From contig NC_087384.1 of the NCBI RefSeq assembly GCF_963675165.1, positions 4,581,182 to 4,645,181 on the forward strand: a stretch of 64,000 bases of DNA, written 5' to 3'. This document shows, piece by piece, positions 1-64,000 of the stretch. Under the pieces are notes generated by a model. That model was not told where the DNA came from. It saw only the letters and a list, made by a program, of their open reading frames with translations, and searched no databases. Numbering within the stretch: the first letter of the stretch is position 1; every line of letters begins with the position of its first letter. The position numbers and the translations under genes were made by a program. The DNA comes from Halichondria panicea. Taxonomy: Eukaryota; Porifera; Demospongiae; Suberitida; Halichondriidae.

Positions 1-1554
1 CGGCAGCAGAAGCTAAAACCACATTGGCTTGTGAAGGCAGATATCATCCATGAAATAAACAATATTATGTACAGTATTAGTATACCTATAACGATAATCA
101 CCGCAAAAATCCATCCAATATTCTTTAATACCTCACGGTAATTGTACCAAGATAACCCCATTGCCAATACTAGTGAAAGAAAAGAATCGAAATAGTTGTA
201 ACGATCCTTCTTGTATGGTCGTAGGCCAAGGATAATAGCAGGTGTAATAATGAATATCATTTGGTACACAATAAGGTGGTATGCCTGAGCACCAAAGGCT
301 ATGAATATTATTCTCAGCAGTAGGTAGACTCCAGCAAACCATCGACAGTCCCTAGTACCAGGTGTTGTGCCATTCTTGAAATAGCCCTGTGTGATGTTTG
401 CTAGCTCGTGAATTAGAACACATTTGATTTTGCAGGAAAAGAGGCATCTCTGAAAGAAACAATTCTGGTAAAATAGCAAAAACACTGCCGGTAGAAGTAC
501 CATGGTAACAGTGAGGATTGATGCTAGTATAGCAAGTGGAATGTATGTGCCCACATTGAAATCAGCTGCGAAGAAGAGAGTGTATGTTACATTTCCGTAT
601 TTGTCGTATAAAGGTATTGGCTTAAACAGGCTAATTGAAATTGAACAAAACTTGGTGTAGGATAGTAAGAAGAAGGTTGCAAATGCATTTACTACAGGAC
701 CTTTTAGTTCCCAGCGTCTTCGAAACCTTGCTAAGCACTTGTGAAATGGCCTCCAGCAAATCACAATTATCTCGCATCCTCTGTCGTGGAGTGAAATGAG
801 CAAGTAGATAGCCAAAGTGAAAGCGATTGGATACAGAGCTTCTAGGTACTCCAATGCTACGACTGTGAGTGTGCTCATGTGCTCACTGATGCAAAATGAA
901 GGAATTAGGAACATGAAGAAGTCCAAATTAAATAGCCCCACAAAATCAGCGGAAAACTTATAAAAGGAATAAGAGTAGGTATATCCGCTTATATTAAATG
1001 GGTAATTACTACACATTGTCACGTTTAGCACCTGAGCCATCAAAACGAAGCTATTCAGAACTGGAGAGGCAAAATTTATTCGGAACACAATAACAATCAC
1101 ACAGATCAAAGTCAATGGTACTGTAAGCCTGACAAAGAAGAGTAACCATCCTAAAGGTTGTGGCATGCATTCCTTACACTCTTTATAGTAAGAGAAGACG
1201 GCCGGTCCCAGCTGGTTGGCAGCGACTACAGAGCAGTCCTGTGCGATTGAGAGGACCACACATCTCCTCATCTAGCTTTGATACATCAGAGGGTACATCC
1301 ATGAATTTTGATAGTTGACTTTTCGTGTTGTATGGGCAGGCTCCAAAATGCTCTGTGTCATTGTTGTAAGTTAAGCAGAAACCATCTAATATTTTTATCT
1401 TGTTTGTCACATTCGAGCACTGCAATATAGTATTGATCTGTTGTCCACACTCACACTTGTTTGCTTGGCGTACAAACCATGTTGGGCATGCTTGACTTGA
1501 CACTAGAACTACCTGTAGTACAATCAAAATCACTCCAAGTATTGTCATCTTCAA
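1..1554 (-). pseudogene. Family copy A: multi-pass membrane receptor-like gene, one frameshift, cut by window edge
   Basis: First (leftmost) copy of the tandem family. The start at 1554 opens with a hydrophobic signal peptide (MKMTILGVILIVLQ) followed by the Cys-rich ectodomain with NVT, NDT and NRT glycosylation sites. Near position 1210 the sequence lacks two bases present in the intact copies (between the GRTG-type motif and the Q-P-G-L-G stretch), so the frame ends after 123 codons. The remaining membrane domains are still recognisable in another frame down to base 1, where about the last 36 codons fall outside the window. It is closest to copy J (59302-60945), including its upstream flank. 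A single 2-bp lesion in otherwise well-kept sequence suggests a young pseudogene, an assembly error or a polymorphism. Function of the family is unknown; see copy B. Confidence 0.75.
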
Positions 1555-1574
1555 AGCTTAACTATAAAAAAGGA

Positions 1575-1850
1575 TTCTGTTTTTTTTAAAGCAACTACAT
1601 GCAGCTGCTTGCTGAAGCATGCAAACACTAAAAGTGTCAATAATTACAAAAGCACTGATTATATTGAAACCTAATACTGAATTATTTCTATCGTACTGTT
1701 AGTTTATTCTGTTTTCTAGTGTTTTTTTTAAAGCAACTACATGCAGCTGCTTGCTGAAGCATGCAAACACTAAAAGTGTCAATAATTACAAAAGCACTGA
1801 TTATATTGAAACCTAATACTCTATCGTACTGTTAGTTTATTGTTAGTATA
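1575..1850. repeat. Tandem duplication of about 145 bp upstream of copy A
   Basis: A block containing the words agcaactacatgcagctgc and aagtgtcaataattacaaa occurs twice in direct orientation (about 1580-1690 and 1725-1830). A single related block lies upstream of copy J near 60990-61070. This ties the A and J promoter regions together and shows local slippage or unequal exchange in A. Confidence 0.8.
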
Positions 1851-1992
1851 AGATCCGGTGTTTTTATTTGATCTCTTTTTAGAACCAACACTATGAACAT
1901 ACTGGTATGCAAAAATACACAAACACCAAGTATTCAGTGAAACCTACAGTATTCTATGATTATACGGGTGTAGGCATGCACACATGCAGCCG

Positions 1993-2176
1993 TACCGGGT
2001 ATATTTCGGGTATAAACTTTCGCAGAAGGACCGTTAGAAAGGTTTTCTACTCGTGGAATAGCAGCCTTCTGCAGCATGCGGTATTAAATTAGTGGGTATA
2101 AGTGTTCATGATACATGCTTAATCAGCGAAAACCGCGAATATTTATGCCCTCGAAATGTACACGCAATATACGGTA
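1993..2176. mobile_element. Degenerate MITE-like palindrome, TACCG..CGGTA ends
   Basis: Starts taccgggtatatttcggg and ends with a run closing in tatacggta, with internal inverted matches (ttcgcag.., ..gcgaa). It is a diverged member of the family seen better at 55501-55774. It has no coding capacity; short open frames over it are by-products of the palindrome. Confidence 0.55.
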
Positions 2177-2299
2177 CAGTAAGTGTATTTATATTGGAAA
2201 CCTTTACACCAAGGGTGTATAATTATAGAAAAGAGGGCATGCAACTCGCCGTCATAGTATCGAAATTCTTCATAGGTGTCTATTTAGCTACGTGATTGA

Positions 2300-3420
2300 C
2301 CTTTGACCCTCGATCAGAGAGCCAAAATGTTGTACAGAGCATAAATTATAGCTAGCTAGCTAGAGAGTGATGATTATTATTATAAAATTTTTGTTTATGC
2401 TGAATTCTTGATACATTCATGTGCCTCCCCAGAAGCCATTAGCTGCTATATCTTGGAGGTAGGGCCGCTCTCAGACCCTTCCTATACTTTCATGGTGGTG
2501 ATGCAGATGCTCTTCAGTTCTTAAGTAGAGTATATACAGACTATTCAATTGACTTGTTACACATCTGTTATGTAATCGTATTTTAAGTAGCTGTATGAAA
2601 CTTACCAGTTACTTCATACCTCCTTGACTGTTGCAATGGTATGGCTCTAATTTGGCAAGCAAACGCCTCCTGACAAGAGGCGATGGTCGTGCTCTGAGCC
2701 GCTAGTACGTACTTCCTCACTATGCTCCCACTGAGTTTGAAACTTGATGACGTAGTCTTCTCTGTCTATAACTCATCGCTGGAAGTCCTGGACTCACTAG
2801 CATGATCCATAGCTAGCTACACTAGATTCCGAAATACAGAAATAATAATTATGAAATACTCTGTAAACTGCAAAAAGTTCGTGTCACTCTTATTATCTAG
2901 TACTCCATGAATATCATTCGAATTTCGATGAGTGGGTAGATGCTGAGTTGCATGCCCTCTCCAGCCTTTTGTGGTCGGTATACCCATTGTAAGGGACTTA
3001 CTAAATTTTCAAGCTATAAATATTTAAAGCTGGTGTTACAAATAGACTACTACATGCATGTGTATGACTAGCCTCGATCCCAGGCCGCACTTCCTCGAAT
3101 GGTGAAAGAGGCTAGTGTATGACCTGTGACTTATTAATTATGTAGTATAGGATTGTGCAGGATGATTCTATATAGTAATTTAGTAAGATTTGACAAGTCG
3201 ATTCGTCATTTTGTGTATTAAAAGTAGGACTAGAATTATCTGTGTTGTTGTTGCTGGAAAAATCAAATCAAAGTTGGTACTGCTAAAAGTCCACTTGAGT
3301 ATAATTACTACCTCACTCACTGTCAAGATCGAGAGTGTATATATATAGTTCCCTCACTAACAAAGCTATAGAGACAGTCTATTACCCCATTCACTTCACC
3401 CCCCCCCCCCCACACATGCA
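2300..3420. other. Intergenic stretch, no gene seen
   Basis: AT-rich, with scattered repeat scraps. A short tagcctcgatcccaggcc hairpin unit lies near 3069-3115 and a run of about 13 C lies near 3400-3412. Nothing in either strand looks coding. Confidence 0.5.
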
Positions 3421-3425
3421 CACAG

Positions 3426-3645
3426 ACCACAACCGTCTCAAGCATTCACCCCATACTCAGTTACCCTGGGCAACATAGTGCAGGAGCTTCATCGCAGCCT
3501 CCTGCTTGTCATGGCAACAGAGAGTCAGCATAATACACTGACGTGCACAGGTTGTCCATATACATTGGCGCCTATCACCAGCTGTCCGAAGGCTATGTGA
3601 TGAGAGTCACAGCAGCGGCAATCAAACGTTATACTCTACACAGAG
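3426..3645 (+). pseudogene. Relic copy of HEATR6 exon 8
   Basis: Strongly similar to HEATR6 exon 8 at 25566-25795, including the preceding cacacacag acceptor context and the trailing cagag|gtgcg donor. Small deletions remove part of the middle, and other small changes spoil the frame. It lies upstream of copy A in the same relative arrangement as real exon 8 lies upstream of copy E, so it is best read as a flanking exon carried along with a duplicated receptor copy. It is not part of a working gene: no neighbouring HEATR6 exons are in range. Confidence 0.85.
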
Positions 3646-3774
3646 GTGCGTTATACAACTGATTGTACAATATAGTCTGCATGTATGATGTTATGGTGCA
3701 AAACGAGATCTAGAAAAGGGAGAGTACTGACCAAATCTCTAAACGAGAGGTTGGTCACAATCGTTAATTAGTAT

Positions 3775-4170
3775 CATTAACTCACGGCCAGCGGGTTATA
3801 GTAGTCCTTTGGTTTGTTTGTTAACCTGAGGCTGTGCTGCGGTCAGCGAGATGGTAGTCCGTTGGTTTGTTTGTGACATTTGAGCCTGCTCACCTGCTTA
3901 GCACTGTACTTACAGCATGGATGCCTCCACACAACAAGTTGTTAGTTTTTATGCCTCGAGGCGTAGCCCCACGAGGGATACGGTAAAGCTGAATGTTTGT
4001 GTGTGTGTCTGTCTGTTCTAGCTGTAACTGCTCAACGGTTGCAATACGACTAAAACTAGCTCTATAGGCTTCTAGCCACATTCTCTGGATTTTGATTCGT
4101 GGATTTGCCAACCATGTCAGAAACATAGTCTCGTGAACCAGCTGCCCTCTAAAACATAAACATAGACTCA
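3775..4170. repeat. Dispersed repeats (gtttgtttg-rich unit and cctcgaggcgtagcc unit)
   Basis: Two adjacent interspersed repeats. One has tagtagtccgttggtttgtttg-like words and is shared with 21415-21610. The other begins atgcctcgaggcgtagcc, contains ctgtaactgctcaacggttg, and recurs at 21108-21400, 36925-37115 and 55096-55410. There are no terminal repeats or poly-A that I can assign, so SINE or MITE is undecided. Confidence 0.7.
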
Positions 4171-4206
4171 CGATTAGGTGGCTGATTTATGAGACTAGCA
4201 GAAGCA

Positions 4207-4360
4207 CAGTAGACGCTACCAGAGGAGGTCCGACAGGCACAGTGCAGCTCAAGCAATAGCCTCAGCAAAAACATACGATGTGGGCGGGGCGTGGGCGGAT
4301 AATTATTTGACTAATTGCTTGAGCTGCACCGCGCCTGTCGTACCTTCTCTGAGAGGCTAC
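4207..4360. repeat. Inverted repeat with about 45-bp arms
   Basis: The arms share gtgcagctcaagcaat and cgacaggc words in opposite orientation (about 4207-4252 and 4308-4360), separated by about 55 bp. Probably the remains of a small foldback element. Confidence 0.6.
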
Positions 4361-4481
4361 GGCTAAGACAGGGGGTGTCGGACAAAGGTGAATAAGATTG
4401 CGTGGCAGCCATATTGATACTGGTATCTACGATTACAGCTAGCTAGGTAGCAGCTTGTTAGTGCTTTTGAAAGACTTTCTC

Positions 4482-4613
4482 ATGGCAGAGTTCGAGTTTG
4501 TGCAGGTGAAAATATCTTTTGATGACAAACTAAAGGTTGTCGAATTAGCTGAGACTAATAAACGCCTCTCTCGAACAGTGACCTCTCTCAAATTTAGCCT
4601 CCTCTGCCAGTAA
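4482..4613 (+). CDS. Small unrecognised 43-codon ORF
   Basis: ATG-to-TAA frame of 43 residues, starting MAEFEFVQVKISFDDKLK, charged and helix-like with a heptad-like second half. It is shorter than a usual automatic cutoff but has a plausible amino-acid composition, unlike the surrounding repeat DNA. It could be the first coding exon of a lost gene or a captured exon. No family is recognised and no downstream exon is visible. Confidence 0.3.
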   Translation: MAEFEFVQVKISFDDKLKVVELAETNKRLSRTVTSLKFSLLCQ

Positions 4614-4919
4614 ATTTATCACTTCATTTAATAGTGCATGTGTATATACTATAGTGGGATGCAAGAGTTACATTTGATGACTACTCAGTCAAATTCAGTT
4701 GAAATGTGATAGTTTCCTAGTTATTATACTATAATAATATTGTATAGATCAATGCTCTCACCATAAACATCCACTGCATGTACATGTAAATTGTAAGCAT
4801 AAATGCAGTGCATGCAGTCGTTCATATTTTTGTGTTTAAATATCCTGTGTGTTTATCATAATTATGAAGTTTTTTTCTACATGTGCTACGTGTGTTCTGC
4901 AAACAGCTAAAAAATGTTA

Positions 4920-6578
4920 TCAAGTGGTTGGTGGTAACAACGGTGCATATTCCTTTGGGTCGCTGATTCGATGTGGAAGAGTTTCATTATCTGTAGATGA
5001 TCCTGTCAGGTGTGTAACTTGTCTTCTGCGGCAGCAGCTGAAATCATGGCTAGTGAGGGCAGATATCAGTAATGAAATGAACAATATAACGTACAGTATT
5101 ACTATTCCTAAAACGTTAATCCATAAAAAAATCCGTCCAATATTCTGGAATGCCTCACGATCATTATATAAAGATAACCCTATCGCAAACACTAGTAGAA
5201 GAAAAGCATCAAAATAGTTGTAACGGTCTTTCTTGTACGGTCGTAGGCCAAGGATGATAGCAGGTGTAATAATTAAAATAATTTGGTACACAATAAGGTG
5301 GTACGCCTGTGCACCAATGGCTATGAATATTATTCTCAGCAGTAGGTAGACTCCAGCAAACCATCGACAGTCCCTAGTACCAGGTGTTGTGCCGTTCTTG
5401 AAATAGCCCTGTGTGATGTTTGCTAGCTCGTGAATTAGAACACATTTGATTTTGCAGGAAAAAAGACATCTCTGAAAGAAACGATTTTGATAGAATAGCA
5501 GAAATACTGCTGGTAGGAATACCATGGTAACACTGATGATTGATGAGAGTATAGCGAGTGGAATATATGTGCCCAAATTGAAATCAGCTGCGAAGAAGAG
5601 AGTGTATGTAAAATGTCCGTGTTTGTTATATAAAGGTACTGTTTTTAAGAGGCTTAAAGAAATCGAGCAAAACCTGCTGTAGGATAGTAAAAAGAAGGTT
5701 GTAAATGCATTCACTACAGGACCATTTAGTTCCCAGCGTCTCCGAAACCTTGCTAAGCACTTGTGAAATGGCCTCCAGCAAATTACAATTATCTTGCATC
5801 CTCTGTCGTGGAGTGAAATGAACAAGTAGACAACCAAAGTGAAAGTGATTGGATATAGAGCTTCTAGGTACTCCAATGCTACGACTGTAAGTGTGCTCAT
5901 GTGCTTACTGATGCAAAATGAAGGAATTAGAAACATAAAGAAGTCCAAATTGAATAGCCCCACAAAATCAGCGGCAAATTTATAAAAGGAATAAGAGGGT
6001 GTATATCCGTTTATATCAAATGGATAATTTCTACACAATATCGTGTTTATAACCTGAGCCATCAAAACAAAGCTATTCAGAACTGGAGAGGCGATATTTA
6101 TCCGGAACACAATAACAATAATACAGAACAAAGTCAATGGTACTGTAAGCCTGACAAAGAAGAGTAACCATCCTAAAGGTTGTGGCATGCATTCCTTACA
6201 CTCTTTGTAGTAAGAGAAGACAGCTGGTCCCAGTCCAGGTTGGCAGTTACTACAGAGCAGTCCTGTGCGATTGAGAGGACCACACATCTCCTCATCTAGC
6301 TTTGATACATCAGAGGGTACGTCCATGAATTTTGATAGTCGACTATTTGTGTTGTATGGGCAGCGTCCAAGATGCTCTGTGTCATTATTGTAAGTTAGGC
6401 AGAATCCATCTATTAGTTTTATCTTGTTTGTCACATTCGAGCACTGCAATATAGTATTGATCGGTTGTCCACACTCACACTTGTTTGCTTGGCGTACAAA
6501 CCATGTTGGGCATGCTTGGCTGGACGCTAGAACTACTTGTAGTACTATCACAAGTACTCCAAGTATCGTCATCTCCAT
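4920..6578 (-). CDS. Family copy B: intact multi-pass membrane receptor-like protein (552 aa)
   Basis: Single-exon gene. The start chosen is the ATG at 6578 (MEMTILGV..), because it matches the start of the paralogues; an in-frame ATG 17 codons upstream (6629) is not conserved. Residues 1-22 are a signal peptide. Residues 23-135 form an ectodomain with 11 cysteines and several N-x-T sites, ending in the motif CGPLNRTGLLCSNCQPG. From residue 136 onward about nine or ten hydrophobic segments follow, with the family marks FLLSYSRF, a TRDCRWFAGVYLLLR helix and RPYKKDRYNYFDAF. The last 43 residues are cytoplasmic, with a Cys pair and the ending EYAPLLPPTT. The layout (Cys-rich RTGxLCxxC module plus conserved helices) matches a large uncharacterised receptor-like family of sponges and other marine invertebrates. 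Ligand and function are unknown. Plasma-membrane or endosomal location is inferred. Confidence 0.88.
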   Translation of the reverse strand: MEMTILGVLVIVLQVVLASSQACPTWFVRQANKCECGQPINTILQCSNVTNKIKLIDGFCLTYNNDTEHLGRCPYNTNSRLSKFMDVPSDVSKLDEEMCGPLNRTGLLCSNCQPGLGPAVFSYYKECKECMPQPLGWLLFFVRLTVPLTLFCIIVIVFRINIASPVLNSFVLMAQVINTILCRNYPFDINGYTPSYSFYKFAADFVGLFNLDFFMFLIPSFCISKHMSTLTVVALEYLEALYPITFTLVVYLFISLHDRGCKIIVICWRPFHKCLARFRRRWELNGPVVNAFTTFFLLSYSRFCSISLSLLKTVPLYNKHGHFTYTLFFAADFNLGTYIPLAILSSIISVTMVFLPAVFLLFYQNRFFQRCLFSCKIKCVLIHELANITQGYFKNGTTPGTRDCRWFAGVYLLLRIIFIAIGAQAYHLIVYQIILIITPAIILGLRPYKKDRYNYFDAFLLLVFAIGLSLYNDREAFQNIGRIFLWINVLGIVILYVILFISLLISALTSHDFSCCRRRQVTHLTGSSTDNETLPHRISDPKEYAPLLPPTT

Positions 6579-8345
6579 ACTTAACAACAGTACGTAGCTC
6601 ATCAATAATGCAATGTTTAGGAGTGACACACTTACTTTATCTTATTTCAGAGCAGTGGCCCTGAATGCAATTGAATGTTGTTGTACAGTACTTCGTTTAG
6701 ATTGCAGTTGAGCAATCAATATTGTGAATGACGCTAACTCATGTGTGATAACTATTGTGATAATTATAGTGTTGTTTTTTCTGGTGCATGGGATTTTTCA
6801 ATAGTGATTGATGAATTTGCAATCAAAAGAATCTTGTTGAGGGCCCCACAAAACCATTAATTAATTTTACCAGGAACACAAAACACGTGGACTGCACAGT
6901 GGTGAAACTGGATGGAGAAACAACAAGAGCTTGAGACGTTTATAAACCATGCTTGAGGATGCCATAGAACTTTAATACCTGTACACCCCTTTGAGAACCA
7001 CATACAGATTTTAGCGAGGGGGGCGCTCCCAAACATGGGAGAAACTTATACGCTTACGACATGCCTTGATTTGGGAAACTTTGTGTGTTAATTGTCTGCT
7101 GCAAGCACTCCAAATATATTGTCTTCTCCAGACCTAAGAGTGGCTCGCTCATCGATTAATGTTTGGGAGTGGTACACAGAACTAAATAACAATCACCATC
7201 ACGTACTCCAAGTATCGTCATCTTCAAACTTAACACAATGTTTCATTCATCATATACAATTGAAAGTGACGAACTCATGAGCTACAGATTTCAAATAAAA
7301 CAACATTGCAACTGCTGCAGCAGCTGATGAAACAAATTGAAAACAAATGCTAAATGATCAAAAACTCTATTAATGCATGCATGCTGTTAGTTAATTGATG
7401 TTCTAGCCTATAACATCACAGTGACTGTATATGCATCACAGTGTACATTATAAACATTGCTAACACTTGTATCACACTTCTATGACACACATCATGTAGT
7501 GTACAGCCTCGGCTACACGCCAAACATCTCAGGGGTACTCAAACCTTGAAAGTGCTGAAAACAAAGCAAAGGGCACGACCCCTTCAAACCCCAGTTAAGT
7601 GGGGCTTTTGCTCCCCCTTTAAGAACCCTACATACAGATTTTAGCGAGGGGGCGCTCCCAAACATGGTTATACGCTTTCGATATACCTCAATTTGGGAAA
7701 CTTTGTGTGTTGTCTGTGACATTTCTAGAGAAGGGCATCGTGTATGGCGCACATGCAACGGCAGGTAAAGGGCTACCTAACTTTGGAGCTGTGAGCAGGA
7801 CCAGGGGGAACATATACCTTTCAGCATTTCAGCTAAAAAACCTACAGTCTTAACTTCTTTTTAGCTTTTGTATCCTGGCTTTCCTCTGCTGCACGGTTGC
7901 TATCAGACGTTAATGGTTGCCAATGGATAGTTGCACACAATTTTCATAATTCACGTGCACTCGGGATGTATTGCGATAACTTAATCCTCATGCGCGTATT
8001 CGATACATTCCTTGTGTCCGTGATATAATAATTATAGTTTGACTGTTTGGAGGTGTCTATAGAATTATAAGCCCAAAGGAACTGCTTTGAGTATCTCGAG
8101 AGTAGCGAGAGTATAGTCTACTACGATCGGGAGTGCCTGCATAGGGGCTTCTAAATCATACGGAAACTGACAAAACAGTGTACTAGTATAGTGCATGCGC
8201 GTGCGCAAACCTAGCCTCGGTCCCAGGCCGATTTTTTTTTAATAGAACAAAGTTGAAAAATACCTAGTAGGCGACCTAGCGTTCAATTGGAGACGGATCG
8301 GCCTGGGGTCAAGGGCTAGCGCAAACCTTGCCTTGCATGAGGCTT
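6579..8345. repeat. Upstream segment of copy B, duplicated upstream of copy H
   Basis: Blocks at 6585-6990 and 7080-8345 recur in the same order at 49370-50560 and 50580-51830 (for example gagcagtggccctgaatgc and tgtagtgtacagcctcggc). Within it are decayed 5' ends of further family copies (near 7095-7135 and 7200-7245: signal-peptide-coding words such as ccaagtatcgtcatcttc). A locally repeated unit (attttagcgaggggg, 7010 and 7640) is also present. No intact gene lies here. Confidence 0.75.
8211..8330. mobile_element. MITE-like hairpin, tagcctcg..ccaggcc ends
   Basis: Begins ctagcctcggtcccaggcc and closes with the inverted form ggcctggggtcaagggctag. It belongs to the family with members at 19471-19530, 58101-58185/59084-59168 and 63829-63885. 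Confidence 0.6.
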
Positions 8346-9996
8346 GACTACAATGATCATTTTACCACCTCCGAGGCACTTTTCCCATATTATTCACCCC
8401 CTTTCCACACACCTAATTGCGACTTCAAGCAATCACACCATAGATAGTAGAGAAGAGGGATTGGAAACGGAAGTACCCTCGAAGTACAATCCATGTTTCC
8501 CCGCAGTTTTAATGAAGGCTTCTAACGTGGGAGTATAAACATGAGAATTGTTTTGCCGTCTATAAAAAGTTCCACAAGCATCAGTTCTGCTGCTAAACAT
8601 AAACTTCATAAAATATTTGTGGACATTTGGGACACAGCACACTACTTAGTGACAGAACCTTAGCTATATCATGCTAGACTAACACAAGTATGAAAAATCG
8701 CTCTGTATTATATATAATTAGTCTAGCTACTTCACGATGATCAACATTCATTTCCAAATGATATTTACCATCAGGGGGCATTTGTTTAAGTGTTGGAGGG
8801 GTCTCTGAGACGCATGCATTATAGACTCCATAAGTTTCCCGGGAAACTTATTATAAAGTTCCCGGATTAGAGACGAAACACGGATTACTTTCGAGCTACT
8901 ACGAAGACTTTATTGTAGAAGCATCACATGAACCGCTTTCGTTGCCAATCCCTTTCTCTTCTATCTATGATCACACTGTACTAACTCGCCTCTGGCGGCA
9001 TAGGAGCTTCATCGCAGCCTTCTCACACAGAGTAATAATTATACACTTTATTGCATATCTAATTAAGTAAAGGTGGTTTAATTTGAATACATGCAAAGTT
9101 TAACTTTTATAATACACTCTATTGGCGCTTACCTGGGATCACTACCTGTTACGTTATATGCACCATCGTTACAAAATGGCTCTTGGAAGATGTGCTCCTA
9201 CGAAAATCTGTTAGGCAGAACTACGATAGCCTATTTCTTTGAGTTTAAGATAATTATGTGTATATGTGTGAAGGGTGGTCAGTAATATAATTATTATAAT
9301 CAATGTTGCATGGTTATACAGTAATTATATATTTTATAGCTACATTGAGAGCCTGTAATTTGTGTTCTGATTTTCCAACCTTATTGATGCATGTTTATAT
9401 AGGTACACATTCTGTGATCGGTCGAAATCTAGACTATAGAAGTATCACTCCAATTTACTTGCTATAGGAATTTAATTGTTAGCTAGGAGTGTATGAAGTT
9501 TGTATTGCAGCTGCAATGATCTTATTCCCCCTACAGGCAACAACACATGTCATAGTAACCTTCTTCTCCTCCTAGAAGATGCATAACACCCGTCATGCAA
9601 GATACCAACCCCACTGAGTCACTGTTCCCGCACTGGTTCGTTGCTGATTCAAGGGAGGGCTATCACATGACCTACTAGTGGTTTATCAGTCCATATGTCA
9701 CGCCTGACATCCTCTGACATTTTAAAAACATACATTTTTCAGTAGACGTCTATGTACATTAATTTTGTACATAATTATGGGGTGTGTTTTTTGCTCCACT
9801 GTAAAATGATTAACTCCTTGAGGGTCATGCATGCTTGTGTGCTGATCGATAAAGTGTCCACAGTCACACATTAATTTACATGTGGGGGCGGTTGAGGCAC
9901 TGATTTTATGAATGGGTAAGGAGCTATATTTAGGAAAGTGATTAATTGACATTGGTGTAGTGAGAGGAGTGCCACACCTACCTACATGTATCCAGC
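8346..9996. other. Intergenic region before HEATR6
   Basis: No convincing gene. A 20-bp match to HEATR6 exon 8 (aggagcttcatcgcagcc) with diverged flanks at about 8997-9040 looks like another exon-8 scrap, here downstream of nothing and upstream of copy B. The last 200 bp before the HEATR6 start should contain its promoter, but no clear element is seen. Confidence 0.45.
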
Positions 9997-10146
9997 ATGG
10001 CTGCAAGAAATGCAGACACATGGAGGAGGAAAGCCAGTGAGCTGGGCAAGCTGCTGAAGGATGGAGGAGAGGAAGAGAAGAGAATGTCAGAAGCTCTGGG
10101 CTACCTCAGCTCCCTCATGTATCCATTGGAAGGCCTCACCACAGAG
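9997..10146 (+). CDS. HEATR6: HEATR6 exon 1 (start codon)
   Basis: ATG at 9997 opens 50 codons (MAARNADTWRRKASELGK..) that end at GAG|gtgaat, phase 0. A nearby upstream ATG at 9985 is out of frame. The continuous frame with exon 2 supports this start. Confidence 0.75.
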
Positions 10147-13100
10147 GTGAATTCGATCACTGATTGATTGTCAATTTACGTGTATCAACATCTTGCACTC
10201 ATGTACCGTATTAGTACAGCACCGCTCTATTAATATTAGCAACCTCGAAATTTTGAGCACCATCTAGAATTAATTTTTGTGTGTGTTTTAATTAATAGCT
10301 ACGATATTGTAGCTACGAGATGAACCTTCAATATCATGGCCGGCCACAGGCTGGGAAATGCACTCTCTGGAACATTTCCTGTAGATATATAATTATTGTC
10401 TAATACTATCCTTATAGTGGAGGGCAACCAGTCAAGAGCATGTTTACAGAGCGAGACTCTTTATACTTAGCAAATTCTGGGTCGTTGCTAATTAATACCA
10501 CACCCATTTTTAGGAAGTGTCCCAAAGCCCAAAGTCACCACGCAGCATTCTAATTGAAGCACCAAATTCCAATTCTAAATGAGCACCAACTTTTTTTTCA
10601 CGGGAATACTTATTACCCTGAAGTTTTACCTGTGAGTATTCATTCTCACAATAAATCTTCCCCTATAGTTATTACTAGGCTATGACCAGTGTTAGGTCTA
10701 GCTCAGTAATTAAAGGTATTCATGTATTTATGAATTGCTCTTCACAGGTGATAGAGGTTCTGCTGAGGCAGTTTGCAGAGGGAAGGTGTGCTGAACTGAG
10801 TAGTGAGTGCACTGTCATGCTGGGACGACTCGTATCAAACCTCATCACCTATCAGAAGGTAAAACAGGCATGCAAATAATTTTTGTTCAAGAAAAAGTTG
10901 AAGCTGCTTGTTTTCTTGCTTTTGTTGAATTTTGGTTTTTTTCCTCCCTTAAATTGGTCAAACGCCATAGCCAAAGTTCGTCAGTGGGGAGTTTTTGTGA
11001 AGTCTATCTAGATTCCAACCTAGGTTCGAACTCATAATTATCAACAACACCATTACAACTGGACCATGTTACGTGTTACTATAACATTTTGTGGCTTATG
11101 GGCACTGAAAAAGCGAAAGCATCACTAGAGGAGAGGGTATTCACATAGAGGCTTAAGATCAGTTCATAATTATACGTCACTGTTTGGTTTGTTATTCCTA
11201 CCTTCTCTACATGCCTCAAATCATGCCACAAGAAAATTATTTTTTTCTCCATTCCTTGCTGCCTTGAATTGAGGCTACTGTAGCTCCCTTCCTACTGCAA
11301 TCCACACGTTTAATAAAACCAATATCTCTCTCCCTTCTCAGGCGTCCCTCTCGTCTTCGACCCAAGAGGGTCTTCTTTCTGTGTTCCTGTCACGACTCAC
11401 CTCAGTGAGACCCCCCACAGAGCTGCTCTACGCCTGTGCTGCACTCGCTCAGGCCGGTACCACACACTGTCAATCACAGGTCTGTAATAATTATACTAAC
11501 TAACTGAAACTCTAGTGACTTGAACTCTGACGAATTCAATCCTTCCCACATACCTTTAATTGGTCCGCCAATATTATTTTATGTTTTTGTGTTTATTCCT
11601 AGCATGTAGGAGATTTCTTAAGACCCTCATGATTTCCTACTTTACACTTTTGTTTTGTTTTACAGGATGTTAAAACGCTCCTTGAATCGTCAGGGACTGT
11701 GGTTAACATGGCAACAACGGGTTCCGTCGATGTGCAGAGGGCAGCCCTGAACTACATTAGCACCTTGTGTCAGGACAAGGATTTCAAGGGTGTCTCTACT
11801 CCCCAACTGTTGGAGCTCCTCCTCTCAGCATTTCTCTCCCCTACAAAAGAGACTGACACACTGCTGCAGATAAAGGTATGCATGCTTGTACCTCAGTGTT
11901 GATTTTGATTGGCTAGACATTTTTAGTCCGTTCTGAAAATATAACCAATACCGGCGAAAGATCTCAAAACAGTACCTACATGTAGCTAAGAATGTGCACT
12001 TTGATCTAGCCAAAGTAAAGTATTGTTAATCTATTCTATTTAAATTGGCAAAACATCATGTGTTGTGTGTTTGCAATCTGTGAGATACGCCATCCTCTTA
12101 CAAATGTACTTCGTCTGACGTACTGTTACAATAACAGTAGTCATAACGACACCCCCCCTCTCCTCCAGTTGGTTTTCTCCCAACTCAAGTGTCTCCAGGC
12201 ACTCCTCTCTCGCTCCCCCGTCCTCCAGTCCTCTCCCCACCTCACTAATCTCCTAGCCGTCCTCAGGGCAGCCATGACACTCGGTCTCCCCGGACAACCA
12301 CACACTCTTCAGGCGGCCCTCCCGTTGGCGCTACCTGTCGTTCAATCCCCTAAAATTGTCACACCACCACCACCCTCCCCAAAACAGAGGCCACAAATAA
12401 TCGCTGGACCTCAGCCGAGGAGGAGGCAAAAACGAGCCAAAGATCAGAAACATACGAATAAAATTGGACGTAGTCATGAGTCTAGTGATGGAGAAGCCTC
12501 GTTGGGTGATCACGTGAAACTCCGCCCTTCTGTTAGTTTTGGTGGCCGTGGCTGTTCGTGGTCCAGTTCCGAGAGTGACGTATCGGACAGTGAGCCAGCT
12601 CCTAGTCAGATCAAGGTAGTGCACGGCAAGATTCGACACCTGGCCTTCTCGTGTCTCACTGCTGTCTTCAAGGTGAGTATTGTATACATTTCTGTTTCGG
12701 TCTCGTCAAATCTCCTAATAGTATTGAAATTTCTCAATCCTGAACTTGTATTAATTACGTACAAGAACCCAAATGTGGCCTATACAAAACGTAAATTTTA
12801 TGTCCACTTCTCATTGCTGTGTATAGAGTTTGGACACTCACACTAAGTTCTCGTTTGGGCTGACGTTCCTCCCTGATGGACCACGCCCCCCAAACTCACC
12901 CCCCTCTCTAATGACATGCGTCCTCAAAGACCCACTGCCTAAGGTGAGATATCTACTGCCTTGCCAAATGTATACCTAACAGTATCTCACTAGACGGTTA
13001 TTGAAATGGGAGGCGATTAACTATAACTTGTATGTGAACATGTTGGCTTGTGTCTATACATCATTTTTTCAATACCTGTTTCGTAGTTTGTGCAATAAAA

Positions 13101-16100
13101 ATTGTCAATCTGGAATCTCCGTACCTTCAGTATTACACTGTATAGTTTTGTAGCGAAAATACGTTGTTTGTGTATTTATTTTCATAACGAATGCTCTCCA
13201 CACCCGTTTAGTGTCGAGGTGGAGCTCTGTCAGTTTTGTTCACATTGCTGGAGGGGTCAAAGGTCTACCTCGCTCCAGCAGATGACAGGTGTGTGCAGCT
13301 CTCCCTATATATGATTAGCCCATGCATGCATGTATGTACATGTAGCCACTGTTGAAATGGCGATGCTTTTTCTTCTAGTGTTACTGGCTTTAACTACATG
13401 TACATGTAGGATTGGCACCATTTTGGTACCTTAATTTTAGCATTTTGCAGTAGTAATAAATGTTATGAGTGCTATTAATCCCTTATTGCACAAATAATAT
13501 ACTAATCATTATGCCTTGGTGTGCATGTCAGGCCTTCATACAGAATCAAATTCAGGGGGGCTAAAGTCACATTTCAGAAAAATTGGGGACAAGCAGGGTA
13601 TTTACAGGATTTTAAAGGCAATAAAGGCATGCGGAGTCTGTCGCCGGCTAGGGGAACCCAGGGGCAGCATGGCCACTTGGAAAATTGTTGTTAATTAGGT
13701 AGTCTTGGTGAATTCTGGTGGGTTTTGGGGTTGCCTTTGCATATATACACTCAGTCATACAACTGGTACCTGAATGCACATTTTAGGGGGAATTTGAGCC
13801 TATCCTCCCGGCCTGTATGACACCCTGGGCCAAGCCAGATATACGTGTGCCTGACATCTAGGGTTTTATGAAGTACAGTATTGTAGAATGAAAGTTTTGC
13901 ACCGATAACACAATATTGTAATTAAAAATTCATCGGCAACAGTTTGAGCTATGAGTCAGCTTATAATTATAGATGTGTCTATTCCCGTGGCTACTGCATC
14001 GTTATAGAGCAAATCTTTTCCCAAACGACAAAACACAGCAACCTGAGCAAATGAAAATCGCTTTGGAATCGCTCCCTTTATTTATACAAAATAATAGTGA
14101 ATTGTGAACAGAAAGAGTAGAAGTTCATCCTGTGATTACTTTTGTAATAATTATTGTGGTAGAGTATTAAGACAAGATCTCTGTTTGGTTGATGTGTCAC
14201 AGGCCATAACAAAATGTATTATTGGCCTAAAATAATAGTAATCCCATGTGGGGCGAACCTGTAGTCTGTTGGCCCCCCCCCCTCCTATATTTAGCCCTGC
14301 ATGCATATGCCCAGCAGTATATGATACAGTACGTAGTTGTGTTAAGTTACCGCTCTATAACTGTCCAACGGTTGCAATTTGAGCACAAGCAAGAGTTTTG
14401 GTACTAGCTTGTTTTCTTTTTTCTTGGATTGATTTGATAATTCTCTTAGTTTTACTTTCGTTGAAGGTCGTTTTAGGTTCTTCAATTATTGCACAAAAAC
14501 TTTTCTCTGCACCAGATCACTATAGCTACCAAAACAAGCAGCAATCATGCAATAGACGTTTTCATCTTTTTTATCAACAGTCATGGTCAATTAATTATCA
14601 CTCTTTTGCACTGTACTGCATTTCGTGTACGTCTTTTTTGGTTAGACGTACCTACCGTATAGCGGGCAATTTTCGGGGGACAAAATATTTGTGGTTCAGC
14701 AATATTGAGACATTTCGTGGGTAATATTTTTGTGGTGGGAGCTTGCACTGCAGGTAAAGGTAGGCAAGGTCGCTTCATTCGTGGGTAAATATTCGTGGTC
14801 AAAACCACGAATATTTTGTCCCACAAAAATTATTACGGTAATTTACACTGAGGTATCACAGCGTCTATGGTGATATTCTAGCGTTATTCAGAAGCAACTG
14901 CAGAATTGTCAAGGGAGTATAGTTGACTTGACAATGTGCAATTGCTATTCCTGATTTTATTGCTATGAATAGCACCTTTGTCGTAGGTCATAATTATGGA
15001 TTTAACAAGTGTTGCAAGCTGTGCTGTGCTAATCTCTCGATCGCCATGTTATGCTTTCGCTCACAAGTATTAGAGTGTTATGACGGCATCCAGCTATGAC
15101 GTCACACGGTAATTACCAGCTTAGCACATTCCATCGCTGTGGTATCCTGACTTTACAATATTTAATATGATTATTATGTGTTGTTATTATATAGTTATCC
15201 TTAGTTATGTAATCTCTTACCCTTTGTTATGTAATCCAGAGAATATTTTGGATTGTTTATTTTGTGATTCACTTTCGGTTTGAACTGGTTTTCTTCAGTC
15301 TCTGTATGCTCTCTTGTTTTGATCAGTGTTTTGGAATCGTGTGTTGATCTATAGTATAATCCTAGCTACAGCTAAAGTGTATCAGTCTATCTGTCTATAG
15401 CTATAGATCACTACAATCGCTTATGCAACAGGTCTATTTTGACAGAGAGGAGGGGTGGCGCTGTACCGTTTGCTTGGAGGGAGGGACTGGCTGCTTATAA
15501 TTATTCTGTCCAGGCTGGGCAATTGCGCAAGACTTTGAGTGTGGACAGGGCCCTGGTGTGGACAAGCTATTTTCCTAGTTGTCTTCTTGTCAATATAGTG
15601 TTGCTATGTGCATGGTAGTCATGCAAGCTTATATAGGCTGGATGCATATTATAGCAGCCAATCAGCCAACCTGATGGGACATATATATCAGTCGGGGTTT
15701 ATGATAGTAAACCTGAACATATTATATACTTATAATTATATATAATTATATATTATTAATTATACTTAATTAACTATTGATTTATAAGCGTTTATGATGA
15801 GGTTCTCTGCAGTTTTATTAACGTTTTCAGCTGTGGCCGTTATTCGAAAACAATTAATACGTTGTCATTGACAGTGGACAATTCTACAGGTAATTGCACG
15901 CTGTCAATGACGACGTGCAATTACTGGACCGGATTTGATACGGGATTAATTGCTGTACAAACTCCGGTTACAAATATCACATCATACGATTATCATATAA
16001 GTATAATTATAATCATGCATTTACATGTCTTTGTGTGTTCCGCTAACAGCAGTTAATGTATAATCATGTGGTTGGTAACAACGGTGCATATTCGCTTGGG

Positions 16101-19100
16101 TCACTGATACGATGTGGAAGGGTTTCGTTATCTGTAGACGATCCTGTCTGGTGTGTAACTCGTCTTCGGTGGCAGCAGCTATAACCACACCGACTAGTGA
16201 GGGAAGATTTCATCCATGAAATGAACATTACGATGTACAGCACTAGTATAAATGTAACAATAATAAAGACAAAAAACCATGGGCTATTCCTAAATGCCTC
16301 GTGGTAAATGTACCAAGCTGACCCCATTGCAAACAGTACTAGGAGAAAAGCATCAAAATAGTTGTAACGGTCTTTCTTGTATGGTCGTAGGCCAAGGATG
16401 ATAGCAGGTGTAATAATGAAGATCATTTGGTACACAATAAAGTGGTACGTCTGTGCACCAAAGGCTATGAATATTATTCTCAGCAGTAGGTAGACTCCAG
16501 CAAACCATCGACAGTCCCTAGTACCAGGTGTTGTGCCGTTCTTGAAATAGCCCTGTGTGATGTTTGCTAGCTCGTGAATTAGAACACATTTGATTTTGCA
16601 GGAAAAGAGATATCTCTGAAAGAAACGGTTCTGGTAAAATAGCAGAAACACTGCCGGTAAGAGTACCATGGTAACAGTGATGATTGATGAGAGTATAGCA
16701 AGTGGAACGTAGGTGCCTACGTTGAAATCAGCTGCATAGTAGAGAGTGTATGTTACATTTTCGTATTTATCATATAAAGATACTGGCTTTAAGAGGCTTA
16801 AAGAAATCGAGCAAAACCTGCTGTAGGATAGTAAAAAAAAGCTTGCAAATGCATTCACTACAGAACCTTTTAGTTCCCAGCGTCTCCGAAACCTTGCTAA
16901 GCACTTGTGAAATGGCCTCCAGCAAAGTACAATTATCTTGCATCCTCTGTCGTGGAGTGAAATGAGCAAATAGACAGCCAAAGTGAAAGTGATTGGATAT
17001 AGAGCTGCTAGGTACTCCAATGCTACGACTGTAAGTGTGCTCATGTGTTCACTGATGCAAAATGAAGGAATTAGAAACATAAAGAAGTCCAAATTGAATA
17101 GCCCCACAAAATCAGCGGCAAATTTATAACTGGAATAAGAGTGGGTATATCCATTTATATCAAATGGGTCATTTCTAAACAATATCGTGTTTAGCAATTG
17201 AGCAATCAAAACAAAACTGTACAGAACTGGGGAGGCAAAATTTATCCTGAACACAATGACAATAACACAAATCAAAGTCAATGGTACTGTAAGCCTGACA
17301 AAGAAGAGTAACCATCCTAAAGGCTGTGGCATGCATTCCTTACACTGTTTGTAGTAAGAGAAGACGGTTGGTCCCAGCCCTGGTTGGCAGTGACTACAGA
17401 GCAGTCCTGTGCGATTGAGAGGACCATGCACACATCTCCTCGTCTAACTTTGATACATCAGAGGGTACGTCCATGAATTTTGATAGTCGACTTTTTGTGT
17501 TGTATGGGCACGGACCAAAATGTTCTGTATCATTGTTGTAGGTTATGCAGAAACCGTCTAATATTTCTATCTTTTTTGTCACATTCGAGCACTGCAATAT
17601 AGTATTGATCTGTTGTCCGCACTCACACTTGTTTGTTTGGCGTATAAACCATGTTGGGCATGCTTGACTGGACACTAGAACTACCTGTAGTACGATCACA
17701 ATCACTCCAAGTATCGTCATCTTCAAATTCTAAACTATAGAGGTCTGTATACTCATCAACTATTGTTCTGAGTAGGAATATTATGAACTGAAACGTGTTT
17801 GGTATCTTTTTACAACTTCTGATACTAAAAACCAACACTAAAAAGTATCGGTATGCACGAACTCGGTCTAAGCATAAACACGGCACTGCATGTAGCTCTT
17901 CTTTATCCTCATTTCTCCCGCATAGCCCTAGTTATATTGATTCTGAAATTATGCTTTCACTATAAACACTGCATGTACATGTATGTTCCTGCAGTGCATG
18001 CATGTTGTTGATATATTTATATTTAAAAAGAAACCCTGCGAGTGTGTTTATAATCAAACATAGTTTATAATCAAACATAGTAAGCTTATATCCCGTTGCT
18101 ATGTTGTTGCCAAGTGCAATATGAAGCATATTGCACTGCTGAAAAGTCATATTGCACTGCTGAAAAGTCATATTGCACTGACCACAAAACGCCCCTCTGG
18201 CATAATTAAATTAAATATTTTATCATGAGAAATAACAAGTATCAAAGTAAGTCCAGCCATGCAGGAATGTTCAGCACTGCTGGAGTTTCTTCTTTACAAC
18301 CATGCAGGTTTTTAAATCGTCCCAGGCTCATTTTGTGAAGATTCTGTGTTCCTAGACCTAGTCCTCCACTTTGATGCACGGTCAATTCTGGCTTCACCAT
18401 AATATAGCACTAGAAGCGGCTCTTTTTGCAGGGGGCTTGAGCTGTTTTGCAGCAGTGTAGAGGCGAACTTCTTTGGCTTGGTTGTGATCCCGAGGATAGT
18501 GGAGGGGGCTGTTCGAGCAGCAGTTACACTGAGTAGTATAGTGGGGTGGGGCTGTTTCTTCGCAGCAGTAAATGGGGTGGGGCTGTTTCTTTCCAGCAGT
18601 AGCGGGGTGGGGCTGTTTTGCAGCACCAGAAGTGGGGTGGGGCTGTTTTGCAGTGGTTTCAGCGTTGGAACTCCAACAATTTTGTGTCAAGCCATTCGTC
18701 GGTCATGCCAATCTTATACGCTGCATATACTGGCGTCTAGGAGGAGAGAGAAGAGATGGAGCTGTGTCTAGAGTTGTCTTTGTCATCTTTTTGTGCAGTT
18801 TATATTGTGTTACTAAGACAGTGTTATGTTGCTATGCCCTTGGGATATAAACTAGTTATTACACGTGCACTCGGGATGCATGGAATATATTGCACTCAGC
18901 CCTCGGGGCTGGCGCCCTCGTGCTTCAGTGCAATATATTCCATACATCCCTTGTGCCCGTGTTATAACTATAACTTATATACCGTATAGAGGGTAATTTT
19001 CGTGGGGCAAAATATTCGTGGTTTTCGTGGTTGAAGATCTGACCACGAAATATTTTACCCACGAATGAAGCGACCTTGCTTACCTTTACCTGCAGTGCAA

Positions 19101-22100
19101 GCTCCAACCACGAAAATATTACCCACAAAATGTCTCAATATTGCTGAACCACGAATATTTTGTCTCCCGAAATTACCTGCTATACAGTAGTCTCTATGTT
19201 ATAGTTAAACAATGGCCTCGAGTGGTATATTTGATTTACACGCGAGAGTAATCTGATAAACCACGAGGCGCAGCCGAGTTGGTTTATCTGATTACTCGAG
19301 CGTGTAAAGCAAATATACCACGAGAGGCCATAGTTTAACTGGCTTGTACTATGTTTACAGCGGTTTTCAGAGTTCTTGCATCTCCCATGTCTAGAGCGGA
19401 AGTCACTTGTCACGTGATATTCCTACAAATTTTGCTGAGTCAGACAAGTTTTTTTACATTGAGTTTTTAATTAGCCTCGACTCCAGCCCCTTGAATAGTG
19501 CCTTTCTCAGCGGCCTGGAATCGAGGCTAGTTTTTAATAGACAAAATTACTCCTCGTTACTAAATGTACTAGTTATTCAGAGAAGTCTGAAATAGGAGTG
19601 TAGCTTCCCAGAACTGGTTGAAGTGCCTTGCCCCGGCCTGCCTACTCATTTTGTGTTGCTGCAAGCTGATGAGTCATACAGACAGTAGAATCTCTCTTAG
19701 CTCTAGACATCCAGTCTTGTGTTACTAATAGTAGCTCACAAAACTATTTGAACTGCTTACAATCTCAAGGATAGCTTCAGCGGTGATGCAAAAGGCTTGC
19801 AAAGGCTATTTCCAAAAGGTTGATTTTCTCCTAAATATTAAATCATGTTACATGTATTGGAAAAAAATCGGTTTGGAATGAGGTAGAATTCAATCTTGTT
19901 ACGTAATGGTTCATGTGACAAGTACTTCCGCTCTAGACATTGCAAATGCAAGAACTCTGAAAACCCCTGTAGAACTGTACTACTATGTTTAGCTACTTCC
20001 TGTCATGCTTCTTCAATGAATATGCTTATAACTACTGTTTGACGTCACTGTTGCTATAGCTATGCAATGAATTTGCTATTTTTTTAAAAAGCGATGGCTG
20101 ATTCAAGCAAGCGTCTATGATTCAAGCAAGCAATTGTGAAGGCTGTGTTTCTGCATCTTTATAGAAGGCACTTCAAGAAAGTACACTGGTGCTACTTGTC
20201 TACAAAGAGTGCAAATGTACCCCAAAATATCATTCCACAAGTCTACTGTACTGGCCCAGTGCAGTGCAGTCTCTTTAGTCTGAGAAACACTCGGCAGTCT
20301 GGACCCTTCTTACTGCTCCTGGTCCCATGCAGCAATGTAATAAGCAGGTTGTGACAACCAATGTTGAAAGTTGAAAAAAAGCAACACAAACAAACCAGTA
20401 TCGTTCGATTCACGATCACGGAGTTCTTCGAAATTTGCCTCCTTTTTGGAACTATTCATCGCTCGAACTTGGCTCTTTTTATGTTGACTAAAATCATTAG
20501 TAGTCTGTTTTGTATTGAATTCTCTCTAACTCTAATATTGCTAATAATTATTGATTGAATTGAGTAGTGTGTCATTGTTTTAATTGAAACAGTGTGTCAA
20601 TTTTGTTGCAAAGGTGGGATACTGTATTCAGTTCTAGCTGTACATGTAGTTTGACCACAGCCATGGTATATGGAAGTTATACACTAGGGTATAACTGCCA
20701 TATACCATGGCTGTGGTCAGACAGGTTGTATATATAAACTACAACTGAAGCCTTTGATCTTTGGTGCAACCATAGTACAAATATATATATCCATGTGCTA
20801 TATAGTTAGTATAATTATGCTGCTAACAACTCCATGGAATTTTAATCGGTGCGTATTCGCTTGGGTCACTGATACGATGTAGAAGGGCTTCGTTATCTGT
20901 ACACGTTCTGGTGTGCATGTGCAGGGCTCGAAATTACAGTCGGACAACTGACAAAATCTGGTCATTATGTGAACATGACCGATTACTGCACTTGTTAGTC
21001 AGACATTTTGTCAGAGCATATACGCGTATACATGTAGAGCTAGCCAGAGATAGGGGTTAGCTGTTCTAGCCCTTGTCAGAGTTTTAGTAGTTTAGAAAAT
21101 TATTCGTTTGAGGCGTAGCCGCATGTGGGATACGGTAAAGCTGACTCCGACTGTCTGTTTATGCATGTGTCTATCTGTCTGTGTGTCTGTTCCAGCTGTA
21201 ACTGCATGCTTAACAGTTGTAATGCAATGAAAACTATAGGCTTCTAGCCACGTTCTCTTGATTCGTGGATTAGCTTTTTTCCTGAGTTATGGCTAGTTTG
21301 ACTCACAGTGAAGGCTGTTGCAGTCTCTTTAGAATCTTTCATAGCATCATCTGTTCGCACAAACATTTAACTTATGAGTTAGCTTTGCACTAAAGCGCTA
21401 GCTGTTTGTTAGTTATACCCGAGGCCGTGCCGTGGCCAGCGGGTATAGTAGTTTGTTGATTTGTTTGTTTGTTTGTTACCCCGAGGCACGCGTGGGCGGC
21501 CACGGGTATAGTAGTCCGTTGGTTTGTTTGTCTGTCTGTTTGTAATAATTATGTGAGTCTTCTCACCTGGATGCCACAGCACTTCGTTTACAGCATGGAT
21601 AGTCTTCACACAATACTTTTAATAGTGACAGCTTTCTATGTTAAAGCCTCGTTGTCGAATAAAAACGAGCAAAAGCTATGAACTTGCACGTTGGCCTCTA
21701 GCTTACAGGCGTCCTTTATTCGAGGTAGGCCTACGTATTTACAGCTGAAGTGATCCTGTACCAGGAACAATGGAAAAGGGTCACTAAAGTAGAAAGCTAG
21801 AATTGCTCCTAGCCCCAGAAGATACCAGGAGCCATATTTCTAAGACTAGGCTTCTTTGCTGTGATCATAGTCCACAGTGCATGTATCATCCACAGCAAAT
21901 CTCCATTTTTAAAAGTTACAGCATGCCTCTACAAGGGAAGGTGGGGATACACTCTCTTTACGCCGCTATAGTGCATGTTACATTTCCGTATTTGTCATAA
22001 AAGTAAATTGGCTTCAACAGGCTAATTTAAATCGAACACAACTGGCTGTAAGATGTAAAGACAAAGTCAAACGCATTCACTATACAGAACGTTTTAGTTT

Positions 22101-25100
22101 TCCATGCAGCGCCTCCGAAACCTTGCTACACTTGTGAAATGGCTTTCAGCAAATTACAATTATTGTGTATCCTTTGCCGTGGAGTAAATGAACAAGTATA
22201 GACAGTTAAAGTGAAAGCGATTGCCTGGATATAGAGCTTCTATAGATACTCATTGCTAGACTGTATGTGTGCTCATGTGCTTGTTGATACAGAACAAAAG
22301 AACAAAAAGAATCCAACTAATAGCCCCACAAAATCAGCGGTAAATCTATAAAAGAACAATTTACAGCAAATGGGCCATTTCTACACAATGCTTAGGACTT
22401 GAGTAACCAAAACAAAGCTATTCAAAATTGGAGGAGCAATATTTATTTATTCTGAACACAATATAACAATCACACAGAGGAGTTCAATGCAAGGTACTGT
22501 TAGCCTGATAAAGAAGAATATATAGCCATCCTAAAGACTGTGGCATGCATGCCTTACACTCCTTTCACTCATTGTAGTATGAGACGGCTGGTCCCAGTTC
22601 TGCATGGTTGCATGGCAGTGATTACAGAACAGCCCTATGCGATATAGGGGATCACATCTCCTCGTCTGCATGTACATCAATGAATTTTGATAGTTAACTT
22701 TTTGTGTCGTATGTCAGCGTCCAAGATGGTCTGTGCCATTGTGTAAGTTAAGCAGGAACCATCTAATATTTTTATCTTATTTGTCACATTCGAGCACTGA
22801 AGTGTTCATCTGTTATCCACACTTAAACATGTTTGTTTGGCGTATAAACCATGTTAGGCATACTTGACTAGACACTAGAACTATACCTGTAGTGCAAACA
22901 CAATGCATTGTCTAACGTTCTAAATTGTAAGGATATCAAACTGAAACCAGTTTTTAAATGCTGAAAAAATAATTTTGAAAACCAACAATAAAAGTACATC
23001 GATCCCCTTATGTAGATTCTGAAATTACATGCATACAACACTGTACATATATAATGTTGTAAGGTAGAATTTCCATGCAATGTATGTTATTTTTGTGTTT
23101 AAAAACAAACCCTGAGTGTTTGTCATAATAATTACAGTGAGCATAAGTACAGTAATAGTAATTGTTCTACATGTGCTACGTATATTCTGCTAACAGCTGA
23201 AAATGTATTCAAGTGGTTGGTGGTAACAACGGTGCGTATTCGCTTGGGTCGCTGATACGATGTGGAAGGGCTTCGTTATCTGTAGACGATCCTGTTTGGT
23301 GTGTAACTCGTCTTCCGTGGCAGCAGCTGAAAGTACGCCTAGGGAGAGCAGATACCGTCCATGAAATGAACAATACGATGTACAGCATTAGTATTCCTGT
23401 AGCAATAATCACCACAAAAAGCCATCCAGTACTCTTGTATGCTTCGCGATAAGTGTACCAAGATGTCCCTATCGCCAACACTATTAAAAGAAAAGCATCG
23501 AAATAGTTGTAACGGTCTTTCTTGTATGGTCGTAAGCCAAGGATGATAGCAGGTGTAATAATTAACATCATTTGGCACACAATAAGGTGGTACGTCTGTG
23601 CACTAGAGGCTATGAATATTATTCTCAGCAGTAGGTAGACTCCAGCAAACCATCGACAGTCCCTAGTACCAGGTGTTGTGCCGTTCTTGAAATAGCCCTG
23701 TGTGATGTTTGCTAGCTCGTGAATTAGAACACATTTGATTTTGCAGGAAAAGAGACATCTCTGAAAGAAACGATTCTGGTAGAATAGCAGAAACACTGCT
23801 GGTAGGAGTACCATGGTAACAGTGAGGATTGATGAGAGTATAGCGAGTGGAATATATGTGTTCATTTTGAAATCAGCTGCGAAGAAGAGAGTGTATGTTA
23901 CATTTCCGTATTTGTCATATAAAGGTATTGGCTTCAAGATGTTTAAAGAAATCGAGCAAAACCTGCTGTAGGATAGTAAAAACAAAGTTGCAAATGCATT
24001 CACTACAGGAGCTTTTAGTTCCCAGCGTCTTCGAAACCTTGCTAAGCACTTGTGAAATGGCCTCCAGCAAATTACAATTATCTTGCATCCTCTGTCGTGG
24101 AGTGAAATGAACAAGTACACAACCAAAGTGAAAAGGATTGGATATAGAGCTGCTAGGTACTCTATTGCTACTACTGTCAGTGTGCTCATGTGCTCACTGA
24201 TACAAAACGAAGGAATTAGGAACATGAAGAAGTCCAAATTGAATAGCCCCATAAAATCAGTGACAAATTTATAAAAGGAATAAGAAGGTGTATATCCGCT
24301 TATAGCAAATGGGTCGTTTCTACACAATGCTGTGTTTAGCACCTGAGCCATCAAAACAAAGCTATTCAGAACTGGAGAGGCAATATTTATCTGGAACACA
24401 ATAACAATAACACAGATCAAAGTCAATGGTACTGTAAGCCTGACAAAGAAGAGTAACCATCCTAAAGGCTGTGGTATGCATTCCTTACACTCTTTGTAGT
24501 ACGAGAAGACGGCCGGTCCCAGTCCTGGTTGGCAGTGACTACAGAGCAGCCCTGTGCGATTGAGAGGACCACACATCTCCTCATCTAGCTTTGATACATC
24601 AGAGGGTACATCCATGAGTTGTGATAGTCGACTATTTGTGTTGTATGGGCAGGCTCCAAAATGCTCTGTATCATTGTTGTAAGTTAAGCAGAAACCCTCT
24701 AATATTTCTGTCTTGTTTGTCACATTTGAGCACTGCAATATAGTATTGATCTGCTGTCCACACTCACACTTGTTTGCTTGGCGTATAAACCATGTTGGGC
24801 ATTCTTGACTGGACACTAAAACTACCTGTAGTACTATCACAAGTATTCCAAGTGTCGTCATCTTCAAACTAAACACTTGCTAGCAAAAAGATAATATTAT
24901 CTATTTTGTGCCTTCAACCTACTGCTGAAGCAAACACGAAAAAAGTGGTAGACAAAACTATGATTGTGTGTGAAACACAAACACTGAGTCATTGAAACCT
25001 AACAGAGTTATTGCATGTACTATCATACGCCTATTATACAGATAGTTATATAGTTTAGTCTGACAAACTGAAATTGAAACTTTACTGAAAACAAATACAA

Positions 25101-27714
25101 TTATGATCATATAAGTATACCGGAGTCCGTTTAAAGCTCAAACAGGGTGGCTGGAATAAGGCCGGGGGGAGGAGGGGAGCTAATATTTCTTGCCATTATT
25201 TGCCATATAGTTTCTCAATTCTCAATGTTCTCACATAATTATGCAGTGGCACAATAAATGTACGTACTGTTGTCTCAGGATTTCCCCCAAATTCAATTAG
25301 CTTATCAACATGTACATAAAGACTTACATATATACGGTATTCCCAAATTCAATTAGCTTGTCAAACAGGGTGGGCCCCCCTGTTCTTACTGTGTGTTCTA
25401 CTGCTGTGGGGGGAAACACTGGTATCCAGTATAGTGTACAGCCTACATAGCCTCACACCATGTGTATACATGCAGTGTATGGAAGTGTTTATTTTACTAT
25501 GAGTCACCACTTAAAGCTCTTCTTTTATACCCATACCCCATACCCATTCCACCCCACACACACAGACCACGACCGTCTCAAGCATTCACCCCATACTCAG
25601 TTACCCTGGGCAACATAGTGCAGGAGCTTCATCGCAGTCTCCTCCTTGCCATGGCAACAGAGAGTCAGCATAATACACTGACACAGGTGGTCCATACATT
25701 GGCTCAGTTGGTGGCCAACTGCCCCTATCATCAGCTGTCTGATGGCTATGTGAGGAGGGTCACAGTGGCAATTGAACGTTACTCTACACACAGAGGTGCG
25801 TATAATATAGAGACGTGTAAATTATACTTGTCCGTACATGTGTAGATCTATATCTGGTATGTCGGGAGTGCAATTTATGAGCACTGAACTTGACTATACT
25901 GGAGTGGAAATACCTGAATTCAGGCAATGATACAACTCCATAATATAATTTTTTGTAATCACCACAACGTATATTATTGGGGCGAGCGAAGTGAGTCTCT
26001 TACCTAGTGAGATTTTGTCTGTCTGTCTGTCTGTGTGTCTGTCATGTACCGACACGATATTCGGTTTTTGTATTTGCGACCCTTTACCAACTTTTACGTG
26101 AAATACTGTGCATGGGCACAACAGCTAGCTACACTCAGCAACGAAGGCTCAGACAAGACACAGAGACTCTTCAGGCCACTGGCAAGCCGTCAGAGCAGCT
26201 CAGATGGAGACCTTCTGATCACACAGGCGCGCCTGCAGGACATCACAGCAACTTACTTGCTATTTTTCATCAAGGATATAGGTCACTAAATACTTGTGTT
26301 CAGCATGGTCTTGTGATAATAACCTGCTAGCTCAACAGGACAACACAGAGACCGGACACTACGGCAGGTCCAGAGTACCTCAGATAGAAACTTCTGAGGT
26401 CACACATGCATGTACCCTTACAACATTAATATATAGGTCAGAGCAAGGGCGTATGAAGAGAAGAGGGCATGTAACTACAATCCATTGTATTATAAATGGG
26501 CGGGGGCTTATGTCTAAAAATAGTAAAGAATGCATTGCACGTGCACTGTTTTTGTGCGTGCACGGTGAAGATATACAGAAACTTACAGAGAAAGTAGCTA
26601 TTCTAGCTAAGCTAGCTAAGCTAACATACTGCAAATGATTGTAGCTCTCTATACTTAACATAGTAAATGATGCTAACAATACTCCATGACACTAGAAAGT
26701 GAGTAGCATAGTCGTACTAGAAGCAACGAGCCAGAAACCACAAACTTTGAGTTGTTACTGCACTTCCTTCGTTTCTTTGACTCCTGTCTTGATGTAGCAG
26801 GTATAGCAGTCATAGTGTTAAACTACTATACAACTCATAAACTAACAGGAAATGTTATACAAGAGAGATAAACGAGCTAATGGAAGAAAGTAGATAAAAA
26901 GTGCTGGCTCAGAGGTTTGGAGTTTTTACATAGAAAACATAAGCTCACGTGAATCGTGCGTGACCAACCTCCTCTAGTGGGCGGTTGGCTAAATATAGCA
27001 TATCCTGCTGACTCATCAATAATATGACGCATACACAGTATACATTGTGAGTTGCATGCCCTCTTCTCTTCATACACCCTTGGTCAGTACTTGCCAAGGA
27101 TTTTTCGCAGTACGTGGTAATTTTACTTGTTATCCTTGTAACTAAAGCTCAGACAAGACACAGACTCTTGAGGCCACAGGCACACCTGCAGTAAAAACGT
27201 GTGATAATAAACCTTGCTTGTCACATAAACATTAACAAAGAAGACAAACAACTTTGAAAAACTACTTCTGCATTTCTTAACGTCATTATAGCCTGCCGGC
27301 CATGCAGCTCAGTCTCAGTTAAGGTCTCAGAGTCACTAGCTAAACAGGATTGGTGACTGACCACATGAACAAAGTGCATCAAATTGAACTCAAACGCTTC
27401 CGCTCGCTCCATGACACCTTGTGTCACTGATATACTCTACCAACTAGAAGAGGATACATTTTGCAAATGATGATAATAATAGTTATTATTGCTCGAAATG
27501 AGCTAATAATAATTATTACTGCTATAGTTGCTTGTACTAACATTTCTCTTGCCCTCTAACCCTCCAGATACCAATGTCCAAGTTGCTTGTTTGACGTGTG
27601 CCGGTGCCGTGGTTTCCATCAGCCCTCCTCTGCCTGAGGTCATTAATTGGATCACTAATGAAGGGGGCTCCCCCTGGATCTTGGAATTCTGTCTCATACT
27701 ACTGCAAACACAAA
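9997..27714 (+). CDS. HEATR6: HEAT repeat-containing protein 6-like gene, 9 visible exons, C-terminal half not seen
   Basis: Nine exons can be chained with GT-AG boundaries and consistent phases: 9997-10146, 10748-10858, 11342-11479, 11666-11875, 12169-12672, 12827-12943, 13212-13288, 25566-25795, 27568-27714, giving about 560 codons. Recognition rests on exons 6-9: SFGLTFLPDGPRPPNSP, SLMTCVLKDPLPK, LLEGSKVYLAPADD, AFTPYSVTLGNIVQELHR and a following segment with PLPEVINW. These line up in order with the conserved N-terminal half of animal HEATR6, an armadillo/HEAT scaffold of unclear function. Exon 5 carries a low-complexity basic/serine-rich insert. Intron 7 is 12.3 kb and contains three opposite-strand family copies (C, D, E). 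After exon 9 (phase 1, good gtaagt donor) I find no further exons, so about half the expected protein is missing: either it lies beyond the window or the gene is broken here. Confidence 0.85.
10748..10858 (+). CDS. HEATR6: HEATR6 exon 2
   Basis: Acceptor ttcacag, 37 codons (VIEVLLRQFAEGRCAELS..), donor AAG|gtaaaa, phase 0 at both ends. Leucine-rich helical pattern as expected for HEAT repeats. Confidence 0.8.
11342..11479 (+). CDS. HEATR6: HEATR6 exon 3
   Basis: Acceptor ctcag after a pyrimidine tract, 46 codons (..GLLSVFLSRLTSVRPP..), donor CAG|gtctgt, phase 0. Confidence 0.8.
11666..11875 (+). CDS. HEATR6: HEATR6 exon 4
   Basis: Acceptor tttacag, 70 codons (DVKTLLESSGTVVN.. to ..LLQIK), donor AAG|gtatgc, phase 0. 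Two helical HEAT-like units. Confidence 0.82.
12169..12672 (+). CDS. HEATR6: HEATR6 exon 5 with low-complexity insert
   Basis: Acceptor tcctccag, 168 codons, donor AAG|gtgagt. It begins LVFSQLKCLQALLSRSP, continues through a Pro- and Lys/Arg-rich linker (PPPPSPKQRPQ, RRRQKRAK) and a Ser/Asp-rich acidic patch (SSSESDVSDSE), and ends KIRHLAFSCLTAVFK, the helix that leads into the conserved block. The basic and acidic linker resembles a disordered phosphorylatable or nuclear-localisation region (inference). Confidence 0.85.
12827..12943 (+). CDS. HEATR6: HEATR6 exon 6
   Basis: Acceptor gtatag, 39 codons (SLDTHTKFSFGLTFLPDG.. to ..VLKDPLPK), donor AAG|gtgaga. The most diagnostic HEATR6 segment. 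A degenerate copy lies at 37664-37775. Confidence 0.9.
13212..13288 (+). CDS. HEATR6: HEATR6 exon 7
   Basis: Acceptor gtttag, 77 bases (CRGGALSVLFTLLEGSKV..), donor ACAG|gtgtgt, leaving phase 2. The two left-over bases complete an Arg codon with the first base of exon 8, so the two are a matched pair across the 12.3-kb intron. A degenerate copy lies at 37999-38078. Confidence 0.88.
13289..16063. other. HEATR6 intron 7, 5' part
   Basis: Non-coding, AT-rich. It holds the MITE at 14653-14840 and a dispersed unit with gccatgttatgctttcgctc (about 15005-15080) also present near 27760-27830 and, inverted, 55885-55945. No other gene is visible. Confidence 0.6.
14653..14840. mobile_element. MITE-like element, TACCGTATAG family
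   Basis: Starts taccgtatagcgggcaat and ends ttattacggta. Internal arms pair (caaaatatttgtgg against ccacgaatattttg), making a near-complete foldback of about 190 bp. Sister copies: 18980-19189, 57782-57994, 62075-62285, and diverged 55501-55774. Confidence 0.8.
16064..17726 (-). pseudogene. Family copy C: nearly intact, single 4-bp insertion
   Basis: Start at 17726 (MKMTILGVIVIVLQ..) with the complete ectodomain up to the LDEEMC motif. At about 17426-17430 an extra tgca-like tetranucleotide (ggaccatgcacacatc instead of ggaccacacatc) breaks the frame. The downstream frame (16064-17431) is then uninterrupted through all membrane segments and the tail EYAPLLPTT. The gene lies antisense inside HEATR6 intron 7. 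With only one lesion it may be a recent pseudogene, a segregating allele or a sequencing error. If the error is real, the long downstream frame has a Met but no signal peptide. Confidence 0.8.
18118..18182. repeat. 24-bp tandem repeat
   Basis: The unit catattgcactgctgaaaagt is repeated two to three times in direct orientation. Confidence 0.8.
18535..18662. repeat. G-rich minisatellite
   Basis: Four near-copies of a unit of about 36 bp around ggggtggggctgttt, with cagcagta-like spacers. The plus strand carries runs of three to four G, so quadruplex formation is possible (inference). Open frames read through it are repeat artefacts. Confidence 0.8.
18855..18972. mobile_element. Foldback element, cgtgcactcgggatg ends
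   Basis: Left arm ttacacgtgcactcgggatg pairs with the right arm catcccttgtgcccgtg, with a matching ggaatatattgcact inner arm. Related units lie at 7950-8035 and 51470-51560. Confidence 0.7.
18980..19189. mobile_element. MITE-like element, TACCGTATAG family
   Basis: Starts taccgtatagagggtaattt and ends aattacctgctatacagta, with complementary internal arms built from cacgaatattttg words. About 210 bp, non-coding. Confidence 0.85.
19205..19345. repeat. Palindromic element of about 140 bp
   Basis: The left arm (caatggcctcgagtggtata, then gatttacacgcgagagtaat) is the inverse of the right arm (gattactcgagcgtgtaaag, then ataccacgagaggccatag), with a short centre near 19265-19280. Confidence 0.75.
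20652..20719. repeat. Near-perfect 68-bp hairpin
   Basis: tgaccacagccatggtatat pairs with atataccatggctgtggtca, and the inner aagttatac pairs with gtataact. It could form a strong stem-loop in RNA or DNA. Confidence 0.85.
20847..22915 (-). pseudogene. Family copy D: decayed, interrupted by about 1 kb of repeats
   Basis: Only the last coding stretch (20847-20930, tail-coding words gcgtattcgcttgggtcact) and the N-terminal half (about 21968-22915) remain. The latter still shows ectodomain and first membrane-segment homology but with many indels and stops. Between them sit dispersed repeats (21108-21610), and the segment coding the later membrane helices is missing. The most decayed long copy, so probably one of the older ones. 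Confidence 0.8.
21108..21610. repeat. Two dispersed repeats inside copy D
   Basis: Unit 1 (ttgaggcgtagccgcatg.., ctgtctgttccagctgtaac) matches 3951-4095, 36925-37115 and 55096-55410. Unit 2 contains a locally doubled gtatagtagtccgttggttt-like segment and gtttgtttg runs, and matches 3775-3935. Confidence 0.75.
23209..24876 (-). CDS. Family copy E: intact multi-pass membrane receptor-like protein (555 aa)
   Basis: Uninterrupted single exon, antisense within HEATR6 intron 7 and ending only 690 bp before HEATR6 exon 8. First ATG at 24876 (MFSLKMTTLGIL..); the ATG five codons later (24861) aligns with the start of the paralogues and may be the true one. Signal peptide, the 11-Cys ectodomain with CGPLNRTGLLCSHCQPG, membrane segments starting GWLLFFVRLTVPLT, a divergent second-loop signature (LCRNDPFAISGYTP, DFMGLF) shared only with copy F, then FLLSYSRF, YKKDRYNYFDAF and the tail EYAPLLPPTT. 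Copy-specific changes are spread along the protein, with the sharpest in the extracellular loop after TM2. Function unknown; see copy B for the family reasoning. Confidence 0.88.
   Translation of the reverse strand: MFSLKMTTLGILVIVLQVVLVSSQECPTWFIRQANKCECGQQINTILQCSNVTNKTEILEGFCLTYNNDTEHFGACPYNTNSRLSQLMDVPSDVSKLDEEMCGPLNRTGLLCSHCQPGLGPAVFSYYKECKECIPQPLGWLLFFVRLTVPLTLICVIVIVFQINIASPVLNSFVLMAQVLNTALCRNDPFAISGYTPSYSFYKFVTDFMGLFNLDFFMFLIPSFCISEHMSTLTVVAIEYLAALYPILFTLVVYLFISLHDRGCKIIVICWRPFHKCLARFRRRWELKAPVVNAFATLFLLSYSRFCSISLNILKPIPLYDKYGNVTYTLFFAADFKMNTYIPLAILSSILTVTMVLLPAVFLLFYQNRFFQRCLFSCKIKCVLIHELANITQGYFKNGTTPGTRDCRWFAGVYLLLRIIFIASSAQTYHLIVCQMMLIITPAIILGLRPYKKDRYNYFDAFLLIVLAIGTSWYTYREAYKSTGWLFVVIIATGILMLYIVLFISWTVSALPRRTFSCCHGRRVTHQTGSSTDNEALPHRISDPSEYAPLLPPTT
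24877..25565. other. Between copy E start and HEATR6 exon 8
   Basis: Presumed promoter region of copy E on the minus strand and the 3' end of HEATR6 intron 7 on the plus strand. A short direct repeat (cccaaattcaattagctt, about 25288 and 25338) is the only structure seen. The pyrimidine- and ACACAC-rich acceptor of exon 8 is at its end. Confidence 0.5.
25566..25795 (+). CDS. HEATR6: HEATR6 exon 8
   Basis: Acceptor cacacacag. 230 bases encode PRPSQAFTPYSVTLGNIV.. and ..LSDGYVRRVTVAIERYS; donor CAGAG|gtgcgt, leaving phase 1. Strongly HEATR6-like (conserved AFTPxS and ELHR). Its degenerate twin is at 3426-3645. Confidence 0.9.
25796..27567. other. HEATR6 intron 8, repeat-bearing
   Basis: Contains a direct repeat of gctcagacaagacacagac-like words (26145 and 27147) and a MITE-like unit (26445-27090). 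The several open frames here lack any family signature. Confidence 0.55.
26445..27090. mobile_element. MITE-like element with about 35-bp inverted ends
   Basis: The left end has aagggcgtatgaagagaaga and gggcatgtaact; the right end near 27050-27088 is its inverse (gttgcatgccctcttctctt, catacaccctt). About 640 bp, no coding frame of note. A related gagggcatgcaactc end lies near 2235 and 2945. Confidence 0.7.
27568..27714 (+). CDS. HEATR6: HEATR6 exon 9 (last visible)
   Basis: Acceptor cctccag. The first two bases complete a GAT codon from exon 8, then TNVQVACLTCAGAVVSIS and PLPEVINW, then SPWILEFCLILLQTQ; donor CAAA|gtaagt, phase 1. The match to the HEATR6 stretch around its PLPEV motif is clear. 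The perfect donor implies at least one further exon that I cannot find in the window. Confidence 0.85.
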
Positions 27715-28404
27715 GTAAGTTGTGATGATTAATTTGAATACGTATATATTAAACGAGTGTAGCAAGCGTGCGCTTGCCAATGCCTCTCGCCATGTTTTTG
27801 CTTTCGCTCAAAAGTATTAAAGTGTTATAGAAGAGGTAAATAATTTGCAATGTGCTTTGATTGTTTCACAAGAAAGGAGTGTCCACAGTTAATAGTGTAT
27901 ACTGATCGTCTTAAATTGCCTGTAGCCAAACAGTGGGAGCAAAACTTTGTCGAAGGCATATAGTCAGTAGTCTGTGAGATATATAGTACAATTCAATCAC
28001 AGAATTAAATCAACGATACTGAAGCAACTGCATGTTATTTAAATGGCCTGTAGCCAAACAGTGGGAGCAAACCTTTGTCAAAGGCACAGAGAATTTAAGC
28101 ACAGACAGTATAGACTAAGTATATATAAACAAGCAAAAAGTGTGTATCTAATACTGAGAAGAAATGACTTGTGTACATGTAGCTATTGTTACCAGACTTG
28201 TGTACATGAATCTATTGTTATCTAGTCTATATTGTATCATTTGTTTTGTGGCTTACCTGTATACCAGAACCTCAAGAAAAAGAAGTACAGTAACTGCCAC
28301 ACTGCATGGATTCTCTAACATGTGGGGATGAGCCCGCATGCGCATTGCATCCACAGGAATAATTAAAGGATGTGTCCAAAGAGATCACAATGGCTACTAT
28401 AGCT
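27715..28404. other. Between HEATR6 exon 9 and copy F
   Basis: Holds a direct repeat (gcctgtagccaaacagtggg at about 27930 and 28045) and a dispersed unit (27760-27830). No exon 10 candidate with the right phase is visible. Confidence 0.5.
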
Positions 28405-29353
28405 ATATATACATTTCCGTATTTGTCATATAAAGGTATTGGCTTCAAGAGGTTTAAAGAAATCGAGCAAAACCTGCTGTAGGATAGTAAAAACAAAGTT
28501 GCAAATGCATTCACTACAGGAGCTTTTAGTTCCCAGCGCCTTCGAAACCTTGCTAAGCACTTGTGAAATGGCCTCCAGCAAATTACAATTATCTTGCATC
28601 CTCTGTCGTCAACCAAAGTGAAAAGGATTGGATATAGAGCTGCTAGGTACTCCATTGCTACTACTGTCAGTGTGCTCATGTGCTCACTGATACAAAATGA
28701 AGGAATTAAGAACATGAAGAAGTCCAAATTGAATAGCCCCATAAAATCAGCGACAAATTTATAGAAGGAATAAGAAGGTGTATATCCGCTTATAGCAAAT
28801 GGGTCGTTTCTACACAATGCTGTGTTTAGCACCTGAGCCATAAAAACAAAGCTATTCAGAACTGGAGAGGCGATATTTATCTGGAACACAATAACAATAA
28901 CACAGATCAAAGTCAATGGTACTGTAAGCCTGACAAAGAAGAGTAACCATCCTAAAGGCTGTAGCATGCATTCCTTACATCTTTGTAGTACAAGAAGACG
29001 GCCTGTCCCAGTCCTGGTTGGCAGTGACTACAGAGCAGCAGCTCTGTGCGATTGAGAGGACCACACATCTCCTCATATAGCTTTGATAAATCAGAGGGTA
29101 CATCCATGAGTTGTGATAGTCGACTATTTGTGTTGTATGGGCAGGCTCCAAAATGCTCTATATCATTGTTGTAGGTTAAGCAGAAACTCTCTAATATTTC
29201 TGTCTTGTTTGTCACATTCGAGCACTGCAATATAGTATTGATCTGTTGTCCACACTCACACTTGTTTGCTTGGCGTATAAACCATGTTGGGCATGTTTGG
29301 CTAGACACCAGAACTACCTGTAGTAAGATCACAATCACTCTGAGTATCGTCAT
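28405..29353 (-). pseudogene. Family copy F: 3'-truncated, frameshifted
   Basis: The start aligned with the paralogues is the ATG at 29353 (MTILRVIVILLQVV..); the longer upstream frame to 29524 is not conserved. A one-base loss near 28975 shifts the frame after the ectodomain, one extra Leu codon lies at about 29038, and an in-frame 21-bp deletion removes seven residues of a membrane segment near 28610. Homology stops at about 28405, mid-gene, so the last five or so membrane segments and the tail are gone. Closest to copy E. Confidence 0.85.
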
Positions 29354-30304
29354 ATTCAAGCTTTTGACTAGGAGAAAGAAAGACCTGCACTCATTAATTA
29401 ATGTTCTGATAAACTGAAACCGCGAGTTATCAAAATTAATGGTGAAACAATAATATTTAAAAACCAACATTAAAAGTACCGGTATAATTATATGCAAGAA
29501 CTCAAAAGTATTATAATTATACATGCACTAATTACTGTACGTATTACTAGAATGTTTTCCGAGAATCAAAAATAATTATGTGAACTTTGCGAGTTTCTGC
29601 TGAATTGACTCATTCGCAAAGGTTTTTCACTCGCATAATAGTTATTGGTATAAGTGCATGCATGTTTATAATATAATTATTCAACCCACCCCCCTGCTTC
29701 GACAGCGAACCGCATAACGTTCCTATACTTACGGTCAACGATACTTGCATGGTTGGCAGTCGTATGGCCAAGGCCAATATTTAATTTACGGCAGGAAGTA
29801 CTTCCTGTTGTTCAATTGTACCTGCGGTTTCAAGCTCAATTTATGCACAAACTTTAGCTTAGCATAACACTCTATTCCTTGAACGTACATGCAATACAAC
29901 TGAATATTCTTTATTCTTATTCTATCCTCTTCATATAACAATATATATATCACAAGTTAAACACAGAGTCTTGCTCAACACAAAAGGTTTTTGTGCAGCC
30001 ACCAAAACCTTGCGGTTTTGACCTACCTGCACATTAGCTGATGCAAAATCAGTTCCCCATCCCATACCCAGTCCAGACTTGGAATAGAACTAATTCTAAG
30101 GTTGATGCTGATGTTTTCCAAAATTTGAACTGTTCTACCGCATATTCATTACGGTAGGGTATGTCAAAGTGGGCAAGGTTTTACACACATACCACATGGA
30201 ATTCCAAGAGTTGACCATTATTTGTTTGATCTGGTAAGCTATGAAAACAATGCACAATGTCATGCAGCATATACTGTGTATAATAGAATACAGAATCCAG
30301 CAAA

Positions 30305-32038
30305 ATGAGATCTGCTAGAGACGTTTCTAGCCAAAGAAGAGAGCCACGGGATGTGAATTCAGCAGTACATCCAGATCAACTATGCGAACAATGTGCTCTG
30401 TGCAAGAAGACAGACTTTTCCAAGTATTCCCACCCCAAATCCTGGAAGAATCCTTCACTACTCCAGCAACTCCAGGTCGCTGAGCCGTTTCTCAACATAC
30501 AGCCTGAAAGCTGCATTTGCTTGCTGTGTAGGCGAGATGTGAGTAAAGTCAGTGATGTTAGCTTCTCACCTAGATGGAGAAGGTGTACAAATATAGTCAA
30601 ATTGTGTTATATTCCCGATTGTCTAAACACTGACATTAAAGTTTCTAAGTCAGTAAATGTACAAGAGCTAGCACTATTTTTTCCAGTGGGAGACATAGAT
30701 GATGCTACTGTTTCTACTGTGGACGGTACTGATGATATACCACTTTGCTCACATCACTATATGCAATGGTATAAGCATACGCATTCAGCACATAGTAACT
30801 GTAAAACGTGTGGTAAAAAATTCAATAAGTACAGCAAAAGCCGTCCTGTACCAGAACCAGAACTACTTCAGCGTTTCTTAAACACCAACACTGAATTCAG
30901 TGACATCTTACACCCAGGTGATCGTGTATGCTATGTTTGCTATAAGTCACATCTTGTCGCTGTAAAGCAAATGAACTATGAATTACTAACTGTAAGCACT
31001 GATGCAGGCCTGACAGACTTAATTGTTGATATAAAGCAGAATCTTCCTACAACGTTAGAAACATGGGAAAATATAATCGACTATACTGCTCGATCACTAG
31101 CTGTTAGAGTAGGCGAAGCCCTTCTAAAACAGACTGCAATACTACTACCACGATTGTATGCGACTTTCAAGCTGGAAGTAGACTCGGTAGCCAAAAATAT
31201 TAAGGTAGACAAGGAGGACCAAGATTTTCCTAGTAATGCTTGGGTAAGAAACTCTCTCTCATCTCTGCTAAAGCATCACATGGCTTACAGATGTACCATT
31301 CGAAAGTATGGAACGCTACTATACCGCCAAGAGGGTGATCTTGTACATGCCCTTACTGTAGCTCTTGGGCAAGGCAACACAACTTTACAGTCTATTGATG
31401 ACAATGCTACATGTATGCTTACAAAAGTATGTGAGAATATTAATAACAAGCTATATGATCAGGCCAACAAATTGATTACAACTGACACTGTAAAGCCACA
31501 CAATATTGAACAAATCAATGTGGATGCATTTATTGATGACCTAGATCCTACAATCTGGAAGGCTGTATGTTTAATAACTCAACCACCGAACAAAAAACTA
31601 ACGTACGTCCGAAAAGTCAGAACAGTATTTGCTCTATGCCAGATACTTTTCACTATCAATCGGCAATGCTCTTTCCCTCTACATACACTCATAACAGACG
31701 CTATTGATATTTGTGGAGGATCCATTCGATTAAAAACCTTACTGAATCGCCTAGGTGTTTGTGCAAGCAGTGAAACACATGCTAGGTACGTACAATACAG
31801 AGTTGAGATGAGGCAAAGGGATGGGCCATTGGATGGACATATACTAGACTGTCCTATCATTGTTTCAGCTGATAATTTAGACTACCAGCAAAGTTTTGCT
31901 TGTGTCTACAGTGGCAACCAAAGTATTGGCTGGCACGGTACCACTGTACAAATCTGCTTATCAAATTCTAAGAACCCACAGCAATGGAGACCAGTGCAGA
32001 TATCCAACAGCCTACATGTACCACTACCAGCCTTGTAA
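30305..32038 (+). pseudogene. Element protein, part 1: Cys/His clusters and start of a D-rich core (577 codons)
   Basis: ATG at 30305. Two zinc-binding-type clusters are visible: residues about 28-80 (CEQCALCKK .. CICLLCRRD) and about 145-220 (LCSHHYMQW, CKTCGKKF .. VCYVCYKSH), each with the pattern C-x2-C, spaced His, then C-x2-C. A helical middle region follows. Near residue 519 comes SADNLDYQQSF and near 542 GWHGTTVQ. The hydrophobic strand followed by a D-N-x-D motif resembles the first catalytic strand of RNase-H-like transposases or DUF6589-type proteins (inference). The frame closes at 32036, but coding character continues in another frame from about 31980, so a frameshift lies just before. 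Confidence 0.7.
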
Positions 32039-32040
32039 AA

Positions 32041-33336
32041 AGGGCATACTCAACACGTTCTCCTTATAAAACCCAAACTCTAAACTCTCCTAAACCTAAG
32101 AAAGTTAGACGAAGTAGAACTGGGGTTGAAACCCGAGGCACAACATAGTCAACAACAGCTGCTGCTATTACTATAGCCGCACAGATACAAGTAACTGATA
32201 TGCAAACCATCTCAATGGAAAACTTTGAGTTAAAAACGGAAGAAAAACATTCACTGACGATATTAGGTGAAATCTGCGAGCAGTGCATTGTGCTAAAATT
32301 GGCAAACGAACAGAATCCAGATTCACTAGTTGGTATCCAGCAGTACTATTGTTTGTCACAGAATGTACCTTCTCCCGAGAAAACCTCAATAATTTACTAT
32401 AAAGTTCTAGATGAAAAGTGTGACACCAAAGAAACTCTACTCAGCATCATTAATGATCTCTACACAGAATTTATACTGTCTGGTAAGAAAACACATGTAA
32501 TACTGGAGGGTGACCAAGCTACCTACGAGAGATTGCACTCAATCAGAGTAGAATATGGGAATGAAAGCAAATGGCTCATCATCTTTCCAGGTGATTGGCA
32601 TTTCTTAAAGAATTATCAGGAGGTATTGATCAAGATATACTTCGATGCAGGTCTGAGTGACCTAGCAAGATCTAGTGGCTACCTGCCAAGGTCAATAGGT
32701 ACTAACTTCAAACGTACTCACCGTTTTCTCCTTGAAGCATGGGAGGCACTGTACAGAGTCCTGTTGAGATACTTTCTCTCCAAGCAAGCTCCCAGTGAGT
32801 TCTTACAACAAGTATCAGCACTGCTTCAGAACTTTCCTCCTTCAGAGAACCAAGCAAACGCTCACAGAAACCTGAATGAATTGATAGAAACAATTAGAGA
32901 GATAAGTAGTGATGCATCTGACTTCGAAAGCTACATGAGCAATGAATCAGAACAGAATCCCACCCTCAAGTTTTGGTTGCAATTTTTGTTCAAAGATTAT
33001 TTAGCATATCTTGCACTATACTTGGCAATGCGAAGTGGGAACTGGGATTTGCGAATGGCAGCTATAAAATTGATGGGACCCCTCTTTACTGCCTTTGACC
33101 GGCCCAAGTACTCAAAGCTTATACCTCTTCACATAAAAGAGATGTTATCTGTCCCTGCTGATATTCTCTCTCACCTGAAAGAAGGCAGGTTCACTGTCAG
33201 TATCCTCGGGCGAGCCTGTCATTCGATCGGTATTGATGAGGCGCACGAAATGTGCATCAACAAGGACTGCAAGGAGTATATCACTAGACCATCAGCAGAG
33301 AACATGAGTCGACTGGCGTCATTTTTACCTACATGA
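32041..33336 (+). pseudogene. Element protein, part 2: GDQ / GDWH region
   Basis: Continues part 1 in another frame: 32041-32145 encodes a basic linker (KPKKVRRSR), then a TAG at 32146, then an open frame to the TGA at 33334 (Met at 32200, 378 codons). Residues counted from that Met: VILEGDQATYERL at about 100 and IFPGDWHFLKNY at about 129, then a helical region. These two Asp-centred motifs are what I recall of the DUF6589-like, possibly RNase-H-fold, proteins of repeated elements in marine invertebrates. A catalytic role is inference. Confidence 0.65.
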
Positions 33337-33601
33337 GCAAAAGCAATCAAAAATTTAGAAACACAGATTTTTGCAGATAGTAAAGCTAAGAAGCCCGAGA
33401 AACAAGTTACCAATTTACACACAAGTGACCCAGAGAGCAAAATCAGTTAGACCAGAACAAGCTAATGACCTTTCCAACTTCAGAGAGATAGGTCTTAATA
33501 CTCTCAAACAGTACATTGAGTACTACATTCTTAGAACACCGAGTGTTAAGCCACCAAAACACAGAAAGACATTATTAACCTTTACTGAAAAACACGCATG
33601 A
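33337..33601 (+). pseudogene. Element protein, part 3: short link with frameshift and stop
   Basis: Coding character passes from frame 1 to frame 2 around 33430, and the frame ends in a TGA at 33599-33601 (frame starts at 33371, 76 codons). The residues between (LNTLKQYIEYYILRTPSVK..) look like a linker of the same protein. Part 4 follows in the same frame directly after the stop. Confidence 0.55.
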
Positions 33602-35458
33602 CAAAAGAAAGGCTCTCAAGTAGAAAAGGAGCGGAAACTTCAGCTTGAAGTATGGAAAAAACGTGTCTCCTTTACTGTCACAACTGGTATTAAAGACAAC
33701 ATGTATTACAAACAGTGCATTGAACTCCCCCGAGCAATAGCCACTATTGATGGAAAGCCTATTAAAGGTGCGAAGGCAAACATAACCAAGGTATATGAGA
33801 AGCGATACAAGCACGTAACACCCCCAATTTTTACAACAGCACTAAAAGATGGGTGGTCACCAGACGCTGTGATTACTGAAGGCATGTTCCTGATAAACAT
33901 CACCCCTTGGAGTTCTCACAGGACAATGGGAGACTATGCTGACTTTTTACTAAAACAGCACATCCTCCCTCATTTTAGAAATGAGTCAACATTAGAAGTT
34001 CACTTACTTTTTGATAATCCTAACTGCCAACAGTACAGTCCAAAGTACTTTGAACGACTTCATAGAGATGAGATGAACCAGATACCAGACGATCACAGCT
34101 GCAGTGACTTCACAGCAGACACGATAATACCTCTCAAGTGGAGACAGAATGTGTTGAACTGTAGAAAATGCAAGCGACAATTAGTACGATTTATTTCGGA
34201 ATACATTCTTCAGAAAATTAGGTACAGACTTAAGCCCACCCAAAGGTTTGTAACAGCTGGAGGTTTACAAGGAAGTATGGCAGAGAAGGCAATGTTTGTT
34301 ACACATCAAACAGAACCCACAGTCGATGAAAGGCTAACCAGTAATGCTGAGGAGAGTGATACTCGAATATGGCTACACGTTCTTCACTCTGCAGGTACAA
34401 GAAAGTTTGTGCTAAGCCCTGATACAGATGTGTACCACATTGGGATGACAATAATTGCAGAAACTCAGCTAGATATAGTCGTACGGTTAAGCCCATTTAA
34501 TTCTATTGAACAACGGTTACTTGACTTACCAGCTCTTCTGAGGAGCTTCAAGAACGATCCAGATTTGTCTGCAGTGGAAGAAAGAAAAATAGCACCAATC
34601 ATCCAAACATTATTTATTGCCACTGGTTGCGACTACATCTCTTTTTTCACTGGTCTAGGAAAAACCACCTTCTTAAATACATTGTTTGAATACACGGAGT
34701 TTATAACATCAAACTCAACAAGTACTCCTGGTACACTCACAGACGAACCAAATGGGTTTTTGTCTTTCTTGAGGCTAGTGGGGTGTGCCTATTTTAAGAA
34801 GCATAAGTCAGCCTTCTTACCTTCTTTTCCAACTCCAATGACTTTGTTCAACTCAGTCCAGTCAACTAGCGATCACCAACAGCGACATGAACAATGGCTT
34901 GACCTCATTCGAGACAGAATATGGATAAGAATTCAGTACGAAGAGGACATGACACCCTCACATGAAGCACTGTTTCGACATTGGAAGAGGAGTAGCTGGG
35001 TTTCATCCGTCTGGAACCAAGCAACATCAAACCACATTGTCCATCCACCACTTGAAGACTTCGGCTGGAAAAAGCCTGATCCAACAACTCTCCTGATAGA
35101 TTGGGATAGTGAAAGTAATTTGTCTCGAATCAGAGAACAAGTGGCGCTCATTCGAAAAGGCTGTGGCTGTAAAACAGGATGCTCCTCAGCACGCTGTAAA
35201 TGCAAGAAACAGAAAGGTTACTGTGGTCCTGGCTGCAAATGTACTGGATGCACTAACCTCCCTGTTGAAGCTCTTGCAACAGAGCAGGAAGACAGTGATA
35301 GTGAAGTAAGAACTAATAACGAACGTGATGAAGATTTGGATCTTGAAGTGAGCAGCAGCGATGGTAGTCACTTGGATGTTGAAGTCAACAAACTCATGTA
35401 CGACATCTTTGGGGACTCTGAAAGTGATGATTCACACAGCATGGGAGTCGGTTTCTGA
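33602..35458 (+). pseudogene. Element protein, part 4: FEN/XPG-like nuclease plus tesmin/TSO1 CXC domain
   Basis: Open from just after the 33599 stop; first Met at 33701 (585 codons). Residues from that Met: LLFDNPNCQQYSPKYFERL at about 102 resembles the XPG N-region (FDG..K..ER). SNAEESDTRIWLH .. SPDTDVYHIG at about 213-245 resembles the XPG I-region acidic cluster (E..E/D.., S-x-D-x-D). ATGCDYISFFTGLGKTTFL at about 304 resembles the GCDY..GIG helix-hairpin of FEN1. Residues 486-521 are a compact CXC cluster (GCGCKTGCSSARCKCKKQ ..), as in tesmin/TSO1 DNA-binding proteins. An acidic Ser-rich tail ends at a TGA. Nuclease activity and DNA binding are predicted from motifs only. Confidence 0.75.
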
Positions 35459-35971
35459 TTATAAACATAAACTGTGTATCAGTATTGATTTTATTCACTT
35501 ATACTATATTTATTTCACTTACTACACATTGTATACATGCTGAAAAACCACATACTATTTTAAACCTGCATAAAATCTAAACCAACAATGGGAACAACTA
35601 GCTAATAATTTAACAACATAGAATAGACCTACCTGTACAACATCAACCACCTGAAAACTTGTGATCTAGTGGGGAACTGATTTTGCAGAAGCAGGAGTAA
35701 AGACACCTAAACACACTTGTTCTACACACTGGCTTGTAACTTCGTTCCAGTGTGATTACACTCCACAAACCTGATATCAACTTGTAGCTGGGATGATACC
35801 CTTCCAGTTTGTGGTGTTGTTTTTTACCATATGACCTACGCATGCTTCTAAACTAGCCTCAAACTCAAGCCCTCTTTTTTGTTTACTCTCCAGCATGACG
35901 TATTTGGAAATGCATATTAAATTAACCGTTAGGCATTTACATGGACTTCCGGTGCCTTGGCCATTCGACTG

Positions 35972-37660
35972 TATATGTATGTATGTAGGTATCCGAACGA
36001 CTTCCACTATAGAGATGTCTATATACAGACGGTCAAGACTCCGTCCCTAAAGTCGGACTACGAGGGAACGAGACCTAGTCAATATAGCTGTGGGGGAATG
36101 TGATCATGGACCGCTTATAATACCATCGCGATGAAGGTGCATATAATTATGTGTGATTGGTGTGGTGTGTAATTATTACATGCATAGCTATTATATTATT
36201 CTTCAGCTTTGTCAGTATATATAATAGCTATCTAGCTTTGAGATTGTTAGGCAGAGCTAAATCCTGGACACTCACGTAGAGTTGCATGGGCACCCCTGCA
36301 ATGTATAGTTTGTTTCTGGGAGGGCTATATCACATATGCATGACCACTATATAGATCTACTAGCTCCACACACAAGAGGCCTATAGGCACAACCACACAG
36401 GAGACACAACATCTGCGAGGCACAGGAAGTGTTTGATGCACCAAATTCTTTACCTCCAGGTCAAAATTAATTGTGTGTTACCTGGCATGCACAAGCACTG
36501 AGCTTTTTATAGCTGCTAAGAGTCTGATTTGCACAGGGATGCCTGGAGTTGCCACTTCAGAATCGTGCGTACGGTGTAACATAGCATCATGTGTTTCCAC
36601 AAAGTTTGTATTCAAGCTATGAGTTGTAACAACTATAAACAGATTCAAACGAGATTCTAACCGCTGACAGGAAATGCACTAGCTTCTCCTCTCAATCACA
36701 TGCTGATGACAGAAATGTTATGCAGGCCAGGGAGTTTAGTTGGCTTTTTCTTCAATTAAATACACAAATATTAATAATTATTGGTTGTATGAAAATGATT
36801 CGTTGGTCCCTCTGTTCCAGCTCTCCATGCCATTTACACGGAGGGGTACCTCATTCAACTTATATGTCGTAAGTAACGTCATCAAAATCGACTAGACTCA
36901 CACTTGAAGCGTTTGTTTATTTGTTGCCTCTAGCCATAGCCGCACAAGGGGGAAAGCTAACTGTGTGTTTCTGTGTATATTTCAGTTGTAACTGCTCAAC
37001 GGTTGCACGAGAAAACTAACAGCTTCTATAATTAGCCACGCTCTCTTGGATTTTGATTCATTGAGTTGCAATGAGTTATAGCTATTATTTATGAGTTCGT
37101 CTCTCACGTACTAAAGCGCTAGTATAGCTATATACAAGAACGAAAAGGATATGCAAAACTGACACGTACATGTACATTTCCAGAAGCAGCAGTCATTGAG
37201 AATTTTGACCTCTATGCAGATCTTCCCCCTTCTTCGATTAAATTGATTCACTTTCCGTGCATGTATATCTTTTTTCATAAAAGTTTACACCAAACAACAA
37301 AGAGTTTACAACAAAATTGTGGGATATATAGTGTACGTTGTTAGCACCCGGTATATCATTACGTTTGAGGTGACCATAAACATGATACATGTATAGACAC
37401 AGTTATTATACTGAGTGGACCAATCAGACTTCATCAGGTACCCCTGGTACAATTTTGCTTTTTAGTCCAATTAACGAAGTGAGGTTATGTTTAGGTCCTA
37501 TTCGAGATTTTCCGTATGTTGTTCGTGGTTTTCGTTAACAAAAAGGAGCAGCCTTTTTGCAGCGTGATATTAAATTTGTGGTATAAATGTTCGCAGTACA
37601 TGCTTAATCAGTGAAAAGCGCAAAAATTTACGTCCTCAAAATATACCCGCTACACAGTGT
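35972..37660. other. Intergenic, no gene seen
   Basis: AT-rich. Contains a copy of the cctcgaggcgtagcc-type dispersed repeat at about 36925-37115 and a weak TACCGTATAG-type relic near 37490-37660. Nothing coding is recognised. Confidence 0.55.
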
Positions 37661-37663
37661 GTA

Positions 37664-38100
37664 GAGTTTAGATACTTACACTAAGTTCTCGTTCTGCATG
37701 GCTGACAGTTCTCTCTAATGGACCACGCCCTGTAATATGCATAATTGCATCCTCAAATATCCACTTCAAATGGTGAGTGCATGTTAAAATATATAAATTG
37801 TAATAGTATCTCCTATAGAAGGTTCTTGATTTGGGAGGTATGCAACTGTCTATCTGTACAGTCATGTATGACTCGTGTGAATATGTTAATTGACTTGTGT
37901 TCACATTTTGGGGGTTTTGAATTAAACTGGCAATCCCCGACCTTCAATCAGTTGTATGCATTGAATAGTTTCGTAAGCCAAAAAATGTTATATACATATT
38001 TAGTGTCACGGTGGGGCTCAGTCATTTGTTCACGAGAGGTCAAAGGTCTACCTCTCTCCAGCAGACAACATGTGTGTGCAACTCTCCCTATAATTATTAG
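37664..38100 (+). pseudogene. Relic copies of HEATR6 exons 6 and 7 with intron
   Basis: 37664-37775 matches HEATR6 exon 6 (cactaagttctcgtt, atggaccacgccc, tcctcaaa, then a ggtgagt-like donor) with internal losses. 37999-38078 matches exon 7 (ggtcaaaggtctacctc, ctccagcaga, then gtgtgtgcaactctccc). The intervening 220 bp also resembles intron 6. It precedes copy G just as real exons 6-7 precede copy C. Confidence 0.85.
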
Positions 38101-38116
38101 CCCATGCACTGTTAAA

Positions 38117-38235
38117 GTAATTTTCCTTCGATACTTAAAAGCCAAAATTGGTTTTATAATGGTTAGGCGAACAACTAGTTGTTCGCCTAATCGTTATAAA
38201 AGCGAAAACTCGGCCTGGGATCGAGGCGCTAGGTT
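38117..38235. mobile_element. Partial MITE of the tagcctcg/ttttcgcttttataacgg family
   Basis: A small palindrome (aggcgaacaactagttgttcgcct) with gcgaaaactcggcctgggat and a closing gatcgaggcgctag. It shares words with the ends of the 58101-59168 element. Confidence 0.65.
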
Positions 38236-38448
38236 TACCACTTGATCAATTACATGTACTTCTTCTAACAGATTATGCTTTCACTACAAACATCACGTAC
38301 TGTACATTGTCTGCAGTGCATGCATATTGTTGATATTTTTGTAAAAATAAATGAAGAAACACTGAGTGTTTATCATAATTGCAGTAAGCATAATATAGTT
38401 ACGTTTCTACATGTGCTACGTGTGTTCTGCTAACAGCAGGTAATGTAA

Positions 38449-39385
38449 TCAAGTGGTTGGTGGAAACAACGGTGCGTATTCGCTTGGGTCACTGATACGA
38501 TGTGGAAGAGTTTCGTTATTTGTGGACAGTCCTGTCGGATGTGTAACTCGTCTTTGGTGGCAGCAGCTAAAACCACACCGACTGGTAAGAGCAGATATCA
38601 TCCATGAAATAAACAATACCATGTACAGCATTAGTATACCTATAGCGATAATCACTAAAAAAACCCATCTAATATTCTTGAACACCTCACGATAATTGTA
38701 TAAAGATAACCCTATCGCAAACACTAGTAGAAGAAAAACATCAAAATAGTTGTAACGGTCTTTCTTGTATGGTCGAAGGCCAAGGATAATGACAGGTGTA
38801 ATAATGAAGACCATTTGGTACACAATATTGTGGTATGCCTGAGAACCAAAGGCTATGAATATTATTCTCAACAGTAGGTAGACTCCAGCAAACCATCGAC
38901 AGTCCCTAGTACCAGGTGTTGTGCCGTTCTTGAATAGCCCTGTGTGATGTTTGCTAGCTCGTGAATTAGAACACATTTGATTTTGCAAAAATAGAGACAT
39001 CTCTGAAAGAAACGATTCTGGTAGAATAGCTGAAACATTGCTGGTAGGAATACCGTGATAACAATAATGATTGATGATATTATAGCTAGTGGAATATATG
39101 TGCCCACATTAAAATCGGCTGCAAAGAAGAGGGTGTATGTTACATTTCCGTATTTGTCATATAAAGGTACTGGCTTTAAAAGGCTTAAAGAAATCGAGCA
39201 AAACCTGCTATAGGACAGTAAAAAGAAGGTTACAAATGCATTCACTACAGAGCCTTTTAGTCTCCGAAACCTTGTTAAGCACTTGTGAAAAGGCCTCCAG
39301 CAAATCACAATTATCTTACATCCTTTGTCGTGGAGTAAAATAAACATTGTCAAGTAGACAGCCAAAGTAAAAGCGATTGGTTATA
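38449..39385 (-). pseudogene. Family copy G: 5'-truncated, frameshifted
   Basis: Homology covers only the C-terminal two thirds of the membrane part, from about 39385 to the TAA region at 38449. One base is missing near 38931 (gttcttgaatagcc against gttcttgaaatagcc), shifting the frame. The tail reads EYAPLFPPTT: the LL of other copies has become LF. The ectodomain and first membrane segments are absent; repeat DNA starts abruptly after 39390. Confidence 0.85.
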
Positions 39386-39591
39386 TAGAGAGGTGACCGT
39401 AATTCAAAGAGCCGAGAGTCTATACCGTATAGCGCGAAACACATTCTACAAAACGTCCACAAAATGGAACCTCCATTAAAAAATTATTGCAGCTGTTATT
39501 TTGCACAATCGTGAAAACCTATAATTTATATAGATGCATGCATGTATATAATTATATAGCTGCATGGTCCCGGCTGACCTATCTCACTTAC

Positions 39592-40181
39592 CAGGGGAGA
39601 CTTTTTGCTGCAATTCAAGCATTGCATGGGGGATCCTGATGTGGCCTTTGAGTAATGGATTATCTGCATCATGACGACTGCCCTCAAAATGTTTTTGTAG
39701 CTTTCTCGGTTTAATCTTGTGGCAGATTGGAGAAATTGATTGATTGAGAGCAGCCACAGAATGTTTGTTAATTTGGAGTGCTAGTAAAAACTCCTCTTGG
39801 TGTCGGCAGAGCTCTCTCTTTTCTCTTCTTTTGAGGATTAAGTATAGTGAGGAATGCTCAATAACGTCGGACCGTGTAGTAAACTCAACTTCATCATTGT
39901 CCGATGTAATTGGTGTGATCTGTTGCAGAGGTGTGTAATTCTGCCTCAGAACTTGAAGGTGATCCATTCAAAGAAAGTGAGAGGTGTGGTCTCGTGCATC
40001 GCTTCTTCTTGGGAGACCTACACAACTTGGCAGGAGAATACAATTTTTTTTTCAATGTAACTGCAGCTGTTTGCCTCACATTCCTGCTCTGGTGAGCCTC
40101 ACGTGCAGGAGTTTGTTGAGAGGAGGATGCAGGAATTTGTTGAGAGGAGGATGCAGGAGTTTGTTTCAGTTCAGAGGAGGC
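39592..40181 (-). pseudogene. Second exon of an unrecognised spliced gene, frameshifted
   Basis: On the minus strand a good acceptor (attatag, about 40182) precedes a Gln/Ser/Pro tandem (TPASSSQQ twice, from the 27-bp repeat at 40095-40170), then LYSPAKLCRSPKKKRCTRP, a nuclear-signal-like basic stretch. At about 39910-39930 the coding character shifts frame to ..DNDEVEFTTRSDVIEHSS.., LKRREKRELCRHQEEFLLAL. It ends at a textbook donor (CCTG|gtaagtgag, 39592). No following exon is visible because copy G lies next. Family not recognised. Confidence 0.5.
40095..40170. repeat. 27-bp tandem repeat within exon
   Basis: The unit gcaggagtttgttgagagga is repeated nearly three times, coding the TPASSSQQ repeat on the minus strand. 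An (AT)n run follows at 40185-40216. Confidence 0.8.
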
Positions 40182-40329
40182 TATAATTATATATATATAT
40201 ATATATATATATAATTATATATAATAATGATGACTGCCATGAAAATTAATTATTTTGAACATACGGCTTTTAGGGGCGGGGGGGATATTGCCTCATTAAT
40301 TGTATAAAGAGTTATAGCATTTTCCTACA

Positions 40330-40696
40330 TAACTAATTTGCCTTTCTCTAGTTTTGCTACTGTGTCGTTGCTGAGAGACGATTTTTGTATCACAAAACTC
40401 CGCACGTACACATTGTTGGGTGATTGTCTTCCTTTTATTCCCGTCTGTACGTAGGGAAGGTTCACTCCAGGTTTGAGGAATATAGCTGCATGTGGAACAC
40501 TTGGTTTGATACTGCCCCTGAACAAATTCGTAAGAGCACTCTTAAATGAGGATGACAGGGACTTTCCCATAGATTCATTGTGCTTCCTCAACTGCCCAAT
40601 GTTGATTGCAAACTGATCAGAGCTTATATTCCGTACGAAAGTCAACACCTGCATGCATGCATGCAACTCAGGTAACCTAAGGACTGGGTCAAGCAA
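40330..40696 (-). CDS. Possible first exon of the same unrecognised gene
   Basis: Open frame with Met at 40696 (MLDPVLRLPELHACMQVLTF..), about 120 codons of ordinary composition (..NIGQLRKHNESMGKSLSS..). It lies upstream of the exon at 39592-40181 on the same strand. Its donor is unclear (GT candidates near 40327-40335). Whether both belong to one gene is inference from orientation and spacing. Confidence 0.4.
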
Positions 40697-42616
40697 TTAT
40701 TGCTGAATCAGCGAAAACGCAGCCACGCCCACGATTTTGAATATGTTTTGTGTGTAAAAAATCAGTTTAGCTACTTATCTTTTTTAGCTCTAAATGCGGT
40801 TGCCTAAACCTTCCTTTCAGCTCTAAATTGCTAGTGTAGTAGGTAGTTCAAAGGTTCATGCAGACATTCTCGTCGGGAGGGAGCATTGTACTCTCTGAAA
40901 AGTAAGTTATTAGCTTTTACATGTAAAATTAATTAACAGCTAGAAAACTAGGTTTTTTGAAAAATCTCACCTTTGGCTGAATGAACAGCTCCCTCCCGAT
41001 TGAAATATCTGCACAAACCTTTGAACAGCCATCAGAGGTCACTGTCGATAGTAAAACTCTGTCATTGGGGCATTCTCTACATAGATTTTTCATTATAATG
41101 TCTTTAAAATGTCGTTCTTCGAACTTTTGTGATTCTGTGATTCTTTACTCACTAATTCTGCAGCTACCCGTCGTTTATCTATTCTCTTACCCCTGTATAG
41201 GATGACCAGTGTGGCATTCTTCTGTTGGCAGTGAAACAAAATATTATATACTCGAAGTTGTATTTTTTTATTGTAATGTGTGCATAGCATGTACGCGTAT
41301 ACCCTATATTTCCTACTACCATTGACTAATATTCGTGTTTAATTTTTCTCTTTGTAGTATTATGACCAAACTGACAATTCAACTGCCGAGTTTCAGCAAT
41401 GCATAACAGTGATGTTTTTCCGTTCCATCCGTCCACAATTCCAGAAGAGTCAGTGGGCGACTGTCATCTGTATCTGTGGAATTGTGCACTCAAAAACTAA
41501 CTCCCCTCACCCCCTTTCAAATGTTCTGTTTGATGTATAGTGCTCATAATTTCTTGCTGCATTAATTGCACTTACTAGAAGCTTTTGAATATAGTATATC
41601 TACGTGTACCAAGTCGAGTCTAACAGTGCATGGCCTTTGGCTTTGCTTTGACAAGTTTGAGATGAGATGATAGGAGATTATCAAGGTCTTCAACCTATCC
41701 CTCAAGTCATAGTAGATTTAATTCCCCTAGGCCTTGTGCTTGTGCTATAATCCCTTTGTCCACTGCCCGGCCATCATGCATGCAGCTCGGTCTCAGATAT
41801 TATGCAGAGTAGCTAGCTAATGGAGGGGTGGGGTCACATGAAGGAAGTGCATCAAACACGGTGAACTTAGACAAACCCATACGGAATACAGTGGCGTAGG
41901 AGCAGGGGGGCAGCCCAAGCAAATGCCTGACCAATATTTCTAGCTTGTCTTTTATAGATGTAGTCTACCAGTACAGTCTGACTCTCTTGTGCATGTCTAG
42001 CCTCAGAAGGCCTGCTATCGACTGCTTGCGCATGGGCCAAATTATTGGATTTTTTTCCCGTAAATATTCCTATAATACTGGATTCATCAGAGAAAATATC
42101 CTAAAAGTCATACACAGAGCTATAATAGCTAGCTATGCTGTTAGCTACAAAAACTGGCACTATTTAGAATAATCATACTGAGCATGCGCAAGAAGCTCTG
42201 TTGCATGCCGAAATGTCGCCCCCTCTTTTTTGCCTCATCAATGCAAAATTGCTTCTTATGCCTCTGGAATAGCGAGTGGCCGTACTTCTTCAGGGTGAGT
42301 TTTGTGCAGTAAACATAATTATAGCTAGCATTCTGTGCCAAGCCAAATGGCCGGTATATCGAGGTGGCCGTACTTCAGAGAGCCGGAATAGCGAGAGTCT
42401 ACTGTATACATTATGAAGGTCAAACTCAGGACTTTAGTGTCCAATAAAGCTCCCCGTTATTTATGCATACTTCATAAAAAAGAATACGTTCAGCATAATT
42501 AAAGTAATAACTTTACTAATCCTACAGAGGTGCTACAGAGGTACATGAATATATATGCACCCTTGGTCGTAGCTCATCTACGTGTAGTACAGCACTGCAT
42601 GTGTATATAATTAAAG
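40697..42616. other. Intergenic, no gene seen
   Basis: Weakly structured AT-rich DNA with short frames of no recognised family. Some sites (agtggcgtaggagcag near 41891) match the ends of the MITE at 56268-56665. Confidence 0.5.
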
Positions 42617-43900
42617 TCAGTATTTTTCGCTCACAATTATTTGAAACTTGACTTGACCATTTACAATATAGTTCACTCCAAAAGGCGGGAGATCTATCGT
42701 TTTGTAAGATATTTGAGGATGATCGTTAAACTTGTCCCTCTTATATTCAACTTTCAACTCTTTGGTAATATGATAGTGGCTATGGTTATTGGCCTGGTTG
42801 AGCATAGTGACTGTCATTGTGAAGGTTTTTGGCCACTTGAGTATGTCGTTACCTATGCAATCTTTAGAGGTGAGCTCGAACTCAAGCCTTTGAATGTGGC
42901 AATTGAAAAAGAAATTAACCTCCATGACGTATCCTTGTGGAACACAGAAGTACTCACTGTTTTTCCATCTTTTGTGTTGTTTCCTTTCCTTTTCATAGTC
43001 GATAGTCACCTTATTGCAGCTAATGCTCACATGTCGCGTATGACTCTCCACCTGACTGGATAAATGCTTGGATTCAAGTTCTAGTTTTTCGTATTTTTGG
43101 CGAAAGAAGTCAAATGACTGTTTCAATTCTTTATTTTCTTCTTGTAGCTTAGCGATTGCTTCGTCTTGCGTTCTCTGACTATTTAGATAGTGACTAGCCA
43201 TTAGTCTCATGTGTTTCTGGGCAGCTTGCTCCATGTGTTTGTCCGCGTTCTCCCGTTGGACCACCTCCTCACAGCCCAGCTCCTTCAGCTCACACTCGAC
43301 CATTGCCAGAGGACACTCTCTCAGGTGCCCCTTCAGTTGACCTCTCTCTGAGGGAGCCACTCCACACTCGTTGGGGCACGCCACGGGATACTTTGGGCAC
43401 ACTGGGAGGTGGTCATCTTGGATATCTTGATATGTTCCCTCCAGCAGGCAGTACTCACAGCTGTGTGGTCTTTTAGGGCACACTCTTGCCTCGTGAAACG
43501 CTAGGGATATCCTCATAAAAGATTTTCCACAGTTGTATTGGCAATCCACAGAAACTAGTGCGCATTTCTCAGTAAGATGTTGTTCTAGCTCTCCCAAACC
43601 ACCCACCCAGTCACAACCCACCCTGTCACAACCATCAGCTTTTTTATCACAGTAGACCTTGAGATCGAGAACTCTTCTTCGGTGCTTTTTGTCTAGAAAC
43701 ACAGTGAAGCTATCGCCCTTACAAAATGGGCATGGTTTGTTGTCGGTGAGTATCTTTTGGATACAGGCTTGACAGAAGTGTTGTCCACAGCAGCTGGTGA
43801 GGCTGGGCTCTCGGGTCACATGCAGACACAAGGGGCATTCGTAATCCCCCACACTCTCAACAAACTCACACTGGTAGCCACTCAATTGAAGGGAGGCCAT
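42617..43900 (-). CDS. TRAF-like protein: RING, TRAF zinc fingers, coiled coil, MATH (427 aa)
   Basis: Single exon. Residues 22-60 form a C3HC4 RING finger (CPLCLHV .. CCGQHFCQACI .. CPFC), pointing to E3 ubiquitin-ligase activity. Residues about 85-240 hold several TRAF-type zinc-finger units with the C/H spacing typical of TRAFs (GCDWVGGLGELEQHL .. CGKSF .. RECPLAMVECE). A coiled coil at about 245-285 (KLQEENKELKQSFDFFRQK) would support trimerisation. The C-terminal 130 residues look like a MATH/TRAF-C fold (PQGYVMEVNFFF, DILKWPKTFTMTVTMLNQ), slightly shorter than usual. Membrane-receptor adaptor signalling is the known TRAF role; the specific pathway here is not shown. Intronless form fits the expanded TRAF-like families of sponges (inference). 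Confidence 0.9.
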   Translation of the reverse strand: MASLQLSGYQCEFVESVGDYECPLCLHVTREPSLTSCCGQHFCQACIQKILTDNKPCPFCKGDSFTVFLDKKHRRRVLDLKVYCDKKADGCDRVGCDWVGGLGELEQHLTEKCALVSVDCQYNCGKSFMRISLAFHEARVCPKRPHSCEYCLLEGTYQDIQDDHLPVCPKYPVACPNECGVAPSERGQLKGHLRECPLAMVECELKELGCEEVVQRENADKHMEQAAQKHMRLMASHYLNSQRTQDEAIAKLQEENKELKQSFDFFRQKYEKLELESKHLSSQVESHTRHVSISCNKVTIDYEKERKQHKRWKNSEYFCVPQGYVMEVNFFFNCHIQRLEFELTSKDCIGNDILKWPKTFTMTVTMLNQANNHSHYHITKELKVEYKRDKFNDHPQISYKTIDLPPFGVNYIVNGQVKFQIIVSEKY

Positions 43901-43951
43901 TTTGAGGGGTTAGAATACTGCACTGTCACACGATATCATCAGATCATGAGC

Positions 43952-45133
43952 TAGTCTGGCCCCAGACCACTCCCTTGCACGTGATCTGACATGTGCCAGG
44001 GAGAGGGTCTGGCCAGAGGAGGGGTTGTTATAAAACAGGGAATGAGAAATGAGGAAATGAGAAATGAAGAAATGAGGAAATGAGGAAATAAGAAATAGGA
44101 AATGAGGAAATGAAGAAATGAGAACGAGAAATGAGCTGTTAGGCAAGAGCATATCTATGGGCAGAGCAAATCTGAAGACGAAGCTAACATCTACTGAGCT
44201 ACAGGTACGTACCTCCTGGTGACAAGTCTCCTGGTGCTCTGCCACCATACAGAACTTATGTTCCTCTGGTACACGGTGTGACACTCTCTACCTCTGTCTA
44301 CTTGTGTGCCATGTACGACTGGCATGGTTCAGACATCAGATCTACCTACGTAACGGTACTTACATGTACTCCTACAGTCTCACAGTCTCAAACAATTTAC
44401 CTATGCGTGGCTATACTGGCAATACATTCAATGATTTCACAATCCGGTGGGCAAGTGATAGTCAATGGACTGGACTCAATGTCAACATCTACATGTAAGT
44501 ATAGTAACAGCAAAGAAACCTCCAAAACTGTTTGTCAAACCAAGCAAATTCTAATGATCTGCCAGTCCTGTCGTAAAGCTGCAGGAAGTAATGACATTAG
44601 TACACTGTACTGGTATCATATCCAATCTCGCTACAGGGTGAAGAAAGCAATTCCCATTACCATTCTCACAAACAATGCCTAGTGAAAGCTGATGCTACCT
44701 TTAATGAAGAAAGCTCACTGTGCCATCTGAAGCGATGGTAAAATTTAATTATTACAATGTGTCCGACAATCTGTACTGTGTGGAGGTGCCACTATAATTA
44801 TATATTTGATAACTAAATACTTAGTCACCTACTAGCTTCTTGGCTGATATCAGTCATTACTTTTGTGCATCTATATAATAATTATTATTATAACAATGTC
44901 ATAATTTGTGATGAAAATTAATGCCATGGTGATGATCGTAACCATAAATATATTATTTCTTATTTCTTCATTTCCTCATTTCCTATTTCTCATTTCCTCA
45001 TTTCTTATTTCTTGTTTCCTCATTTCTCATTCCCTGTTTTATAACAACCCCCAGAGGAGGTACGACATAGGTAGTCTGGCCCCAGACCACTCCCTTGCAC
45101 GTGATCTGACATGTGCCAGGGAGAGGGTCTGGC
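43952..45133. mobile_element. Foldback-like unit flanked by identical 62-bp direct repeats
   Basis: The 62 bp starting tagtctggccccagaccact are identical at 43952-44013 and 45072-45133. Inside, a second pair is inverted: ggttgttataaaacaggg (44022) against ccctgttttataacaacc (45032), each followed by AAATGAGG-type microsatellite (44040-44130) or its complement (44955-45030). The interior 44150-44950 holds a plus-strand fragment of coding appearance (..WFRHQIYLRNGTYMYSYS..) with no recognised family. It lies 50 bp upstream of the TRAF-like start and may influence that promoter. Confidence 0.7.
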
Positions 45134-45836
45134 ATTTAGAGTCACTTTTCTTGGTTCAGATGTCAAAATTTGACATCTCCAATCAGATTCGCAAGAATGC
45201 AATTAAACTGTCACATGATTCCACTTCACAGAGGAGGTTGATAGTACTTGACCTTTGTCATTTTTAAAACAATTTTTTTTTATTTTTTATTTTTATTTAA
45301 GAAATTTTTATGCAAAACCAAGGTATGCATAAGGGTAGGTCAGGTAGCTCAGATGGCTAGTGTGAAGACTTCCCCTGGACAACACAAAAACAGAGAAATA
45401 AAACAGGAGCTACGGCTAATTATAATAATTATTACACAAAAAACTATGCCAGTAGGCAATGGCTAACTTAAATTTCGGTATACATCAACTAAAAATGTTA
45501 TTTCAAGTACAGAAAATCTTTCAAATCTCACTAAATCTGTACGGGAGTAGAGATAATAGCCAGCCAGTTTTAGCATTGTCACCACGCCCATTTCCGCCAC
45601 GCCCATTTGTAACTGTCTGAAAACCAAGAAAAGTGACTCTGTTTGCCAGACTCTAGCCTCGATTCCAGGCCTGGTATACACTGTTTACGCATGCGCCAGA
45701 ATTACCAAGAATCTTGGTAATCCTAAATTGTAGTATATTTATCAGTATTCTTATTCCGCATTTAGTTGTAAAACATTGATATCCGTTTCATTTATAATGA
45801 TGTCGTTGAAAAAAGAAATCTAGTCCAAGTTGTGTA
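45134..45836. other. Intergenic, no gene seen
   Basis: AT-rich with T runs. A tagcctcgattccaggcc half-hairpin lies near 45654-45672. Confidence 0.5.
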
Positions 45837-46140
45837 ATGGCTGCTACCTTCTCTTCTGCTCTCGCGTACGCGTTATCCTGTGTTGGAAAACCAGGTCTAG
45901 TCTTGAAAGACAAGCAGCTGGAGGCGTTGAAGTGTCTGTACGCTGGTGTTTATGTGGGTACCGTACCGACCGGCTATGGCAAGTCCCAGAGCAAGTCCAT
46001 CTGCTTCAATCCAGACACTCCCTTTCTTAATTGATGTGAAGCTTGACAGGACCAGTGCACCTCTCTCTGAAAGAAGTGTTGTGATGAAAGAAGTGTTGTG
46101 ATGGTGATTTCTCCTCTTGTTTCTCTGAGTGAAGCTATCT
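45837..46140 (+). pseudogene. RecQ-like helicase N-terminal fragment, broken
   Basis: ATG at 45837 opens a frame (MAATFSSALAYALSCVGKPG ..) with the Q-motif-like LKDKQLEALKCLYAG and a Walker A, GTVPTGYGKS. The frame stops at 46032. Coding character continues in another frame (LIDVKLDRTSAPLSERSVV), then is disturbed by a 17-bp tandem duplication (aaagaagtgttgtgatg, about 46065-46100), after which VMVISPLVSL, helicase motif Ia, is recognisable. The rest of the helicase is absent. An inactive relic; RecQ-like genes are repeatedly copied in some invertebrates (established in general, not shown here). Confidence 0.8.
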
Positions 46141-47611
46141 TCAAAGTGTTGGTGTGTCTGTTCGACGTTCAGTGCCATTCTCTCTGGAAGGAAGTATTGT
46201 TGTGACATTTGCCCAAAATTGGTCACAGAGTAAGTACGTGGTATCTGATCTGAGAACTGTGTGGCCTGAATGTGTTTACAATCCGAGGGACTTGTGTGTA
46301 TCCGATCCGAGGGACTTGTTGCTTGAGTGTATCCGGACTTGTTGCTTGAGTGTGTATTAATGGATAGTGCTTTCAATGGTAAATCTATTGTGTAAATCAA
46401 TAAGTAGTCCTCACATTATGTTACGTCACAGCCACTGTACTCATCCACATCTATTTTACCCACAGGTTTAACTAATTTCTTATGAGATTAACTTGTCGCC
46501 TGAGTGTGTATCCGATCCGAGCCTCAAGTTAATGAATAAATCTACAGAGCTGATGTTTTACTAAGCTGTCTCTGTCTACAGTATATACAGAGAGGTAGCC
46601 TCTCCTTTTTCTTTTTTCTGTTCTTATCACAATAAGATAAAATACTGTTTTAACGTTCAATGAGATAAAATACGGTAAATAATAAATTAATTGTCCACCC
46701 ACGCGCCAACAGTAAATACCAGGCCCACTATTCAAGGGGCTGGAGTCGAGGCTAGCCAGACTCTCTCCCTGGGAGGAGTCTGGCCTCGAGACTACGACAT
46801 AGGTTGATCTTTTTGCTAATGAGTTACTCCCGTATTGCATTCCTGCAGCATGACAGGATGTCACGCCCACATTTACCTAGAGGAGGTGTGGCCTTGCGTC
46901 ATAATTTATCATCAAGTTTCACGGAGGAATTGTGAGTGTACGGAGAAAGAAGAGAATATACGGAAGCACAACACCAAAACTTGCTCTCCTAGCTAGCTAA
47001 AAGACTACAAACGATCATAGTACTCCACAGTAGTTATAAATAATGCCTAGCTATATCCTGTGACATAAGAAAATGAATAGCATAGTCATTGTTGAAGAAA
47101 TAAGCTATAAACTTACAGTGTAAGAGTTTGTTGCGCTTTCTATGGCTCCTGTGTTAATGTAACACTTATATAGTAGATACTAAGATTGATAAACTAGTAG
47201 AAAATGCAGACTCCAGAAGAGATAAACACAAAGAACAGTAAAATAGCGCTGACGGTGCATAAAATACCTGCTGAGTCAACACAAATATCATGTGGGCGTG
47301 ACATCCTGTCATGCTGCAGGAATGCAATACGGGAGTAACTCATTAGCAAAAGGTCAACCTATGTCGTACCTCCTCTGAGGTCTGGCATTTTAGTCTGGCC
47401 TCTGGTCTGCTGGCCCCAGACCACTCTCTTGCACCATAGATAGTAGCCTCGATTCCCGGCCGCTTGAACAAGGCGGCCTGGTATACCTTGTATGCGCATG
47501 CGTGTACATTACCCCAAAAAGGAGGTAATCCGTGTATACTGTCAGTAAAATAAACCGTATACTATTTGTATTCTGATTTTACAGTCCGTTACATAGAAGT
47601 ATTGTGTAAAG
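46141..47611. other. Repeat-bearing intergenic region
   Basis: Contains the MITE at 46793-47368, tagcctcg units (46738-46755, 47446-47500) and repeated cttgtgtgtatccgatccga-like words at 46280-46520. No gene is recognised. Confidence 0.5.
46793..47368. mobile_element. MITE-like element with about 80-bp terminal inverted repeats
   Basis: Left end tacgacataggttgatcttt at 46793-46872 and its near-perfect inverse at 47290-47368 (..gggagtaactcattagcaaa aggtcaacctatgtcgta). Interior about 415 bp with no coding frame. Short relatives of the end (tacgacatagg) occur at 45061. Confidence 0.9.
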
Positions 47612-47915
47612 ATGACTGAGTTCTTACGCCCTTTATTGTATCAAGCCAAGTCTCTACTTAACGACACCCTACACTGTAAGGCTACAGATGTTATCTCTTT
47701 CCTTGGCAATCTGTTGTAGAAATTACAACAACGGTAACGAATCGTTATGATGAATTAGATGAAGTTGTATGTGAGCTCCTCCCTGACAAACAAACTGTAG
47801 TCTAGGTAACGGCCTTATCAGTCAAGTAGGCTAAAAATCTGTGTCCTTTGATGTAAGCTTTGATGTCTCTTTGTGCATATGTAGTTATAAAATAAAAAAA
47901 ATAAAAAAAAGAAAC
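47612..47915 (+). pseudogene. Unrecognised mini-ORF with A-rich 3' end
   Basis: ATG at 47612 gives MTEFLRPLLYQAKSLLND.., then a TAG, after which the sister copy near 63.3 kb reads on as ..KLQQWVRNRYDELDEVV. About 110 bp later an A-rich tract (47888-47914) follows, resembling a retro-copied transcript end. It lies at the outer edge of the 1-kb inverted pair. Confidence 0.35.
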
Positions 47916-48655
47916 CTTTGACTAGCTAGGAAGAGTAGCAGTACAGTAGTAGTAGTAGGAAGAGTAGCAGTAGTAGTAGCAGTGCAAGCAGGACTAGACT
48001 AGATTAAAAAGTTGGTGGAAAGAATAACTGACCGTTTGGACGTCACCTGGCTGCCAGACTTTCATCTGGACTCTTCCCCCTGAGTAGCTGGCCTTTCTCT
48101 AAGCCACAAAACTGAGCAAGAAGCTGAAGAAGCAGCTAGACAGAGACATGTACCTAGCCTTGAGAATTGGGAGGAGTGGCTCAACTAGTTAGCCCAGCCC
48201 AGAGGAATTGTTACCGTGGGTACTGAACAACCGTAGAAGTAGGGCTACCCCTGGCTTTACTGAATTAACTAGCTGTGTCTGCTGTCTAGTTGGACCAGAT
48301 TTAGCTAGATAATGGGGTAGAGAATAGTTGAGCGGTGCTGTGTGTAGCTTGAACTGTACTGGCTGGCAAGAATCTAGTAAGCACCCTATGCACTGATAAC
48401 TCGTCAGAATGGAGGGTATGTTCTAGGGATCTGGACAGCTGTACATCCAAAGGAGCCAAGGAGTGCCAATCATCTTCTCCCAGTCTCTGACACGCTAAAC
48501 AAAACGAGCTAGAACTGGGAGTCCCAGCTAGAATTGCTAGCCGGATCTAGACTAATAGAATGACATGGAGGCGTGGTGAGGCCGGATCCACACTAATTGA
48601 TCGACCTAAAGACGCTCCTGTTCCAGATTTCACAAATGGCATGCAAGGAAAGGGA
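47690..48655. repeat. 1-kb repeat, left member of inverted pair
   Basis: Matches 62420-63385 in reverse orientation with high identity throughout, including agtagtagtagcag triplet runs and the word gatccacactaattgatcga. Its right border at about 48655 joins directly into family copy H. Confidence 0.9.
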
Positions 48656-49367
48656 TATAGAGCTGCTAGGTACTCCATTGCTACGACTGTAAGTGTACTC
48701 GTGTGCTCACTGATGCAAAATGAAGGAATTAGGAACATAAAGAAGTCCAAATTGAATAGCCCCACAAAATCAGCGGCAAATTTATAAATGGAATAAGAGT
48801 GGGTATATCCGCTGATATCAAATGGGTAATTTCTACACAATACAGTGTTTAGCACCTGAGCGATCAAAACAAAGCTATTCAGAACTGGAGAGGCAAAATT
48901 TATCCGGAACACAATCACAATAACACAAATCAAAGTCAATGGTATTGTAAGCCTGACAAAGAAGAGTAGCCATCCTAAAGGCTATGGCATGCATTTCTTA
49001 CACTCTTTGTAGTGAGAGAAGACGGCCGGTCCCAGTCCTGGTTGACAGTGACTATAGAGCAGTCCTGTGCGATTGAGAGGACCACACATCTCTTCATCAA
49101 ACTTTGATACATCAGAGGGTACATCCATGAGTTGTGATAGTCGACTGGGCAGCGTCCAAGATGCTCTGTGTCATTGTTGTAAGTTAGGCAGAATCCATCT
49201 AATAGTTTTATCTTTTTTGTCACATTCGAGCACTGCAATATAGTATTGATCGGTTGTCCGCACTCACACTTGTTTGTTTTGTGTACAAACCATGTTGGGC
49301 ATTCTTGACTGGACGCTAGAACTACTTGTAGTACTGTCACAAGTACTCCAAGTATCGTCATTTCCAT
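48655..49367 (-). pseudogene. Family copy H: N-terminal part only, several lesions
   Basis: Start aligned with paralogues at 49367 (MEMTILGVLVTVLQ..). A 13-bp loss at about 49147 shifts the frame in the ectodomain. A CAG-to-TAG change near 48986 puts a stop in the MPQPLGW motif. Homology ends abruptly at 48655, where the 1-kb repeat begins, after the fourth membrane segment (..EYLAALYP). Closest to copy B, including the upstream flank. Confidence 0.85.
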
Positions 49368-51830
49368 ACTTAACAACAGTAGCTCAGCAATAATGCAATG
49401 TTTAGGGACACACTTAAACCGTTCTTTATCTTATTTCAGAGCAGTGGCCCTGAATGCAATTGAACGTTGTTATAAAGTATTTTGTTTAGATTAACAATAG
49501 TAGCTCATCAATAATGCAATGTTTAGGGACACACTTAAAACGTTCTTTATCTTATTTCAGAGCAGTGGCCCTGAATGCAATTGAATGTTGTTATAAAGTA
49601 TTTCGTTTAGATTGCAGTTGATTGTGAATAGGCCTGTGTCAAATATTTTGGAATAATATTGGCACTGTGAAAATAGTTTAATGATATTCATTGAGTTGCA
49701 CATGCGGAGTAGCTCAGAATACGCCCACAGTGGCATAGCCCAGATTTTGGGCCAAAGCAGGCACTGGAATTTTACCTAAAAAAAAGGTCATCACTTTTCC
49801 TCCGCAGTAAGCATACGCATTACATGGCCCTTCCCACATTTCCATTGAATGACATCATTCTAATATGCATGCAGTACAGTGCAGAATAGGATTGACTGAT
49901 CACAGTGATACAAGCTAAGTTGGAGTTGATGGACCACAAAGGGGGGGGGGGGGGCTCTAGCCCCGTGAGCCCCCCTCTGCCTACGCCACTGGCCCACATT
50001 TTACATGCCAGTAAATCTAATTTTAGTCCACAATGTTGAAACCACATTTTTTGTGCTAAAGTGTGTTATTTTGCTGCTGAAATTAAAAAGTAATCATTTA
50101 ATCCCATTTTTTGGTGATATATAATTTATAGGTGTTTTATTTTGCTGCTGTGTATGTCGAATAATAGGTTTCATCAATTTGAATAAAATAGGCTGATGAA
50201 GTTGAATAATACGCTGATCAAGTGAGAATAAATATTCAAATTAATTAATTAGGTGAAAAAATTTGAATATTGGCACAGGTCTAATTGTGAATGACGCTAA
50301 CTCATGTGACGCTAACTCATGTGTGATATTGTGATAATAATTATTATTATAGTGTTTTTATTTTCTGTGCATGGGATTTTTTTAGATGAATTTGCAATCA
50401 AAAGAATCTTATTGAGGGCCCCACGAAACCAGGATTAATTTTACCAGGAACACAAAACACACTGATAGACGTATATACTCTACAGCACCTGTGGTGAAAC
50501 TGGATAGGGAAACAACAAGAGACGTTCATAAACCATGTTGGGCATGCTTGAGGACGCTATAGATATATTATAGTACAATCACAAGCACTCCAAATATTGT
50601 CATCTCCAGGCCTATAAGAGTGGCTCGCTCATCATTAATGTTTGGGAGAGTTGAGAGAGGCACACTTAAACTGCATGCTCTTTATTTATCTTTTTGTTCT
50701 TCAATTAATGCTGTTATATACATAGTACTTTATTTAAACCATTATAGACATGTTTGACTGGAACACCAGAACTATATAATAATCACCATCACTCCAAGTA
50801 TCGTCATCTTCAAACTTAACAATGTTGCATTCATCAAACAATTGAAAGTGACGAACTGAGCCACAGAAAAAACAACATTGCAGCTGCTGCAGCAGCTGAT
50901 AAAACAAATTGAAAACAAATGCTTAATGATCAAAAATACTGTTAGTTAATTCGTGTTCTAGCCTATAACATCACTGTAATTATTATATGCATCGCAGTGT
51001 ATATTATAAACATTGCTATAATTATAACACTTGTATCACACTTCTATGACACACATCATGTAGTGTACAGCCTCGGCTACACGCCAAACATCTCGGGGGG
51101 TACTCAAACCTTAAAAATGCCGAAAACAAAGCGAAGGGCACAACCCCTTCGAACCCCAGTTAAGTTGGGTATTTGCGTATATTTTAGCGAGAGGGGTGCT
51201 CCCAAACACGTTACGCTTTACGACATGCCTCGATTTGGGCAACTTTGTGTGTCTCTGTGACATTTCTAGAGAAGAGCACCGTGTGTGGCGCACATGCAAC
51301 GGCAGGTAAAGGGCTACCTAACTTTGGAGCTGTGAGCAGGACCAGGGGGAACATACCTTTCAGCTAAGAAACCTTGGGCTTCTTTTTAGCTTTTGTATCC
51401 TGGCTTTCCTCTGCTGCACAGTTGCTATCAGACGTTAATGGTTGCCAATGGATGTAGTTGCACATATTTCACGTGCACTCGGGATGTATTGCGATAAAAA
51501 GCACTCCTCAATCGTCGTGCGTGTACTCGATATATTCCTTGTGTCCGTGATATATATAATAATTATACTTTGACTGTTTGGAGGTGTCTATATAGAATTA
51601 TAAGCCCAAAGGAACTGCTTTGAGTATCTCGAGAGTAGCGAGAGTATAGTCTACTACGAGTGCCTGCACGAGGGCTTCTAAATCATATGGAAACCAATAA
51701 AACAGTGTCTAACTCGTTCAGATACTAGTATAGTGCATGTGCATGCGCAAACGTTGCCTTGCATGAGGCTTGGACTAATGTAACATGATCAGTTTACTTC
51801 CTCCAAGGCACTTTTCCCAAATTATTCACC
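49368..51830. repeat. Upstream segment of copy H, duplicate of 6579-8345
   Basis: Same order of blocks as upstream of copy B. Its first block is itself doubled in tandem (49380-49490 and 49500-49612; agcagtggccctgaatgcaa). Contains decayed 5' ends of further family copies at about 50525-50620 and 50752-50825 (ccatgttgggcatgcttg; tcgtcatcttcaaacttaac). A G run of about 16 lies at 49940, inside a gtggcatagcc..ctacgccactgg foldback (49730-49995). Confidence 0.75.
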
Positions 51831-51874
51831 CCCGACAGAAACTGAAGCATAGCAATATGATATAAAGTATTTGC

Positions 51875-52240
51875 ATGCTTATAACGATAATCACCACAAA
51901 AATCCATCCAATATTCTTGAATACCTCGCGGTAATTCTACTATTGCCTATAGGAAAAGAATTAGTTGTAACAGTATTTCTTGTATGGTCATACGCCAAAG
52001 ATGATAGCAGTTGTAATAATGAAGACACAATGAAGTGGTACGTCTGTGCACTAAAGACTATGAATATTATTCTCAGCAGTAGGTAGACGCCAGCAAACCA
52101 TCGACAGTCCCTAGTACCAGGTGTTGTGCCGTTCTTGAAATAGTCCTGTGTGTGATGTTTGCTGGCTTGTGAATTTATTTTGCAGGAAAAGAGACATCTC
52201 TGAAAGAAACGATTCTGGTAAATAGCAGAAACACTGCCCG
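51875..52240 (-). pseudogene. Family copy I: short C-terminal-half relic
   Basis: Matches the segment from the FFQRCLFSCKI region through NGTTPGTRDCRWFAGVYLLL to just before the tail. Internal deletions remove the RPYKKDRY motif, and both ends are missing. Likely the remainder of a copy upstream of H in the same duplicated block. Confidence 0.8.
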
Positions 52241-52976
52241 CGCGCAGTAGGAGACACACACAGCATGCACGTGGTTAAACAAAGTACAAGGTTAAAGGTC
52301 AATTAATCCTGTCAGTATTCTAATTAACGCAATGATTCCTTGCTGACATGGAATATATGGCTGCCAAAACGAGCAACAATCGCATTCAATCAATTATCAC
52401 TCTTTTGCATTGTACTGCAAATACTTGTATTAAGTACCCTCTTTTTCAGTTAGAGGTGTAAAGCTTGCACCGATATATCACCTATTGTACATGTGCACAG
52501 CTTATCTGAAAGTCGGGGGACATTTGTTAGACAATGATGATGTCGCCTTAAGGCTAGTTTTATTCAACTCTGTGCAATTACACAATGTGACGTGCAATCT
52601 CTTTCCAGATGTGATATGCCATGAATAGCACCTTTATCGTACTGCCAATAGTAGGTCATAATTATGATTAATTTTTAAGACTTTGGATGCCACATGGTGT
52701 ATCTTTTGCTTTTGGGAGAATAAGGAGTATCATGTCTTTTGAAGCTCATATAATTTCATCTTGTGGTGTATATAACAATTGTGGCCCTGTAATTAATCTT
52801 TTTGTCATTCAATGTTGTGTGTACTAGCTTAGCAGGGATGCATGGAGTTACGTAATGATTCAGTATTCTTATGAGTGTCCATTTGCTTAAAGCAGTTGAA
52901 AAGTGTTGCTCACTCCTGAAAGCATAAGAGAACAGAAAAAATAGAGAATAGAGTTGGTTAGTAGAAATTATGGTTA

Positions 52977-55073
52977 TATACAGTGCAAGTAACTAGGGAG
53001 TAGAATACCACATTTTGGTACATAAATGTTAATATCTTGACCTTAAAACATTTCTAAGAAATTTTGATGATACCAAAGTGTAGGTGAATGCTTGAGCTTC
53101 AACATATCCAAAAATGTTTCCATGGCAACCTAAGGTGGTGTGTATGTGGTTGCTTTTACAACAGCAACAAATTATTATAGTGAGCAAAAGCTTAGGGAGG
53201 AAAAACACCAACCGTTGTCGGCTAAGGTCTGGAACTCTGGCATTAACATCAGTGGATAGTTGAGCTAACATATGCATGAATTAAAATCGGTTACATAAGT
53301 ACACACGCTGTTTCTTACTCCATTATGTGTATTTTTGGGTGCCTTTTCGCCTAGGGAGAGATTTCAAGTAAATTTTTCGGCTAAGGTCTAATTTTTTTAC
53401 ACATGTAATTGTTAATAAATTGTCTATCTTTTGGTAGAAGCAATTTTTCTAGAAACATTTTACTTCCAGAGATAATTGATGTTACATACATTTTTTTTAC
53501 AATCATCCCCGCTTTCACCTAAATGATTTTCTACTACCGTACCCTCGCGAAAATACGCCCACCCTCTTCTGCAAGAAGTCTAGGCTTATTAGGGGACTGG
53601 GCGTTTAATCGCGAACGGCGAGTTTTCATTCGAACATACGCCCACCCACGGCCTCAAATCGAGGTTTACACTTTGCTCTATGCCATTCTTTATTAATTTA
53701 TTGTATTTTCATTTTAATACATAGTATGAACATTTTATTGACAACAACAATGTTATAAACTATGCATGAGTATGATTAAAGCATGACAAGAGAATGAACA
53801 TGAAGAAGTGGACTCTGACTCTATTCGTTGATGTTAGATGTAGCAGAAACTTCTCAAAGGATGGTAGGTCATACTCCTACAGAGCAGCTATCAGGTACTT
53901 TATTTCAGAAAACCAAGGTAAGGTAACCTGCAAAATTAGCCTGTGTGATAACTTTCTTGGACTTGTGTTTTCCTTTCTCAGCATATAGGACTACTTGTTC
54001 CCTGCATATACATCTTCAGGGGGCAAACAGATCCATACAGAGAAAGTTATAATGTCTGATCTTGGTCCAGCAAGGAGTATAGTCTTACTAGCTACTACCT
54101 AAAACTTCCTTTCTTCACTAAAATTAATAGTGAACATGTGGCATTCAGCTACTGCGCATGCTCAACTTCTTATTCTGGGTGGGCTTATAATCGAGTGAAA
54201 ATCAGAGAGGGAGGACACGATTAACCTTAGCTCTAATTAGCTAATTATCGCGACCTTTTAATTACATTCTTTGAACAATTTATCTTTTCTTTCTTTATAA
54301 CCTCTACATATTGGACACAAGAGCTAGAGCCTTTTCTCCTACTGGAGGTACCCCTATGGCCAAGTTGTCAGGACCTGAAGGTAATAGGACCTATAAGAAG
54401 CACCTCAAGTACTCCTATCTCTAAGATCCCTGTGAGAAGCATCCCAGGCACTCTGATCTTGTCACTGTGAGAAGCACTCTTGATCCTGTCTCCAGGATCC
54501 CTATGAGGAGCACCCCAGGTACTCCTGTCTCCAAGATCCCTGTGAGAAGCACCCCAGGCACTCCTGTCTCTGTGATAAAGCTGCAACATGGAATTGTTTA
54601 GTTCAGAGTGTCTCCAACATGAAGAACATCAATGACACTAACAGTCTCAGCTTCTAGCACCCCTTTATTTGTATGGTTTGCTCTGTGCCTGCAAGAATTG
54701 CCTGTTACTCATACTACAGTACTGTTCTGTGTGTCCCAATATATAGAGGGTATAAAGAAAGAAAAGATGAATCGTTCAAAGAATGTAATTAAAAGGTCAC
54801 GATAATTAGCTAATTAGAGCTAAGGTTAATTGTGTCCTCCCTCCTCTGAGTGAAAATACCCTCGTGCAAGAGCTTCGAAGCAAAAGAGGGGATGGGCGTT
54901 TATTCAGGGTACGGTATATAACAATGTTTTAGAGAAATATTTTTGAATATGTTTGTAGCTTATTCATTCACCTACACAATGGTATCAGCATCATTTCTTA
55001 GAAATGTTCCAACTCAAGATACACTTAAGTACAAATGTTTGTATTCTACTCCCTAGGTTACAGGCACTGTATA
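52977..55073. mobile_element. Nested long inverted-repeat element, 2.1 kb
   Basis: Outer arms of about 150 bp (52977-53125 and 54925-55073) share ctagggagtagaatac, acatttctaagaaat and gtgtaggtgaatg in opposite orientation. A second inverted pair lies just inside (taccgtaccct.. at 53535 and its inverse ending 54916, both with acgccca). A third, of about 120 bp, is at 54199-54322 and 54725-54848 (ttaaccttagctctaattag, ttttaattacattctttgaa). A 30-bp minisatellite sits in the centre. No transposase frame is seen. This looks like insertions into insertions. Confidence 0.85.
54370..54590. repeat. Minisatellite, about 30-bp unit
   Basis: Tandem units around ggcactcctgtctccaagat and ccctgtgagaagcacccc, seven or so imperfect copies. 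A minus-strand frame with repeated HRDPGDR-type words is only the translation of the repeat. Confidence 0.8.
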
Positions 55074-55095
55074 GGGTGTACGTACCATATTTATG

Positions 55096-55410
55096 CCTCG
55101 AGGCGTAGCCGCACGAGGGATACAGTAAAGCTGACTGCATGTGCATGTGTGTGTCTGTGTGTGTGTCTGTTTCAGCTGTAACTGCTCAACGGTTGCAATG
55201 CGACGAAAGCTAACAGCTTCTATAGGCTTCTAGCCACGTTCTCTTGGATTTTGATTCGTGGATTAGCAAACTAAAGGCAAGCTTCTTTCTCGAGTTATGG
55301 CTAGTTTGACTCACATTGAAGGCTGTTGCAGTATCTTCAGAATCTTTCATAGAATCATCTGTCCGCACAAACTTTCTATTCAACATATGAGTTGGCCTTG
55401 CACTAAAGCG
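55096..55410. repeat. Dispersed repeat, fullest copy in window
   Basis: Starts tgcctcgaggcgtagccgca and ends near ttgcactaaagcgctagc. Matched in part at 3951-4095, 21108-21400 and 36925-37115. Non-coding. Confidence 0.8.
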
Positions 55411-55500
55411 CTAGCTTTTTGTTAGCAGAAAATATCTGTTAAAACAGCTAGCTATATAGCAGTAGTAGCCATTTGTGACTCTTTATACACACCCTTTAAT

Positions 55501-55774
55501 TACCGTATAGCAGGTATATTTCGAGGGTATAAATTTTCGCGGATGGACCATTACAAAGGATTTCGCGGATTTTATTTTCGTGGTCTGAGTTCCAGCCTTT
55601 TGGCGCATGCGCACATCAACATGCAGCTGTACCTCCACACCGTTAGCCTCGAATCCATAATACTGAACACGCCTACTAGTCATACATTTTCGTGGGTACA
55701 AATTTTCGCGGTACAGGCTCAATCCGCGAAAACCGCGAAAATTTATACCCTCGAAATATACCTGCTATACGGTA
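55501..55774. mobile_element. MITE-like element, diverged TACCGTATAGCAGG family
   Basis: Ends taccgtatagcaggtatatt and its exact inverse at 55755-55774, with ttttcgcgg / ccgcgaaaa inner arms. About 270 bp with a non-palindromic middle. 1993-2176 is a relic of the same kind. Confidence 0.85.
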
Positions 55775-56149
55775 TTCCTGTGGATGTAATGCGCATGCGC
55801 GCTCATTCCCCATGTGTGAGAAAATAATATCTTCTCAGTGACTTTATATAGATACGCTAACTTTAATAAAATTCATTATAGAAACTACTTTTGAGCAAAA
55901 GCAAAAACATGGCGAGAGGCATTAGCACAGCGCCAGCGTGAACACTAGTTGTTTTTTGTTTAGCTATATACCTTATTGCTTTCACTATAAACATCACTGT
56001 TACATGCATGTGCAGTGCATGCAGTTAATAATTGTGTTTAAAAAGAAACATTTAGTGAATTATGAAGTATAATCACAGTTACATAAAATTATAAATTATA
56101 CATAATTTATATATAGTTCTTTTTCTGTATGTGCTAGTGTATTCTGCTA

Positions 56150-56720
56150 ATAGCTTAGAAGGTAACCATTGCCAAGTGCATGGTTGGTGGTAACAACGTT
56201 GCATATTCGCTTCTAACTTGATACTGTGATAGTTGACTTTTTGTGTTGTATGCCATGCAGGGCATGCAGTGGCGTAGGAAGCACGGGTGCTCAGGGTGCT
56301 GGAGCACCCCCTTATCTCAAGCTACCTTACCTACTTGCTCCATGAAGTTCAGAACAGCTAGCTAGCTTGATACAGCAGCTAGCTAGCTAGTATATAGTAG
56401 TCGAGCTAGTAGCTTAATACTGAGCTAGCTATACTAGCATAGTTACGTACACAGTACAAAGGTCAGCTAGAATTTATCCAGGTAAACTTATGTAGAATTA
56501 ATTATTTTGGCAAATTTTGATACTGTACCAAATTTGCTCAGAATTAATCTCCGGGAATGTAGAGTGCCCAAATTTTTCAGGGGCAAGCCCCCGGACCCCC
56601 AGATATGTCATCGGCCTCTGGCCACCTCAGCACCCCCTTACAGAAACATCTTCCTACTCCTCTGGCATGCATGCAGGCTCCAAAATGCTCTGTGTTTTGC
56701 ATTGTTGTAAGTTATATATC
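56150..56720 (-). pseudogene. Family relic: tail joined to ectodomain scrap, split by a MITE
   Basis: The last coding words (ggttggtggtaacaacg, catattcgctt, about 56180-56215) are joined directly to ectodomain-coding words (gatagttgactttttgtgtt, 56228-56250), so the whole middle is deleted. The next ectodomain words (caggctccaaaatgctctgt) reappear at 56673 after a MITE of about 400 bp. Confidence 0.75.
56268..56665. mobile_element. MITE with agtggcgtaggaag ends
   Basis: Left end agtggcgtaggaagcacggg, right end cttcctactcctctgg, with a further inverted match in the cagcacccccttac words. It interrupts the family relic, and gcatgcag occurs at both edges, possibly the target duplication. No coding frame. 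Confidence 0.7.
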
Positions 56721-56733
56721 TATCATATAATGA

Positions 56734-57562
56734 TGGCCCTGAGGTATACACCTGCTCCATTTTGCGTTTGCGGTTCATTTTGCAGTTCAACTGCGCTTCT
56801 GCAGTTCGCTTCTGCAGTTGACTTTTGCAGTTGCTCAATCTCACAATAATCACATGACATCAACATGTGCTTTAATAAGAAACAGGCAAGAATAATTATG
56901 CTGGCTATAGTTAGCTAGCTGTGTCTAATTCTAATATCTCTGCTGCATGTGTCTGTCTGTGTTTTATCATGGCACATTTGCAACAACTCAACGGTATACG
57001 GGTAATAGGACTGATATATATGCAGACATTGAATACCCCATTTCAAACTATCTGTTGATGAAATATTTTTACTCGTGGAGACCTTACAAATAATCGTTCA
57101 AACACAGACAGACACAGCAGAGATATTAGACACAGCTAGCTAGCCAGCATAATCATTGGCTTGCCTGTTTCTTATTAAGAAATATATGTTGTTGCAACAC
57201 TGATCTATATAATTACGATAACATGTTATACAGGCTTGCTATCAGCATTTCTAGGTACTGCTGTACAATATTTCTATGTCCTTAATGCTGTAAATCATAT
57301 GAAATTGTGATCATTGTGATTCAGCAACTGCAAAAGTCAACTGCCAACTGCAAAAGCCAACTGCAAAAGTCAACTGCCAACTGCAAAAGCCAACTGCAAA
57401 AGTCAACTGCGAACTGCATTAGCCAACTGCAAAAGTCAACTGCGAACTGCATTAGCCAACTGCAAAAGCCAACTGCAGAAGCGTAGTTGAACTGCAGAAG
57501 CGCAGGTGAACTGCGAAATGAACCGCAAATGCAAAATGGAATAGGTGTATACCTCAGGGCCA
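56734..57562. mobile_element. Long imperfect palindrome of 830 bp with minisatellite arm
   Basis: tggccctgaggtatacacc at 56734 is inverted at 57544-57562, and cttgcctgtttcttatt and agctagctgtgtctaa words are likewise inverted (56870-56960 against 57105-57180). The right arm carries an expanded caactgcaaaagc minisatellite (57326-57490); the left arm has only a few units. Confidence 0.85.
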
Positions 57563-57689
57563 CCGTACTTCTTAGTACTTGGTTGTTATATTAAATATTC
57601 TGCTAATGGTAGTTCTGTATAATGGCAGGCCCCTTGTTTGTGTGGTTTTGTGCTAATCAGAATTAGGCTCTAAACCACAGTTTACACAA

Positions 57690-58100
57690 CTACTATAAGT
57701 GTTTGTGATGTCACCCTGAGAGAAGTATGCATGGAGTGGGTTGTGCGTGGGTGTCCGATACTACTATTCATGCACTCCTGCTACCGTATAGAGGGTAATT
57801 TTCGTGGGGCAAAATATTCGTGATTTTTGTGATTGAAGGTCTGCAATCAATATTTTACCCACGAAAGAAGCGACCTTGCCTACCTTTACCTGCATGCAGT
57901 GCAAGCAGCAACTACGAAAATAATATCCACGAAATGACTAAATACTGCTCAACCACAAATATTTTGTCCCCCGAAAATTATCCGCTATACGGTATATTTT
58001 AGGAATAGTAGCCTGAGAAACTACAAATGCATGGTATACATGTATCCTTCAGTTAAATTTTACAATTCTGCATGTATATATACCGTGAAGCTATGTATAC
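57690..58100. repeat. Segmental repeat containing a MITE, first copy
   Basis: tttgtgatgtcaccctgag through the TACCGTATAG element (57782-57994) to ccgtgaagctatgtata recurs as a block at 61985-62395. The MITE body has diverged between the two. Confidence 0.85.
57782..57994. mobile_element. MITE-like element, TACCGTATAG family
   Basis: taccgtatagagggtaattt to aattatccgctatacggta, with paired internal arms. 213 bp, non-coding. Confidence 0.85.
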
Positions 58101-59168
58101 TAGCCTCGATCCCAGGCCGAGTTTTCGCTTTTATAACGGTTAGGCGAACAACTAGGCCTGGTACTAGTTGTCTGCGCATGCGTCAAATTTTCATTGTATT
58201 TGTGGTCGGCAAAAATATTTAATAAATCAATAATCGAAATTTGTACACAGAAAATACACAGAGTGAGTACACACAAAATATGCACATAGGGAGCTGCTTC
58301 ACAAGGGCCTGGGGAGTTGCCAGTTGTGCTGCAGCACGATTACAGTGACCCAGGGCAACTTCAAGATGATTGAATGTCTTCAAATTATGTTTCAACGATT
58401 TAGCAGGCTGCTGGACTTCTCTGATTCTAGGCCCCAACTCGTAACTCAGTTATAAACTTTGCTTGAGAAAACGTAGATTCTCTTGATGCCTCTGAGCTAC
58501 CCAGCAACGCTCGAACGAGCAGGTCATACTCCAGTCCTGTAAGTATAGGACAATATTAAAGAAACCAAACACGGTTAAACCCTTACCTTAAACTGTCCAG
58601 TCTCGTCCATTAGTATAGCCAAGAGGAGCACTGTTGGGATAGCTGGATATTAGCCATTGCTCCTGTACAGAGAAGTAGACATTCTAAATACGTGTAGATC
58701 AATATTAAATTTCTCGTATTTTAAACAGGTTATAGTGTCATTGTCGACAAGCTGATGATGGCAGCACCAAGTTCTCTAGCTCACACTCTTCACTTGATCC
58801 ACCATATTAATGATGAAACTATAGTCTACCTAGATCTTGCCAAACATGATGATAGCACAGGGCCCACACAAAAATGTCTGACCTTAACAAGCTTTATACC
58901 TCTTCCCTTGTTGTTCAGTCTTCAGAATAATGTTTTCTAAGCTTCAGAGAAGAGAGAAGCTTCAGCTAAGAGCCATTCCAATAATGATAAAACGGGAACT
59001 GACTTCTAGTACACGATAGTACACGAATATAAATGTCACAAAAGTGAACGAGAATATCCATTAGTCAGAATCTGACTAACGATTGACGCATGCGCAGACA
59101 ACTAGTACCAGGCCTAGTTGTTCGCCTAACCGTTATAAAAGCGAAAACTCGGCCTGGGATCGAGGCTA
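58101..59168. mobile_element. 1.07-kb element with 85-bp terminal inverted repeats
   Basis: Left end tagcctcgatcccaggccga at 58101-58185, near-perfect inverse at 59084-59168. The block-copy partner at 62395 lacks it exactly at this point, so it is an insertion. Inside, the minus strand carries exon-like coding (58260-58440, GPRIREVQQPAKSLKHN..; and 58455-58540, EYDLLVRALLGSSEASR) of no recognised family, perhaps a captured host exon. Confidence 0.85.
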
Positions 59169-59301
59169 GTACGTATACATAAGGTATATTAATTTATGTC
59201 CAATGGCATGCATGCATGCAGTATATGTTCATACATGTTGTTGATATTCTTATCTACATTTGCTAGTAGCTAGTGTATTCTGCTAACAGCAGTTAATGTA
59301 A

Positions 59302-60945
59302 TCAAGTGGTTGGTGGTAACAACGGTGCGTATTCGCTTGGGTCACTGATACGATGTGGAAGGGCTTCGTTATCTGTAGATGATCCTGTCTGGTGTGTAAC
59401 TCGTCTTCGGCAGCAGCAGCTGAAACCACACCGGCTTGTGAAGGCAGATATCATCCACGAAATGAACAATATTATGTACATACCTATAACGATAATCACC
59501 ATAAAAATCCATCCAATATTCTTTAATACCACGCGGTAATTGTACCAAGATGACCCAATCGCCAATACTAGGAAAAGAAAAGAATCGAAATAGTTGTAAC
59601 GGTCCTTCTTGTATGGTCGTAGGCCAAGGATAATAGCAGGTGTAATAATGAATATCATTTGATACACAACATGTTGGTACGCCTGAGCACTAAAGGCTAT
59701 GAATATTATTCTCAGCAGTAGGTAGACGCCAGCAAACCATCGATAGTCCCTAGTACCAGGTGTTGTGCCGTTCTTGAAATAGCCCTGTGTGATGTTTGCT
59801 AGCTCGTGAATTAGAACACATTCGATTTTGCAGGAAAAGAGACATCTCTGAAAGAAACAATTCTGGTAAAATAGCAGAAACACTGCCGGTAGAAGTACCA
59901 TGGTAACAGTGAGGATTGATGCTAGTATAGCAAGTGGAATGTATGTGCCCATATTGAAATCAGCTGCGAAGAAGAGAGTGTACGTTACATTTCCGTATTT
60001 GTCATATAAAGGTATTGGCTTTAAAAGGCTAATTGAAATTGAACAAAACTTGGTGTAGGATAGTAAGAAGAAGGTTGCAAATGCATTCACTACAGGACCT
60101 TTTAGTTCCCAGCGTCTTCGAAACCTTGCTAAGCACTTATGAAATGGCCTCCAGCAAATCACAATTATCTTGCATCCTCTGTCGTGGAGTGAAATGAGCA
60201 AATAGACAGCCAAAGTGAAAGCGATTGGATAAAGAGCTTCTAGGTACTCCAATGCTACGACTGTAAGTGTGCTCATGTGCTCACTGATGCAAAATGAAGG
60301 AATTAGAAACATGAAGAAGTCCAAATTAAATAGCCCCACAAAATCAGCGGAAAACTTATAAAAGGAATAAGAGTAGGTATATCCGCTTATATCAAATGGG
60401 AAATTACTGCAAATTGTCACGTTTAGCACCTGAGCCATCAAAACAAAGCTATTCAGAACTGGAGAGGCAAAATTTATCCGGAACACAATAACAATCACAC
60501 AGATCAAAGTCAATGGTACTGTAAGCCTGACAAAGAAGAGTAACCATCCTAAAGGTTGTGGCATGCATTCCTTACACTCTTTATAGTAAGAGAAGACGGC
60601 CGGTCCCAGTCCTGGTTGGCAGTGACTACAGAGCAGCCCTGTGCGATTGAGAGGACCACACATCTCCTCATCTAGCTTTGATACATCAGAGGGTACGTCC
60701 ATGAATTTTGATAGTCGACTTTTCGTGTTGTATGGGCAGGCTCCAAAATGCTCTGTGTCATTGTTGTAAGTTAAGCAGAAACCGTCTACTATTTTTGTCA
60801 CATTTGAGCACTGCAATATAGTATCGATCTGTTGTCCGCACTCACACTTGTTTGTTTGGCGTATAAACCATGTAGGGCATACTTGACTGGACACTAGAAC
60901 TACCTGTAGTACAATCAAAATCACTCCAAGTATTGTCATCTTCAA
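59302..60945 (-). CDS. Family copy J: intact multi-pass membrane receptor-like protein (547 aa)
   Basis: Uninterrupted single exon from the ATG at 60945 (MKMTILGVILIVLQVVLVSS) to the stop at 59302. Signal peptide to about residue 21, a Cys-rich ectodomain with CGPLNRTGLLCSHCQPG, then about nine or ten membrane segments. Copy-specific stretches are NVTICSNFPFDISGYTYS after TM2 and a shorter ectodomain loop (four residues fewer before IVDGFC). FLLSYTKF replaces FLLSYSRF and TRDYRWF replaces TRDCRWF, an altered otherwise constant Cys. The tail ends EYAPLLPPTT. Nearest relative is copy A. Function unknown; family reasoning as for copy B. Confidence 0.88.
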   Translation of the reverse strand: MKMTILGVILIVLQVVLVSSQVCPTWFIRQTNKCECGQQIDTILQCSNVTKIVDGFCLTYNNDTEHFGACPYNTKSRLSKFMDVPSDVSKLDEEMCGPLNRTGLLCSHCQPGLGPAVFSYYKECKECMPQPLGWLLFFVRLTVPLTLICVIVIVFRINFASPVLNSFVLMAQVLNVTICSNFPFDISGYTYSYSFYKFSADFVGLFNLDFFMFLIPSFCISEHMSTLTVVALEYLEALYPIAFTLAVYLLISLHDRGCKIIVICWRPFHKCLARFRRRWELKGPVVNAFATFFLLSYTKFCSISISLLKPIPLYDKYGNVTYTLFFAADFNMGTYIPLAILASILTVTMVLLPAVFLLFYQNCFFQRCLFSCKIECVLIHELANITQGYFKNGTTPGTRDYRWFAGVYLLLRIIFIAFSAQAYQHVVYQMIFIITPAIILGLRPYKKDRYNYFDSFLFLVLAIGSSWYNYRVVLKNIGWIFMVIIVIGMYIILFISWMISAFTSRCGFSCCCRRRVTHQTGSSTDNEALPHRISDPSEYAPLLPPTT

Positions 60946-61984
60946 AGCTTAACTAAGATTCTGTTTTTCTCTTTTGATTTCTATGTGTTTTTTAAAGCAA
61001 CTACATGCAGCTGCTTGCTAAAGCATGCAAACACTAAAAGTGTCATTGATGCAAAAGCACTGATTATATTGATTCAAACAGCTTCTGAACTAACAGTTCT
61101 GTTTATGATATGCTAATTTTATGCAAATGTTTTTGAATTCTTGCGATTAATTTTCATTATTTTCATTTAACATAACACTCAAAATTGTTGTTACAGTAAC
61201 AAATGTAGTTATTCAGAATAATTTCCCAAGTTTAGAAACAGCAGAGTTTCACTGAAACATTGCATTAATAATGAAACTGACTAACTATGACATGAGACTC
61301 TGGTAAATTAAGTTTAGCACATTGTGCTTCAGACATTCAATAGTTGTTTTTCTAAGGTGCTTGGTGCATGGTAATTAGTGTAAAACCAAACAAGATGACA
61401 GACATTTTGGGAATCTGGTCGGTCCAGTTGACCACCTTTCTCTTATTTTTTTCGTCTTGCACTTTCCAATGCTTCCATGATGAGGTGTAAGTGCCTTCCA
61501 TCCACACCACATCTATTGTATAGTGTCAAATACTTGTGTGCAGAGACCAATAACAGGTTCCCGTGCATAATTTTCGTAATGCACTGCCACCAATTTTCAG
61601 AGTTGTTATGTCAGCGAGAGTTGAATTGCAGGCCTGTCGAGGTCCAGTGTAAACCTGTGACAAGCAATTTAGCAAACGTTGAAAATACTAAATCACTGCA
61701 TGATCCAACGCACAACAATATGCATCATACATAATACTGTACACATTTGCATAGTGAGATAATTGTACAAAATTAATGTGTACAGTGTGATGATTGTACA
61801 AATTTGTACAGTGTGATGATTGTATACAGTTATTTTTACGTAATGTAATGTAATGTAATGTTAATGTTACTGTAACAACAATTTTGAGTGTTATATTCAA
61901 TGAAAATAATGAAATCGCAAGAATTCAAAAACATAAAATTAACATAATCATAAACGGAACTGTTAGTTCAGAAGCTGTTCCTGG
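60946..61984. other. Upstream of copy J, no gene seen
   Basis: The first 120 bp match the upstream region of copy A. An inverted pair (gcgattaattttcattatttt near 61144 against aaaataatgaaatcgcaaga near 61904, with aacataacactcaaaattgt against its inverse) spans about 61100-61970, suggesting another foldback of about 870 bp with no coding content. Confidence 0.6.
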
Positions 61985-62395
61985 CTCTTACTGTTTGTGA
62001 TGTCACCCTGAGAGAAAGTATGGAGTGGAATGTGCGTGGGTGTCCAATACTACTTACTATTCATGCACTCCTGCTACCGTATAGAGGGTAATTTTCGTGG
62101 GGCAAAATATTCGTGATTTTCGTGATTGAAGGTCTCGGCAACGAATATTTTATCCACGAACGAAGCGACCTTGCCTACCTTTACCTGCAGTGCAAGCAGC
62201 AACCACGAAAATTATATCCATGAAATGACTAAATACTGCTCAACCACGAATATTTTGTCCCCCGAAAATTACCCGCTATACGGTATATTTTAGGAATAGT
62301 AGCCTGAGAAACTACAAATGCATGGTATACTTGTATCCTTCATATAGTTTAGTTAAATTTTACAATTCTGCATGTATACCGTGAAGCTATGTATA
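61985..62395. repeat. Segmental repeat containing a MITE, second copy
   Basis: Partner of 57690-58100, including the TACCGTATAG element at 62075-62285. It continues past ctatgtata into different DNA exactly where the first copy meets the 58101 element. Confidence 0.85.
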
Positions 62396-62419
62396 GGCTT
62401 GGGCGCATGCAGTAAGTGT

Positions 62420-63385
62420 GTATCCCTTTCCTTGCCATTTGTGAAATCTGGAACAGGAGCGTCTTTAGGTCGATCAATTAGTGTGGATCCGGCCTCACCA
62501 TGCCTCCATGTCATTCTATTAGTCTAGATCCGGCTAGCAATTCTAGCTGGGACTCCCAGTTCTAGCTCCTTTTGTTTAGCGTGTCAGAGACTGGGAGAAG
62601 ATGATTGGCACTCCCTGGCTCCTTTGGATGTACAGCTGTCCAGATCCCTAGAACATACCCTCCATTCTGACGAGTTATCAGTGCATAGGGTGCTTACTAG
62701 ATTCTTGCCAGCCAGTACAGTTCAAGCTACACACAGCACCGCTCAACTATTCTCTACCCCATTATCTAGCTAAATCTGGTCCAACTAGACAGCAGACACA
62801 GCTAGTTAATTCAGTAAAGCCAGGGGTAGCCCTACTTCTACGGTTGTTCAGTACCCACGGTAACAATTCCTCTGGGCTGGGCTAACTAGTTGAGCCACTC
62901 CTCCCAATTCTCAAGGCTAGGTACATGTCTCTGTCTAGCTGCTTCTTCAGCTTCTTGCTCAGTTTTGTGGCTTAGAGAAAGGCCAGCTACTCAGGGGGAA
63001 GAGTCCAGATGAAAGTCTGGCAGCCAGGTGACGTCCAAACGGTCAGTTATTCTTTCCACCAACTTTTTAATCTAGTCTAGTCCTGCTTGCACTGCTACTA
63101 CTACTACTACTGCTACTCTTCCTACTACTACTGCTGCTACTCTTCCTAGCTAGTCAAAGGTGTCTTTTTTTTTTTTTTTTTTTTATAACTACATATGCAC
63201 AAAGAGACATCAAAGCTTACATCATATCAAAGGACACAGATTTTTAGCCTACTTGACTGATAAGGCCGTTACCTAGACTACAGTTTGTTTGTCAGGGAGG
63301 AGCTCACATACAACTTCATCTAATTCATCATAACGATTCCTTACCCATTGTTGTAATTTCTACAACAGATTGCCAAGGAAAGAGG
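62420..63385. repeat. 1-kb repeat, right member of inverted pair
   Basis: Reverse-complement of 47690-48655, including a T run of about 20 at 63163-63184 in place of the A-rich tract and the same triplet runs. The pair encloses 13.8 kb with copies H, I and J. Confidence 0.9.
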
Positions 63386-63530
63386 TATAGGCCACGTACT
63401 TCAACTACCAAACCCCTTAGTCTGGGGGCCAGACCTAATAATTCGGGGGGGGGGGGGGCAAAATCAAGAGAGGTCTGCAGCATTTCTGTGTGCTCTAGCG
63501 GAATGTGCCCAGAGCCAATGAAATGCATAT

Positions 63531-63720
63531 CCTATGTCATGTGATTTTTAATCCAATGAAATGCGAGTATTGCCTTTGTGGAATTTGTCCTATGTCATGT
63601 GATTTTTAATCCAATGAAATGCGAGTATTGCCTTTGTGGAATTTGTCCTATGTCATGTGATTTTTAATCCAATGAAATGCGAGTATTGCCTTTGTGGAAT
63701 TTGGATTACAGCCAATGGAA
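63531..63720. repeat. 58-bp tandem repeat, three copies
   Basis: Units starting cctatgtcatgtgattttta begin at 63531 and 63589; a further start lies at 63647, and decayed continuation (gccaatgaaatgagagtatt) reaches 63750. Confidence 0.9.
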
Positions 63721-63828
63721 TTTAGATACAGCCAATGAAATGAGAGTATTGCTACATCTACTCCTTCTTTATAACCTCCAATATCACAGTCTCCTCCCTA
63801 TTGACATTCCAAGAGCACACGGAAGTGT

Positions 63829-63885
63829 AGCCTCGATTCCAGGCCGATTAAAATACGTATTTTAATCGGCCTTGAATCGAGGCTA
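63829..63885. mobile_element. Minimal tagcctcg hairpin
   Basis: tagcctcgattccaggccga .. attaaaatacgtattttaat .. cggccttgaatcgaggcta: 57 bp, nearly perfect palindrome, the shortest member of the family. Confidence 0.85.
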
Positions 63886-64000
63886 ACGGAAGTGCTGCAA
63901 GAGTCTCCAGACCTCTTTCTCTCTTCCCCCTCCCCCCTCTGAGAAAGAGGTCTGGCCCCCAGACTACCAAACCCCTATCCTCAGTTATATATGTCAAAGG

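Follow-up and report, generated by a model that had tools for sequence, protein, structure and literature searches.

A decayed, probably AcademX-like DNA transposon with a DUF6589 core in the sponge Halichondria panicea

We wanted to establish what kind of element lies within a 64,000-nucleotide stretch of Halichondria panicea DNA (the whole stretch that was analysed, called here the window). The initial annotation had proposed a possible new type of DNA transposon, in which an RNase-H-like core is paired with a FEN/XPG-like nuclease and a CXC domain. We asked whether the element is mobile, what its protein is made of and whether its kind has already been described.

Element ends and related copies in the genome

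The transposon spans positions 29757-35971 of the forward strand (6,215 bp), and these coordinates are the exact outer limits of an 18-bp terminal inverted repeat. The left repeat (CAGTCGTATGGCCAAGGC, 29757-29774, forward strand) is matched by the right one (35954-35971, reverse strand) with 94% complementarity. Further inside, a 23-bp subterminal inverted repeat at 30037-30059 (forward strand) pairs with positions 35670-35692 (reverse strand), the two being 91% complementary. The termini of the family were read as CAGT...ACTG.

The genome was searched for other copies and their ends were compared, as the initial annotation had suggested; many relatives with common termini were obtained. The third piece of the gene (see below) gave 58 genome matches, the window's own included. 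The first 204 bases gave 22 matches, 16 of which started at base 1; the window copy and its duplicate are among these 16. A 17-base terminal pattern, allowing up to 2 mismatches, occurred 58 + 58 times in the genome vs 12 + 14 times for the reversed control. Three full copies, 99.4-99.7% alike, sit at unrelated sites, two family copies retain an intact frame of 1,732 codons, and shortened derivatives with the same ends as the full elements were also found. In scans of viral contigs and prokaryote genomes, performed with two short peptide patterns per scan, no relative was confirmed among 12, 93 and 23 pattern matches.

Further, we analyzed target-site duplications (TSDs). A perfect 4-bp TSD was present in 15 of the 17 elements in which both ends were located; GAAC, TGAA, TAAT and GTAC (the last one at L005) were read at family copies. 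The TSD was absent at the window copy and at L031, where both ends were read as well. The count left out L041-L045 and L048, for which the terminal pattern gave one end or none, and L001, because its flanks are common to L001 and the window copy. It also left out L047, whose two candidate ends (flanks CTTT and TTAT, no TSD) were judged not to belong together; if they are taken as a pair, the tally becomes 15/18. The flanks of the window copy are the same as those of another copy 78 kb away. The claim of a DNA transposon was thus confirmed by the inverted repeats, the related copies with shared ends and the TSDs. The copy in the window is an ordinary, dead one; its intact relatives elsewhere in the same genome have recently moved.

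The broken gene and its parts

The gene of the window copy is split into three frames, where two other copies have a single one of 1,732 codons, so the annotated single long, now broken protein was borne out, and all of the motifs named for it were present. The intact product of approximately 1,730 amino acids has zinc-type clusters at its N-terminus, followed by the DUF6589 core and then the FEN/XPG-like stretch, with a CXC cluster at the C-terminus. The first piece (30305-32038, forward strand) carries the N-terminal Cys/His clusters and the first Asp of the core in SADN (codon 31871-31873); the motif SADNLDYQQ is located in the frame 30287-32038. The clusters had been noticed before, and we observed that their Cys columns are kept in 6/6, 7/7, 8/9 and 9/9 rows with letters in the family alignment.

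The second piece (32149-33336, forward strand) contains the DUF6589 core. EGDQATYE and PGDWHF are located in this frame, with the second Asp (EGDQ) at codon 32512-32514, and DEAHE follows at 33235-33249. Pfam DUF6589 (PF20231) matched this piece with E 7.3e-15 and the intact copy with E 1e-13. Among rows with letters, the first Asp was conserved in 5/5, the second Asp in 6/7 and the Glu in 8/8; judged by these conserved acids, the core is DDE-like. No RNase-H match was obtained in Pfam or PDB-sequence searches. Of the proposed RNase-H-like core, the conserved Asp, Asp and Glu and a DUF6589 match stood, and an RNase-H profile match did not. We compared the family profile with one built from four further DUF6589 loci of the genome (L011-L014, L049 being left out), and the two aligned with probability 93.5 and E 2.3e-07, with none of 100 shuffled decoys as good. 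This alignment stops short of the first Asp, and the Glu residues of the two forms are at least 1 column apart.

The third piece (33602-35458, forward strand) carries the FEN/XPG-like stretch with the motifs FD..K..ER, EESDTR..SPDTDV and GCDY..GLGK, together with the CXC cluster. The conserved acids extend over 33878-34636 (forward strand), namely Glu 33878-33880, the Asp of FD 34013-34015, EESD 34349-34360, D.D 34421-34429 and GCDY 34625-34636. All seven FEN-like positions hold an acid in every row with letters. The first of them is Glu in 6/7 rows and Asp in 1/7, and the diverged L023 row reads FDG there. The acids and the G.D[YF]..G.G motif are similar in order and spacing to those of FEN1/XPG/EXO1 nucleases; the family differs from these in its first acid, mostly Glu, and in that no statistical sequence similarity to them was found by Pfam, PDB-sequence or profile-profile searches. 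The motif order recurred in 1 of 20,000 shuffles, the pattern having been drawn up after both families were seen.

Pfam XPG_N and XPG_I gave no matches for the window pieces at E up to 1, and Pfam XPG gave none for relatives and alignment members at E up to 10, where HMMER filters drop most matches above 0.1. A genome-wide XPG_I search found 9 other places among the matches listed, the window family not being one of them. PDB-sequence searches gave no FEN/XPG match for the family. The hhalign comparison of the family profile (L001, L003 and L004 left out as near-duplicates) with a FEN1 profile built from five archaeal PDB chains, three archaeal loci and one host XPG exon was not significant, since 73 out of 150 shuffled decoys reached the same score or better. 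Single-sequence fold prediction of the window nuclease part was not confident (pLDDT 36.8). We also compared the window copy with L005; dN/dS was 0.18 for DUF6589, 0.105 for the nuclease part and 0.26 for the C part, so that no coding part reached 1. The nuclease-like part is under strong purifying selection. In terms of its motifs, the likeness to FEN/XPG is real; the annotated nuclease kept its motif order and conserved acids and obtained no match in Pfam, PDB-sequence or profile-profile searches.

The CXC (tesmin/TSO1-like) cysteine cluster is present, as annotated, at 35156-35257 (forward strand). It has the CXC cysteine pattern of the LIN54/tesmin domain, and the family profile matched the lin-54 structure 5fd3 with E 0.0012; it differs in that the window match to Pfam TCR (E 0.015, 16 bits) falls under the cut-off of 23.5 bits. 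Pfam TCR matched 5 of 8 alignment members, with the best E of 0.0027.

Relation to the Academ lineages

Academ is counted among the DDD/E superfamilies (PMC9587614), and PMC10045372 describes an AcademX lineage with a nuclease and 3-4 bp TSDs and an AcademH lineage with a helicase and 9-10 bp TSDs. Since these published lineages agree with what was observed here, the idea of a new transposon type was rejected: as the lineages are described there, the kind is a known one (Academ), and the element is best read as a further member of it. The window family resembles AcademX in its 4-bp TSD and nuclease-like part (PMC10045372) and in its DDE-like conserved acids (PMC9587614). Compared by lineage description alone, it shows no difference from AcademX that we found; the TSD of the described length was seen in the 15 of 17 elements and not at the window copy itself.

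A second DUF6589 family is present in the same genome, with 9-bp TSDs in 3/3 copies read (L011, L049 and L050). A helicase is present in L011, the sole copy of this family read for genes. Each of the two DUF6589 forms has near-identical copies at different sites. The nuclease of published AcademX elements is an XPG. As AcademH is described, its TSD length agrees with L011, L049 and L050 and its helicase with L011. The window core aligns to the profile that includes L011, and so is related to a form fitting AcademH; it is set apart from the AcademH description by the 4-bp TSDs of its relatives and by the helicase, for which no Pfam match was found in the window pieces or relatives. Among the matches listed, no Pfam family was recognised as belonging to KDZ (Zisupton group) or CMC.

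Interpretation and alternatives

We conclude, with a probability of roughly 0.85, that the window element is a decayed autonomous DNA transposon of AcademX-like type, classed by the published lineage description. It would be quite unlikely for it to represent a separate, undescribed superfamily related to Academ by no more than the length of the TSD and a distant core. Such a reading draws on the facts that the Academ match was made on lineage descriptions, that the third acid is unaligned between the two DUF6589 forms, and that a search of a literature library found no paper mentioning DUF6589. Nothing relevant on PF20231 or on XPG with Academ turned up in that library. Against this reading, the core aligns to the profile including L011, a locus that agrees with AcademH in TSD length and helicase, and the nuclease-like part and 4-bp TSD agree with AcademX as described. 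We also consider it unlikely that the acids of the C-terminal part belong to some fold other than that of a FEN/XPG-like nuclease. All three kinds of search were without FEN/XPG support, which favours another fold, but the seven positions are acidic in all rows with letters, the motif order is rare in shuffles even if the pattern was made post hoc, L023 has FDG, and a nuclease is published for AcademX (PMC10045372).

A host gene or domesticated transposase is very improbable: purifying selection and the recurrence of the window flanks 78 kb away would suit it, but the window copy is broken, and other copies are near-identical, with unrelated flanks and TSDs of their own. A single-copy sequence or host gene was rejected on the 58 genome matches, the unrelated sites and the TSDs. 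The initial annotation had named two observations that would count against it; the lack of XPG and RNase-H profile matches was literally what Pfam and PDB-sequence searches gave, and the sequence proved not to be single-copy.

In the AcademX-like reading, the N-terminal zinc-type and CXC clusters would bind the element ends or other DNA, and the DUF6589 core would cut the 3' ends and join them at a stagger of 4 bp. The FEN/XPG-like nuclease may process a 5' flap or the second strand; in the sister lineage, the helicase might do this job in another way.

In summary, these results suggest that DUF6589, a Pfam family of unknown function, is likely the core of Academ-type transposons. In this genome DUF6589 is combined either with a FEN-like nuclease, in elements with 4-bp TSDs, or with a helicase, in elements with 9-bp TSDs, and we therefore tentatively suggest that the partner enzyme, and not the core, may set the integration stagger or co-evolve with it. 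That TSD length goes with the partner enzyme has already been published for Academ (PMC10045372). What would be new, if true, is the assignment of DUF6589 to Academ and a genome in which the two forms could be tested side by side, on copies that are intact or near-identical. Both Academ designs described in the literature are found together in this single genome, where each is represented by near-identical copies, so that it would be testable what the nuclease or helicase contributes to transposition.

Structure of the window element and its relatives

The window element is bounded by an 18-bp terminal inverted repeat (29757-29774 and 35954-35971, 94% complementary), the outermost bases of which coincided exactly with the limits set in the initial annotation. 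Inside this pair lies another inverted repeat, with arms of 23 bp (30037-30059 and 35670-35692). Between the repeats we found a single plus-strand gene, at present split over three frames (30287-32038, in which the first Met is at 30305; 32149-33336; and 33602-35458). All motifs listed in the initial annotation were located within them.

The annotation had also suggested looking for other host copies and comparing their ends. A search of the 131-Mb genome with the third frame gave 58 matches, one of them at its own site. Related elements begin with CAGT and end with ACTG. A copy 78 kb off on the same contig (L001) was 99.2-99.4% identical to the window copy. Since the flanks were also common to both, L001 is part of a duplicated segment and not a second insertion; the window copy is without approximately 108 bp that L001 has. 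Three further copies (L002, L003 and L004) were 99.4-99.7% alike across approximately 6.2 kb and differed in the sequences outside. Two of them have a single open frame, 1,732 codons in length, and the other has one of 1,617. The third window frame showed 58% identity to the intact protein. L005, a broken copy, was approximately 82% identical to the window copy in DNA across its long match and started on the same terminal base. The left end of L005 holds an insert of approximately 1.5 kb (333-1851), flanked by 35-bp perfect inverted repeats, which is probably another nested element. The C-terminal 272 residues matched five places along contig C7 of G000 almost equally well (2057542, 2265813, 2391809, 2777754 and 4015346; 40-41% identity to the intact protein); judged by sequence, these loci form another, divergent family of this type.

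The family has been mobile. Both ends were located in 17 elements (L002-L005, L038, L039, L030-L037, L046, the L028/L040 element and the window copy), and a perfect 4-bp target-site duplication (TSD) was present in 15 of them, for example GAAC in L002, TGAA in L003, TAAT in L004 and GTAC in L005. No 4-bp TSD was found at the window copy or L031 (2/17). L030-L036 (1.2-2.2 kb) and L037 (3.1 kb) are shortened derivatives. The terminal pattern, at up to 2 mismatches, matched the genome 58 + 58 times, and its reversed form, as a control, 12 + 14 times. A search with the leftmost 204 bases of the window element gave 22 matches, the window copy and its duplicate among them, and 16 of these started at base 1.

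Flanking the window element, 28410-28622 and 39141-39344 contain direct repeats (121 and 83 nt, 86-90% identical) at a distance of approximately 10.7 kb. They lie within similar reading frames, which we take, by impression, to resemble membrane proteins. Together with the L001 duplicate, these repeats suggest a tandemly duplicated gene region.

The DUF6589 core and a second DUF6589 family

The middle piece of the window gene matched Pfam DUF6589 (E = 7.3e-15; intact copy, E = 1e-13), and the genome contained 92 such matches, one to several per element. We aligned 15 rows piecewise to the intact protein. Counted over rows with letters, the Asp of SADN was conserved in 5/5, the Asp of EGDQ in 6/7 and the two Glu of DEAHE in 8/8 and 7/7.

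A second DUF6589 family (L011, L049 and L050) measures 5,349 bp (2069-7417 in L011), with 99.9% identity among copies and long inverted ends. All three copies had 9-bp duplications (TCTAGTGCT, TCCACAAAC and ATATCATAG). In L011, the sole copy read for genes, a helicase lies on the opposite strand (DEAD, E = 1.1e-13; Helicase_C, E = 1.9e-11). This element fits the published AcademH. Its motifs GDN, GDQ, EDWH and HMEHLNR resemble those of the window family. When the window-family profile was compared with one built from L011-L014, four further DUF6589 loci, the two aligned across 379 columns (E = 2.3e-07, probability 93.5), pairing EGDQ with GGDQ and PGDWH with EDWH. The score was 63.8, and the best of 100 column-shuffled decoys reached 25.3. 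The alignment stops short of the first Asp and does not line up a third acid, as DEAHEMCINR lies over LHNEHINR with Glu in different columns.

The FEN/XPG-like part

The catalytic motifs expected of a FEN1 protein start with an acid on its first strand and continue with FDG, E.E, D.D and finally G.DY..G.G. The counterparts in the window family are EGM, FD, EESD, DTD and GCDY..GLGK. Seven FEN-like positions were acidic in every row with letters (7/7, being 6 Glu and 1 Asp; 7/7, 10/10, 10/10, 9/9, 10/10 and 14/14), and 11% of the nuclease columns having at least 6 rows were fully conserved. L023, a diverged relative, reads IIVFDGLQL at the first acid. When the whole protein was shuffled 20,000 times, the last three motifs arose at FEN-like spacing once. 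The pattern used, composed after both families had been inspected, matched 8/8 archaeal FEN1 proteins and missed the single host XPG exon tried, a short fragment.

We obtained no XPG match in Pfam searches with the window pieces, the intact copy and relatives, or the alignment members, and PDB-sequence searches matched CXC proteins alone. The nuclease part was not supported by hhalign (73/150 shuffled decoys scored equally well), and its single-sequence structure model was uninformative (pLDDT 36.8). The stretch initially annotated as FEN/XPG-like thus resembles a FEN/XPG nuclease at motif level, and we leave family membership unclaimed. It may act as one. The nuclease of published AcademX elements is reportedly XPG, according to Kapitonov and Jurka and to Kojima.

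Elsewhere, six XPG_I matches (L018 at G000 C13:3752339 and five more up to 3866203; frames of 588-601 aa) span approximately 114 kb. L018 was examined for reading frame only; we take the cluster to be possibly an expanded gene family, asteroid-like by name.

Classification, proposed mechanism and selection

The element had been proposed as a new type of DNA transposon. One study gives TSDs of 9-10 bp for AcademH and 3-4 bp for AcademX, tied to their helicase and nuclease, respectively (PMC10045372). This pair already fits both DUF6589 forms in the H. panicea genome, and the claim of novelty was dropped. The 6.2 kb of the window family is also near the mean of 5,565 bp stated for curated bivalve Academ elements in another study (PMC10294476). 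Therefore we class the window element, with a probability of roughly 0.85, as a decayed AcademX-like transposon, the lineage being assigned from published descriptions.

In the mechanism that we propose, the zinc and CXC clusters would hold the DNA ends, the DUF6589 core would cleave and join DNA with a 4-bp stagger, and the nuclease would trim flaps or the second strand. In the sister form a helicase would take the place of the nuclease, with a stagger of 9 bp.

The protein was under selection. Between the window copy and L005, dN/dS was 0.40 in the N-terminal part, 0.18 in DUF6589, 0.08 in the linker, 0.105 in the nuclease part and 0.26 in the C part with CXC (overall 0.23 across 1,619 codons). 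Between L005 and L028, over fewer codons, it was 0.60 in the N-terminal part, 0.09 in the nuclease (101 codons) and 0.19 in the C part; silent sites were saturated between the window copy and L002. These ratios tend to be upper bounds, because two of the compared copies are themselves broken. The nuclease part was needed during the spread of the family.
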